DNA from: a virus
DNA: 44,160 bases
Strand: one strand, 5' to 3'
IMG/VR virus record: IMGVR_UViG_3300030060_006061
Span: 1-44,160 of that record
The notes beneath the pieces were generated by a model. That model was not told the DNA's origin and did not search any database. It worked only from the letters and a program-made list of their open reading frames with translations. The position numbers were made by a program, and so were the translations under genes. Positions within the stretch are counted from its first letter, which is position 1. Each line of letters begins with the position of its first letter. Of this stretch, positions 1 through 44,160 are shown piece by piece.

Positions 1-726
1 CTAGAGAATTTTAAAACAAATATTATTATCAAAGAGGTTGATAAACAATCTGTATTTGAAAAAGAAGCACTACCAATCTTAGAAGATATTGTAGATGTAG
101 ATATATGGGAAAACTTTAATTTTATATTTGAGAAAAGTGACGAACCACTCTTTCATAGGCAGAGAGTATTAAATGAAATGATAATGCAGTGTGACACAGA
201 GATAGTTGTGAACTATGATTGTGATGTCATTCTACCTAGAGAGTCATATGCACTAGCCTATAAGGGTATACTCGATGGAATATATGATGTGGTCTATCCA
301 TATGGTCAAGGCATGTTCCAGAGGCAGGTAGCAGCGACTGATGTTACTGTATCTAAGTTCTTGGAGACAGGTGACTATGAGTTTCTAAATGCAGTGTCAA
401 ACGATCATACATCTGATTATGGATGGGCTCAGTTCTTTAGAACAAGTGTCTATAAACAGGGTGGTATGGAGAATGAAAACTTTAAAGCATATGCACCGGA
501 AGATAAAGAAAGATATTATAGATTTACCACATTGGGATACAGTGTTGGTAGAATAGAGAACTGTGTATATCATCTTGAACATGCACGAGGAGAGAACTCA
601 TGGTTTAATAATCCATTTATGGAATACAACATGGCAGAGTGGGAGAGAATACAAGGCATGAGTAAAAAAGATCTGCTACAATATTATTCAGAACAGGAGT
701 ATCTAAAGAAGTATGCTTGCATTTAA
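1..726 (+). CDS. Glycosyltransferase, GT-A type (5' truncated)
   Basis: The reading frame is open from the first base, so the N-terminus lies outside the window; the ATG at 178 is probably internal. The segment VVNYDCDV (about 211-234) carries a DxD-type motif that in GT-A glycosyltransferases binds the nucleotide sugar through a metal. The preceding stretch, with FHRQRVLNEM, resembles the usual N-terminal strand-helix part of family 2-like enzymes. The stop overlaps the next gene, a fucosyltransferase, by 14 nt, so the two are probably translated together. The likely role is transfer of a sugar to a host or phage surface glycan. Donor and acceptor cannot be told from the sequence. Confidence 0.65.
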   Translation, partial: LENFKTNIIIKEVDKQSVFEKEALPILEDIVDVDIWENFNFIFEKSDEPLFHRQRVLNEMIMQCDTEIVVNYDCDVILPRESYALAYKGILDGIYDVVYPYGQGMFQRQVAATDVTVSKFLETGDYEFLNAVSNDHTSDYGWAQFFRTSVYKQGGMENENFKAYAPEDKERYYRFTTLGYSVGRIENCVYHLEHARGENSWFNNPFMEYNMAEWERIQGMSKKDLLQYYSEQEYLKKYACI

Positions 727-1564
727 TAATATAGGTAGTCTAGGTAGACTTGGGAATCAAATGTTTGAGTATGCTGCATTGCGTGGTATCGCAGCTAAAC
801 ATGGATATGAGTGGATGATACCACCACCAGAAAATAAAGGTATTGAAAACTATAGTCTGCACGAATGTTTTAAACTATCTCCTGATCGTAAAGAGGGAGT
901 GTTAGATCCGTGTCATTATGCACAAGAACCTTACTTTCATTTTTGCGAGGAACTATACGAAAGATGTCCTGATGGTATTAGTCTTCATGGTTTTTTTCAA
1001 TCATGGAGATATTTTCAAAATGTAGAGGATGAACTCAGAAAAGATTTTACCTTTCATAAGGGTATCTCAGAACCATGTAAGGAGATGATGCAGGAGCTTG
1101 ATGGTAAGGAACCCATCATGTTGCATGTAAGGAGAGGGGATCCGAATCTTACAGATCCACGAGGATTTAAATGGTCATACACACAATGTGGAGATCAACA
1201 TCCAGTTCAACCGATAGATTATTATGAGAAAGCATTATCAAAGTTTGACGCGAAACAACCTGTGATTGTCTTCTCTGATTCTGTTGAGTGGGTTAAGGAA
1301 CAAGAGTTCTTTAAACCAGATCGATTTATGATCTCCGAACCAGAGGATAAATATGCTGATGGTTCATTTACACCATATGCTGACTTATGCTTGATGAGTC
1401 TATGTTCACATGCTATAATAGCAAATAGTTCTATGAGTTGGTGGGGTGCTTGGTTGATCTCTAATCCAGATAAACAAGTAATCGCACCAAAAATGTGGTT
1501 TGGCCCTGCTTATGCAGACAAAGATACTAAAGACCTTTATTACCCTACTTGGAAATTATTATGA
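713..1564 (+). CDS. Alpha-1,2-fucosyltransferase-like (GT11)
   Basis: This 283-residue protein has the family 11 fucosyltransferase signature from end to end: GRLGNQMFEYAALR near residue 11, LHGFFQSWRYF near 91, HVRRGD at 138-143 (the GDP-fucose binding basic motif), VFSDS near 186 and ANSSMSWWGAWL near 237. The length is normal for the family. It should move fucose or a related sugar from a GDP-sugar to a glycan in the cytoplasm. It overlaps the upstream glycosyltransferase by 14 nt, and its stop shares an ATGA with the next ORF, which points to one translationally coupled sugar-modification operon. The exact linkage is inferred. Confidence 0.85.
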   Translation: MLAFNNIGSLGRLGNQMFEYAALRGIAAKHGYEWMIPPPENKGIENYSLHECFKLSPDRKEGVLDPCHYAQEPYFHFCEELYERCPDGISLHGFFQSWRYFQNVEDELRKDFTFHKGISEPCKEMMQELDGKEPIMLHVRRGDPNLTDPRGFKWSYTQCGDQHPVQPIDYYEKALSKFDAKQPVIVFSDSVEWVKEQEFFKPDRFMISEPEDKYADGSFTPYADLCLMSLCSHAIIANSSMSWWGAWLISNPDKQVIAPKMWFGPAYADKDTKDLYYPTWKLL

Positions 1565-2340
1565 CTTGTAAAACAAGAATAGAAAGTTACGAAGATTTAG
1601 CAGAAGATATAATCAAATGGTTGAAAGATTACTATTATATACATGCGATCAAAGCGTTTGTTGTTGGAGTATCGGGAGGTATTGACTCTGCTGTAGTTTC
1701 ATCATTGTGTGCAAGAACAGGCCTTCCAACATACGTTGTGTGTATGCCACTCGCATCAAAGTTTAAGAACACTCAACTGTCTGATATTCACTCAAAACAA
1801 TTAGAAGAAAAATATGATAATGTAAAAAGAATTGAAGTTGAATTATCTCCAGTGTATGACAGTCTAATAAAATCTGTTGATTGGTGGACTGAGAGAAATT
1901 TTGAAAAGGGTGAGTTTACAAATAATGAACATGCAAATGCAAATACTAAGTCTCGTATACGTATGGTTTGTCTATATCAAATAGCAGGATCTATTGGTGG
2001 TATTGTGGTTGGAACAGGAAATAAAGTCGAAGATTATGGAGTGGGATTCTATACAAAGTATGGAGATGGTGGAGTTGATATCGCACCAATAGCAGACTTA
2101 CTTAAAACAGAGGTATGGTTACTTGGTGAATATCTTGAAGTTGATGAGAGAATATGTGAAGCACCACCAACTGATGGATTGTGGAATGATTCACGTACAG
2201 ATGAATCACAATTAGGTGCTACATATGAGGAACTAGAAGAGGCAATGGAGCACGGCACGGGCCCTGCTGTCAACGTTCTTGAAAAGTTTAGCACACAGAA
2301 CAAACACAAAATGGAACCCATCCCTACATTTAAACTATGA
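1561..2340 (+). CDS. nadE: NH3-dependent NAD+ synthetase
   Basis: NadE joins ammonia to deamido-NAD+ using ATP, the last step of NAD+ synthesis. The N-type ATP pyrophosphatase loop SGGIDS lies at residues 38-43, the NTKSRIRMV helix near 128, GTGNKVEDYG near 151 and YTKYGDGGVDI near 164, all family hallmarks. There is no glutaminase domain, so this is the short ammonia-dependent form (259 residues). I chose the ATG at 1561, which forms an ATGA overlap with the upstream stop; a TTG at 1549 in the same frame would add four residues. The next gene, a sugar-nucleotide dehydrogenase, overlaps by ATGA. A NAD+-making enzyme next to a NAD+-consuming one is suggestive. Confidence 0.88.
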   Translation: MTCKTRIESYEDLAEDIIKWLKDYYYIHAIKAFVVGVSGGIDSAVVSSLCARTGLPTYVVCMPLASKFKNTQLSDIHSKQLEEKYDNVKRIEVELSPVYDSLIKSVDWWTERNFEKGEFTNNEHANANTKSRIRMVCLYQIAGSIGGIVVGTGNKVEDYGVGFYTKYGDGGVDIAPIADLLKTEVWLLGEYLEVDERICEAPPTDGLWNDSRTDESQLGATYEELEEAMEHGTGPAVNVLEKFSTQNKHKMEPIPTFKL

Positions 2341-3440
2341 AGATAGGATTGATTGGAGCAGGAAGATTAGGTATCTGTCTTGCTCTTCTTATAGAAAAAG
2401 CAGGACTTGATGTAATCGCATCAGATGTTCGTGAAGATTATATTACAAACCTTCAGAACAAAGTCATTTTTACAAATGAACCACAAGTTCAAGATTATCT
2501 TACAGAATCTAAAAACATAGAATTCACTACAGATAATCAAAAAGTTATTGATGAGTCTGATATTATCTTTACTCTAGTTCAAACACCATCACTCGAAGAT
2601 GGAAGCTATGATGTAAGTGCTGTTTGGAAAGTTGTTCAAGACTTGCAAAACTCAAATACAGATGGTAAATCTTTTGTAGTTGGTTGCACAACAAATCCCG
2701 GTGATTGTGACGAGTTCCAAAAGATGCTTGGCATAGATGTTTATTATAATCCAGAGTTCATCGCACAAGGTTCTATCATAAAAGATTTACAGAACGCAGA
2801 TATGGTTTTGTTGGGTGGTAAAGGTAAACACTCTGAAGTGCTAGAGCATTTATATTATATGATTCAACTTGGATACAAAGATGCCAACGTACATACCATG
2901 AGCACAAAGGCTGCAGAACTCACAAAGATTGCAGTTAATTGTTTCCTCACAACTAAGATTAGTTACGCAAATATGCTTGGAGAAGTTCTTTCATTATCAG
3001 GATTAGATGCTGAAATAGAAACTGTATTGGGTGCTATAGGATCTGATAGTCGAGTAGGCACAAAGTATTTAAACTTTGGTTTTGGATTTGGTGGGCCTTG
3101 TTTTCCAAGAGACAATCGTGCTTTCGCAGCACATGCACAGAGTGTGGGTGTTCAACATAATATTGGATTTACAACTGATGCATTTAATGAAGAACATGCA
3201 AAGTTTATGAAAGAGTTTTTCATACGAAAGAATAAAAATAATTTACCGTATGCATTTAAATATTTGACATACAAACCGGGTATCGATATACTTACAGAGA
3301 GTCAACAATATCGTTTATGTCTCGATCTTTTAGATGAGGGATATAAAGTTTATTGTATGGACGATGCAATCATTCATTTATGCGATGATCGAATTTTATT
3401 TGAAGACCCCAAAGAGGAAGTCTATTGGATCAACTTGTAA
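2337..3440 (+). CDS. UDP-glucose/GDP-mannose 6-dehydrogenase family protein
   Basis: Members oxidise the C6 hydroxyl of a nucleotide sugar to a carboxylate in two NAD+-dependent steps, giving uronic acids for surface polysaccharides. The N-terminus has a Rossmann dinucleotide loop (GLIGAGRLG, residues 4-12). YNPEFIAQGS near 137, the central helix ELTKIAVNCF with Lys197, and the catalytic cysteine in GGPCFPRD (Cys255) match the family. At 367 residues it is slightly shorter than most bacterial members (about 390-450), mainly in the C-terminal domain, but all catalytic segments are present. It overlaps nadE by four bases and the next glycosyltransferase by 16. UDP-glucose is the commonest substrate but is not proven here. 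Confidence 0.82.
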   Translation: MKIGLIGAGRLGICLALLIEKAGLDVIASDVREDYITNLQNKVIFTNEPQVQDYLTESKNIEFTTDNQKVIDESDIIFTLVQTPSLEDGSYDVSAVWKVVQDLQNSNTDGKSFVVGCTTNPGDCDEFQKMLGIDVYYNPEFIAQGSIIKDLQNADMVLLGGKGKHSEVLEHLYYMIQLGYKDANVHTMSTKAAELTKIAVNCFLTTKISYANMLGEVLSLSGLDAEIETVLGAIGSDSRVGTKYLNFGFGFGGPCFPRDNRAFAAHAQSVGVQHNIGFTTDAFNEEHAKFMKEFFIRKNKNNLPYAFKYLTYKPGIDILTESQQYRLCLDLLDEGYKVYCMDDAIIHLCDDRILFEDPKEEVYWINL

Positions 3441-4228
3441 CTGACAAAAATAAATCTGCCTATAAGTTAAAAAACTTTGGGCCTGTATATTGTATTAATC
3501 TTGATGGACAACCAGAGAGATGGGAATACATGGAGGGTCAATTTAAATATTGGGGTGTGAATGATTATAGTCGTATCTCTGCCTATGACGGTCGTGATGA
3601 TGATCTAAGTGATATTATTAAGGGAAAGTATCCTGAGAATATGACATCAGGTGAGGTTGGATGCACTACATCTCATTTAAAGGCCATGAAATATTATTTG
3701 GAAACAAGTGATAGTCCTTATGCAATCATGATGGAGGATGATTGTAGTTTAGATCTTGTTAAGTTTTGGAATTTTAAATGGAGTGAATTGCACGGGCACT
3801 TCCCATATGATTGGGATGTTGTTCAACTCGCAATTATATGCACAGGTGATATACACGTAAGATTGCATAAAAGATTTGTTAATGATTTCTCTACAGCGTG
3901 TTATGTAATCAGTCGTAGTCATGCTGAAAAACTTGTTAGATTTCATTGTCGTAACGATAAGTATAAGTTAGATCAAGGTGTAAAACCGAGAGCAGTGGCT
4001 GATGATTTGATATACAACTCAGGGAATACATTTGCAATACCTCTTTTAGTTTACAAATTTGAATTAGGTTCAAGTATTCATCCTGTTCATGTTGATGTAT
4101 ATCATAAACAAAATTATGAAGCACAAGTAAATTTTTGGACACAGAATGGTGCTAATATTGATATTGCAGACTACATGAACTATGATCCATATCTTGGTCG
4201 TGTCACGGAAAGGAGCACTCAAGGGTGA
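3425..4228 (+). CDS. Glycosyltransferase family 25 (LPS-type)
   Basis: This 267-residue protein has the GT25 pattern: VYCINLDGQPERW near residue 21, SGEVGCTTSHLKA at 75-87 and the acidic MMEDDC near 102. Such enzymes add galactose or glucose to lipooligosaccharide cores. An AGAGGAAG Shine-Dalgarno lies just before the ATG, inside the end of the dehydrogenase gene. It is the last gene of the surface-sugar cassette; about 190 nt without a gene follow. Genes of this kind in cyanophages are usually thought to alter host lipopolysaccharide or decorate virion proteins. Substrate specificity is unknown. Confidence 0.78.
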   Translation: MDQLVTDKNKSAYKLKNFGPVYCINLDGQPERWEYMEGQFKYWGVNDYSRISAYDGRDDDLSDIIKGKYPENMTSGEVGCTTSHLKAMKYYLETSDSPYAIMMEDDCSLDLVKFWNFKWSELHGHFPYDWDVVQLAIICTGDIHVRLHKRFVNDFSTACYVISRSHAEKLVRFHCRNDKYKLDQGVKPRAVADDLIYNSGNTFAIPLLVYKFELGSSIHPVHVDVYHKQNYEAQVNFWTQNGANIDIADYMNYDPYLGRVTERSTQG

Positions 4229-4253
4229 CAGACAGATAAGTGGTTGTCATATA

Positions 4254-4287
4254 TTGACACTGTTTAGATAAAATGTTATTATAAATA
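4254..4287 (+). promoter_or_regulatory. Overlapping sigma70-like and T4-type late promoter
   Basis: TTGACA at 4254-4259 and TATTAT at 4277-4282 are 17 bases apart, a near-consensus host sigma70 promoter. The last bases overlap a perfect T4 late box, TATAAATA, at 4280-4287. The pair could drive the exported protein gene at 4421 both early (host polymerase) and late (gp55/gp33-modified polymerase). The psbA promoter region has the same layout. Confidence 0.65.
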
Positions 4288-4420
4288 AATCAACTGTCAC
4301 ATGTGACAGTTCTAGTCAAAGGACTCGAAAGATCGTAACCCTGTGGCGAATGTTAAAACTATCCTCTGTCGGGGATGGTATCATCCGCAGGGAAAACTCT
4401 GCGAGAAAACTATAAAAACA
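4288..4420 (+). promoter_or_regulatory. Structured 5' leader of unknown class
   Basis: The 130-base leader is rich in inverted repeats. A perfect 20-base palindrome (AACTGTCACA and its complement) spans 4292-4311. CTCG at 4324-4327 can close with CGAG at 4402-4405. CCCTGTGG at 4339-4346 pairs over eight positions with CCGCAGGG at 4385-4392, enclosing a small ATCC/GGAT hairpin (4361-4376). GCAG at 4387 can instead pair with CTGC at 4399, so alternative folds exist close to the ATG. I do not recognise a named riboswitch or motif. No tRNA fold is apparent. Confidence 0.5.
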
Positions 4421-4774
4421 ATGTCTATTAAATCAATCGCAGCTCTTGCTGCTTCTCCCTTCTTATTCGCAGGTGCTGCGTTTGCTGGCCCATATGTTAA
4501 TATTGAAACAAATTCTAGTTTTACTGGATCTGACTACACAAGCACAGCAACAGACCTAGCAATCGGATATCAAGGTGCTAATTGGTGGGTACAAGGTGGC
4601 CCTATCGTCACATCTCCTGATAATGGTGACTCCACAACAGATCTTCTTGTTAAAGCAGGTGGTAACGTTGCTTTTACAGATGTAGTTGGTGCATACGGTG
4701 AAGTATCATTCCAAACAGCAGACAATGCTGATTCAGCATACGGTGTAAAAATAGGAGCTAGATACAGTTTCTAA
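4421..4774 (+). CDS. Small exported outer-membrane-like protein
   Basis: The start is taken at 4421, because from there the protein opens with a clean signal peptide (MSIKSIAALAASPFLFAGAAFA, probable cleavage after residue 22). The frame is open upstream to an ATG at 4343, but that extension lies in the structured leader. The mature part, about 95 residues, alternates polar and hydrophobic residues and ends in GARYSF, a terminal aromatic like the C-terminal beta-signal of outer-membrane barrels. It is too short for a full porin, so it may form a small barrel or oligomerise. It is a monocistronic unit flanked by its own promoter and terminator. The function is not known; a change to the host envelope is a guess. 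Confidence 0.6.
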   Translation: MSIKSIAALAASPFLFAGAAFAGPYVNIETNSSFTGSDYTSTATDLAIGYQGANWWVQGGPIVTSPDNGDSTTDLLVKAGGNVAFTDVVGAYGEVSFQTADNADSAYGVKIGARYSF

Positions 4775-4782
4775 ATAAGTAT

Positions 4783-4850
4783 GAGACCTTTCGTGCGGTC
4801 TCTGCAAAACGGAACAAACCCAAGACCTCTCATTGCAGAGGTCTTTTTTT
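4783..4850 (+). terminator. Intrinsic terminator with a competing upstream hairpin
   Basis: AGACCTCT (4823-4830) pairs perfectly with AGAGGTCT (4837-4844), followed by a run of seven T. Just upstream, GAGACC (4783-4788) pairs with GGTCTC (4797-4802). The spacer CTCTGCA (4800-4806) is complementary to TGCAGAG (4834-4840) in the terminator stem, so the two states exclude each other, as in an attenuator. It ends transcription of the exported-protein gene. Confidence 0.8.
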
Positions 4851-4866
4851 ATGTTACAATATTTCT

Positions 4867-5055
4867 ATGAAAAAAATTTTAGAAGTCATCACTCATCCTG
4901 TTACCTATTCTAATTTGCTGATCGTAGGTACACTCATATTGATAGAGCTCTCCCATACACATGCTCATCATAAAATGGAAGTAGATGTTCATGGATATTG
5001 TCATCAATATAATATGAAAAATCCAAATGCATTTGTTGAGGATGAGGATTGGTAA
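4867..5055 (+). CDS. Small membrane protein, unknown
   Basis: This 62-residue protein has one hydrophobic helix (about residues 16-28, SNLLIVGTLILIEL) followed by a histidine-rich stretch (HTHAHHK) and an acidic tail (EDEDW). It lies between a terminator and the hli promoter. A TTACAAT just upstream could serve as a weak -10 element. I do not recognise a family. The histidines could bind metal, but there is no direct evidence. Confidence 0.5.
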   Translation: MKKILEVITHPVTYSNLLIVGTLILIELSHTHAHHKMEVDVHGYCHQYNMKNPNAFVEDEDW

Positions 5056-5103
5056 CGTTACATAAGTTTACTTAATAGGACATATAAGGTATATTTACTT
5101 ATG

Positions 5104-5117
5104 TTCGGGTCTCCGAA
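5104..5117 (+). repeat. Short inverted repeat in the hli upstream region
   Basis: TTCGG and CCGAA flank a GTCT loop. There is no T-run, so it is not an obvious terminator. It lies 12 bases before the -35 box of the hli promoter and could be an operator-like site or a short RNA stem. Otherwise 5056-5183 holds only the promoter and AT-rich sequence. Confidence 0.3.
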
Positions 5118-5128
5118 TGTAAAGATAT

Positions 5129-5157
5129 TTGACAAAATTTAATATTTTATATATAAT
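5129..5157 (+). promoter_or_regulatory. Consensus sigma70 promoter of the hli operon
   Basis: TTGACA (5129-5134), a 17-base spacer and TATAAT (5152-5157) form a perfect consensus promoter for the host's principal sigma factor. The first hli start codon is 27 bases downstream. This implies early, host-polymerase transcription of the hli and mini-membrane-protein genes that follow. Confidence 0.8.
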
Positions 5158-5183
5158 TATGTTACATAAATTAATATAGTTCA

Positions 5184-5381
5184 ATGACGACAGTTACTGA
5201 AGGCGGGGGTCGCCAAAACATGTATCCAACAGAGACAGTCTCTTATGTTGATGAAACCATTTCATACGATGGTTATCCTCAGAACGCTGAGAAAGTAAAT
5301 GGACGTTGGGCCATGATCGGATTCGTAGCACTTATTGGTGCATACGCAACTACAGGTCAAATCATTCCCGGTATTTTCTAA
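5184..5381 (+). CDS. hli: High-light-inducible protein 1
   Basis: Hli proteins are one-helix relatives of plant light-harvesting proteins. They bind chlorophyll and carotenoid at photosystem II and protect it from excess light. This 65-residue copy has a 30-residue polar N-terminal arm, then the chlorophyll-binding helix AEKVNGRWAMIGF (about 35-47) with the key Glu, Asn and Arg, and the tail TGQIIPGIF typical of phage-type Hli. It is the first and most complete of five tandem hli genes and lies right behind a consensus promoter. Its stop overlaps the next start as TAATG. Confidence 0.92.
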   Translation: MTTVTEGGGRQNMYPTETVSYVDETISYDGYPQNAEKVNGRWAMIGFVALIGAYATTGQIIPGIF

Positions 5382-5506
5382 TGGACACAAATCATCCCTA
5401 TTGGAAATACGCAGAAAAGGTCAATGGTCGCCTCGCGATGCTTGGTCTAGTAATCGGCACAATTAATTACGGACTATTCGGATGGATAGCACCCGGATTA
5501 TTTTAA
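5381..5506 (+). CDS. hli: High-light-inducible protein 2
   Basis: This 41-residue Hli starts at the ATG inside the TAATG that ends hli1, so translation is probably coupled. It keeps the full binding motif AEKVNGRLAMLGL, but its tail GWIAPGLF differs from its neighbours. It consists of little more than the membrane helix, which would pair with another Hli to bind pigment. The longer frame upstream, reading through hli1, is out of frame with it and is not used. Confidence 0.88.
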   Translation: MDTNHPYWKYAEKVNGRLAMLGLVIGTINYGLFGWIAPGLF

Positions 5507-5551
5507 ATGAAAATTAACACACAATTCACAATTCAAGAAAGGTACAAACTC

Positions 5552-5659
5552 ATGACTCCAGAAGCAGAAAGATTTAACGGTTGGGCAGCAATGCTTGGTT
5601 TCGTAGCAGCAGTCGGTGCATACGCAACAACAGGAAACATCATCCCCGGCATTTTCTAA
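5552..5659 (+). CDS. hli: High-light-inducible protein 3 (35 residues)
   Basis: It is very short but clearly an Hli: MTPEAERFNGWAAMLGF, then the tail TGNIIPGIF. I place the start at 5552, behind AAGAAAGG at about 5535-5542. An in-frame ATG at 5507, directly after the hli2 stop, would add 15 residues without Hli character. The Arg of the ExxNGR motif is Trp here, so the Glu-Arg salt bridge that normally holds two helices together is missing on this side. Its stop overlaps hli4 as TAATG. Confidence 0.82.
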   Translation: MTPEAERFNGWAAMLGFVAAVGAYATTGNIIPGIF

Positions 5660-5772
5660 TGAACAACAACGACATCTTCTTAAAAGCACAAGGACGTGCA
5701 GCGATGATGGCATTCATCGTATTGTGTATATCATACACAGCAACAGGTCAACTCATTCCAGGCTTTGTATAA
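5659..5772 (+). CDS. hli: High-light-inducible protein 4 (divergent)
   Basis: This 37-residue protein is coupled by TAATG to the genes on both sides. It keeps the Hli outline (GRAAMMAF, then TGQLIPGFV), but the binding motif is worn: the Glu and Asn of ExxNGR are replaced (FLKAQGR). If those residues are the chlorophyll ligands, as in the family, this copy may bind pigment poorly and act as a structural partner. The same reading frame is open upstream through hli3, which is coincidental. Confidence 0.75.
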   Translation: MNNNDIFLKAQGRAAMMAFIVLCISYTATGQLIPGFV

Positions 5773-5927
5773 TGGCAAAAACTAAAACAATAGAAACAAC
5801 ACGCAGACAACCAGAAAGACAGAAGGTTGTAGCAGAAAGAATCAATGGGCAGTTAGCAATGCTCGGATTAGTAGCAGCATCTATTTCATATGCAACTACA
5901 GGACATATGTTCTTCGGTTTAGTCTAA
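5772..5927 (+). CDS. hli: High-light-inducible protein 5
   Basis: This 51-residue protein starts in the TAATG overlap with hli4. It has a basic N-terminal arm (about residues 1-20) and then AERINGQLAMLGL, where Glu and Asn are kept but the Arg of the motif is Gln, followed by SYATTGHMFFGLV. The basic arm sets it apart from the other four. It ends three bases before the next small membrane protein, so the transcription unit continues. Confidence 0.85.
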   Translation: MAKTKTIETTRRQPERQKVVAERINGQLAMLGLVAASISYATTGHMFFGLV

Positions 5928-5930
5928 ACT

Positions 5931-6107
5931 ATGATTGGTTTAGAAGATGCTAATACAACTTCACCACTCCTAGTGATCCTATGGTGTTTTTATCCCATAG
6001 GAATCCTAGTAGCGATAGAACTATTTTTAAAATCCCTCAATGACGACGATGACGACGATTTTGGAGGGGGTAAAGCAGTCCCAGTTTATTCACCATCAGG
6101 AGCTTAA
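5931..6107 (+). CDS. Small membrane protein with acidic hexa-Asp tail
   Basis: This 58-residue protein has one hydrophobic helix (about residues 12-34, PLLVILWCFYPIGILVAIEL), six consecutive Asp (38-43) and a tail ending in VPVYSPSGA. It starts three bases after hli5 and sits in the same coupled operon. The build resembles small cyanobacterial thylakoid proteins, but I cannot name the family. It is too short to have been called by a 60-residue ORF cutoff. Confidence 0.65.
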   Translation: MIGLEDANTTSPLLVILWCFYPIGILVAIELFLKSLNDDDDDDFGGGKAVPVYSPSGA

Positions 6108-6108
6108 C

Positions 6109-6183
6109 ATGTATCACATTTTATTCACAACAATAGTCACACTTTACATCGTATCAGGTGTAGGCAACATCGCATTCGCATGA
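6109..6183 (+). CDS. Mini membrane protein (24 residues)
   Basis: MYHILFTTIVTLYIVSGVGN and four more residues form a single hydrophobic helix with almost nothing outside it. A GGAG Shine-Dalgarno (6097-6100) sits at a good distance. The stop overlaps the next start (ATGA). Such size and build are known for small photosystem and cytochrome b6f subunits (PetN, PsaM, PsbT), but I cannot align it with one. Confidence 0.5.
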   Translation: MYHILFTTIVTLYIVSGVGNIAFA

Positions 6184-6275
6184 TTAAAATAGCTTACTCA
6201 CCATACTACTCACTTATTGAGTTCGGTTTTTTCGTTGTTGTGGGAACAGCAGCGGGTATGGCAGGTTTAATATGA
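6180..6275 (+). CDS. Mini membrane protein (31 residues)
   Basis: It is a single-span peptide: a polar N-terminus (IKIAYSPYYS), then the helix EFGFFVVVGTAAGMAGLI. It begins in an ATGA overlap with the previous mini gene and ends in an ATGA overlap with the next, which supports it as a translated link in the chain. The small-residue pattern GTAAGMAG suits tight helix packing in a complex. The function is unknown. Confidence 0.5.
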   Translation: MIKIAYSPYYSLIEFGFFVVVGTAAGMAGLI

Positions 6276-6640
6276 ATAACTCACAATCTTATCACGACGT
6301 TATGGAAGCGTATAAGCGTCCACCATCAATCAGATTTATTCCTAGAATATTTGGTTGGTTAACAGTGTTTGTGCTGTTATTTGGTGTATCAAAAACAGCG
6401 TATGCTTATGAGGCAGAACCCGTGATTTGGGTGCAAGTTCCACAGTGGACAGATGATTGGGCAGTATGTGCAGTAGATATTCCAGATGCTGCATGTCATT
6501 GGTATGTTGCAAATGCAGACAATACATTTGGAGAGGGATTCGACTGGGAGACAGCTCCTTGGTTCGATGCAAACGGATTAAGCGATGTGGCACCCATCTC
6601 TAAACAAACTGTCGCACAAAAATTACAAGAGGTAGGATGA
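6272..6640 (+). CDS. Unknown protein with N-terminal membrane or signal segment
   Basis: The 122-residue protein has a hydrophobic segment at about 28-46 (FGWLTVFVLLFGVSKTAYA) that could be a signal anchor or a late signal peptide ending in AYA. The rest is soluble, Trp- and Asp-rich, with two cysteines (about 66 and 74) that could pair in the periplasm or thylakoid lumen. It overlaps its neighbours by ATGA on both sides. I do not recognise a family. The position suggests it works with the membrane peptides around it. Confidence 0.6.
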   Translation: MNNSQSYHDVMEAYKRPPSIRFIPRIFGWLTVFVLLFGVSKTAYAYEAEPVIWVQVPQWTDDWAVCAVDIPDAACHWYVANADNTFGEGFDWETAPWFDANGLSDVAPISKQTVAQKLQEVG

Positions 6641-6741
6641 ATTATATTTCAATATTACAGATGTTTCTAATGATATTCTCAGGCACAGCGATACTAACAA
6701 CACTTTTCGTGGTCATGATGAGCACCATGATGGAAGACTAA
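6637..6741 (+). CDS. Mini membrane protein (34 residues, Met-rich)
   Basis: It is one hydrophobic helix (ISILQMFLMIFSGTAILTTL and onward) ending in a Met-rich, acidic tail (MMSTMMED). It starts in an ATGA overlap with the upstream gene. It is the last gene of a chain of ten coupled small cistrons that begins at hli1. A late box follows directly (6738-6744). Confidence 0.5.
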   Translation: MNYISILQMFLMIFSGTAILTTLFVVMMSTMMED

Positions 6742-6744
6742 ATA
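6738..6744 (+). promoter_or_regulatory. Late-type box CTAAATA
   Basis: CTAAATA overlaps the stop codon of the previous gene and lies 19 bases before the ATG at 6764, a fitting distance for a late promoter of the T4 kind in cyanophages. The match is short and partly forced by the TAA stop, so it is tentative. Confidence 0.4.
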
Positions 6745-6763
6745 AGACACATACACAAAAATT

Positions 6764-7009
6764 ATGTTACAGAAAATTGTAAATGGAATCGCTATTGCAA
6801 GTGGTGTTGTATCTCTCACCGTTGTTGGTCTTGGCGGTTACGTATTCATACGCAAGGATGCAATTATCGAAAACGTCAAAGGTAAAATAATGGAATCTGT
6901 TTTACCCGGTGGAATCGGTGGAGCAATAGGAGGAGCTGGACTATCATTACCAAGTCCTTCATCAGACGCACCAACGTCACCATCACCATCAATACCTTCT
7001 CCATTCTAG
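6764..7009 (+). CDS. Unknown membrane-anchored protein with Ser/Pro tail
   Basis: The 81-residue protein has an N-terminal hydrophobic helix (about 7-28, NGIAIASGVVSLTVVGLGGYVF), a short charged part, a glycine-rich segment (PGGIGGAIGGAG) and a C-terminal Ser/Pro-rich tail. A likely late box lies 19 bases upstream, so it may be expressed late, unlike the hli genes. No family is recognised. Confidence 0.55.
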   Translation: MLQKIVNGIAIASGVVSLTVVGLGGYVFIRKDAIIENVKGKIMESVLPGGIGGAIGGAGLSLPSPSSDAPTSPSPSIPSPF

Positions 7010-7024
7010 AAAAGGATTAATATA

Positions 7025-7055
7025 CTAAATAATACCGCTAATGCGGTATTTTTTT
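7025..7055 (+). terminator. Late box fused to an intrinsic terminator
   Basis: ATACCGC (7032-7038) and GCGGTAT (7043-7049) form a strong hairpin followed by a run of seven T ending at 7055, directly before the ATG at 7056. A late-type box CTAAATA lies at 7025-7031. Transcription started from that box would begin inside the hairpin and so escape it, while transcripts from upstream would stop here. Confidence 0.7.
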
Positions 7056-7490
7056 ATGGCAGAAGAAAAAAAAGAAATTAAAACAGAGGAACCAAAGAAG
7101 AAAGGTTTCTTTGGTAATTTAAAAGAACATGCGGAAGACAAAGAAGAACAGTTAATGATTCTCTCTACTTTCGTGAGATTGGGAATATTGATTTGGTCAG
7201 GGGCTATCTTGACTTTGGCCTATGTTGAATTACCAGAAGCACTTAAAATTCCAAAACAAGATCTCGACCCGACATTCATAGCTTCAGTTTTCACAGGAGT
7301 TTTGGCCACTTTTGGGGTCACTACTTCTAAGAGAGGTTCACAAGGTGGTTCTAATGGTGGTGTAAGTAAAGGTGACATGGAGAAACTTATTGCAGCAGCA
7401 TCACAGACTGCACCTGCACAAACAATTCGTATTGAACAGGCACCAATGCAGATTGCAACTGCAGTTCCACCAAAGAAAGATAAAGAGTAA
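7056..7490 (+). CDS. Unknown protein with two membrane segments
   Basis: I use the ATG at 7056; the ATG at 7041 lies inside a terminator hairpin. The 144-residue protein has a highly charged Lys/Glu N-terminus (1-35), a hydrophobic helix at about 41-60 (FVRLGILIWSGAILTLAY), a second weaker one at about 75-90 (FIASVFTGVLATFGV), and a polar C-terminus with Gly/Ser and Ala/Gln-rich parts. Size and topology would allow a holin-like role, but nothing specific supports it. There is no Shine-Dalgarno; the start follows a T-run. Confidence 0.55.
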   Translation: MAEEKKEIKTEEPKKKGFFGNLKEHAEDKEEQLMILSTFVRLGILIWSGAILTLAYVELPEALKIPKQDLDPTFIASVFTGVLATFGVTTSKRGSQGGSNGGVSKGDMEKLIAAASQTAPAQTIRIEQAPMQIATAVPPKKDKE

Positions 7491-7727
7491 TTGGAATTCA
7501 CTGCTAGTAACGTCATTGAATCCCTTTCAGAGATCGCCCCTTACATAGAGGCTGACGGGGGATTCTTGCAATTTGTAGAAATAGAAGAGGGAACTAACTT
7601 TGTAAAGGTAAGACTTGGTGGTGCTTGTACAAGTTGTGCCATGAGTGCTATGACATTAAAACAAGGTATTGAGAAGAAATTATTTCAAGATTTTCCTGAC
7701 TGCAACGGAGTTATCCAAGTTCTATGA
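7491..7727 (+). CDS. NifU-like C-terminal domain protein (Fe-S scaffold)
   Basis: This 78-residue protein matches the NifU C-terminal (Nfu) domain along its whole length: ESLSEIAPYIEADGGFLQFV, then GACTSCAMSAMTLKQGIE with the CxxC that binds a labile Fe-S cluster for delivery to target proteins. It starts with TTG directly after the upstream stop. Cyanobacteria use such free-standing Nfu proteins as a main Fe-S carrier, notably for photosystem I. In this phage the closest obvious client is NdhI, with two 4Fe-4S clusters, 1.1 kb downstream. The functional link is inferred. Confidence 0.85.
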   Translation: MEFTASNVIESLSEIAPYIEADGGFLQFVEIEEGTNFVKVRLGGACTSCAMSAMTLKQGIEKKLFQDFPDCNGVIQVL

Positions 7728-7731
7728 CATA

Positions 7732-7747
7732 GTGTGGGATCCCACAC
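7732..7747 (+). repeat. Perfect 16-base palindrome
   Basis: GTGTGGGATCCCACAC lies five bases after the NifU-like stop. As RNA it could form a six-pair stem with a GATC loop, but no T-run follows. As DNA it looks like a binding site for a dimeric protein. Its role is unknown. Confidence 0.4.
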
Positions 7748-7774
7748 ATTACTGCGTATATATACCTATTCAGT

Positions 7775-7785
7775 TATAATAAATA
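7775..7785 (+). promoter_or_regulatory. Combined -10 and late box
   Basis: TATAAT (7775-7780) runs into AATAAATA (7778-7785), so one stretch could serve as a sigma70 -10 element and as a late box. The gene at 7812 begins 26 bases downstream. The same fusion occurs at 19249-19259. Confidence 0.5.
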
Positions 7786-7811
7786 TTATTGTACTGGAGT
7801 TGAAAAGAATC

Positions 7812-7973
7812 ATGTCCCATTACACATTAGCTTGGCACGATCAACAAGATATCGAGCACCATATCTGTGAATATGCAGACGATGCATTTGAAGCAGCAGC
7901 TCACGCGAGAGAGGATGTTCCGTTTCTACAGGAACATCCTTTTTCTCTGTATGAAATACTCAAGGAGGATTAG
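7812..7973 (+). CDS. Small conserved-looking phage protein, unknown
   Basis: The start at 7812 is preferred because the promoter-like element ends at 7785 and the upstream extension of the frame is unlike protein. The 53-residue protein is soluble and acidic with many His and Ala (HDQQDIEHHICEYADDAFEA). I believe similar short proteins occur in other cyanomyoviruses, from memory. No function is known. Confidence 0.6.
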   Translation: MSHYTLAWHDQQDIEHHICEYADDAFEAAAHAREDVPFLQEHPFSLYEILKED

Positions 7974-8063
7974 ATGAAAGATCTTCCAATTACATCCGCT
8001 TGTATAGTGTTCGGTGTTATTATATTCACACTTGTAACATTACCTCATTTTGCTTACGTATAG
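7974..8063 (+). CDS. Mini membrane protein (29 residues)
   Basis: AAGGAGGAT at 7961-7969, an almost perfect Shine-Dalgarno, lies just before this ATG, strong support for such a short gene. The peptide is MKDLPITS followed by one hydrophobic helix (ACIVFGVIIFTLVTL) and PHFAYV. It directly follows the previous stop. Confidence 0.6.
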   Translation: MKDLPITSACIVFGVIIFTLVTLPHFAYV

Positions 8064-8089
8064 ATAATACTAATATTACTCATTAGTTT

Positions 8090-8389
8090 ATGTTATCTAC
8101 ACAATATCGTCTTCGCTTAGAAGGCATTTGTAAATCTATTGCAGCCGGAACAGAAGTAGGGATAGACGATATGATATGGGCACAGAAACTAGCGAAAGCA
8201 AATACAAGTGCAAGAGGTATGCTAAATCAAGCAAGAAGATTATCTACAAACCCGAACGATTCTTTTCTGAATAACTTGAATATTGGAGACCCCGATTCAA
8301 GTAATCACTTAAGGGGTTTCAATTCACCAGAGGATGTGGCAGACTGGTTCCATCAGGAGAGATCGGATGACTGGCGACAGAGAGATTAA
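8090..8389 (+). CDS. Conserved cyanophage-type protein, unknown
   Basis: This 99-residue soluble, mostly helical protein has basic patches (MIWAQKLAKANTSARGML, NQARR) and an acidic C-terminus. It has no membrane segment and no catalytic motif I can name. I think close relatives are common in T4-like cyanophages, but that is from memory. It overlaps the next gene by about 20 bases in another frame. Confidence 0.65.
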   Translation: MLSTQYRLRLEGICKSIAAGTEVGIDDMIWAQKLAKANTSARGMLNQARRLSTNPNDSFLNNLNIGDPDSSNHLRGFNSPEDVADWFHQERSDDWRQRD

Positions 8390-8648
8390 TCCTAATTTTT
8401 ATCTTTCTCCACAAGGTGTTTGTTATGAAAAGAATCCAAAACCAAAATACCCAAGAGTCATTGCAGTCTTCTTACTCAGTTCGCACGATACTAGCTGGTT
8501 ATATCATAGAGAAGATGGCACATATTACTGGGAGCATGCAAGAAAGAATGAAGACCTTAAGGTAGAGGATGTGGATGGATTACAACTAGATATGTTTGGT
8601 AAACCAGAATTAACAAAAGAGTTCATAATGAATTCCATATTATGGTAG
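8367..8648 (+). CDS. Unknown soluble protein
   Basis: AGGAGAG at 8355-8361 selects the ATG at 8367 (93 residues) over the in-frame ATG at 8334. The protein is rich in aromatic and charged residues (SSHDTSWLYHREDGTYYWEH near 38-57). No family is recognised. The stop overlaps the next mini gene. Confidence 0.6.
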   Translation: MTGDREINPNFYLSPQGVCYEKNPKPKYPRVIAVFLLSSHDTSWLYHREDGTYYWEHARKNEDLKVEDVDGLQLDMFGKPELTKEFIMNSILW

Positions 8649-8716
8649 TTCATGCTATTGTATACATAAGTATATTCGTGCTAATAATTTTAGCATTCGG
8701 TTTTTTCGATCCATGA
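8642..8716 (+). CDS. Mini membrane protein (24 residues)
   Basis: MVVHAIVYISIFVLIILAFG and the ending FFDP make a single helix with a short tail. It overlaps the upstream stop and, through ATGA, the downstream start. The pattern VYI...FGF..DP is faintly like the helix of PsbI, a small photosystem II subunit, but the match is too short to rely on. Confidence 0.45.
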   Translation: MVVHAIVYISIFVLIILAFGFFDP

Positions 8717-8865
8717 ATTTAGAAATCATTCTTTTATTTTCGGCACTTCCCTTTGTAGCATTTACACTTTACTTTGGGACTAAGGGAGGATATTATGATA
8801 GTGATGACTACGATGGTCATGGTACAGCTCACAAGGTACTGATCGATGATGAGACAAGTATTTGA
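8713..8865 (+). CDS. Small membrane protein, possible NdhP
   Basis: This 50-residue protein has an N-terminal hydrophobic helix (about 3-21, [19 protein letters not shown]) and a polar tail with [16 protein letters not shown]. Cyanobacterial NdhP is a single-span subunit of about 40-45 residues in the NDH-1L complex with this general build. The ndhI gene follows with a 20-base overlap, which supports the idea. The assignment rests on size, topology, neighbour and an uncertain memory of the tail motif, so treat it as a hypothesis. Confidence 0.5.
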
Positions 8866-9421
8866 TTATCTAAAAGAAATCAAAGACGCAGCAAAGTATA
8901 TGTTGCAAGGTCTTTCAGTTACCCTATCTCACATGGGTCGAAGACCAGTCACTGTCCAGTATCCTTATGAAAAACTAATACCATCTGAAAGGTATCGTGG
9001 ACGTATTCATTATGAATTTGATAAGTGTATCGCTTGTGAAGTTTGTGTGAGAGTATGTCCTATCAATCTCCCAGTGGTCGATTGGGTGATGAATAAACAA
9101 ACAAAAAAGAAAGAACTACGTAATTATTCGATAGACTTTGGAGCATGCATATTCTGCGGTAACTGTGTAGAGTATTGCCCGACTAATTGTTTATCTATGA
9201 CTGAAGAATATGAATTGGCTACATTTGACAGACATCAACTTAACTATGATAATGTCGCTCTTGGACGACTTCCCACTAATGTTACAAGCAATCCCAATGT
9301 TAGATCACTTCGTGAACTTACATATCTACCCAAAGGTGAAATGGATCCCCACACAGTAAAGGATAATGATCCTAGAGTAGGTAAACTACCAGAGGAAGTT
9401 CTAGATTGGATGACAAAGTAG
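8846..9421 (+). CDS. ndhI: NAD(P)H-quinone oxidoreductase subunit I (NdhI)
   Basis: NdhI carries two 4Fe-4S clusters in the arm of cyanobacterial NDH-1, passing electrons from ferredoxin to plastoquinone in cyclic electron flow and respiration. Both cluster motifs are intact: [12 protein letters not shown] (about 61-72) and [12 protein letters not shown] (about 100-111). The N-terminal amphipathic part ([20 protein letters not shown]) and the segment [11 protein letters not shown] also match. At 191 residues it is close to host length. Starts at 8846 and 8849 are both possible. It overlaps a possible ndhP and follows a NifU-like gene by about 1.1 kb. The phage copy probably replaces or boosts the host subunit. 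Confidence 0.9.
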
Positions 9422-9513
9422 ACAAAATACCTAAATGGTTTTATAATACTGTTATATCAATGGGAATCATGGTTTTTGTTGCATTTGGATTAATATTTTT
9501 TGGAATGACATGA
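9406..9513 (+). CDS. Mini membrane protein (35 residues, TTG start)
   Basis: AGAGGAAG at 9391-9398 lies seven bases before this TTG, inside the end of ndhI. The peptide has a charged head ([10 protein letters not shown]) and one helix ([17 protein letters not shown]). It ends in an ATGA overlap with the next gene. Directly behind ndhI, it may be another subunit-like peptide of the membrane arm. Confidence 0.5.
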
Positions 9514-9872
9514 ATAAGATATTAATATTACCACTATTTTTTCTCACCATGTGTGCACCTGCACCAGTGACACCACCTGCTCATGCTTGTAGTCCACGTT
9601 TAGATGGTAAACCCACATATTGCCCCACTGATTTAGACGATCTAAAACCAGCTCCACCCTCATATCCACAACCAAAACGTGAAATTAATATTTTTGATCC
9701 CATGGATTGGTATCAACTACAAATAATGTTTTATGAAAGTAAGAGAAAAAAAGAAATTGAAAAAAATATGACTAGACCAGAGGACTCTATAAATAAGGCA
9801 GTTATGGAATATCAAGATGGGCGCAATGACACCCCCAAGTCGGAAGAGTTGTTACAACTTCCGAGTGACTGA
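9510..9872 (+). CDS. Exported protein, unknown
   Basis: The first 27 residues ([20 protein letters not shown] and onward, to AHA) look like a signal peptide. A cysteine at 15 is not in a good lipobox (LTMC), so a lipoprotein is doubtful. Three more cysteines, a proline-rich stretch (KPAPPSYPQPKR) and a charged helical C-terminus follow. Its last 56 bases are shared with the thermonuclease gene in another frame. No family is recognised. Confidence 0.55.
   Translation: MNKILILPLFFLTMCAPAPVTPPAHACSPRLDGKPTYCPTDLDDLKPAPPSYPQPKREINIFDPMDWYQLQIMFYESKRKKEIEKNMTRPEDSINKAVMEYQDGRNDTPKSEELLQLPSD
9788..9795 (+). promoter_or_regulatory. T4-type late promoter box TATAAATA
   Basis: A perfect TATAAATA lies inside the end of the preceding gene, 22-31 bases before the candidate thermonuclease starts. 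This is the spacing expected for a late promoter and suggests late expression of the nuclease. Confidence 0.55.
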
Positions 9873-10278
9873 AATTAATAGAGTGCTTGACGGTGACACA
9901 ATTGATGTTACAATAGATTTAGGATTTGATCTATACAAAAAAGAAAGAGTCCGCGTAGCAGGGGTTGATACTCCTGAGAAACGTACACGTAACTTAGAGG
10001 AGAAAGCACTTGGTTTGGACGCGACTGCATGGCTTAAAGACAAGCTCGAAGGTGCTATTGACGGTGACGATGAGCTTTCTATTAGGACTGAACTTGTTGG
10101 TGGGGTCGGTAAATATGGTCGTCTTCTTGGGTGGCTTTATATCGGGGACTCAAATGTGTCGCTTAACGAACAAATGATCGGTGAAGGATATGCATGGCCA
10201 TACGATGGTGGCACAAAACAAAAAGACTTTGAGGAACTACGAGTTCTTCGTAGGGCTAGAGGCACACTTAAGGAGTAA
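9817..10278 (+). CDS. Thermonuclease (SNase-like)
   Basis: The staphylococcal nuclease fold is recognisable: VLDGDTIDV near residue 23 (metal-binding Asp), RVRVAGVDTPEKR near 42 (the Arg and Glu of the active site), GKYGRLLGWLY near 98 with the second catalytic Arg, and SLNEQMIGEGYAW near 114. These calcium-dependent enzymes cut DNA and RNA. No signal peptide is visible, so it acts in the cell or in the virion. ATGs at 9817 and 9826 are both possible. In the phage it could help degrade host DNA. Confidence 0.85.
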   Translation: MGAMTPPSRKSCYNFRVTEINRVLDGDTIDVTIDLGFDLYKKERVRVAGVDTPEKRTRNLEEKALGLDATAWLKDKLEGAIDGDDELSIRTELVGGVGKYGRLLGWLYIGDSNVSLNEQMIGEGYAWPYDGGTKQKDFEELRVLRRARGTLKE

Positions 10279-10281
10279 ATT

Positions 10282-10491
10282 ATGTTTTCAGTATTAAATG
10301 TAGTAGAAGCATGGAATGAGATCTCATGGGCAGATGCAGTTCCTTTTACACTTGTTCTTATAGGTCTTTACTGGGTAAAGGTAAAGATAGATACATCACT
10401 TGGATCTATCAATAAAAAACAAGCAAAACAATTAAAGAGAGTTATTCGAGAAGCGATTGACGAATCAGAGCTGATTGATAAAATAAAATGA
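10282..10491 (+). CDS. Unknown protein with one membrane helix
   Basis: It is a 69-residue protein with one membrane helix (about 18-33, DAVPFTLVLIGLYWVKV) and a basic-acidic helical C-terminus (NKKQAKQLKRVIREAIDE). AAGGAG lies just before the start. It overlaps the next gene by ATGA. The short anchor plus coiled tail is reminiscent of small lysis-related proteins, but nothing specific supports this. Confidence 0.5.
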   Translation: MFSVLNVVEAWNEISWADAVPFTLVLIGLYWVKVKIDTSLGSINKKQAKQLKRVIREAIDESELIDKIK

Positions 10492-10697
10492 AACACATAT
10501 TCAATATCATGGCAGCAACATCATTTGGATTATCACTTTTTTTAGTGGGAGTGATAATCTTTTTGAATGCAACAAAGCAGTCAAGAATTGAGGACAATCG
10601 TAATTATATGCAAAGAATAATAGAGGAAGAGGTATCAAAACAAATACCAAGATCACTACCACGAGTGACAGGGGAAGTATATGTCCCCAATAAATGA
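10488..10697 (+). CDS. Unknown protein with one membrane helix
   Basis: It is another 69-residue protein, with an N-terminal helix (about 9-27, AATSFGLSLFLVGVIIFLNA) and a soluble charged tail likely outside the membrane (QRIIEEEVSKQIPRSLPRV). It overlaps both neighbours. Together with the upstream gene it looks like a pair of membrane partners. Confidence 0.5.
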   Translation: MKHIFNIMAATSFGLSLFLVGVIIFLNATKQSRIEDNRNYMQRIIEEEVSKQIPRSLPRVTGEVYVPNK

Positions 10698-11436
10698 AAT
10701 TAACGTGAGTGATGTAATTGTTCCTCATATCCATTCACCACAGATTCCTTTTACTAATATACACAATCACCATATTCCTGTAACACTGCAGATAGGATTT
10801 CCGATTGTTGATATGCCGGGATGTGTAGAGATGCACAAAGATAATAAAGATCATATATCTGGTTTACCCTTTGATAAAGATCTTGTTAATCAAGATCCAA
10901 AAGGTAGCATAGTATTGTGTCCACATGGAGAGTATCCATCATATGATGCATTGGATTATCAACCAGAGCAATTAATAATTACAAAAGAAACACCTCCCCC
11001 ACCTATTGCACCGCCACCAGAAGTTGAAACACCAGAGGTTCCTCCCACTGGTGATCTTGGTGGAAAAGAGGAGGTGCCCTGTCCGGGCCCAAATCAATTA
11101 AGAGTTGGTGATGTCACTCAATCAGGTGATGAAAGAGTAGTGGGTCATCGTCTTCTTGAGGATGGTAAAACCTGTGAGACATTATATGAATCAACCACAC
11201 CACTTGAAAAATATGTTCCACCTTTAAATCAAGTATCAACTGTGACTGCATTAGCAGTGGTGGCTACAGCAGGAGCAGCAGCGACACCATTATTGATAAG
11301 AGTTATAAAACCTGTAATAAAAAAATTATGGACAACGATTCAAAAGAAGTTAGGTAAAAAAGTCAAAACTCCGAATCGTAGTCTCATTCAGACAAATAAG
11401 TATCGTGAGAAGAAAGGACTTCCACCATTAAAATAA
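10681..11436 (+). CDS. Unknown Pro-rich protein with C-terminal membrane helix
   Basis: The 251-residue protein starts with a His-rich region (HIHSPQIPFTNIHNHHIP), has a proline-rich hinge (near 103-124, ETPPPPIAPPPEVETPEVPP), then a cysteine-bearing domain, a hydrophobic helix near 193-208 (ALAVVATAGAAATPLLI) and a strongly basic tail. The order suggests a tail-anchored or virion-associated protein. It ends one base before the stop of the opposing minus-strand gene, so the two are convergent without a terminator. I do not recognise a family. Confidence 0.5.
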   Translation: MSPINEINVSDVIVPHIHSPQIPFTNIHNHHIPVTLQIGFPIVDMPGCVEMHKDNKDHISGLPFDKDLVNQDPKGSIVLCPHGEYPSYDALDYQPEQLIITKETPPPPIAPPPEVETPEVPPTGDLGGKEEVPCPGPNQLRVGDVTQSGDERVVGHRLLEDGKTCETLYESTTPLEKYVPPLNQVSTVTALAVVATAGAAATPLLIRVIKPVIKKLWTTIQKKLGKKVKTPNRSLIQTNKYREKKGLPPLK

Positions 11437-12138
11437 TTAAGGTTTACCTATAGATATATCTTTTAAATTACTTGCATTTCCATTTGCAGGAGGAGTAATA
11501 GTTTGTATCGAGTGAGTATGATTTGGTAAAGTTCCGGGTGGGTTGACTAATACAACATCAGCACATACCTTGAAATAAGGTGAATTTTTATGAAACATAA
11601 TACCAGCTTTCATAAGTTCACCACAATTTTTCAAACGAGCTATTTCAAAGTCTAATCTTTTGTTTGCAGTTTGTTGTTGCATGTATGCAATATTCGCTGC
11701 TGCTGCCTGTTTACATTGATCTTGTAGTTTCTTATCTAATGGTTTAGACCATGTAGCAGATACACCTATCGATAATGTGCTACTGTCTTTCTGTCCTGTT
11801 CTAGTTGGTTTAAAATATAAAATTTCTCCGGGATTGTCTGGTACATCGTCATTATTCGCATCTACATTGTTGTATACAGGATCCATCCAATAATCCTCAT
11901 ACGGCCGCTTGACTGCAATATTTCCTGTTACGAAGGGAGTTACATTCATGGTAGGGCCTTGACATTGTATTCCGTTACCATATGTGTTTGTTATATATGG
12001 GCCTTGCAAAACTTGTATTGCTTGATTGGTCACTGAGCCTGAACTATTAGCCACTGGATTTGCTGTAGCAGAAACTCCCCCGATGTCTGAAGCGAATGAT
12101 GGGGTTGCTGTTCCAACTGTGAGACACAGTGATATCAG
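11437..12138 (-). CDS. Exported protein C of the minus-strand trio (start uncertain)
   Basis: The frame is open from an ATG at 12306, but the first 50 or so residues from there are shadow-like and lie wholly inside gene B. Protein-like sequence begins near 12150 with NKRLLKLISLCLTVGTATPS, a good signal peptide whose basic head has no ATG, GTG or TTG before it. The best candidate is a CTG at 12138, overlapping the stop of gene B as CTGA; a -1 shift from gene B is the alternative. The mature part, about 215 residues, contains several cysteines, an Asp-rich loop (NNVDANNDDVPDN) and a helical Ala/Gln segment. No family is recognised. Confidence 0.5.
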   Translation of the reverse strand: MISLCLTVGTATPSFASDIGGVSATANPVANSSGSVTNQAIQVLQGPYITNTYGNGIQCQGPTMNVTPFVTGNIAVKRPYEDYWMDPVYNNVDANNDDVPDNPGEILYFKPTRTGQKDSSTLSIGVSATWSKPLDKKLQDQCKQAAAANIAYMQQQTANKRLDFEIARLKNCGELMKAGIMFHKNSPYFKVCADVVLVNPPGTLPNHTHSIQTITPPANGNASNLKDISIGKP

Positions 12139-12578
12139 TTTGAGAAGACGCTTGTTGTGTTTGTTACACTTTGTATGGTGGTCGTTCTCTGTATTATTGT
12201 GTGATTCTTGAGGCCGGGGCCAGAATATGTTTCTGTAAATTGAAACGCTGCTCCGGGATTTACGATTGTAAAGTTTGGTTTGTTTTCGAGGTCTAACCCT
12301 GTCCATGTTGAAGTCACTCCGTTCAATGTATTACTATTACCAGTGGTGGTAGGAGAAGATATTGTGTTACCATCATGCTCTATGTTTGTGCCTGTTATAA
12401 CGTGCTGATAGCCCGTGTCGTAGCTCATCGAATTTATGGTCTCAGTCACCGTAGAAGTCGTTTCGGTATTTGAGGTCATCGAGCCCTGAGTGAAATTCGG
12501 CACAACTGGCACAGCACCTACACTTTGTTGTATGAGTGCAGTGAGCACAGTGGCAACAATAGCAAGATTCCTTTTCAT
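12135..12578 (-). CDS. Exported protein B of the minus-strand trio
   Basis: The 147-residue protein has a signal peptide (MKRNLAIVATVLTALIQQSV, then GA) followed by a Thr/Ser/Asn-rich, cysteine-free chain expected to be all beta. It lies three bases after gene A. Its stop overlaps the candidate start of gene C. The composition resembles secreted adhesin- or fibre-like proteins, but no motif is clear. Three exported proteins in one block, opposite in direction to the photosynthesis genes, suggest a separate module. Confidence 0.6.
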   Translation of the reverse strand: MKRNLAIVATVLTALIQQSVGAVPVVPNFTQGSMTSNTETTSTVTETINSMSYDTGYQHVITGTNIEHDGNTISSPTTTGNSNTLNGVTSTWTGLDLENKPNFTIVNPGAAFQFTETYSGPGLKNHTIIQRTTTIQSVTNTTSVFSN

Positions 12579-12581
12579 TTA

Positions 12582-13070
12582 TCATTTGATGGTCAACTCG
12601 TTTACAAATTGTCCAGTAGCCACAGTTCCAGCACCACCAGCAGTTATGGTCATGACACCTGCACTGGTTATGGTTCCAGCCAATGTGTCTTTTGTTCCAG
12701 CAGCCGTCGATGTTTGATTACTGAAATTACCTACAGCACCGACTGTTGGAGCAGATGTTGGAACTGCATCAGCCTGAGTGTATGACTGAGCAAAGCTGAA
12801 CGATGCCCCTGCTGTGTCTTGTGTAGCTGCAATTGTTCCGGGTGCATATACACCTGAAGTGATTGTTCCTACTGACACTGTGCCAGCAGTTGTGCCATCA
12901 GTTGTATCTACATTAGATCCAGAGATTGCGAAACTTGAACCAATTCTTTCAACCTGAGTTGCAGCTGCGTTCACTTGTAATTGTACACTATTAGACAACT
13001 TATGAGTGATATCAGCCATTACAGGAGAACCAAAACCAAAAACCAATAATATAGGTATAAATTTTTTCAT
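12582..13070 (-). CDS. Exported protein A of the minus-strand trio
   Basis: The 162-residue protein begins with a classic signal peptide (MKKFIPILLVFGFGSPVMA). The mature chain is almost entirely Ala, Gly, Thr, Ser and Val with no cysteine (segments such as SVGTITSGVYAPGTIA), which fits a repetitive beta structure. It is the promoter-proximal gene of the trio; a possible late box CTAAATA lies upstream on the minus strand. The family is unknown. Confidence 0.6.
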   Translation of the reverse strand: MKKFIPILLVFGFGSPVMADITHKLSNSVQLQVNAAATQVERIGSSFAISGSNVDTTDGTTAGTVSVGTITSGVYAPGTIAATQDTAGASFSFAQSYTQADAVPTSAPTVGAVGNFSNQTSTAAGTKDTLAGTITSAGVMTITAGGAGTVATGQFVNELTIK

Positions 13071-13096
13071 AATTTTGAGACAATATACCTATTTGC

Positions 13097-13103
13097 TATT
13101 TAG
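13097..13103 (-). promoter_or_regulatory. Possible late box for the minus-strand trio
   Basis: Read on the minus strand this is CTAAATA, 26 bases before the ATG of gene A. The match is short; a TATATT further downstream could instead act as a -10 element. Confidence 0.35.
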
Positions 13104-13109
13104 TAATCA

Positions 13110-13117
13110 AATAAATA
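13110..13117 (+). promoter_or_regulatory. Late-type box AATAAATA
   Basis: AATAAATA lies 17 bases before the ATG at 13135. With the minus-strand box at 13097-13103 it would form a divergent pair of late promoters. Confidence 0.4.
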
Positions 13118-13134
13118 GATAAAAAAACTGTGTA

Positions 13135-13326
13135 ATGGCGAACAGGTACTCTCGTATATTTCATCACATTTCTACTCAAGACCTTAAGAGAAATCTAAAG
13201 GAAGAGGTTCGTTTGAGAAAAATGGAACAGAATAATTTATTAGTCGAAGAAGAAAAAAAAGAAGTGATTCGTAAAGAGCTTGAAACAAAAAAATCTAATT
13301 GGAGAGATGACTTGACAATAGTGTAA
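13135..13326 (+). CDS. Small charged helical protein, unknown
   Basis: This 63-residue protein is highly charged (Lys, Arg, Glu), lacks membrane segments and is predicted by eye to be a single long helix or coiled coil (LVEEEKKEVIRKELETKK). The psbA promoter starts inside its last codons (TTGACA at 13312). No function is known. Confidence 0.6.
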   Translation: MANRYSRIFHHISTQDLKRNLKEEVRLRKMEQNNLLVEEEKKEVIRKELETKKSNWRDDLTIV

Positions 13327-13345
13327 AGTTCTGTTAAGATAAATA
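13312..13345 (+). promoter_or_regulatory. psbA promoter: sigma70-like plus late box
   Basis: TTGACA (13312-13317), 17 bases, TAAGAT (13335-13340), overlapped by the late box GATAAATA (13338-13345). This is the same early/late layout as at 4254-4287. It would keep psbA on through the whole infection, and it leaves a leader of about 145 bases. Confidence 0.65.
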
Positions 13346-13495
13346 ACGAAAGGTGATGTCCTTAAACATCAATATTTGCTCCCGCTAACCAAGACCTATG
13401 GGAGGGTAAATTACGTCTTTCATATCCAGTAGTGAGGGATTACTGGAAATAAGTTTCGCTCTACCCTAGAGCCCTACTTAACAAACGTCTTACTA
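13346..13495 (+). promoter_or_regulatory. Structured psbA 5' leader, PhotoRC-like candidate
   Basis: Four hairpins can be drawn in order: GATGT/ACATC (13355-13370), CTCCC/GGGAG (13379-13404), CCAGTA/TACTGG (13426-13446) and CTCTA/TAGAG (13459-13471). AGGGTA (13403-13408) is also complementary to TACCCT (13462-13467), which would make a pseudoknot. Named RNA motifs PhotoRC-I and PhotoRC-II lie in this position before psbA in marine cyanobacteria and cyanophages; membership here is inferred from position and structure. No clear Shine-Dalgarno precedes the ATG. Confidence 0.6.
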
Positions 13496-14581
13496 ATGAC
13501 AACTCTTTCAAAACAAGGCAGAGGTGGTCTCCTACAGGGATGGCCAGAGTTCTGCGAATGGGTAACATCAACTAACAACAGAATTTATGTTGGTTGGTTC
13601 GGTGTACTCATGATTCCATGCTTACTCGCAGCAGCAGCATGTTTCATCGTTGCATTCATTGCAGCACCTCCAGTCGATATCGACGGAATCAGAGAACCAG
13701 TAGCAGGTTCATTCTTATATGGTAACAACATCATCTCAGGTGCAGTTGTTCCATCATCAAACGCAATCGGTCTACACTTCTACCCAATGTGGGAAGCAGC
13801 AACAGTAGATGAGTGGTTGTACAACGGTGGCCCATATCAGTTGATTATCTTCCACTTCCTTATCGGAATTTCTGCTTACATGGGCAGACAGTGGGAATTA
13901 TCATACCGTTTAGGTATGCGTCCTTGGATTTGCGTAGCATATTCCGCACCAGTATCTGCAGCATTTGCTGTATTCCTTGTATACCCATTCGGTCAGGGTT
14001 CATTCTCAGACGGTATGCCACTTGGAATATCTGGAACATTCAACTTTATGTTTGTATTCCAAGCAGAGCACAACATCCTAATGCACCCATTCCATATGGC
14101 TGGTGTAGCAGGTATGTTCGGTGGAGCACTATTTGCAGCAATGCACGGTTCACTTGTAACATCTTCTCTAATCAGAGAAACAACTGGTTTAGATTCACAG
14201 AACTATGGTTACAAGTTCGGACAAGAAGAAGAAACATACAACATCGTAGCCGCACACGGTTACTTCGGTAGATTAATCTTCCAGTATGCTTCATTCAACA
14301 ACTCAAGAAGTTTACACTTCTTCCTTGGTGTATTCCCAGTAGTATGCGTATGGTTAACATCCATGGGTATCTGCACAATGGCATTCAACCTTAACGGTTT
14401 CAACTTCAACCAATCAGTTGTAGATGCGAACGGTAAGATTGTACCAACATGGGGAGATGTTCTTAACAGAGCAAACCTTGGTATGGAAGTTATGCATGAG
14501 AGAAATGCACACAACTTCCCACTAGACCTAGCATGTGCTGAGTCTTCAACAGTTGCTTTAACAGCACCTTCAATCGGTTAA
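13496..14581 (+). CDS. psbA: Photosystem II D1 protein
   Basis: D1 is the fast-turnover core subunit of photosystem II that holds P680, the pheophytin, QB and most ligands of the manganese cluster. The 361-residue protein is complete and has no intron. With an offset of +2 from standard numbering, Tyr161, Asp170, His190, Ser264, His332, Glu333 and Asp342 are all present. Position 130 is Gln (in GRQWELSYR), the low-light D1 type in Synechococcus. The C-terminal extension after the DLA processing site is 15 residues. A promoter, a structured leader and a terminator make it a unit of its own. Confidence 0.98.
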
Positions 14582-14590
14582 TAATTTAAC

Positions 14591-14599
14591 TGATATAAT
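14591..14599 (+). promoter_or_regulatory. Extended -10 element before the psbA terminator
   Basis: TGATATAAT is an extended -10 sequence (TGn plus TATAAT) with no clear -35 box. A start about seven bases downstream would fall in the first arm of the psbA terminator, so this RNA could pass into psbD. The same nine bases recur before the psbD terminator. Confidence 0.5.
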
Positions 14600-14604
14600 C
14601 ACAG

Positions 14605-14626
14605 GGGGTCTTCGAGACCCCTTTTT
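14605..14626 (+). terminator. Intrinsic terminator after psbA
   Basis: GGGGTCT (14605-14611) and AGACCCC (14615-14621) pair perfectly around a three-base loop, followed by five T. It should end most psbA transcripts before psbD. Confidence 0.85.
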
Positions 14627-14640
14627 CATAGGAGAAATTA

Positions 14641-15717
14641 ATGGTAGCATCTACCTTACAAGCACCCACAAGGGGTTGGTTTGATGTTCTTGATGACTGG
14701 TTAAAGAGAGACCGTTTCGTATTCATCGGATGGTCTGGTTTACTTTTATTACCTTGTGCATTCTTGTCTATCGGTGGCTGGTTCACTGGTACTACATTCG
14801 TTACAAGTTGGTACACACATGGTATTGCATCTTCATATCTTGAAGGAGCAAACTTCTTGACCGCAGCAGTATCCACACCCGGAGATGCGATGGGTCACAG
14901 TCTATTATTCCTTTGGGGGCCTGAAGCACAGGGTTCTTTTGTTCGTTGGTTACAAATCGGTGGACTCTGGAACTTCGTAGCATTACATGGTGTATTCGGT
15001 CTCATAGGATTCATGTTACGTCAATTTGAGATTGCAGGTCTAGTAGGGATTCGTCCTTATAACGCACTCGCATTTTCAGCAGTGATCGCAGTATTTACTA
15101 GCGTCTTTTTAATATATCCATTAGGACAGCATAGCTGGTTCTTTGCACCTTCATTTGGAGTTGCAGCAATCTTTAGATATATCTTATTCATACAAGGATT
15201 CCATAACATCACACTCAATCCATTTCATATGATGGGTGTAGCAGGTATTCTTGGTGGTGCTTTACTTTGTGCTATTCATGGTGCAACAGTGCAGAACACA
15301 CTGTATGAAGATACATCTATCTACACCGAAGGTAAGATTCAAAGTACAACATTCCGTGCTTTCGATCCTACACAGGATGAGGAAACTTATTCAATGATTA
15401 CAGCAAACAGATTCTGGTCACAGATATTTGGTATTGCTTTCTCAAACAAAAGATTCCTACACTTCTTGATGCTCTTTGTACCTGTGATGGGTATGTGGAC
15501 ATCATCAATCGGTATCGTAGGTCTAGCACTTAACTTGAGAGCATACGACTTTGTATCTCAAGAGATAAGAGCAGCAGAAGACCCAGAGTTCGAGACCTTC
15601 TATACAAAAAATATACTTTTGAACGAAGGCATGAGAGCATGGATGTCATCTGTAGATCAACCTCATGAGAACTTTGTGTTCCCAGAAGAAGTATTACCTC
15701 GTGGTAATGCCTTGTAA
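14641..15717 (+). CDS. psbD: Photosystem II D2 protein
   Basis: D2 pairs with D1 in the photosystem II reaction centre and binds QA. The 358-residue protein matches along its length: the N-terminal [19 protein letters not shown], the helix with [30 protein letters not shown] with redox Tyr160, [15 protein letters not shown] with the chlorophyll- and iron-binding His region, and the C-terminal [15 protein letters not shown] lies before the start. It follows psbA by 59 bases with a terminator and a promoter-like element between. Carrying both psbA and psbD is usual in broad-range cyanomyoviruses. Confidence 0.98.
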
Positions 15718-15730
15718 AATTACATACATA

Positions 15731-15764
15731 TGATATAATAAAGACCCTTATAGGGTCTTTTTTT
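15731..15764 (+). terminator. Extended -10 element overlapping the psbD terminator
   Basis: TGATATAAT (15731-15739) is followed directly by AAAGACCC and its complement (15740-15760) and a T-run to 15764. A promoter start would fall inside the hairpin, so new transcripts toward talC would escape while psbD transcripts stop. The layout copies that after psbA. Confidence 0.75.
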
Positions 15765-15777
15765 ATGCAAGGAAAAG

Positions 15778-16209
15778 ATGGATCTAGATGAACAACTAGA
15801 ACTGGCTCATTTGCTACTACAGGAACGCAAGTGTAGAGTTTGTGGTCAGGAAAAAAATCTAATTGATGGTTATTATCGAACTCGAAAGAATGTCAGGTTA
15901 GCATCTTCATACTCTTACGAATGTAAAGAGTGCACTGTTAAAAGAGTTTGTGAAAATAATCGTTGCAATCGACTTAAGAAAAATCGTATTAAAAAAATGA
16001 AACAAACTGAAAATTTGCAACAACTCATGGAAAGATTTACTAAGAGATTAAATCAGACAAATCCAGATGATAAGGAGAGAGTATCCTATCTTAAGGGTTG
16101 CATAGACACTATTGATTATTTGGCTACAGGAAAACTACCAAATGACGGTAATCACGATGGTATGAAAAATCATAGACCTAGACATTCTCAACTTGATGCG
16201 TTAGACTGA
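15778..16209 (+). CDS. Zinc-ribbon protein, unknown
   Basis: The 143-residue protein has two CxxC pairs, CRVC near 19 and CKEC near 49, about 30 residues apart, as in a zinc ribbon or in endonuclease VII-like proteins. The histidine-rich HNH core expected of such nucleases is not seen. A strongly basic middle part (NRLKKNRIKKMKQ) suggests nucleic-acid binding. It lies between psbD and talC with AAGGAAAAG before the start. A DNA- or RNA-binding role is likely but not specified. Confidence 0.6.
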   Translation: MDLDEQLELAHLLLQERKCRVCGQEKNLIDGYYRTRKNVRLASSYSYECKECTVKRVCENNRCNRLKKNRIKKMKQTENLQQLMERFTKRLNQTNPDDKERVSYLKGCIDTIDYLATGKLPNDGNHDGMKNHRPRHSQLDALD

Positions 16210-16248
16210 AAAATATCAACCACTATATAAAATCGAGAGATCATACTT

Positions 16249-16914
16249 ATGAAAATTTTTCTTGATACTGCTGATACAAAAATTATTAGCAAACATTTCG
16301 AGACTGGATTGATTGATGGTGTGACCACAAATCCAACATTGATTATGAAAAGCCATGAAAGACCTGATGATGTATATCGTGACTTAGTTTTGATTGGTCT
16401 TAAGGATATAAGCATGGAAGTTGTTGGAACTAAAGAAGAGATGCTTGCAGAAGCAGATCGTCTTATTAGTAAGTTTGGTGATGTAGTAACAATTAAGGTG
16501 CCTTGTACACCCGACGGCCTAACGGTCTGTAAGGAGTTGTATAGTCAAGGTGTTAGAGTTAATGTCACACTAATATTCAGCGTCTCACAGTCGATCCTAG
16601 CGGTCAAAGCGGGAGCGAGATATCTCTCACCTTTTGTTGGTCGTGTAGATGACCAGAGATTTGGAGGATGTAATCTCATTAGAAGAATTAAAGAGGTGTT
16701 GCCAGTTCATGTTGCAGCACAATATAATCTACCTGAGATACTTTCTGCCTCAATCAGATCAGTTGCTGACGTAGAGCATTCATTCGCTCAAGGTGCTGAT
16801 ATCTGCACAATGCCACCCAAAATCTTTGAGAACATGTATAATCATATTCTCACAGACAAAGGATTAGAACTTTTTGACATCGATTATCAGAAAACAATTA
16901 AGGAATTTACCTAA
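16249..16914 (+). CDS. talC: Transaldolase-like protein TalC
   Basis: This is the short transaldolase/fructose-6-phosphate aldolase family form found in many cyanophages (221 residues). FLDTAD at the start, GVTTNPTL (24-31), the Schiff-base lysine Lys83 in TIKVPCTP, and ILAVKAGARYLSPFVGRVDD are all present. It transfers a three-carbon unit between sugar phosphates and so supports the oxidative pentose phosphate pathway, which yields NADPH and ribose for phage DNA. The glutaredoxin gene follows directly. Along with the CP12-like gene, it fits a block of carbon fixation in favour of the pentose pathway. Confidence 0.95.
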   Translation: MKIFLDTADTKIISKHFETGLIDGVTTNPTLIMKSHERPDDVYRDLVLIGLKDISMEVVGTKEEMLAEADRLISKFGDVVTIKVPCTPDGLTVCKELYSQGVRVNVTLIFSVSQSILAVKAGARYLSPFVGRVDDQRFGGCNLIRRIKEVLPVHVAAQYNLPEILSASIRSVADVEHSFAQGADICTMPPKIFENMYNHILTDKGLELFDIDYQKTIKEFT

Positions 16915-16915
16915 A

Positions 16916-17152
16916 ATGAAAGCTGTAGTCTATTCAAGAGATAATTGCCAATGGTGTGATAGAGTAACACAATTACTCAGAAGTGTTAAGATCGATTATG
17001 TTGAATACAAATACGATCTAGACTTTACAAAGCATGAGTTTCAAGAGGAGTTTGGTTCTGATGCCACATTTCCTCAAGTCTCAATTGGAAGCCGTTACAT
17101 TGGAGGATGTAAAGAAACTTTAAAATGGTTACAAAAAGAAAATCTCATATGA
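16916..17152 (+). CDS. nrdC: Glutaredoxin
   Basis: I use the ATG at 16916, just after the talC stop and behind AAGGA; an in-frame ATG at 16874 lies inside talC. The 78-residue protein has the redox motif CQWC (11-14), the TFPQVSIG segment with its cis-proline, and the YIGGC turn. Glutaredoxins give electrons to ribonucleotide reductase and other enzymes, in line with the need for dNTPs. The stop overlaps the next gene as ATGA. Confidence 0.9.
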   Translation: MKAVVYSRDNCQWCDRVTQLLRSVKIDYVEYKYDLDFTKHEFQEEFGSDATFPQVSIGSRYIGGCKETLKWLQKENLI

Positions 17153-17490
17153 AAAACTTTGAAGAAGTTTATTTTATCGTTGAGAAAGCACTTGAACTTG
17201 CTTTCAAGGGTGATTTTGTTTTAAAATTTTATCCTTATCTTGAAGGTGAGGGTGTAAAGAAAAAACAAATTGAAGAGTTTATCGCAAGTTCAACAGCAGA
17301 TGAATTATCACAACAAGTTTTAGAACTTGAAGGATATATCAAAGGTGGTGACAAAACTCTTAAAGAGGCCTACGGTCACATACCAAAACCAAAAGCAAGA
17401 AAGATAAAAACTTATCTTTATGGTATACTAGAGGATGCGTGGAGGTACAACCATGACAAAAGGAGAGGAAGAAGAAAACGCTCTAAATAA
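17149..17490 (+). CDS. Small helical protein, unknown
   Basis: The start at 17149 forms an ATGA overlap with nrdC (113 residues). It has a mixed helical body (EVYFIVEKALELAFKGDFVL) and a very basic C-terminus (HDKRRGRRKRSK) that may contact nucleic acid. No family is recognised. It overlaps the next gene by about 38 bases. Confidence 0.6.
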   Translation: MKNFEEVYFIVEKALELAFKGDFVLKFYPYLEGEGVKKKQIEEFIASSTADELSQQVLELEGYIKGGDKTLKEAYGHIPKPKARKIKTYLYGILEDAWRYNHDKRRGRRKRSK

Positions 17491-17635
17491 AAACAAACCC
17501 GAAATCAATCGGGGTGTAGAGTTGTTACTACGTAATAGGAGGAACGTTCAACCTAAACCAACTTTCCAGTTAAAATTTACTTTCTTTAAAAGAGAAATAA
17601 CTTTAACTTTAAACATAACAAAAAATAATCTCTAG
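17453..17635 (+). CDS. Small basic protein, unknown
   Basis: A perfect GGAGGT (17441-17446) fixes the start at 17453 rather than the in-frame ATG at 17435. The 60-residue protein has an acidic start and a beta-like basic C-terminal half (FQLKFTFFKREITLTLNITK). The function is unknown. Confidence 0.55.
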   Translation: MTKGEEEENALNKNKPEINRGVELLLRNRRNVQPKPTFQLKFTFFKREITLTLNITKNNL

Positions 17636-17642
17636 GAGATCC

Positions 17643-17870
17643 ATGGAAACTTTAATAGTAACTCTAACGATTACAACGACAGTATCGTTTCTTGCACTAT
17701 TGGTAGGAGGTGTGATAGGATGGGTAGCAAGAGGACACTCATATGAAACAACACCAGTTTACACACATCCAGAGATGTTTGATGAAAATGGTAATCTAAG
17801 AGCAGATGAAATTTTAGCAGTTCGATTTGAAAATTATGACAACAACGACGAAGAAGAAGACAACGACTAA
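17643..17870 (+). CDS. Membrane protein with acidic tail, unknown
   Basis: The 75-residue protein has one N-terminal helix (about 4-29, LIVTLTITTTVSFLALLVGG and onward) and an Asp/Glu-rich C-terminus (NNDEEEDND). TAGGAG lies just before the start. The next gene begins inside its last 35 bases in another frame. Relatives appear in other cyanomyoviruses, from memory. Confidence 0.6.
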   Translation: METLIVTLTITTTVSFLALLVGGVIGWVARGHSYETTPVYTHPEMFDENGNLRADEILAVRFENYDNNDEEEDND

Positions 17871-18327
17871 GAAGGTAAAACTACCTCCTAATCCTTTTAT
17901 CCATGAGATATTAGAGTATGTTGACAGTCAAAGAACAAAGGCAAAAAAAGTTGAAGCCTTAAGAGAACACAGAGATGATTCTTTAACTGCAGTTCTGATA
18001 TGGAATTTTGATGACAAAGTGGTGTCAGCTGTTCCTGATGGTCAAGTACCTTATAAAGAGAATGAGGTTCCGGTTGGAACTGATCATACGTCACTCCGTA
18101 GAGAATGGAAAAATCTATATCACTTTATTAAAGGTGGTAATGACACACTGAGTTCTCTTCGTAGAGAAACGATGTTTATTCAATTATTGGAAGGTCTACA
18201 CCCAGAAGAGGCTAAAATTATTTGTCTTGTTAAGGATAAAAATCTTACAAGTAAGTATAAGTTGACTAAGGAAATTGTTGCAGAAGCGTTTCCTGATATA
18301 ACATGGGGTTTACATAGAGGATCATGA
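17836..18327 (+). CDS. DUF6433-like phage protein
   Basis: The 163-residue protein starts at the ATG at 17836 with a Thr/Lys-rich head (TTTTKKKTTTKK). The body, including FIHEILEYVDSQRTKAKKVE, LTAVLIWNFD and LYHFIKGGNDTLSSLRRE, resembles a family of unknown function common in T4-like phages, which I believe is DUF6433. It is probably soluble and helical. Its stop overlaps the next gene by ATGA. No biochemical role is known to me. Confidence 0.6.
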   Translation: MTTTTKKKTTTKKVKLPPNPFIHEILEYVDSQRTKAKKVEALREHRDDSLTAVLIWNFDDKVVSAVPDGQVPYKENEVPVGTDHTSLRREWKNLYHFIKGGNDTLSSLRRETMFIQLLEGLHPEEAKIICLVKDKNLTSKYKLTKEIVAEAFPDITWGLHRGS

Positions 18328-18626
18328 GTGAAATAAAAGCGGAAGATTATTCTTGTGAGGTCTTACTCGAACAGACCACACAGGAAAAAGCGAAGGACAC
18401 TTCTTTCCCGACTGATGCGTATAATGTAACTTACACAGTAGATGGAAAGGATATGTTAGATGTATGTCGTGCACAGAAAAAAGCTGACGTATTTGATCTA
18501 TACTATGACAAATACAAAAATGTAAAAAGTATTGAGTATGGATCGGGAACTATCTCACCGAATCGTTTTGGTTTAAAACCACCACCAAAGAAAAAGAAAA
18601 CGAGAGGTAGTAATGGACAAAGATAA
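18324..18626 (+). CDS. Unknown protein with basic tail
   Basis: It is a 100-residue protein, with an acidic N-terminal half with two cysteines and a strongly basic end (KPPPKKKKTRGSNGQR). It is coupled by ATGA to the upstream gene and overlaps the next by 14 bases. No motif is recognised. The tail suggests nucleic-acid contact. Confidence 0.55.
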   Translation: MSEIKAEDYSCEVLLEQTTQEKAKDTSFPTDAYNVTYTVDGKDMLDVCRAQKKADVFDLYYDKYKNVKSIEYGSGTISPNRFGLKPPPKKKKTRGSNGQR

Positions 18627-18888
18627 TTTAAGGGATCAAATCAACGAACTTATTCGTGATGAGATTCAAGAAGTTATCAATGATTATGTTGATGCTCAAG
18701 AAACTACAAAAAAAGCTGGACTAGGGTTCGTTGGTAAAGAAGATGAACAGGAGTTAAAGGTTAACATTCGTAAGAGCGAAGTTGACAAGTTAATGAAACA
18801 ATACAAAAAGATTAAGAAAAAAGAAAGAAACAATCTAAATAAGATCAAAAAACTAGGTTTGGTCGATAAAAACGGTAAACCTTTGTAA
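18613..18888 (+). CDS. Charged coiled-coil protein, unknown
   Basis: The 91-residue protein is almost all helix-forming charged residues (NELIRDEIQEVINDYVDAQE, then KQYKKIKKKERNNLNKIKK). It has no cysteine and no membrane segment. It ends the run of small genes that started at nrdC; a new promoter and riboswitch-like unit follow. Confidence 0.55.
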   Translation: MDKDNLRDQINELIRDEIQEVINDYVDAQETTKKAGLGFVGKEDEQELKVNIRKSEVDKLMKQYKKIKKKERNNLNKIKKLGLVDKNGKPL

Positions 18889-18913
18889 AATGTAACAAGT
18901 TATACCATTCCAC

Positions 18914-18942
18914 TTGACTACATAGTTATGGTATGCTAACAT
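18914..18942 (+). promoter_or_regulatory. Sigma70-like promoter of the riboswitch unit
   Basis: TTGACT (18914-18919), 17 bases, TAACAT (18937-18942). The RNA would begin close to 18949, right at the first glutamine riboswitch-like element, so the leader is essentially made of the two aptamers. Confidence 0.55.
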
Positions 18943-18949
18943 ACCTTTA

Positions 18950-18990
18950 CGTTCATCCCACTAGGGACGCAAGTAAGCCGACACGGAACG
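18950..18990 (+). promoter_or_regulatory. Glutamine-II (Downstream-peptide) riboswitch-like aptamer 1
   Basis: CGTTC (18950-18954) pairs with GAACG (18986-18990) as the closing stem. After an A, TCCC and GGGA form the second stem, followed by the conserved-looking GGGACGCAAGT and a CCGACACG segment. This order matches the glnA/Downstream-peptide class of marine cyanobacteria, which binds L-glutamine. The match is by eye. Confidence 0.8.
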
Positions 18991-18994
18991 GACT

Positions 18995-19036
18995 CGTTCA
19001 TCTTCTTTGAAGACGCAAATGTTGACCGAAGGAACG
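18995..19036 (+). promoter_or_regulatory. Glutamine-II (Downstream-peptide) riboswitch-like aptamer 2
   Basis: It is a second copy four bases after the first: CGTTC (18995-18999) closes with GAACG (19032-19036). TCTTC/GAAGA replaces the stem sequence of copy 1 with kept pairing, then GACGCAAATG and CCGAAG. Compensatory stem changes between the copies support a real RNA fold. A GGAGG Shine-Dalgarno follows at 19056-19060. Confidence 0.82.
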
Positions 19037-19068
19037 GCATTTAATTGCCCACTACGGAGGAAAAACCA

Positions 19069-19212
19069 ATGGCAAAAGTCACTTATCGCGGAGTCGAATA
19101 TGACTCTGAAGAATACAACACTAAAGTTGTTGCAGAAGCAGCACAGCGTGAAAGACACGATCTAATGTATCGCGGTCTAAAGGTTAAAAGCAAGGCATCA
19201 CCTTGCAGCTAG
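19069..19212 (+). CDS. Downstream peptide, DUF4278-type
   Basis: The 47-residue peptide has two copies of the YRG signature, TYRGVEYDSEEYN at the start and LMYRGLKVK near the end, typical of the DUF4278 peptides found behind glutamine riboswitches in cyanobacteria. In freshwater cyanobacteria one related product, IF17 (gifB), inactivates glutamine synthetase; whether this phage peptide does so is unknown. The rest is helical and charged. GGAGG lies eight bases before the ATG, and a terminator follows, so it is a stand-alone regulated unit. It is missed by a 60-residue ORF cutoff. Confidence 0.85.
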   Translation: MAKVTYRGVEYDSEEYNTKVVAEAAQRERHDLMYRGLKVKSKASPCS

Positions 19213-19218
19213 CAACAA

Positions 19219-19244
19219 AGGGGGGTTTACACCCCTCTTTTTTT
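19219..19244 (+). terminator. Intrinsic terminator of the riboswitch unit
   Basis: AGGGG at 19219 and CCCCT at 19232 form a GC-rich hairpin followed by a T-rich run to 19244. It isolates the downstream-peptide gene from thyX. Confidence 0.8.
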
Positions 19245-19248
19245 ATAC

Positions 19249-19259
19249 TATAATAAATA
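19249..19259 (+). promoter_or_regulatory. Combined -10 and late box
   Basis: TATAAT (19249-19254) shares bases with AATAAATA (19252-19259). It lies right behind the terminator and 16 bases before the ATG at 19275, so it should drive the small gene and thyX. Confidence 0.5.
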
Positions 19260-19274
19260 AAATGAAAAGTTTTC

Positions 19275-19436
19275 ATGGACAAAGGAAAATTAAAAGTCTT
19301 AGTCATGGCTCTTAAGGAGATTGTTGAAGAACTAGAGAGCGAAGTATATTCCGATGTGGATGCTTACAAATCTCCTGCGACTTTTTCATCTGCACCGATG
19401 AATTATGATGAGATGTTTGATGATGGTTCAGATTAA
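19275..19436 (+). CDS. Small acidic protein before thyX, unknown
   Basis: The 53-residue protein has a helical N-terminus (KLKVLVMALKEIVEELESEV) and an acidic tail (NYDEMFDDGSD). Its stop overlaps the thyX start as TAATG, so the two are coupled. It was too short for a 60-residue cutoff. The function is unknown. Confidence 0.6.
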   Translation: MDKGKLKVLVMALKEIVEELESEVYSDVDAYKSPATFSSAPMNYDEMFDDGSD

Positions 19437-20068
19437 TGTCAGTATCACTTATCAGTATTACTCCTGACGCTGAGAAAACGATGGCACATATTGCCAGAGT
19501 ATCTAATCCAAATAATCAGGATAATCCAAACTATGCAGGATTGTTGAGATATTGTATCAAGCATAATCATTGGTCTGTCTTTGAGCAGTCATCTATGACA
19601 CTTGAGATTGAAACTACAAGAGCAATCGCAGCACAGATACTACGACATAGATCATTTACTTTTCAAGAGTTCTCACAGAGATATGCACAAAGTAATGAGT
19701 TGGGAAAAATAGAACTACCAGATTTAAGAAGACAAGATATAAAGAATCGTCAGAACTCTACAGATGATCTTGATCCGTTTGTGAAACAGAAACTCGAAGC
19801 ACAGATGATAACTCTCTTCAGTTCTGCTCAATCATTGTATAATCAGATGATTAATGAGGGAGTTGCAAAAGAATGTGCTAGAATGGTATTACCTTTATGC
19901 ACTCCCACTAAGATATACATGACAGGTTCATGTCGTTCATGGATACATTACATCGATCTCAGATCAGCACACGGAACACAGAAAGAACACATGGATATTG
20001 CTGAAGCATGTCGTGAAGTGTTTACCGAACAATTCCCTACTGTGTCCGAAGCCCTTGAGTGGGTCTAA
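19436..20068 (+). CDS. thyX: Flavin-dependent thymidylate synthase
   Basis: ThyX makes dTMP from dUMP using methylene-tetrahydrofolate, NADPH and FAD. The signature RHRSFTFQEFSQRY lies at residues 70-83, in agreement with the ThyX motif RHRxxSxxxxSxRY. The C-terminal SWIHYIDLRSAHGTQKEH segment and the 210-residue length also fit. Marine cyanobacteria use the same type, and it is a standard gene of cyanomyoviruses. Coupled translation with a small upstream gene is likely (TAATG). Confidence 0.95.
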   Translation: MSVSLISITPDAEKTMAHIARVSNPNNQDNPNYAGLLRYCIKHNHWSVFEQSSMTLEIETTRAIAAQILRHRSFTFQEFSQRYAQSNELGKIELPDLRRQDIKNRQNSTDDLDPFVKQKLEAQMITLFSSAQSLYNQMINEGVAKECARMVLPLCTPTKIYMTGSCRSWIHYIDLRSAHGTQKEHMDIAEACREVFTEQFPTVSEALEWV

Positions 20069-20071
20069 ATA
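20065..20071 (+). promoter_or_regulatory. Late-type box CTAAATA
   Basis: It overlaps the thyX stop codon and lies 21 bases before the next ATG. The match is short and partly forced by the stop codon. Confidence 0.35.
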
Positions 20072-20092
20072 TTTACAAAACTTAAAACACCT

Positions 20093-20335
20093 ATGCCTAC
20101 CTACCCTGTTAAAAACTTGAAGACCGGTGAAACAAAAGAGATCCAGATGTCAATGACAGACTACGATCAGTGGCGAAAGGATAATCCCGATTGGGATAAA
20201 GATTGGAATGCTGGAGTCGCAAACGTCGGAGAAGTTGGAGAAGTTTATGATAAACTTCGCAAGACACATCCCGGATGGAATGACGTATTGCGTAAAGCAT
20301 CCAAAGCTCCCGGTTCTAAAGTAAGACCTGTTTAA
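20093..20335 (+). CDS. Conserved small phage protein, unknown
   Basis: The 80-residue protein starts MPTYPVKNLKTGETKEIQMS, with a Trp-rich middle (YDQWRKDNPDWDKDW) and a basic C-terminus. I recall relatives in many cyanomyoviruses, sometimes labelled FmdB-like, but the cysteine pairs of FmdB zinc ribbons are absent here. It sits between thyX and phoH. The role is unknown. Confidence 0.6.
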   Translation: MPTYPVKNLKTGETKEIQMSMTDYDQWRKDNPDWDKDWNAGVANVGEVGEVYDKLRKTHPGWNDVLRKASKAPGSKVRPV

Positions 20336-20336
20336 C

Positions 20337-21092
20337 ATGCCAAGAAAAAAGAAAGCAGATCAACAGCCGATAGGTGTCGGATTAACCGCAAAACAAATGA
20401 AGAGGAAGAAACCAATCAACGCTGATATGTTGAGAGACATTGAACCTCTTACTGAAAATCAGCAAAAGTTATTTGAATCATACGCTAACGGTAAAAACCT
20501 AATCGCTTATGGTGCAGCGGGTACAGGAAAGACCTTTATAACACTATACAATGCGTTGTGTGATGTATTAGATACCACGACACCATATGAAAAGATATAC
20601 ATCGTGAGATCGCTTGTGTCCACCAGAGAGATTGGTTTCTTGCCCGGAGATCATGAAGATAAATCTTTCTTGTATCAAATACCATATAAAAATATGGTGA
20701 AATATATGTTTGAGTTACCATCAGCAGCAGATTTTGAAATGCTCTATGGTAATTTAAAAGCACAAGAAACTATCTCATTTTGGAGTACGTCGTTTATTAG
20801 AGGAACAACATTTGATAGGGCTATCATATTAGTAGATGAGTTTCAAAACTTGAATTTTCATGAATTAGATAGTATAATGACAAGAGTAGGGGAGAACACA
20901 AAGATTATGTTCTGTGGAGATGCAACTCAGACTGATCTCATCAAACAAAACGAAAGAAATGGTATCGTAGATTTTATGAGAGTTCTTCGTTTAATGTCAT
21001 CAGTTGATATTATTGAGTTTGGTGTAGAAGACATTGTTCGATCTGGTTTAGTTAAAGAATTTATTCTTGCAAAAATGGAACTTAATTTATGA
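20337..21092 (+). CDS. phoH: PhoH-like P-loop ATPase
   Basis: The 251-residue protein has a Walker A loop GAAGTGKT (59-66), the PhoH-type segment IYIVRSLVSTREIGFLPGD (about 87-105), a Walker B with ILVDEFQN (about 164-171) and FCGDATQTDL near 192. PhoH-family proteins bind ATP; their cell role, perhaps in RNA metabolism, is not settled. The gene is a common marker of marine phages. It overlaps the nuclease gene by four bases. Confidence 0.92.
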   Translation: MPRKKKADQQPIGVGLTAKQMKRKKPINADMLRDIEPLTENQQKLFESYANGKNLIAYGAAGTGKTFITLYNALCDVLDTTTPYEKIYIVRSLVSTREIGFLPGDHEDKSFLYQIPYKNMVKYMFELPSAADFEMLYGNLKAQETISFWSTSFIRGTTFDRAIILVDEFQNLNFHELDSIMTRVGENTKIMFCGDATQTDLIKQNERNGIVDFMRVLRLMSSVDIIEFGVEDIVRSGLVKEFILAKMELNL

Positions 21093-21772
21093 ATTTTATT
21101 CATCATAATTATCTGGGTGATCTTGAATTACAAAAAAAAGAAACTAATGGCATAAGACTTTATAATCTTCCGAGTGGAGATTGGGTTCCGTCGATTACTT
21201 CTGTGACATCCTTTTATAATCGTCAGATCTTTGCTGATTGGAGGAAGAGAGTTGGTGTTGAAGAGGCAAATAAGATTACAAGAAAAGCAACTGCTCGTGG
21301 CACAGATTATCATGAGGCAGCACAGAACTATCTGTTAAATCTTGAATTGAAATGGGATGACTATCAGCCTCTCACAAAGTTCATGTTTTACAATACTCTA
21401 CCATATCTGGACAAGATAAATAATATACACGCTATCGAGAGGACTCTTTACTCAGAATACCTCGGTCTTGCCGGTAGAGTTGATTGTATCGCAGAGTATG
21501 AAGGGGAACTAGCAGTAATAGATTTCAAAACTTCAACTAAGATTAAACCAGACAACTGGTGCACAAATTACTTTGTGCAAGAAATGTTTTATGCAGCTGC
21601 GTACTACGAACTAACAGATATCCCTGTTACAAAGTTAATTACAATAATGGTAACTCCTGACGGAGAGGTAAAAGTATTTGACAAACGTGACAAAGGGGAC
21701 TATATTAAATTATTAGTTCGTTACATTAAAGAATTTGTATCTCACAATACTGGGTCGCCAAATGGACAATGA
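21089..21772 (+). CDS. PD-(D/E)XK nuclease (Cas4/RecB-like)
   Basis: The 227-residue protein has the layout of RecB-type nucleases: GTDYHE (71-76) with the upstream His, GRVDCIAEY (129-137) with the catalytic Asp132, IDFKTSTK (144-151) with Asp145 and Lys147, and a later helix with QEMFYAAAYYE (motif with Gln and Tyr). No cysteine cluster for Fe-S is evident. Such enzymes process DNA ends in replication or recombination. It lies between phoH and the late coactivator. Confidence 0.82.
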   Translation: MNFIHHNYLGDLELQKKETNGIRLYNLPSGDWVPSITSVTSFYNRQIFADWRKRVGVEEANKITRKATARGTDYHEAAQNYLLNLELKWDDYQPLTKFMFYNTLPYLDKINNIHAIERTLYSEYLGLAGRVDCIAEYEGELAVIDFKTSTKIKPDNWCTNYFVQEMFYAAAYYELTDIPVTKLITIMVTPDGEVKVFDKRDKGDYIKLLVRYIKEFVSHNTGSPNGQ

Positions 21773-22019
21773 ACTAGAAAAAGCATTCGAGGATAAGTTT
21801 TATTGTCCTGCTCGTTTCGCACAAGAAATTGAAGGTCTTGTGCAATCTCAGGAGGAGATGAATTACATCGATGCAATTGTCTATTTTTGCGATCTTAATT
21901 CCATTGATCTTGAATCAGTTCCAAAACTGATATCAAAACCATTAAAAGAAAAACTAAAGTATGAGGCTCAAGAACTCAACTTTTTAAAAAGAACTTCAAG
22001 AGCAAAACTCGTTTTCTAA
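21762..22019 (+). CDS. gp33: Late transcription coactivator gp33-like
   Basis: In T4, gp33 bridges the sliding clamp and the polymerase flap to activate late promoters together with gp55. This 85-residue protein starts at the ATG at 21762, inside the nuclease end, and has the pattern I associate with cyanophage gp33: NYIDAIVYFCDLNSIDLES, then SKPLKEKLKYEAQELNFLK and a hydrophobic C-terminal end (AKLVF) suited to clamp binding. The many NATAAATA-type boxes in the window fit its presence. The call rests on remembered similarity and position before gp59. Confidence 0.72.
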   Translation: MDNELEKAFEDKFYCPARFAQEIEGLVQSQEEMNYIDAIVYFCDLNSIDLESVPKLISKPLKEKLKYEAQELNFLKRTSRAKLVF

Positions 22020-22198
22020 TGAATGATCCTGATGATAATCCCTTTTGGGGTGAACCAACTCCCTCTGATTTATGGGAGGATATGGCCAAACTTAATGCAT
22101 TGTACGAAGAATTGAATTGGGGCCATCGTGATTACCTAGAGTTTACAATTGAAGGAAATCATATTACAATAAGGAATAAATCCAGAGAAGGAAGGTAA
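22019..22198 (+). CDS. Small acidic protein between gp33 and gp59
   Basis: The 59-residue protein starts in a TAATG overlap with gp33 and ends in a TAATG overlap with gp59. It is Trp- and acid-rich (NPFWGEPTPSDLWEDMAKLN). I know no function. Placement within the replication and late-control block suggests co-regulation with the helicase loader. Confidence 0.6.
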   Translation: MNDPDDNPFWGEPTPSDLWEDMAKLNALYEELNWGHRDYLEFTIEGNHITIRNKSREGR

Positions 22199-22788
22199 TG
22201 ATGCCGTTTGATGCCTACCGTTGTTATTTGTCATTAAAAAATCACTTCACAAAAGACCACTATGATTACCATAAGTATGGTGGTAAAACAAGAGCAACCA
22301 AAGAGGCCTTTTATAAAAGGAAGGATCGTTTTTGGTTTGAAAGATTCGCAAGACAGAAGAATGATAAAGAGGTCGTAGACTTTTTTGTATCTAATTTTGT
22401 TTCATGCTCTGATCCTGAGAGTATGTGGATTGGAGAAATGATAAAAGAGGGAGAGGGAAGATATACTGATTGGAAAAAGAAAGTGCAATCACTATCATAT
22501 ATTTTTAAAGAAGAATCTGAAAGCCTGTTCACTGACAATAAAGTGAATGATGTCTTTGATTGTAGTAAAGGTCATCCAATTGTATTAAAGAAATTTTTAG
22601 GTGGTAATATCAGTATTGAAAGTATGGTAATCTATGATAGAATACTGGGGTATGGGAAAGACTTTGATGAAAAGTTGAATGATCCTGTATGGAAAACCGT
22701 CAGTCGAAGGGTAAAGAAGTATTCACCCTTCCTAAATATAGATGTATTCCGCTATAAAAAAATTCTAAAGGGGGTAGCAACTAAGTGA
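22198..22788 (+). CDS. gp59: Helicase loader gp59
   Basis: T4 gp59 loads the gp41 helicase on gp32-coated forks. The 196-residue protein shows the expected start (FDAYRCYLSLKNHFTK), the AFYKRKDRFWFERFARQ region and the mid-protein FFVSNFVSCSDPESMWIGEM, matching the helical T4 protein (217 residues). An ATG at 22201 is an alternative start. It is followed by a DUF1825-like gene and gp32, the usual neighbourhood of its single-strand-binding partner. Confidence 0.85.
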   Translation: MMPFDAYRCYLSLKNHFTKDHYDYHKYGGKTRATKEAFYKRKDRFWFERFARQKNDKEVVDFFVSNFVSCSDPESMWIGEMIKEGEGRYTDWKKKVQSLSYIFKEESESLFTDNKVNDVFDCSKGHPIVLKKFLGGNISIESMVIYDRILGYGKDFDEKLNDPVWKTVSRRVKKYSPFLNIDVFRYKKILKGVATK

Positions 22789-23123
22789 GTTTCTTTGACT
22801 CTGACATTGTGAAAGCTGAGATGTCTGACATCCATCAACTTCAAGAGGAGATTTATTCTTCTGTCATGAAGTTTCCTTATATGAATGTTGCTGATAAAAC
22901 AGAACATATCAATTTACTTTCTGAACTTGTCGAGAAACAAAAAGTCATGTATGCTCGTCTGAAATTATCAGATGACCCTGATGCCGAAAAAATGAGAGAG
23001 GAAATCATGAAGTCAGCACATGCTATGGGTCTTCCCAAGAATGTTGACATGAGTGTGATCTTTAATCAAATGAGTGAAATGATTTCTCTTATGAGAGATC
23101 AGTTTGACATCGGCACATTTTAG
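22785..23123 (+). CDS. DUF1825-like protein (cyanobacterial type)
   Basis: The 112-residue protein begins with GTG in a GTGA overlap with gp59. Its sequence (FFDSDIVKAEMSDIHQLQEE, VMKFPYMN, EKQKVMYARLKLSDDPDA, MGLPKNVDMSVIFNQMSEM) closely follows the cyanobacterial DUF1825 family as I remember it. It was therefore probably taken from a host. The gp32 promoter begins inside its last codons. The family's function is not known. Confidence 0.75.
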   Translation: MSFFDSDIVKAEMSDIHQLQEEIYSSVMKFPYMNVADKTEHINLLSELVEKQKVMYARLKLSDDPDAEKMREEIMKSAHAMGLPKNVDMSVIFNQMSEMISLMRDQFDIGTF

Positions 23124-23131
23124 TGTATAAT
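23104..23131 (+). promoter_or_regulatory. gp32: Consensus sigma70 promoter of gp32
   Basis: TTGACA (23104-23109), 16 bases and TATAAT (23126-23131), lying across the end of the upstream gene. It leaves a leader of about 40 bases with CCGAGGT before the ATG. It implies strong early transcription of gp32 by the host polymerase. Confidence 0.8.
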
Positions 23132-23178
23132 AGAGGAGTACACACAAGCCAAATCTAATTTAATCCGAGGTAATCTAA

Positions 23179-24084
23179 ATGTCTTTCGCAGACCTAAAGA
23201 AGCAGTCATCACTAGGTTCATTGACTGCAAAACTTGTTAAAGAAGTTGAAAAAGCGAACACATCTGGTGGAGGTGGAGATGAACGTCTCTGGAAACCAGA
23301 ACTAGATAAAACAGGTAATGGATATGCAGTTGTCCGTTTCCTTCCTGCACCTGAGAACGAGGAGTTCCCATGGGCAAAAATGTACACTCATGCCTTTCAA
23401 GGGCCAGGTGGTTGGTATATTGAAAATAGTCTAACTACAAATGGTCAAAAGGATCCTGTCTCTGACTACAATCGTGAGTTATGGAACAGTGGTAATGAGT
23501 CTGACAAAGATGTCGTACGTAAACAGAAACGTAAGTTATCTTATTACAGTAACATCTATGTTGTGAAAGATCCTACAAATCCTTCTAATGAAGGCAAAGT
23601 ATTCTTATTTAAGTATGGTAAAAAAATATTTGATAAGATTATGGAAGCAATGCAACCAGAGTTTGAAGATGAGACTCCAATCAATCCTTTTGACTTCTGG
23701 CAAGGTGCTAACTTCAAGTTGAAGATTGTAAAAAAAGATGGATATTGGAACTATGATAAGTCTGAATTTGACAAAGTAGGGCCAGTCCTAGAAGATGATG
23801 ATGCTCTTGAAGCATTATGGAAAAGACAGTATTCACTTACTGCGATCACTGCTCCAGACCAGTTCAAGTCATATGATGATCTTGAAAAACGTTTAAAGTA
23901 TGTTCTTGGCAAAAAGCCAGTCAATCGTTACGTTCCTGATGAAGAATTAGAGAACGAAAGTGAAGGTCTTAACGTTGCAGAAAAAGTAGTTACTCAAGCA
24001 GTATCAACTCCTGCAGCAACTACAACTGTTGACTCTGATGAGGATGATGCACTATCATACTTTCAAAAGTTAGCAGATAGTTAA
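23179..24084 (+). CDS. gp32: Single-stranded DNA-binding protein gp32
   Basis: gp32 coats single strands at the fork. The 301-residue protein has the basic N-terminal region for cooperativity (FADLKKQSSLGSLTAKLVKE), the core with VVRFLPAP and FPWAKMYTHAFQGPGGWYIE, and an acidic, Asp-rich tail for partner binding. Unlike T4 gp32 it has no cysteine at all: the zinc cluster (His, Cys and the CPVC pair) is replaced around IENSLTTNGQKDPVSDY. Its stop overlaps the stop of gp53 on the other strand. Confidence 0.95.
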   Translation: MSFADLKKQSSLGSLTAKLVKEVEKANTSGGGGDERLWKPELDKTGNGYAVVRFLPAPENEEFPWAKMYTHAFQGPGGWYIENSLTTNGQKDPVSDYNRELWNSGNESDKDVVRKQKRKLSYYSNIYVVKDPTNPSNEGKVFLFKYGKKIFDKIMEAMQPEFEDETPINPFDFWQGANFKLKIVKKDGYWNYDKSEFDKVGPVLEDDDALEALWKRQYSLTAITAPDQFKSYDDLEKRLKYVLGKKPVNRYVPDEELENESEGLNVAEKVVTQAVSTPAATTTVDSDEDDALSYFQKLADS

Positions 24085-24755
24085 GTATATAATCTAATAT
24101 CGTCTCCTTGCACTAAGGTTTCATCCAAGAATTGGGTGGAACCTTCTTTATATTTCATGATTCTTTCTAAATCATCAAACACTATACTTAAGTATATTGG
24201 TTTCAGTAAAAATATTTCTCTCTTTTTATTATTTTCATTCTCTTCAAAAGTATAATTTGTGACAGGTAAAGCTATATCAGTTACTACAACTTGATTTTCT
24301 AGACCATCATCAAAGTAACTTACACTTTGACCAACGCTCACCCTTGTCCCACTAGCTATGATTATATCATTGTTTGATGTCTTTACTTCATTCGCTTCAT
24401 AATGATGAATACCAGAGTATAGGACAGTTTCATTATCATATTTTTCATTTAAATAGGTGAAAAAATCTGCTTGTGAAAGAGGCCATTCACTTTGAACATT
24501 AACTATATTATTTGATAATAATACAACCCAATCTAAAAATGGATCTCCATATATTTCATGGGCAACATTATCAGGTCTATCATCTCCCTGTACAATAAAC
24601 TTTTCAAAGAACGCAAGATTCTCAAAAATATCACCTCTTAATTTTGCTCTTTTAAAGAAGTTTTTTACAACAGAATAATTCTCAGTCTCACGTTGAGTAT
24701 CGTTTCGATTAACGTATAAAAAATCTGGTAGATTGCGAAAGTAAGGATTTGCCAT
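24081..24755 (-). CDS. gp53: Baseplate wedge protein gp53
   Basis: The 224-residue protein shows the gp53 features YFRNLPDFLYVNR at the start and EIYGDPFLDWVVLLSNNI near 67, where the T4 protein (196 residues) has a similar segment on handling of the wedge. gp53 joins wedges into the baseplate rim. It is the last gene of a minus-strand block and ends in the gp32 stop codon without space for a terminator. Confidence 0.85.
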   Translation of the reverse strand: MANPYFRNLPDFLYVNRNDTQRETENYSVVKNFFKRAKLRGDIFENLAFFEKFIVQGDDRPDNVAHEIYGDPFLDWVVLLSNNIVNVQSEWPLSQADFFTYLNEKYDNETVLYSGIHHYEANEVKTSNNDIIIASGTRVSVGQSVSYFDDGLENQVVVTDIALPVTNYTFEENENNKKREIFLLKPIYLSIVFDDLERIMKYKEGSTQFLDETLVQGDDIRLYT

Positions 24756-24756
24756 T

Positions 24757-26226
24757 TTAGAAACCTATCTCCATATCTCCACTATCATCTCCTTCAAGAT
24801 TCTCATAATCATCATTAAATATTGGATCGAGTTCTTGAAATTGGAAAGTTAATTGATATTGCACCATTGAAGTATCATCATATGTCATGTAACTATTTGT
24901 TGGCATGTAATTAACTTCAAAACCTTTTAATGCACACTCTTTGATTCTTGGTAAAAATTGATGACTCAGTAAAGATCCATCTAAAAACTCTAAACGATAT
25001 GTATTTGGAGCGTGTAAGAATATACCAACATCATCTCTTTGAACTGCCATTGATTGTTTAAACATTCTTATTATTTTTTTTACATTATCTGATTCTTTTT
25101 GATCTCTTGGTGATAAAACATACTGAAATGTAAATGGACGAAGTGTTGGGCCTGTGAATAAAAGTTGTAAATTATTATTGAAAATTTTACCTTGAGTTCT
25201 AGCTAGTAAATTATTTGCATCTTTACCTACGGCAGATCCAATGAGTAGATTTGCAACAGCATCAGGAACTTGACCACTCTCTGCTGCGGTTCTAAGTGTG
25301 GTTGCCATTGCATCTCCACCATCCATCTTTCCATCATTCAAGAGAGTTTTAAGTGCGACGTTTGCTCCCGCTAACTGTAGAGGATTTAATTTATCCTCAC
25401 CATATGTTACTAAGTTAGCATCAGTTACTCCATCTGGTATTGGTAAAACAACAGCACCGATTGCTTTTTTATCTGCAAGTGCCCCTCTCTGTTGTTGAAA
25501 TGGACTTCCACCTTCAACTCTAACTTCAGTTAAATTTTTATCTGCTATTACTCCACCTAATCTTCTCATTTTTATTTTATCTACAAATAAATCACCACCA
25601 GTTTCAGCTGGTTCAAATTTCAAAACACTAATCCTTAATTTATCTTGGAAAAAATCAGTTATACCAGTTGGAAATTCAAGAGTTGTGCTGTATTTTTTTC
25701 TTGCCTTTATAGTTGCTGCCTTACTTGTTATATCTGATAAATCTTGAATATCTCCCTCTCCACCATCTCCTTCTGGTCTTGGTTTATTGTATATCTTTTC
25801 ATATGGATCACCGGGTGGAGTGGGTTTTCCTGCTTTTTCCCACTCATCCGATGCTATCTTCTCAGAAGTTTTAATTATTTTATCCGCTTTATCTTTATTT
25901 TTAAAGTACTCTGTTTCACTCTTTGTAGCGTTAGGTTTTCCATTTCCTTCATCAATCGCTGGTTGAAACTCACCATTCTTATCATAAGTGCCTAATACAT
26001 CATCATTCCTAAATTGACCGGCTCTGTAGACAGTTACTGCACCAGTTTCTTTATCAATACGAGTGTAATATTGTCTCTCACCACCTCTTCCCGGGCCAAT
26101 ATTTCCATTTTCTTGATCTTTAGTTCCTTGCACGGCCTTAAATCCGGGATCGAATCTAAATTTTCTATTACCCCAAGTGTCTGATGTAGACACTTCATCT
26201 AACCCCAATTCTCCTAAGTTTGACAT
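24757..26226 (-). CDS. gp48: Baseplate tail-tube cap gp48
   Basis: gp48 caps the baseplate hub and starts the tail tube. The conserved C-terminal half is clear: FTGPTLRPFTFQYVLSPRD, FLHAPNTYRLEFLDG, ECALKGFEVNYMPTNSYMTY, and FQELDPIFNDDYE at the end. At 489 residues it is longer than T4 gp48 (364); the extra part is a charged, Gly/Lys/Asp-rich N-terminal insertion (about 30-170) with the look of a flexible linker. It lies one base from gp53. Confidence 0.85.
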   Translation of the reverse strand: MSNLGELGLDEVSTSDTWGNRKFRFDPGFKAVQGTKDQENGNIGPGRGGERQYYTRIDKETGAVTVYRAGQFRNDDVLGTYDKNGEFQPAIDEGNGKPNATKSETEYFKNKDKADKIIKTSEKIASDEWEKAGKPTPPGDPYEKIYNKPRPEGDGGEGDIQDLSDITSKAATIKARKKYSTTLEFPTGITDFFQDKLRISVLKFEPAETGGDLFVDKIKMRRLGGVIADKNLTEVRVEGGSPFQQQRGALADKKAIGAVVLPIPDGVTDANLVTYGEDKLNPLQLAGANVALKTLLNDGKMDGGDAMATTLRTAAESGQVPDAVANLLIGSAVGKDANNLLARTQGKIFNNNLQLLFTGPTLRPFTFQYVLSPRDQKESDNVKKIIRMFKQSMAVQRDDVGIFLHAPNTYRLEFLDGSLLSHQFLPRIKECALKGFEVNYMPTNSYMTYDDTSMVQYQLTFQFQELDPIFNDDYENLEGDDSGDMEIGF

Positions 26227-26240
26227 TATAAACTAACTTT

Positions 26241-26585
26241 TTAGTTATTTAGGAACTTTGCATATGGAATCGCAAGAAGATCATCAAGTTCATCTGAATT
26301 GACTATGTATAATTGTCCTGCAAGTTCTGCCCATGTATAATTACGATACTCTCTCCAATGAAAATTCAACCCACGAAAACCCCATGAAAATAAATCAGTG
26401 CATGCTATGAGAGGGTGTTGATCATATGTTATGTTTGGAGTTTTAGGATTATAAACAAAGGTATAAAAATTACCTACATCAGGAACTGGTGTAACTGTTC
26501 CTCTTAAAATCTGCATGATTTCTAACATCATGTCTTCCGGATCATTCGTTCGATTGTTTATATCATTACCCTCTAATCTACTCAT
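26241..26585 (-). CDS. Unknown protein between gp4 and gp48
   Basis: The 114-residue protein is rich in aromatic residues (FYTFVYNPKTPNITYDQHPL, FRGLNFHWREYRNYTW) and starts in an ATGA overlap with gp4. Its place between head-completion and baseplate genes suggests a virion part or assembly factor. I do not recognise a T4 counterpart. Confidence 0.6.
   Translation of the reverse strand: MSRLEGNDINNRTNDPEDMMLEIMQILRGTVTPVPDVGNFYTFVYNPKTPNITYDQHPLIACTDLFSWGFRGLNFHWREYRNYTWAELAGQLYIVNSDELDDLLAIPYAKFLNN
26246..26252 (-). promoter_or_regulatory. Possible late box before gp48
   Basis: The minus strand reads CTAAATA 20 bases before the gp48 ATG, inside the end of the previous gene. It could give extra late expression of gp48 and gp53. 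Confidence 0.35.
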
Positions 26586-27025
26586 CGGATCCCTAATTCT
26601 TTTTCTGTAACGACTTTGAATTCAATACGATGATCATCACAGAATTCTTTTGCTGCCTTCCATTTAGCCTGATTTACAGCATAAGTAACACACTCAGTTA
26701 TATATGATTTAGTTTTTCTTTTTCGAGGTTTTGGTGGCATTGTTTGCTTAAGAGGTTTTACTTCAACCACATAAGTTTTTATTTGATTATCTTTTTCTTT
26801 GACTTTAATTAGATAGTCTGGATAGTATTTGTGTACACGATTATCTTTTGGTGAGACATATGGTATGCTAAACTCCTCTGATGCCCATGACACAATGCTA
26901 TTATTCATATCACACCATTGACAAAACTTTCTCTCCCAACTACTACGACATATTATCATCTTCGAGTTACCCTTATACTTGTGAGGGTACACAGGAGTAT
27001 ATTTACTTTTAATACTCTCGCCCAT
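26582..27025 (-). CDS. gp4: Head completion protein gp4
   Basis: The start at 27025 (147 residues) is chosen because the late box lies upstream of it and the longer frame would run into the opposing gene. MIICRSSWERKFCQWCDMNN, WASEEFSIPYVSP, VHKYYPDYLI and VVEVKP are the features of gp4, a nuclease-like protein that completes the head before tail joining. It heads the four-gene minus-strand block. Confidence 0.85.
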   Translation of the reverse strand: MGESIKSKYTPVYPHKYKGNSKMIICRSSWERKFCQWCDMNNSIVSWASEEFSIPYVSPKDNRVHKYYPDYLIKVKEKDNQIKTYVVEVKPLKQTMPPKPRKRKTKSYITECVTYAVNQAKWKAAKEFCDDHRIEFKVVTEKELGIR

Positions 27026-27054
27026 TACTTGCCTACATAATATACAGGTAAAAA

Positions 27055-27062
27055 TATTTATA
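27055..27062 (-). promoter_or_regulatory. T4-type late promoter of the gp4 block
   Basis: The minus strand reads a perfect TATAAATA, 30 bases before the gp4 ATG. The box sits in the 38-base gap between divergent genes. It should drive gp4, the unknown gene, gp48 and gp53. Confidence 0.65.
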
Positions 27063-27063
27063 A

Positions 27064-27855
27064 ATGGCCGACATACGACCAACGGGTAAAAAAATATCTC
27101 AGGTGAAGAAGGATTTATTAAGTCCTGCAACAACCTCTCATTTTTTAGCGAGTGTTGGATTACCTAATGGTGCTGGTTTAAAAGAAATTCAACAAGAGAT
27201 TGGATTAACTTTTAATTCAGATCAACAAGAGAAACTTAATTTACTTTGCTCAGAGACAGCTCTCCCCGGATCAAGATTGTCAACTGTAGAGAGTCGAAAT
27301 CATTTTCCGGGAGTAAGAGAGAGACACGTATATCGTAGAGAGTTTGATGATGTAATAAATTTAATATTTTACGTAGATGCGGAACAATATTTGCCAATAA
27401 GATATTTTGAATCTTGGATGAATTATATAACTGGATCATCTTTCTCTGATGATAGGGGTATGAATGTAGAAAACCCAACTTTTAGTTATACGATGAAATT
27501 TCCAAATGATTATAAAGGTAGTCTTGAAGTAACAAAATTTGAAAAAAATCTTGAGTTTGGTGGAGTGGGAAGAACAAAAATATTAACATATAAATTTGTT
27601 AATGTTTATCCATTGGCAGTAAGTTCAATGCCAGTTTCTTATAACACATCAAGACTTTTAAAGTGTAGTGTTGGTATGGCTTACACAAGATATTTTGTTA
27701 CAAAAGGAGCAACCGGAAAAGTTAAACCACCATTAAATACACCACCTGATTTTCTAGCTCCGGGTGAAGCAAGAGTAGAGGCTTTTAATAATAATTTAGA
27801 AAACAATCCAGAACTAAAACAGTTTCTCAGTGTTGATTTTAGTGCTGAAAAATAA
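27064..27855 (+). CDS. gp54: Baseplate tail-tube initiator gp54-like
   Basis: The 263-residue protein has a tail-tube-like fold pattern: LLCSETALPGSRLSTVE near 60, YRREFDDVINLIFYVDAEQY near 91 with FESWMNYITG, and YKFVNVYPLAVSSMPVSYNT near 180. This layout is shared by the tube protein gp19 and the tube initiators gp48 and gp54. The length is below T4 gp54 (320) and above gp19 (163), and the place beside gp48 and gp26 favours gp54. Exact identity is inferred. Confidence 0.68.
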   Translation: MADIRPTGKKISQVKKDLLSPATTSHFLASVGLPNGAGLKEIQQEIGLTFNSDQQEKLNLLCSETALPGSRLSTVESRNHFPGVRERHVYRREFDDVINLIFYVDAEQYLPIRYFESWMNYITGSSFSDDRGMNVENPTFSYTMKFPNDYKGSLEVTKFEKNLEFGGVGRTKILTYKFVNVYPLAVSSMPVSYNTSRLLKCSVGMAYTRYFVTKGATGKVKPPLNTPPDFLAPGEARVEAFNNNLENNPELKQFLSVDFSAEK

Positions 27856-27869
27856 TTCTATTTTCGCTG

Positions 27870-27876
27870 CTAAATA
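27870..27876 (+). promoter_or_regulatory. Late-type box CTAAATA before gp26
   Basis: CTAAATA in the 42-base gap before gp26, 21 bases from the ATG. It is well placed to drive the hub operon at late times. Confidence 0.5.
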
Positions 27877-27897
27877 AACATACTGAATTGAATACTT

Positions 27898-28623
27898 ATG
27901 CCATTACCAAAAATTGCAACACCAAGTTATGAACTTGATTTGCCTTCGTCTGGTCAAACTATAAAGTACAGACCATTTTTAGTCAAAGAAGAAAAACTCC
28001 TTGTCATCGCCCTTGAGAGTGAGGATACAAAACAAATTACAAATGCTATTAAAGCTGTTATACGTGCTTGTATTCTTTCAAAAGGTGTGAAAGTAGATAC
28101 TCTTCCAACCTTTGATATCGAATATTTGTTTTTAAATATTCGAGGCAAATCAGTTGGAGAAGACATTGAAGTTAAACTCATATGTCCTGATGATAATAAA
28201 ACTGAGGTTCAGGTGAATATAAACCTTGATGATATTCAAGTTAAAAAACCTGATGATCACACAAATGAGATTAAACTTGATGATTCTTTAATGATGCAAA
28301 TGAAGTATCCATCATTGAATGAATTTATTAAAACAAATTTCGATCCCACTGATGCGAATAAGAATCCTATGGAGCAATCCTTTGATTTGATTGGTTCTTG
28401 TATTGATAAAATTTACACAGAAGATGATGTATGGGCTGCTGGTGACTGCACCAAAAAAGAAATCACAGAATTTCTTGACTCAATGAACTCGACTCAGTTT
28501 AAAAAAATTGAAAAGTTTTTTGAGACAATGCCTAAATTAACTCACACTGTCAAAGTATCTAATCCAAATACGAAAGTTGATAGTGATGTGGTGCTTGAGG
28601 GTTTAGCATCTTTTTTCGCCTAG
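27898..28623 (+). CDS. gp26: Baseplate hub protein gp26
   Basis: The 241-residue protein fits the T4 gp26-type baseplate family: MPLPKIATPSYELDLPSSGQ at the start, YRPFLVKEEKLLVIALES near 24, FDIEYLFLNIRGKSVGE near 73 and ICPDDNK. In T4 gp26 is a small hub assembly protein. It is followed directly by gp51, the usual order. Confidence 0.8.
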   Translation: MPLPKIATPSYELDLPSSGQTIKYRPFLVKEEKLLVIALESEDTKQITNAIKAVIRACILSKGVKVDTLPTFDIEYLFLNIRGKSVGEDIEVKLICPDDNKTEVQVNINLDDIQVKKPDDHTNEIKLDDSLMMQMKYPSLNEFIKTNFDPTDANKNPMEQSFDLIGSCIDKIYTEDDVWAAGDCTKKEITEFLDSMNSTQFKKIEKFFETMPKLTHTVKVSNPNTKVDSDVVLEGLASFFA

Positions 28624-28625
28624 CG

Positions 28626-28811
28626 ATGGTGCATATGAATCTGGAGAATTACTTCAGACTCAATTTTGCTTTGATGCAGTACCATAAATATAGTTTGACC
28701 GAGATTGAAAATATGATGCCTTGGGAACGAGACATCTATGTTGGATTACTACAACAACATCTTGAAGAGGAAAGACTAAAGGAACAACAACGTCGAGCAA
28801 GCAATGGATGA
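28626..28811 (+). CDS. gp51: Baseplate hub assembly protein gp51
   Basis: The 61-residue protein includes YFRLNFALMQYHKYSLTEIE and MMPWERDIYVG, the gp51 pattern; gp51 helps hub assembly but is not in the virion. ATGs at 28626 and 28635 are possible starts. It overlaps the tape-measure gene by eight bases. Confidence 0.75.
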   Translation: MVHMNLENYFRLNFALMQYHKYSLTEIENMMPWERDIYVGLLQQHLEEERLKEQQRRASNG

Positions 28812-30573
28812 AACTAATCCAGTATTTGAAAATTTTCGTAATAAAATGCGAGCGTTTGGTAAACCAATTAGGGAGACCACACGAAAAGTTTCTGCGTCAA
28901 AATTTTTAAAAAGAGATGATCTGGAAAAAAGAATTGAGATAAATGCAAGAAAAATAACTTTATTAAAAAATATAATTCAAGCACAGCAGGTTTCAGCTGC
29001 TGAGATGATTAAATCTTTGTCAGAATCAAAAGATACCACTGAGTCTATTGATTTAATCAAGAGAGTTGAGAATAATGAAAAGATGATAAAGTCATTATCT
29101 GAATCGTCTTCCATAAAAGGTATTGAAAAAGAAATAGCAGAGATAAGGGAATCAGTCACATCAATCAAAAATACTCTTATCAAACAACAAGAATTAGAAG
29201 CCGAAGCGATTAATAAAGCACGAAAAGAATTAGAGAGAAAAAAAAGAAAAGAGAGAGAAAATTTATTAGAAAAAACAGGAAAGAAACTATCTTCATTTTT
29301 AAAATCTACAACTCAAAAAATAGTTGATCCTGTTAAAAATATTTTTGTTGGAATTATACAGTTCTTTGCAACATTATTTTTCGGAAAGTTTCTTGTTAAT
29401 TTTACAAAGTTTTTATCAAATCCAAAAAATCTTAACATAGTGATCAGTATTACTGACTTCATTGCAAAGAATTTTGATTTAATAATCGGAACTATTGGAA
29501 TAGGAACTCTTGCTATTGCTGCTTTTGGATTTAAATTACTAGGTATTGGAAATGTCCTTACAGCAATATTAACTGGTAATTTATTTGCATCCCCCACTGC
29601 TCGTATATTGGGATCTGCATTCGGGTCAAGTGCTGCAACAAAAGGCATGCCGGGAATAATTTCAAAAGGAACAAGAACAACTAATTTTGCGGGGGCACCA
29701 TTTGGATCTAGATTTAAGGGATTTAAATTTTTTAGTCAAGGTGGTTTAGTTCCCGGAGTGGGTAATCAGGATACAATTCCTGCAATGCTAACTCCCGGTG
29801 AGGTTGTTATAAGTAAACCTGCTGTTCAAAAAATAGGAGCTGCAAATCTTCTTAGACTCAACTTGGAAGCGGGAAAAACAAATAAACCAAAGATTATAAA
29901 TGGAAGGATGTATGCAAACCAAGGTGGTTTTGTTGCAGCTCAAAAAGAGTTCTCCAAGATATCATTGGATGAAAGAATTAAAATGCAAGAATTGATTGAA
30001 GATCAATTCAATGATAAGAACAACAAGACGATCACGGTGTCATCAACAAGAAAAGTTGGTGAGGAACAAACTCCTGCACAAAAACTTAATTCAATGAGTA
30101 TCACCAGAGGTGGAAAGGAAAAATTTCAAGAGTTGATAAAAAATACAATCGGACTTGATGCTGATGGTATCATGCCCGATACGGGTAAATTTACAGTGGA
30201 TAAGATGCGAAAAGCTTTACTCTCATCAAGAACTGGTCAAAATCTAACAGATTCACAAAGAGAGGAGGCAGAATCATTTTTTGGTAATCTAGAAAATGAA
30301 ATCAATAGTATGATTCCCGGAACAAGAGCATACCGATTTAGAAATGAAGCAGATTTGATCAATCAAAGCATGGCAAAATTCAAGCCTGTTTCTGGTGCCC
30401 CTGTAATCACACCACCTATTGAAGAGAATAGTGAGGCAGATATATCCTCCGTTGCCAATAGGATAAATGTTCCTGTTCAACAAAATTCACCATCAGGAAT
30501 TGATAATAATATAGTCAAAGGCGATCTTGCCTCTCCTGATGAATCAGTTCTATCCACTATTGGTATGTTATGA
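28804..30573 (+). CDS. gp29: Tail tape-measure protein gp29-like
   Basis: At 589 residues it is almost the length of T4 gp29 (590), the tape measure and hub protein. Its N-terminal 170 residues are long charged coiled coils. Two hydrophobic segments follow (about 178-200, and 225-260), and near 312-340 lies the motif QGGLVPGVGNQDTIPAMLTP, common in phage tape measures. The C-terminal third is polar. It overlaps both neighbours. Tape-measure identity is likely; the gp29 label rests on position and size. Confidence 0.75.
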   Translation: MDETNPVFENFRNKMRAFGKPIRETTRKVSASKFLKRDDLEKRIEINARKITLLKNIIQAQQVSAAEMIKSLSESKDTTESIDLIKRVENNEKMIKSLSESSSIKGIEKEIAEIRESVTSIKNTLIKQQELEAEAINKARKELERKKRKERENLLEKTGKKLSSFLKSTTQKIVDPVKNIFVGIIQFFATLFFGKFLVNFTKFLSNPKNLNIVISITDFIAKNFDLIIGTIGIGTLAIAAFGFKLLGIGNVLTAILTGNLFASPTARILGSAFGSSAATKGMPGIISKGTRTTNFAGAPFGSRFKGFKFFSQGGLVPGVGNQDTIPAMLTPGEVVISKPAVQKIGAANLLRLNLEAGKTNKPKIINGRMYANQGGFVAAQKEFSKISLDERIKMQELIEDQFNDKNNKTITVSSTRKVGEEQTPAQKLNSMSITRGGKEKFQELIKNTIGLDADGIMPDTGKFTVDKMRKALLSSRTGQNLTDSQREEAESFFGNLENEINSMIPGTRAYRFRNEADLINQSMAKFKPVSGAPVITPPIEENSEADISSVANRINVPVQQNSPSGIDNNIVKGDLASPDESVLSTIGML

Positions 30574-32774
30574 TTAATACAACTAAATTTTTACCAAGAA
30601 GGACTGAGAAAAAATCTGTGTTGTCTGAAAAGACAGTGATAAATTTTCGTATCATAAAAAAAGATTTCAAAAGGATAGATGATACATTAAAAGAAAGATT
30701 AGTTTTATCAAAAGTAAGAGCTGGAATATTAAGAGATCAATTGGAAAGAGCGAGAAGAAGGGAGAATGAGAACACTCTTGAAAAAAGAAAAGAAGATGAT
30801 GGAACAGATTTTGATCCTACTCAAGAACCAAAAAAAAGAGGTAATCAGGGTTTATTAACAACTTTATTTGCAGGTTTAATTGGTGGTATTGGTTTTGTTA
30901 TAGTAAAGGCGATTCCATTATTCAAAACTATATTTAAAACTTTAAGTGCAATAGCTAGACCGATCATTGCGATAGTTCGTAGCGTAGGTGCTTTACTAGC
31001 AGGAATAAAGGGTAGATTATTCCCTGCAGTTAATGACTTAGAAGATAAAGAGAAAAAAAGTAGAAAGGATATTAAAGATTTACCTAATCGTATAAACCAA
31101 GTTGGTAATCAGTTGCAATTTTTAGCCAATGCAATGGTTTTTAATACTGTTCTCGGCATGATATTCACAGGTGTTGGTGCAGGAAAAGTAAAAGGTATAG
31201 TGAACGTAGCACGATCAAAAAAATTACTCACTGCTGCCTCTGCTGTTAAGATACAAAAACAATTAGTCGCTCAGAAAAAAGTTGCAAGAACAGTTGGCAT
31301 AAAGAAAAGAATTATAAAAGCAGCGGATTTAGCTGAGAGTGGATCTGCTGTCACTACTAATTTTGCAAGAGAGGGGCGTAAAATATCTAAAAAATTTGCT
31401 AAAGATGTCACTGAAGAATCTGTTGAGATTGTCGAAAAAGGTGTAAAAACTCTAACTGCTGCCGGAATTGATTCAGCAACATTGAGACAGATGGGAGTAG
31501 ATCCAAGTTTAGGTCAATTTGGAGCAAAAGTCCCAAGAAATATTCCAAAATCTCCTTTCGGTGTACCGGGTGGTCGAGTGGGGCCTCCTCTTGGAGGTAT
31601 TTCTGGGTCTTTCGGATCAACAGCTGATATAATGAATCAGATTTTTAAAGTAAGCCCAAAGGGAATCATATCTAAACCAACTCAAATAGCTGATGAGATA
31701 TTAAAGAGTTTTAAAATTACGGATGTTGGTCTTGGAATCGATTTTAGTAGTTTAACTAATGCACAGAAGAGGGAATTCGTATTCATAATCGCTGAAAATA
31801 AGTTTGCTCAATTATTTAAAAGGGAACCAAAAAATCTTGATGAGTTACTTGATTTTGTAAAATCAGGAGATTTTATAGCTGAAAATTTTGGCTTAATAAG
31901 AAAGGCACCTATTAGACCATCTATGGTTACAAATGTTCCCTTGAATTTGTCACCACTCGTGGATCCCACCGCCGGTAGCAAATTCATAACACCCACTATC
32001 CCAAAAGTAGCAAAAACTGTTACAAGAACTGCCACAAAAGGTTTTTCAAAACAAGTATTAAGACAAACTCTAGGTGCAGTTCCTCTTCTAGGTGATCTTG
32101 CTGTGCTATTATTAGACATATATGTTTTCAAAGAGATACCAGCTAGAGCAGGATTTAAAACAATTGGTAGCATACTTGGTTCAGTTATTGGTGGACTCTT
32201 AGGTGGTTTAGCAGCCACTGCGACCGCTGGAACTGGTGCTATTTTAATTCCTGCGCTAACTATACTTGGTAGTATTGGTGGTGACATTCTTGGTGGTGTC
32301 CTTTATGATTTCTTAGATAGAAGTTATAGTGATTATGGCCCATTTAAAAAACCAGATAGTGGTGGCAAAACAAAAATATCCGATGTGGGTAGAGCTGGTG
32401 TGAGTGGTACAGTGAAAGGATCAACGATTGGTAAAGTCGTTAAGGACGCTGGTGGTGTTATCAAAAAAGGAGTCTTTGAAAATAAAGGTAATGATGAATT
32501 TTTATTTGACAGTGATACATACATGGCATTTAATAAAGCATTCCCCGGTCTTCTTGAAACAGCAAACTCTCTTGAGGGTGATGATTCAATCTCTGCAATA
32601 AGTGAGAGATTATCTTATGAAAAAAAAGGAAGAAGATTAACAAGAATGATTCCAATACCGATACCCGAAGTATCGAAAAATGCATCTCAGAATGAGGGAT
32701 CTATCATGACTAATAAAAAACAAGAAGTATCAATGTTAGCGATGAATACTCAAACACTATACAGGAGAAGTTAA
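30570..32774 (+). CDS. Second tape-measure-like virion protein
   Basis: The 734-residue protein has the same plan as its neighbour: a charged coiled N-terminus, hydrophobic stretches (about 95-115, GLLTTLFAGLIGGIGFVIV; and 525-575, Gly-rich), and basic Ala-rich helices between. It overlaps the gp29-like gene by ATGA. Two such proteins may share the tube lumen or form part of the hub. No T4 counterpart is apparent. A late membrane-insertion role at DNA entry would fit the hydrophobic parts but is a guess. Confidence 0.6.
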   Translation: MINTTKFLPRRTEKKSVLSEKTVINFRIIKKDFKRIDDTLKERLVLSKVRAGILRDQLERARRRENENTLEKRKEDDGTDFDPTQEPKKRGNQGLLTTLFAGLIGGIGFVIVKAIPLFKTIFKTLSAIARPIIAIVRSVGALLAGIKGRLFPAVNDLEDKEKKSRKDIKDLPNRINQVGNQLQFLANAMVFNTVLGMIFTGVGAGKVKGIVNVARSKKLLTAASAVKIQKQLVAQKKVARTVGIKKRIIKAADLAESGSAVTTNFAREGRKISKKFAKDVTEESVEIVEKGVKTLTAAGIDSATLRQMGVDPSLGQFGAKVPRNIPKSPFGVPGGRVGPPLGGISGSFGSTADIMNQIFKVSPKGIISKPTQIADEILKSFKITDVGLGIDFSSLTNAQKREFVFIIAENKFAQLFKREPKNLDELLDFVKSGDFIAENFGLIRKAPIRPSMVTNVPLNLSPLVDPTAGSKFITPTIPKVAKTVTRTATKGFSKQVLRQTLGAVPLLGDLAVLLLDIYVFKEIPARAGFKTIGSILGSVIGGLLGGLAATATAGTGAILIPALTILGSIGGDILGGVLYDFLDRSYSDYGPFKKPDSGGKTKISDVGRAGVSGTVKGSTIGKVVKDAGGVIKKGVFENKGNDEFLFDSDTYMAFNKAFPGLLETANSLEGDDSISAISERLSYEKKGRRLTRMIPIPIPEVSKNASQNEGSIMTNKKQEVSMLAMNTQTLYRRS

Positions 32775-32775
32775 T

Positions 32776-34095
32776 ATGAATTCTAAAGATTTTGAATCTG
32801 ATAAGATAAGAATAGTTAAAGCAGAGATAAAGTCAAACACAAACTCTGAAAAAACTGTTAATCTTCAACCAGCTGATGTGGTTGAATATAGGGAACACAT
32901 GTTTCGAGATTCTGTTGAGGTTTTGATGATCATATCTGACACAGGAAACTCACTTGATGGAAAAAGTTTATCGGAGGGATTACCTTTAACAACGACCGAA
33001 GATTTTGAATTTGAAATTCAAGACGTAAAAGAGAGAAAAATAAAAATGAATTTAAATGTAAACAAGGTGACACCTTTTTTACAAACAACACAAAGAGAAA
33101 ATATATTACTGACTTTAACCTCTGAGGAATTTATAAGAAACGAACAATATTCATCTCAGGTAAATAAAAGATTTGATGGGAAAATTTCAGAACATGTCAA
33201 AGAAATATTGAAAGATAATTTAAAATCAAAAGTAAAAGATGAAAATATAGAGGTTACTGCAAATAATTTTAATTTTATAGGAAATAAAAGAAAAGCGTTT
33301 TACACAATCAGATGGTTACAGAAGAAGGGTGTGCCCGATAAGGATGGTAAGATGGGTGATAGTGCCGGATTCATGTTCTATCAAACATCAAGCCCGGACG
33401 GATTGCAATATAATTTTAGATCTATTGATGGTTTATTTGCACAAAAACCAAAAAGAAAGTATGCGTTCACGGGTATTCCAGTCGCTGAAACTAAAAAATA
33501 TGATGCGATAGTAGCAGAATTCTCCTCTAATTTAAATTTAACCGCAAACAAAAAATTAAGATCAGGTGCTTTCAACACAAAACTTGTTATATTTGATCCT
33601 TTTAATTGTTTTTATCAACCCATTGAACAAAAAGCTGAGGATACTGAGAAGGGAACAACTACAGCTGGTAAACATCTTCCCGTACTAAACGAAAAATTTA
33701 CACAAGAAACAACAAGAACGACTTATATGATAAGAGATACAGGAACAATTCCTTCAGGAGATGTTAAGGAGCAAGTTGAAAAAAATGAAGAACAATCATT
33801 TGAGGTTGAAAAAATATTAAACCAATCGATAAGAAGATTTAATCAATTTGAGTGTTCGTCCATGGAGATAGTGATACCCACAGATTTTGATCTACACATT
33901 GGGGACACCGTGTTCATAGATCCAAAATCGTTAAGAAATAAATCGAACGGGCAAATTGATAAGGTAGCTGGAGGTAAATATCTCATATTTGCTTTAACTC
34001 ATAAGATTGCAAAAGATAAAGGAACAACAACTTTAGGACTTGTGAGAGACTCAATGGGTAGAAAAGTTGAGGGAAATAGTAGCATGTTACAGTAA
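32776..34095 (+). CDS. gp27: Baseplate hub protein gp27-like
   Basis: The 439-residue protein shows the build of hub proteins of the gp27 type: VVEYREHMFRDSVEVLMIIS near 35 with the beta-barrel start, a middle part with YTIRWLQKKG and AGFMFYQTSSPDG, and an end with MEIVIPTDFDLHIGDTVFID, KYLIFALTHKI. Genes for gp5 and gp5-like needle protein follow. T4 gp27 has 391 residues. The similarity is at the level of layout, so confidence is moderate. Confidence 0.62.
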   Translation: MNSKDFESDKIRIVKAEIKSNTNSEKTVNLQPADVVEYREHMFRDSVEVLMIISDTGNSLDGKSLSEGLPLTTTEDFEFEIQDVKERKIKMNLNVNKVTPFLQTTQRENILLTLTSEEFIRNEQYSSQVNKRFDGKISEHVKEILKDNLKSKVKDENIEVTANNFNFIGNKRKAFYTIRWLQKKGVPDKDGKMGDSAGFMFYQTSSPDGLQYNFRSIDGLFAQKPKRKYAFTGIPVAETKKYDAIVAEFSSNLNLTANKKLRSGAFNTKLVIFDPFNCFYQPIEQKAEDTEKGTTTAGKHLPVLNEKFTQETTRTTYMIRDTGTIPSGDVKEQVEKNEEQSFEVEKILNQSIRRFNQFECSSMEIVIPTDFDLHIGDTVFIDPKSLRNKSNGQIDKVAGGKYLIFALTHKIAKDKGTTTLGLVRDSMGRKVEGNSSMLQ

Positions 34096-34102
34096 AATAA
34101 GT

Positions 34103-34117
34103 TATAATGAATAAATA
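34103..34117 (+). promoter_or_regulatory. -10 element plus late box before cp12
   Basis: TATAAT (34103-34108) and AATAAATA (34110-34117) lie just after the hub gene. The late start would fall near 34125, which excludes the ATG at 34107 and supports 34143. Confidence 0.55.
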
Positions 34118-34142
34118 CTATTGTAGGGTTCAATTAAAGCAA

Positions 34143-34370
34143 ATGAAATCCATCGAAGATCACATTCAAAAAGACAAGGAGATCCTTGCCGACCCAAATA
34201 CCTCAGAACCAATGAGGAGACATACTCTTGATGAGTTACATGACCTTGAGGAGTACGTTGATCATCATCATAATGAAATCGAGGCTGGAGATCATCACGA
34301 TCCAAACGCATTAGAATTATTCTGTGACATGCACCCTGACGAACCAGAGTGTTTAGTTTACGATGATTAA
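34143..34370 (+). CDS. cp12: CP12-like Calvin cycle inhibitor
   Basis: CP12 links GAPDH and phosphoribulokinase into an inactive complex and so stops carbon fixation. The C-terminus ALELFCDMHPDEPECLVYDD has the paired cysteines and the ending that inserts into the GAPDH active site. The middle (HTLDELHDLEEYVDHHHNE) matches the central helix region. The N-terminal cysteine pair of plant CP12 is absent, as in several cyanobacterial and phage forms. I chose the ATG at 34143 (75 residues). It sits among tail genes with its own promoter. Confidence 0.8.
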   Translation: MKSIEDHIQKDKEILADPNTSEPMRRHTLDELHDLEEYVDHHHNEIEAGDHHDPNALELFCDMHPDEPECLVYDD

Positions 34371-36358
34371 TGGAACAATCGAGTTTATATAATCCCGGAT
34401 TTGTTGGCACTCAGTTTAACTGGTGGATAGGTCAGGTTGCTGCGTCTTCAACTTGGCGTGAAAATATGAAAGATACTCCTTATGAAAAGAGGGAGGATAT
34501 ACCGGGATGGGGATACAGATATAAAGTAAGAATCATGGGCCTTCATGATGGTGGAGAGTCCGTAATACCATCTGATCAACTGCCTTGGGCTCAGGTCATG
34601 TACTCTGTCTGGGGTGGTGGTCAGGGTGGATCGTTTCAAACTCCCGGAATCAAGGAGGGAATGTTTGTCTTTGGATTCTTTTTAGATGGGAGTGATGAAC
34701 AAATTCCTGTCATCATGGGAGTTCTTGGTAATAATGCCAAGACAAAGATTAAAGGAGTCAACTCAAAGGTTGGTGTAGATACAGTTACGGATGAATCATC
34801 TGTATTTGAACCTCGAAGTGGTTTCACGGATGATGGCACAACAGTTTGTTCAGATAATCAGATTCGTCAAGAGGGGGCGAATAGTTCGGTGACAAATGAA
34901 AGCACTGATGGAACATTACTGCTAACGATCTCGGACAAAATACAAACACAGGTACAGAATGAAGAACATCCTGTTGAGTGTCCAAAAACAAAAAATAGTT
35001 TGACATCATTGAATACTCACATGAGTAACTTCCAAGTTGAGTATCAAAGATTATTAGAGAAAGCAAATGATTTTCCGACTGCTGCTGCATCGAAAGGTAT
35101 TAACGAATCAATTGATAAATTAATTGAAAAAACAGCTGGACTATCAGCAAAATCCATGTTGACTACTTTGAATAATCAACAAACATTTTTATTAGAAAAA
35201 TTAAATGATGCAACAGCAATATTCGAGCAAGAGGAAAATATTACAAATAGATTAAATATTCTTCAAAAAAATTTAGAGGGTCAAGGTAAATTATCATGCA
35301 TCTTCGGTAAGATAAAAGGTGATCTCGCTGATCTTATTAAGGCAGCGATGAAGAAAAATTTGAATAGAAAAAATAGTGCACCACCAGCTGGAAGTTATAA
35401 CCCATCTAATCCCTGTGAAACTGAGGAGATTATAGCAGAGGTAATGTCTAGCACACAAGGACAGATAAGTGGTGGATTTATGGATGCGGTTAAATCATTA
35501 GCAGGTGGTCAAGGTGTGCCATCATTAGGTAGATTGGGAACTGCATTTAACAAATTAAATAATTTAAACATACCAAGTGAACTTGATGTGGCTAGTTTGT
35601 TACCATCATTTAATCAAAGTCTTGATGTTGGTGGTCTTCTTGGAAAACTACCACCAATAGGTGGATTTGATATAGGGCAAGAATTAAGTTTTGATATGGC
35701 ACTAGCAAATGTGTTTATCTCTTCTATCGCTGCTTTTACAGAGTGTGATCCTCCTGAAGAGTGTCCTGAAACTGACACGCTTACATTAGGTGGTGATCAA
35801 ACTAAAAAATCTGAAACCGATCCTGTCAATACAGACAATATCGCTCAATTAGAATCTGAAAAAATAAATGAAAAACTATCTGGTAAAGTTCCACCAAAAA
35901 TTGGTGATGTCGTTACTAAAGATGATGGAACAAAACAATATTATACAGGAGTAAGTGAAAATGAGGAGGGGGAATTAATATTGAATAATGAGGATGAGAA
36001 GATCAAATATGTTGAGAAACCACCGACCACTTTTGATAAACCAATAGTTGAAAAAAGTTTAGTGATTGAAAAAAGTGTAGATGTCGAAAAAATAAATGAA
36101 AATGAAACAAAAATTACAAAAACTTTTTCTCGCCAAGAATCTTCCACAGTGGAGGCGACTATTAAACAAGGTGTTGTAGTCGGAGGTGACTCAAACCCGA
36201 ATGCAGCCAGAATAGCAAAACTTTCTGTAGATATATTAAACTTAACCAAGGCTAAAAATGAAGCAAGAAGATTTGGTAATACAGCTGAAAAAGAAAGATT
36301 GGAGGAAGAAATAAAAATTCTTAAAAAAGAAGATAGAGAACTGAGGAGAAAATTATGA
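34370..36358 (+). CDS. gp5: Baseplate hub protein gp5 (OB domain, no lysozyme seen)
   Basis: The N-terminal 130 residues are a gp5-type OB fold: RYKVRIMGLHDGGES, IPSDQLPWAQVMYSVWGGG, GMFVFGFFLDGSDEQIPVIM and GVLGNN. In T4 a lysozyme domain and a beta-helix needle follow; here I see instead a long helical, Ser/Asn-rich part with a few cysteines and a charged coiled-coil C-terminus. The needle seems to be encoded by a separate gene at 37591. The protein (662 residues) starts in an overlap with cp12. Confidence 0.78.
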   Translation: MEQSSLYNPGFVGTQFNWWIGQVAASSTWRENMKDTPYEKREDIPGWGYRYKVRIMGLHDGGESVIPSDQLPWAQVMYSVWGGGQGGSFQTPGIKEGMFVFGFFLDGSDEQIPVIMGVLGNNAKTKIKGVNSKVGVDTVTDESSVFEPRSGFTDDGTTVCSDNQIRQEGANSSVTNESTDGTLLLTISDKIQTQVQNEEHPVECPKTKNSLTSLNTHMSNFQVEYQRLLEKANDFPTAAASKGINESIDKLIEKTAGLSAKSMLTTLNNQQTFLLEKLNDATAIFEQEENITNRLNILQKNLEGQGKLSCIFGKIKGDLADLIKAAMKKNLNRKNSAPPAGSYNPSNPCETEEIIAEVMSSTQGQISGGFMDAVKSLAGGQGVPSLGRLGTAFNKLNNLNIPSELDVASLLPSFNQSLDVGGLLGKLPPIGGFDIGQELSFDMALANVFISSIAAFTECDPPEECPETDTLTLGGDQTKKSETDPVNTDNIAQLESEKINEKLSGKVPPKIGDVVTKDDGTKQYYTGVSENEEGELILNNEDEKIKYVEKPPTTFDKPIVEKSLVIEKSVDVEKINENETKITKTFSRQESSTVEATIKQGVVVGGDSNPNAARIAKLSVDILNLTKAKNEARRFGNTAEKERLEEEIKILKKEDRELRRKL

Positions 36359-37572
36359 CATCCGCACCAATCTCAAACGATAATATAAGAGTAGGATATA
36401 TCAGTGAAACTGACGGGTATGTCAAGAATAAGACTGTGGCAGAGGCAAATGAATATGAAAAATTAAATCCTGAGACAATTTTTGTTTTTGTTAATGGAGA
36501 TGGAAAGATTGTGTACTTAACTATTGATGGTGTTAATCAATTAACATCAAAAGATTTATTAAGGGCAGATCCATGTGACGTAGGCCCTCAACCATGCCCA
36601 CCACCCACAATAAAAGTATTTGGTGGAGGTGGAATTGGAGCAGAGGTAAATCCTGTTGTGGATTCTCAAGGTAATCTTCTTGCTGCTGATATTGTAAATG
36701 GTGGTTTTGGATATAAGACACCACCCTTTGTCACGATAATAGACCCATGCAAAAATGGTAGTGGTGCTGTTGTAAAAGCAGAAATAAAAAATGGTGTGGT
36801 AAGTAAAGTTGTTGTAAATGAAACTGGAACCGGATACTTGCCACCAAAAGCAACTTCTCCACAGTATCCAGCAATATTGCAGATATCTGAGGTCAGAGTA
36901 AGTAATCCCGGAATAAATTATGATCCATCTGTCGATCAACTTGTTATTGAACCTGCGAACGGAACACAACTTTCATATACAACCGAACCATTTGGTAAAA
37001 TTTTTGAAGTAAAAATATTAAAGGCTGGTAATTTTACAGAACTTCCTACAATAAGAATGAAAACAAGAACAGGAGTTAACGCATCTTTCATACCAGTATT
37101 TGATGTGATACGTGATCCAGTTCCCGTCGAACCGGTCTCTGCTGATATTATACAAATTTTCGATCTAGTCGGACTTAATATAAATGGATACGTAGATGGT
37201 AAAGCCTATTATGGTAATGTGTATTTTGTAAACGGGGTAAAATTTGCAGGTTCTTCTGTAAATTCTGGCACAAACATAAGAGTGTTTGAGACAAGAGCAG
37301 CAAGCATCAGCGGTCAGAATGTCCCTGTCGCAAGAACAGTAAGAGTTAGAGAAGATGTTGAAGCACCAGATGTATCAACAGACGTTATAACTGCAGAGCC
37401 AGATGTTGTTGAACCATCAACATTTACAACGTCTCCTGCTCCAACAACAACAGTTGATCCAACTCCCCCAACACCAACTGTTGATCCAACACCAGCACCA
37501 TCTCCTTCACCATCACCAGCACCTTACACACCACCACCAAGCACCGGTGGTGGCGGTGGATATGGTTACTAA
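36355..37572 (+). CDS. Virion structural protein with Pro/Thr tail
   Basis: The 405-residue protein has repeated beta-like units around VNGGFGYKTPPFVTI and NETGTGYLPP, seen also in large cyanophage structural proteins. The last 60 residues are a low-complexity Pro/Thr/Ser tail (TVDPTPPTPTVDPTP) ending in glycines. It lies between gp5 and the needle gene, so a spike or baseplate role is likely. No T4 counterpart is known to me. Confidence 0.62.
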   Translation: MTSAPISNDNIRVGYISETDGYVKNKTVAEANEYEKLNPETIFVFVNGDGKIVYLTIDGVNQLTSKDLLRADPCDVGPQPCPPPTIKVFGGGGIGAEVNPVVDSQGNLLAADIVNGGFGYKTPPFVTIIDPCKNGSGAVVKAEIKNGVVSKVVVNETGTGYLPPKATSPQYPAILQISEVRVSNPGINYDPSVDQLVIEPANGTQLSYTTEPFGKIFEVKILKAGNFTELPTIRMKTRTGVNASFIPVFDVIRDPVPVEPVSADIIQIFDLVGLNINGYVDGKAYYGNVYFVNGVKFAGSSVNSGTNIRVFETRAASISGQNVPVARTVRVREDVEAPDVSTDVITAEPDVVEPSTFTTSPAPTTTVDPTPPTPTVDPTPAPSPSPSPAPYTPPPSTGGGGGYGY

Positions 37573-37590
37573 ATATCAAAAAAGATAGTT

Positions 37591-38130
37591 ATGTCAGAAA
37601 AGAAAAATTATTGGACTCAATCGATCGGGACGCAAGACGCGATTATACAATTTGGTGGCATTTCTTCTGAAAAAGATGTTCGATCTGATTTTAAAGTAGT
37701 TGCCAAAGATGGAGGCCATTATTTTACGATGGACTCGAACATTGGTGAGAGTCGTAGAAAGGGATGGACAACACTTGTATCACCCGGAGCTACACAAATA
37801 TCATCTGGATATAACATGGTCAAAGGTCAGAATTGTATTCTGATTAACGCTATGAATGGTGATATCACTATCAAAGCAAAGGATGGTAACATAAGATTTG
37901 AAGGAGATAAAATAAATTTTGTTGCAAGAGAGAGTTTTAATGTCGAATCGCATGATAAGATTGACATTAACGGCCAAAATGTTAATATACATGCAAGACA
38001 AAGAATGAGAATAAAGTCATCAAGTTTCCTTGCAATAAGAGCAAATTGTGGTATGGAAATTTGGTCTAAAATCATTCAGGGAGTTTCTTGTGCAACACCC
38101 GGATACAAAACAAAACTAGGAGTTAGTTAA
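37591..38130 (+). CDS. Beta-helix needle protein (detached gp5 C-terminus)
   Basis: In this 179-residue protein the middle part (NAMNGDITIKAKDGNIRFEG, then KINFVARESFNVESHDKIDI and NVNIHARQRMRIKSSSFLAI) alternates in the way of the triple beta-helix in gp5 needles and VgrG-like spikes. The ending with GYKTKLGVS may form the tip region. It is likely the membrane-piercing needle, made as its own protein. The assignment follows from pattern and position. Confidence 0.62.
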   Translation: MSEKKNYWTQSIGTQDAIIQFGGISSEKDVRSDFKVVAKDGGHYFTMDSNIGESRRKGWTTLVSPGATQISSGYNMVKGQNCILINAMNGDITIKAKDGNIRFEGDKINFVARESFNVESHDKIDINGQNVNIHARQRMRIKSSSFLAIRANCGMEIWSKIIQGVSCATPGYKTKLGVS

Positions 38131-38870
38131 TGGCATTTATATTTGACGAGGTTGACGTTAATAATGGTCAACTTATTGTTGCAGAAGATGGAGTGGATGT
38201 TAAATCATCCGGTGTTAAGAAAACAAAACATTCTGCATTTATAGAAGGCCCCGTCCAGATAGGCAATGTAGGTGACTTTACATCTGCTGATGGCACTGTA
38301 ATGATTGGAAAGGACGGTAATACTGGATCACCAGTTTCATTGTATGTAAAGGGTGATGGCACAAATGCTGTTTACATAGAGGGTGATTTATTTGTAAGTG
38401 GTGATACAGATACGGGAAATAAAGGAAGACTAGCATCAAGATTTAGTTCTGCAGATGCAAGACCAAAACCTTTTGACATGGAACATCCATCAAAAGAGGG
38501 TTATCGACTAAGATACGCATGTATTGAGGGCCCAGAGGTTGGTGTTTACTATCGTGGTAGATTAAAAAATCAAAAGAAAATAAAATTACCCTTTTATTGG
38601 AAGGATCTTGTGCATACAGAGAGTATTACTGTGCAATTACAACCCATCGGAGCTCATCAGGACATCATTGTCAAGAGATGGGATGACGAATTTGTTTATT
38701 TACAAGCACAAGGTGGTCTACCAATTAATTGTTTTTATCATGTCTATGCAGAAAGAAAAGACGTAAATCCACTTGTTGTTGAATATGAGGGAGAAACATG
38801 GGAAGATTATCCAGACCCTAATTACAACGACCCACAATATACTAAGTCTGTAAATACAAGAACCCTTTGA
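38130..38870 (+). CDS. Virion structural protein, fibre- or spike-like
   Basis: This 246-residue protein begins with beta-repeat sequence (NGQLIVAEDGVDVKSSG, VSLYVKGDGTNAVYIEGDLF). From about 108 it has a distinct domain, PFDMEHPSKEGYRLRYACIE, then GPEVGVYYRGRLKN and ESITVQLQPIGAHQDIIV. I have seen this domain at the C-terminus of other cyanophage structural proteins. It may act as a trimer cap or chaperone domain. Confidence 0.62.
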   Translation: MAFIFDEVDVNNGQLIVAEDGVDVKSSGVKKTKHSAFIEGPVQIGNVGDFTSADGTVMIGKDGNTGSPVSLYVKGDGTNAVYIEGDLFVSGDTDTGNKGRLASRFSSADARPKPFDMEHPSKEGYRLRYACIEGPEVGVYYRGRLKNQKKIKLPFYWKDLVHTESITVQLQPIGAHQDIIVKRWDDEFVYLQAQGGLPINCFYHVYAERKDVNPLVVEYEGETWEDYPDPNYNDPQYTKSVNTRTL

Positions 38871-39400
38871 AAAAATTAATTTATATTGAGGAGAACTTTA
38901 TATCTCCTGATGAATGTGAAAAATTCATAGATTTGTCTCTTAAAAACAAAGGTAATGAAATTCCTTATGGTGATGAGAGTCGTGGGGGTGATACTTTTCT
39001 TACCACTGTTGACTGGAAAAATCATGGTGCAGTATATTATGGTGGTGATGTAGACACTACTGTTCCATCTCTCGACCATGAAGTTATATCTAAAGTCAAT
39101 AATATTTGTAAAAATTTTGATTCAAATTCAAATCTTGATTATGTTGGAGTGGTAAGGTGGCCAATAGGAACTTTTATGAAACCACATGTTGATGATAATA
39201 ACATTCATAAACCTGATCTTTTCGCTGCCATGTTATATCTTAATGATAATTTTATAGGTGGATGCACTTGCTTTGAAGAGTTTAGTGTCAAACCTGAAAT
39301 TGGAAAATTAATTATATTTTCTAATTCTCACTACCTTCATTATGTTAGTAAAGTTGAAAAGGCAGAGAGATTTGTTCTTTCATTTTGGTATAATGGTTGA
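38867..39400 (+). CDS. 2OG-Fe(II) oxygenase
   Basis: The 177-residue protein fits the prolyl-4-hydroxylase-like family: the HxD pair in MKPHVDDNN (about residue 105-113), the strand LFAAMLYLND, the distal His in LHYVSKVEKAERFVLSFWY and the Arg that binds 2-oxoglutarate. It starts with TTG in a TTGA overlap with the structural gene. Such enzymes hydroxylate proteins, nucleic acids or small molecules. Several are known in cyanophages with unknown substrates. Its place among tail genes hints at modification of a virion protein. Confidence 0.82.
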   Translation: MKKLIYIEENFISPDECEKFIDLSLKNKGNEIPYGDESRGGDTFLTTVDWKNHGAVYYGGDVDTTVPSLDHEVISKVNNICKNFDSNSNLDYVGVVRWPIGTFMKPHVDDNNIHKPDLFAAMLYLNDNFIGGCTCFEEFSVKPEIGKLIIFSNSHYLHYVSKVEKAERFVLSFWYNG

Positions 39401-39425
39401 CAAACCACCTACATAGTGTTACATT
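39397..39425 (+). promoter_or_regulatory. Sigma70-like promoter
   Basis: TTGACA (39397-39402), 17 bases, TACATT (39420-39425), overlapping the end of the oxygenase gene. It is placed to drive the small gene at 39445. The TTG in this box could be misread as a start codon of that gene. Confidence 0.55.
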
Positions 39426-39444
39426 ATGGAAAAGTGGAGTTTTT

Positions 39445-39627
39445 ATGGAAGAAGATTGGTTATCGAAGTGCGTGATTGATACTTGTAAGAGAAAGGTTTA
39501 TCTATATTCTGAGGGTGGTGATAAAAAAACTGTAAAATGTGACACTGTTGATGAGTTTATGAATGTTCTTAGATTTGTAAGAGCAACAGCGAGTGAAGAC
39601 ATGATATCGTACACTGATCCTCGATAG
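39445..39627 (+). CDS. Small protein, unknown
   Basis: I use the ATG at 39445 with GGAG before it (60 residues). The frame is open to a TTG at 39397, but that lies in a promoter. The protein is small and mixed in charge (SKCVIDTCKRKVYLYSEGGD). No family is recognised. Confidence 0.55.
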   Translation: MEEDWLSKCVIDTCKRKVYLYSEGGDKKTVKCDTVDEFMNVLRFVRATASEDMISYTDPR

Positions 39628-39763
39628 CCAGGGAAAAATAGCTTTTAATTCCAAAAAAGGTCGCCAAAAAATTCGGGCCAAAAATCGACCCTATTAGTTT
39701 TTTGCGTATCTGTTTCTTTGCTAAATAATCCATAACGGATACTATAAGTTTTGGAAAAATAAC
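39628..39763 (+). promoter_or_regulatory. Leader with long inverted repeat and late box
   Basis: GGTCG (39659-39663) pairs with CGACC (39696-39700 region) around an A-rich loop that holds TCGGGCC. T-runs lie on both sides when read on each strand, as in a bidirectional terminator. A late box CTAAATA follows at 39721-39727, 37 bases before the large structural gene. No other feature is seen here. Confidence 0.45.
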
Positions 39764-42700
39764 ATGGGTCTTTCCAGATTAGAGAATTTTCTCAAAAATG
39801 TGCGAGGCAATATACTATATGTAAGTCCAAATGATTTGGATGCAACTGATAGTGTAGATAATAAAGGTAATTCTCTCACTCGTCCATTCAAGACAATCCA
39901 AAGAGCATTAGTCGAGGCAGCCAGATTTTCATATCAGCAAGGTTTAGATAATGACAGATTTGGTAACACAACTGTATTATTATACCCCGGTGAGCATATC
40001 GTAGATAATAGACCGGGATGGATACCAATTCCAGATGGTGTAAATGCAAAATTTAGAAAAAGAGACGGTTCAGAGTCACAAGATTTTCCTGCATGGGATT
40101 TGGACACAGTTTATGACCTCAATAACTCAAATAATGCATTATATAAGCTGAATAGTGTGCATGGTGGTGTAATTATGCCACGAGGAACCTCACTTGTAGG
40201 TTTAGATTTAAGAAAAACAAAGATAAGACCAAAGTATGTTCCAAATCCAACAAATGATAATATTGAGAGAACTGCTTTATTTCGTGTAACAGGTGCTTGT
40301 TATTTTTGGCAATTCACGATGTTTGATGCAGACCCAAATGGGGTTGCATATGTAGATTATACAGAAAATCTTTTTGTTCCTAATTTTTCACATCATAAAT
40401 TAACTTGTTTTGAGTACGCTGATGGTGTTAATAACGTAAACATCAATGACACTTTCAATACTTTAAGATTAGATCGAACAGATCTGCAGATGTATTATGA
40501 AAAAGTTGGTTTAGCATACGGAACTGCAACAGGTAGAGAAATACAACCAGATTTCCCATCATCATCAATTGATATACAACCAAAAATTGATGAATTTCGT
40601 ATTGTCGGATCAACTGGATCATCTGTTGGTATTTCAAGTATAAAGGCCGGAGATGGATCTGCGACAAGTGATACAATCACAGTTACAACTACAGAGGCCG
40701 TTTCTGGATTAGATGTTGATACACCATTTGTATTAAGTGGCATTACCGCTGCTGGATATAATGGTAAATTTGTTGTAAGTGAAAAATTGAGCAGCACTCA
40801 ATTCAAATATGAGGTGCAAAATGCTCCTGTAACGCCACTTCCACCAGTCACTGGTGCAACTATTACCTTAAACACTGATACTGTGACATCAGCGTCACCA
40901 TACATGTTTAACTTATCGTTGAGATCTGTTTTCGGTATGAATGGACTCCACGCCGATGGTCAAAAGGCAACTGGATTCAAATCCATGGTGGTCGCTCAGT
41001 TTACTGGTATTGGTCTTCAGAAAGATGATAATGCATTCTTATTATATAATTCTGCAACTGGTGTTTATGATGATGCGACTGTTCCCGGAAATGAAAATTT
41101 AAGCACAAACTCAAGAGCAATATATAAACCTGCATATGCAAACACACATATAAAATGTAGTAATAACTCTGTTATACAGGCTGTCTCTATCTTTGCGATT
41201 GGATTTACTGATCATTTTGTTTCAGAGACTGGTGGTGACATGTCAATCACCAACTCAAACTCAAACTTTGGTGCGAGAGCGTTAATATCGAAAGGTTTTA
41301 GACCAGATGCTTTTTCACAAGATGATAAGGGATATATTTCACACATTATACCTCCAAAAGAGGTGCCAATCACTGAAAATGCAATAGAATTTGATGCGGT
41401 TGATTTGGGAGTGACCGTAGGTGTGAGTTCTGACGCACATTTATATCTCTTCAATCAAACAAACGTTGATGCTCCACCTGAAAATGTATTAGAAGGATTT
41501 AGATTTGGTGCGAGAGATCTTGATACTTTAAACGTCCTTGTTCCTAATTCATCAGGAACACCAACTGAATTTGCATCAAGAATTGTGATGCCAAATGGAA
41601 ATGGTAATAATAACGTACAATATAGTTCAGAGAAAGTATTTCGAGTTGACAGAAGTTCTGCTGGAATTAATAGCATAACAAGTAATGTTATCACCCTTAC
41701 ACAGGCCCATTCTTTTGAAAATGCAGAATCTGTAAGAATTTTGAGTGATAATGGACGTATTCCTGATGGATTAGATCCAAATACGGTTTATTTTGTCATA
41801 ACAAGTGCGAATGCGACAGCTGGATTGACTACTAATAGAAATATTAAACTTGCAAAGACAGAGACTGATGCAAAAAATGCCTCTGCACTTACAATTAATA
41901 ACTTGGGTGGTTCACTTAAAATTGTCAGTCGTGTATCTGATAAAAATTCTGGAGATATTGGACACCCTATTCAATTTAGCACAACTGAAAATCAGTGGTA
42001 CGTAAACGTCTCTACTGCTGCAACAGATAATAAAATATTTGATGATGTTGTCGTTGGGTTAGGATCAACCGCTTTAGGTAGTGCAACACCAAGATCATTC
42101 ATCAAGAGAAAATCAGACACCAGAGCTGCAAACGATACAATATACAGATTTAGATATGTAATACCTGCCTCTAGTGGTGGTGCGGTAGCAAGACCACCAA
42201 CAGATGGATTCATACTACAAGAATCGAACACTTCAATTGGTTCAACCAACACTGAGGTTCAAACATACTTTGGTTCTGGAACATTAAACCATGAGAATGA
42301 GCAGAGAAACTTTAGATTTATTGCAAATGCACATTGGTCATCTAGTTCTAGTGTTGCAAGTGTATTAACTGAATTACCACATGATCTATCAGTTAATTCG
42401 AGAGTTGAATTAATTAATATTCAAAGTTCTACAAACACAGCTGGAACTGCGAACACTGGTTTCAATGGAACTTTCCATGTGACAGGTATAACAAGTGCAA
42501 GGGAGTTTACAGTTGGAATATCAACAGATCCCGGAACATTCACGAGTGATACTCTTACTAGAACCACCTCTCTTCCTCACTTCAAGAGAAAGAATTTCGA
42601 GACAACTTACTATATTCAAGATATTGAGGAAGTTCAATCATATAAACAAGGTGAGCAAGATGGTGTTTACTACATAACACCTGTCAATGCTAATAATAGA

Positions 42701-44160
42701 CCATCTGTAGATCCTTTTACAGATAATAAGTTCTCACAGAGCATTATCAATCTATTCCCTCAAGTAGATAGAGACACACCATTATCTGATCCAGATCCAG
42801 CTGTATCTTTTGCAAGGACAATTCCTATTGGTGAAGTTATAGTTGATGATGTCAAAAAGAGTATTACAAAAGAGACAATAGATAAATTTATTCGTGATGT
42901 TGATGTCGGTGTTGGAGTGACAGATGTTGTTACTGCTGTTGGAGGAACATCACATAGATTTAACACTAAGATTGATCATGGTTTAAATAGAATCACTCAA
43001 GTTAGTATTGCAAATAGTGGAACACAGTACGGATCTGGATCTGATGCAGACTTTTATAATGCAAAATTAGTAAGTATTGGAGCATCGGTAACTGGTATTA
43101 ACGCAACTGCAAAAGTAGGTGTTATTAATGGGCAGATTAATAGTGTTGAGATTATGGATGGTGGTAGTGCCTATGGTATAGGTAACACCATGAATGTTGT
43201 CGGTATTGCCACAACTGGTGATACAGGACATACATCCGCTGTTGTTCAAGTGACAAAAATTTATGATAATATTGGTGATGTTGTAAGATTAACAGGTGTC
43301 TCGTCAGAAACTTATAATCAATATAACGATCTATATCGAATCACGGAGATTCAAGTTGGTGGAGGAAAGAGTTTCACTGCAATAAGTGATAAAACCGTTA
43401 TTGGTGTCACAACTGCCGGTATAGGAACGAGTCCTCTTGATAAGGCAGCTGTTTACATAACAGGTGGTAGTTTAGGTATCACAAACATAACTTACGATCC
43501 TACAGTTGGTATAGCGACATTTACATCATCCAGTAATCATGGATTAAAAATTAATAACAAAGTTAGAGTTAATACTGGAGTCTCAACATTTAGGGGTAGT
43601 TTTGTCGTAACTAAGAACGTAAGTTCAACTCAATTTGCAGCCAGAGTCGGTACCTCACTAACCACCGCGACAAGTGTTTCCACTGGATCTTCATCCTTCG
43701 CATTTGAAGAAGGATTCTCATCAAGAGACGGAATACCAACTGTTGAGAATGAAAGTTTAAATGGAAGAATGGTTTCTCGTTATGCTGGAATCACCACCAC
43801 TTTATCATCCAATATTGCAGATGCAGTAACAACAAGCGTTAGTTTAACCAATGTTGGAGAGATTGGGGTGAGGATAGGTGATTATCTAATGATTGATGAT
43901 GAAATAGTTCGTGTTAAATCATCGTTATCAAATCCTGCAACAAACCCACTAACTGTTTTCCGTGCTGTTCTTGGAACTAGAGCAACAACTCATAGTTCTG
44001 GTGCAGTGGTTCGTCGAATCAAACCATATCCGATTGAACTTAGAAGACACTCTATCAATAGAGCGTCAGGTCATACGTTTGAATATGTTGGATACGGGCC
44101 CGGTAACTACTCAACTGCTTTACCTCAAAGACAAGATCGTGACATCACAGATCGTGAAGA
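39764..44160 (+). CDS. Very large virion structural protein (3' truncated)
   Basis: The frame is open from the ATG at 39764 to the end of the window (more than 1,465 residues) and goes on beyond it. The start MGLSRLENFLKNVRGNILYV and the region GNSLTRPFKTIQRALVEAAR resemble the large pectate-lyase-like structural proteins of cyanomyoviruses, sometimes labelled VrlC-like. Later parts contain repeated beta units (IANSGTQYGSGS, EIMDGGSAYGIGN) and HTFEYVGYGPGNYSTALPQR near the window end. It is probably a fibre- or baseplate-linked protein. The exact role is not known. Confidence 0.78.
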   Translation, partial: MGLSRLENFLKNVRGNILYVSPNDLDATDSVDNKGNSLTRPFKTIQRALVEAARFSYQQGLDNDRFGNTTVLLYPGEHIVDNRPGWIPIPDGVNAKFRKRDGSESQDFPAWDLDTVYDLNNSNNALYKLNSVHGGVIMPRGTSLVGLDLRKTKIRPKYVPNPTNDNIERTALFRVTGACYFWQFTMFDADPNGVAYVDYTENLFVPNFSHHKLTCFEYADGVNNVNINDTFNTLRLDRTDLQMYYEKVGLAYGTATGREIQPDFPSSSIDIQPKIDEFRIVGSTGSSVGISSIKAGDGSATSDTITVTTTEAVSGLDVDTPFVLSGITAAGYNGKFVVSEKLSSTQFKYEVQNAPVTPLPPVTGATITLNTDTVTSASPYMFNLSLRSVFGMNGLHADGQKATGFKSMVVAQFTGIGLQKDDNAFLLYNSATGVYDDATVPGNENLSTNSRAIYKPAYANTHIKCSNNSVIQAVSIFAIGFTDHFVSETGGDMSITNSNSNFGARALISKGFRPDAFSQDDKGYISHIIPPKEVPITENAIEFDAVDLGVTVGVSSDAHLYLFNQTNVDAPPENVLEGFRFGARDLDTLNVLVPNSSGTPTEFASRIVMPNGNGNNNVQYSSEKVFRVDRSSAGINSITSNVITLTQAHSFENAESVRILSDNGRIPDGLDPNTVYFVITSANATAGLTTNRNIKLAKTETDAKNASALTINNLGGSLKIVSRVSDKNSGDIGHPIQFSTTENQWYVNVSTAATDNKIFDDVVVGLGSTALGSATPRSFIKRKSDTRAANDTIYRFRYVIPASSGGAVARPPTDGFILQESNTSIGSTNTEVQTYFGSGTLNHENEQRNFRFIANAHWSSSSSVASVLTELPHDLSVNSRVELINIQSSTNTAGTANTGFNGTFHVTGITSAREFTVGISTDPGTFTSDTLTRTTSLPHFKRKNFETTYYIQDIEEVQSYKQGEQDGVYYITPVNANNRPSVDPFTDNKFSQSIINLFPQVDRDTPLSDPDPAVSFARTIPIGEVIVDDVKKSITKETIDKFIRDVDVGVGVTDVVTAVGGTSHRFNTKIDHGLNRITQVSIANSGTQYGSGSDADFYNAKLVSIGASVTGINATAKVGVINGQINSVEIMDGGSAYGIGNTMNVVGIATTGDTGHTSAVVQVTKIYDNIGDVVRLTGVSSETYNQYNDLYRITEIQVGGGKSFTAISDKTVIGVTTAGIGTSPLDKAAVYITGGSLGITNITYDPTVGIATFTSSSNHGLKINNKVRVNTGVSTFRGSFVVTKNVSSTQFAARVGTSLTTATSVSTGSSSFAFEEGFSSRDGIPTVENESLNGRMVSRYAGITTTLSSNIADAVTTSVSLTNVGEIGVRIGDYLMIDDEIVRVKSSLSNPATNPLTVFRAVLGTRATTHSSGAVVRRIKPYPIELRRHSINRASGHTFEYVGYGPGNYSTALPQRQDRDITDRE

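Follow-up and report, generated by a model that had tools for sequence, protein, structure and literature searches.

Descriptions of glutamine aptamers and of tandem glnA RNAs date from 2010 (PMC2864571), and a survey of tandem riboswitches counts 157 glutamine doublets, which it treats as pseudo-cooperative (PMC9481103). glnA RNA has also been annotated in the cyanophages S-CREM1 (PMC9964418) and AG-345-P14 (PMC9004378), and a general report covers NtcA sites in cyanophages (PMC3037559). In the hosts, glutamine riboswitches precede and activate DUF4278 genes, and PMM1846 has an NtcA motif (PMC6316151). Tandem glutamine riboswitches, glnA riboswitches of cyanophages, and the host link to DUF4278 thus all have precedents in print. 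The accessible parts of the two cyanophage reports concern the same element in related phages; an inter-copy helix, a DUF4278 cassette, an NtcA box, and nested ORFs, as set out below, are not described there.

The leader studied here lies in a stretch of 44,160 nucleotides (the window, meaning the whole DNA that was analyzed) from a T4-like cyanophage with marine cyanobacteria as hosts, contained in an IMG/VR record of 74,643 bases. Near the cassette are a talC-like transaldolase ORF, thyX (Pfam Thy1), a phoH-like ORF, and a PhotoRC-II RNA, a setting like that of Kyanoviridae. The PhotoRC-II RNA (13366-13460, 80 bits) belongs to a cis-regulatory family of photosynthesis genes of cyanobacteria and cyanophages. 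The complete unit claimed in the earlier note is borne out on the + strand: a sigma-70-like promoter, TTGACT-17-TAACAT with a TG ahead of the -10 (18914-18942; -35 and -10 retained in relatives), is followed by the aptamers, a directly read Shine-Dalgarno (SD) GGAGG (19056-19060), a 47-aa peptide, and a computed intrinsic terminator with a 10-pair stem and then a U tract (19217-19240). A second promoter, TTTACA-17-TATAAT (11/12 consensus, 19226-19254), overlaps the terminator just 5' of a 53-aa ORF at 19275. P-TIM68 has the whole unit at 84% DNA identity, and it is also found in many other cyanophages and in hundreds of viral contigs.

The window contains two matches to CGTTCAY-N5..20-GACGCAA-N6..24-GGAACG (18950-18990 and 18995-19036, both + strand), and 100 dinucleotide shuffles contain none; the observation of two tandem glutamine-aptamer copies before a DUF4278 peptide is confirmed. 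Copy 1 consists of CGUUC (18950-18954), P2 (18956-18959/18964-18967), CGCAAGUA, within which lies the E-loop half AGUA (18972-18975), and GAACG (18986-18990). Copy 2 consists of CGUUC (18995-18999), P2' (19001-19005/19009-19013), the E-loop half GAA (19028-19030), and GAACG (19032-19036). When Rfam is run on the whole window, copy 1 (18947-18997) matches Glutamine-II (RF01704) at 30.1 bits (gathering score 33; E = 0.0013), and copy 2 (18993-19040) matches Glutamine-I (RF01739) at 31.3 bits (gathering score 35; E = 0.0057); limited to the stretch, the E-values are 1.1e-5 and 4.9e-5, respectively. The cross-class scores are 20.7 for copy 1 against RF01739 (gathering 35) and 13.9 for copy 2 against RF01704 (gathering 33). 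The earlier note was right to name the glnA/Downstream-peptide class, and right that the second stems differ yet pair, as P2 and P2' both do; the covariance models it pointed to do match, but both below gathering level. Because neither copy attains its gathering score, a gathering-level Rfam scan detects neither. In minimum-free-energy folding of single strands, the aptamer is not the minimum (z-scores of about -1.2 to +0.6).

With Glutamine-I (glnA RNA, RF01739; the gifB leader and L243, a single aptamer of type-I-like form found in a Cyanobiaceae genome), the locus shares P1 CGUUC/GAACG and the P2 hairpin, both present in the copies, as well as the GACGC core and AGUA/GAA halves around P3; the gifB leader also has a DUF4278 gene downstream. 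In L243, AGUA, P3, and GAA stand together in one aptamer, as in the RF01739 junction. In the window, by contrast, the E-loop halves are in separate copies, P3 runs between the copies, and each copy is sub-threshold in Rfam, such that the junction is found in neither copy and is complete in the composite only. Glutamine-II (Downstream-peptide RNA, RF01704), known from marine picocyanobacteria, likewise forms a short leader ahead of a small peptide of DUF4278 type. However, the RF01704 alignment of copy 1 has mismatched P2 pairs, so the type-II pseudoknot, whose P2 strand lies downstream of GGAACGG, would be poorly formed, and the host loci examined mostly have single aptamers. Since each copy falls short of its gathering score and of the one-aptamer junction, we would classify the element as a structural variant within the glutamine riboswitches rather than as an ordinary RF01739 or RF01704 member.

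The two copies are connected by a helix. In all aligned relatives, copy 1 ends in ...CGCAAGUA-X-GGAACG and copy 2 in ...CGCA-Y-RAAGGAACG, and the type-I junction halves are split, with AGUA in copy 1 and GAA in copy 2. X and Y form the strands of P3 (18976-18983 and 19020-19027, + strand), which covary in register only: across 36 distinct combinations, 5.75 of 8 positions pair, compared with 4.70±0.13 after shuffling, and neighboring registers give no comparable excess. Compensatory changes occur at several positions (ATTCGC/AACGAAT, GATCGC/AACGATT, GACGACGC/AACGCCGTC, GCCAACGC/AACGTTGAC). This covariation spans ~250 phage loci and holds for loci with compact P2 loops and for those with an ORF nested in a P2 loop, each on their own (5.64 vs 4.56±0.16 shuffled in the nested loci). 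The window has six standard pairs out of eight and two A/C mismatches, which are also found in most long-P3 relatives. For the composite structure, 93.8% of cells are paired in 64 compact relatives and 12 pairs have two-sided changes, with covariation of 0.228 against 0.095±0.006 when shuffled and 0.03-0.06 when slid; in copy 1 P2, two-sided changes affect 4/4 pairs (64 relatives). Given no structure, RNAalifold pairs CGUUC(1) with GAACG(2) and GAACG(1) with CGUUC(2). On this evidence the copies look like one strand-swapped two-site aptamer around a common P3, in which the inner site, without a full E-loop, may possibly not bind. The inter-copy helix and the split junction halves appear to be new. 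The tandem glycine riboswitch, which has two aptamers per leader with inter-aptamer contacts, is similar in its paired aptamers in contact, but each of its aptamers keeps a complete junction, whereas the phage strands appear swapped. Tandem pseudo-cooperative glutamine riboswitches (PMC2864571, PMC9481103) also have a pair of copies arranged in series within one leader; they were published as independent units, whereas the phage copies have a common covarying helix and half-sites.

Upstream of the leader, a putative NtcA box, GTAACAAGTTATAC (GTA-N8-TAC; 18892-18905, + strand), is read directly and from its fixed spacing in relatives. Specifically, among 213 relatives, 136 have GTA-N8-TAC at positions -52 to -66 relative to the aptamer-1 CGTTCA, against 0.9 expected from shuffles; in an earlier, smaller locus set, the same spacing was found in 74 of 105 (2.8 expected). 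The box is upstream of the segment covered by the earlier note (18914-19244) and absent from that note, and its constant spacing from the leader appears to be a new finding. An inverted repeat, GGTATG-CTAA-CATACC (18930-18945, + strand), overlaps the -10 region directly ahead of aptamer 1. The dyad is kept while its sequence varies among relatives, and arms of at least 6 just 5' of copy 1 are present in 89% of 213 relatives, compared with 5% of shuffles. The dyad would represent either a DNA-level element or, with transcription beginning farther 5', perhaps at a late-like ATA[AT]ATA motif, a 5' RNA hairpin.

According to one scan, the peptide is encoded in 451 viral stretches, and both copies are present in 239 of 263 distinct peptide-anchored loci. 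The window represents the ORF-free form, whereas in 163 of the 239 relatives the P2 loop of aptamer 1, aptamer 2, or both is filled by an ORF (copy 1/copy 2: compact/compact 76, compact/ORF 101, ORF/ORF 41, ORF/compact 21). In many phages, a small ORF, mostly of 49-69 aa, has CGUUCAUCC... just 5' of its start codon and, at its own end, the half formed by GGGACGCAA...GAAGGAACG; with aptamer halves at both of its ends, the ORF therefore fills the P2 loop. In aptamer-2-nested loci, the P2 stem involves the ORF 3' end and can take in start-codon bases (for example, UCCCAUG/CAUGGGA, UCUAU/AUAGA, and UCCUUA/UAAGGA). Selection on the nested ORFs is purifying (dN/dS 0.23 in copy 2 and 0.16 in copy 1). 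At some loci the ORF ends before the aptamer core and the core is still kept, which argues that the core is selected as RNA. Six loci with such early ends were noted (L113, L149, L169, L180, L213, and L231), and some of their stop codons, located in the P2 stem, pair with the start-codon region. No earlier description of ORFs nested in riboswitches was found in the literature open to search, and the ORFs in the P2 loops of relatives appear to be new; these variants are absent from the earlier note as well.

Two nested families, phrog_504 and phrog_6471, are likely distant relatives, based on sequence profiles (hhalign probability 89%, E = 2.6e-6). A nested ORF protein gives a small helical model (pLDDT 83), for which a fold search returned no significant match; the alignments used as input for structure prediction contained viral-contig rows only. 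The IMG/VR loci L481 and L486 are 100% identical over 500 downstream bases and 97.5% identical over 316 upstream bases, and the P2 loop of aptamer 2 has 4 nt in L481 and a whole ORF in L486. Since the P2 stem sequence differs as well, this pair suggests replacement by recombination. Another relative (L082) has an intermediate aptamer 2 P2 loop of about 59 nt without an ORF, perhaps a decayed nested gene.

The 47-aa peptide (19069-19209), MAKVTYRGVEY...YRGLKVKSKASPCS, whose gene is placed at 19069-19212 on the + strand, matches Pfam PF14105 at 26.0 bits (cut-off 25.3), in agreement with the DUF4278 assignment made before, and PHROG 5049; PF14105 scores 22.1 bits in a six-frame genome search. 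Among relatives its dN/dS is 0.19. No other Pfam or NCBIfam match was found for the 47 residues, and their predicted fold, a weak model (pLDDT 78), has no significant PDB match.

In the genus that includes G001 (a Prochlorococcus single-cell genome), a phage-like contig is the only place in 61 genomes where the pattern GACGCA...RAAGGAACG matches. A covariance model of the composite, which gives 124 bits on the window (itself in the training set), has one strong full-length match in 121 Cyanobiaceae genomes, on that same phage-like contig, and two weak matches of 71-72 nt. At this sampling, host recruitment of the whole design is thus rejected. The host aptamers that were examined are, with few exceptions, single. 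Phage-type cassettes also lie on contigs labeled Prochlorococcus single-cell genome (L109, contig C3 of G001), Rhodospirillaceae MAG (L108), and Dehalococcoidia MAG (L110); these contigs are probably infected cells or mis-binned phage.

The best explanation, to which we assign a probability of about two in three, is that this T4-like cyanophage locus serves as an expression cassette for nitrogen status, with a composite, strand-swapped glutamine sensor. Sequence and covariation provide its basis in the two copies, P2, P2', the inter-copy helix, the NtcA box, DUF4278, and the terminator. Transcription would start at the NtcA-box promoter, tuned by NtcA, and the leader would fold into one composite glutamine sensor in which two copies swap strands. 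Its outer type-I site would draw CGUUC(1), P2, and AGUA(1) from the first copy and GAA plus GAACG(2) from the second; its inner, circularly permuted site would comprise GAACG(1), CGUUC(2), P2', and GACGC(2); and the shared P3 would join them. Glutamine at both sites would stabilize the fold, hold the aptamer 2 3' strand, and alter how accessible the SD at 19056 is; the likeliest outcome is that more DUF4278 peptide is translated, in keeping with reports on the glutamine riboswitches of hosts. In aptamer-2-nested relatives, the folded sensor would block the translation start of the nested ORF. The choice of CGUUC-GAACG partners, glutamine binding, cooperativity, and the ON direction are what we infer in this reading. 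For the glutamine sensing step, we draw on the P1 strands and the GACGCA/GGAACGG core, which hardly change among 64 diverse relatives even as P2 and P3 covary; these conserved bases match the ligand-contacting bases in glutamine riboswitch crystal structures (PMC6698751). A separate expression platform was not found after copy 1, and that of copy 2 is weak: a candidate alternative hairpin touching the SD (predicted fold, 19026-19057, + strand; CCG 19026-19028/CGG 19055-19057, inner GGCA/UGCC) covaries weakly, and SD accessibility is 0.41 with the aptamer formed vs 0.42 with it blocked. Because this accessibility is the same with and without the aptamer, the direction of the switch is taken from the host literature only.

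The same leader could instead hold two independent side-by-side glutamine aptamers, each with its own P1, in a pseudo-cooperative tandem of the kind published as 157 doublets (PMC9481103), the inter-copy helix then being a loop-loop contact or part of the ligand-free fold. Each copy has CGUUC and GAACG, and since the P1 strands never vary, covariation is equally compatible with own pairing, including aptamers joined by kissing loops, and with strand swapping. Nevertheless, in every architecture the inter-copy helix shows in-register covariation, neither copy has both E-loop halves, and RNAalifold prefers the swapped pairing, which makes independent aptamers rather unlikely. The tandem copies of the earlier note are right, but a steeper response from two independent aptamers is an incomplete account, because the copies are interlocked through the common covarying P3. 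Another reading, in which the leader has lost glutamine sensing and persists as a relic or serves only as a structural 5' UTR for mRNA stability or ribosome loading, would fit the sub-gathering Rfam scores and the lack of a clear expression platform. We regard it as highly improbable in view of the near-invariant P1 and core alongside covarying P2 and P3, the match of invariant bases to crystal-structure ligand contacts (PMC6698751), and the core retained where nested ORFs end before it.

The ORFs in the P2 loops of relatives might simply be upstream genes that have pieces of aptamer on both sides, with no fold spanning the gene; a loop of 150-250 nt is costly, and in aptamer-1-nested loci, which have the same arrangement, the P2 strands give no significant covariation (5.31 vs 5.10±0.15). 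This is unlikely given that aptamer-2-nested P2 has 5.87 of 7 pairs vs 5.15±0.09 shuffled, in a register-specific manner, that P3 covaries inside nested loci, and that the 3' core is conserved past the stop codon, also where the ORF ends earlier. As for the peptide, a reading as a phage version of the glutamine synthetase inactivator IF17, in line with the adjustment of host glutamine synthetase that the earlier note named as one possibility, can point to the homology of DUF4278 to the IF17 N-terminus and to host PMM1846, proposed as an IF-like candidate (PMC6316151). However, the 47 residues match DUF4278 alone, with no IF7-like C-terminal inhibitory region; the DUF4278-like N-terminus is, according to the same review, dispensable for IF17 function and promotes stability; and neither a further Pfam or NCBIfam match nor a significant PDB match of the predicted fold was obtained. 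Direct inactivation of glutamine synthetase is therefore unsupported, the earlier inference is weak, and we consider an IF17-like role improbable.

Returning to the composite, strand-swapped sensor, its design would explain why gathering-level Rfam scans can miss such elements. If the reading is true, aptamers exchanging strands around a common helix would have built-in cooperativity, and there would be natural riboswitches carrying genes within their ligand-binding domain. As a tentative extension, to which we would give about one chance in three, the two-site riboswitch may act as a platform with genes in its hairpin loops: folding would pair the nested start codon with the gene end, closing it and opening DUF4278, and a finishing ribosome would unfold the sensor, forming a reciprocal translation-coupled nitrogen toggle atop NtcA. 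L481 and L486 offer a clean gene-in-sensor pair for competition between nested translation and ligand binding. Altogether, marine cyanophages would, if this is true, read host nitrogen status via both 2-oxoglutarate (NtcA) and glutamine.
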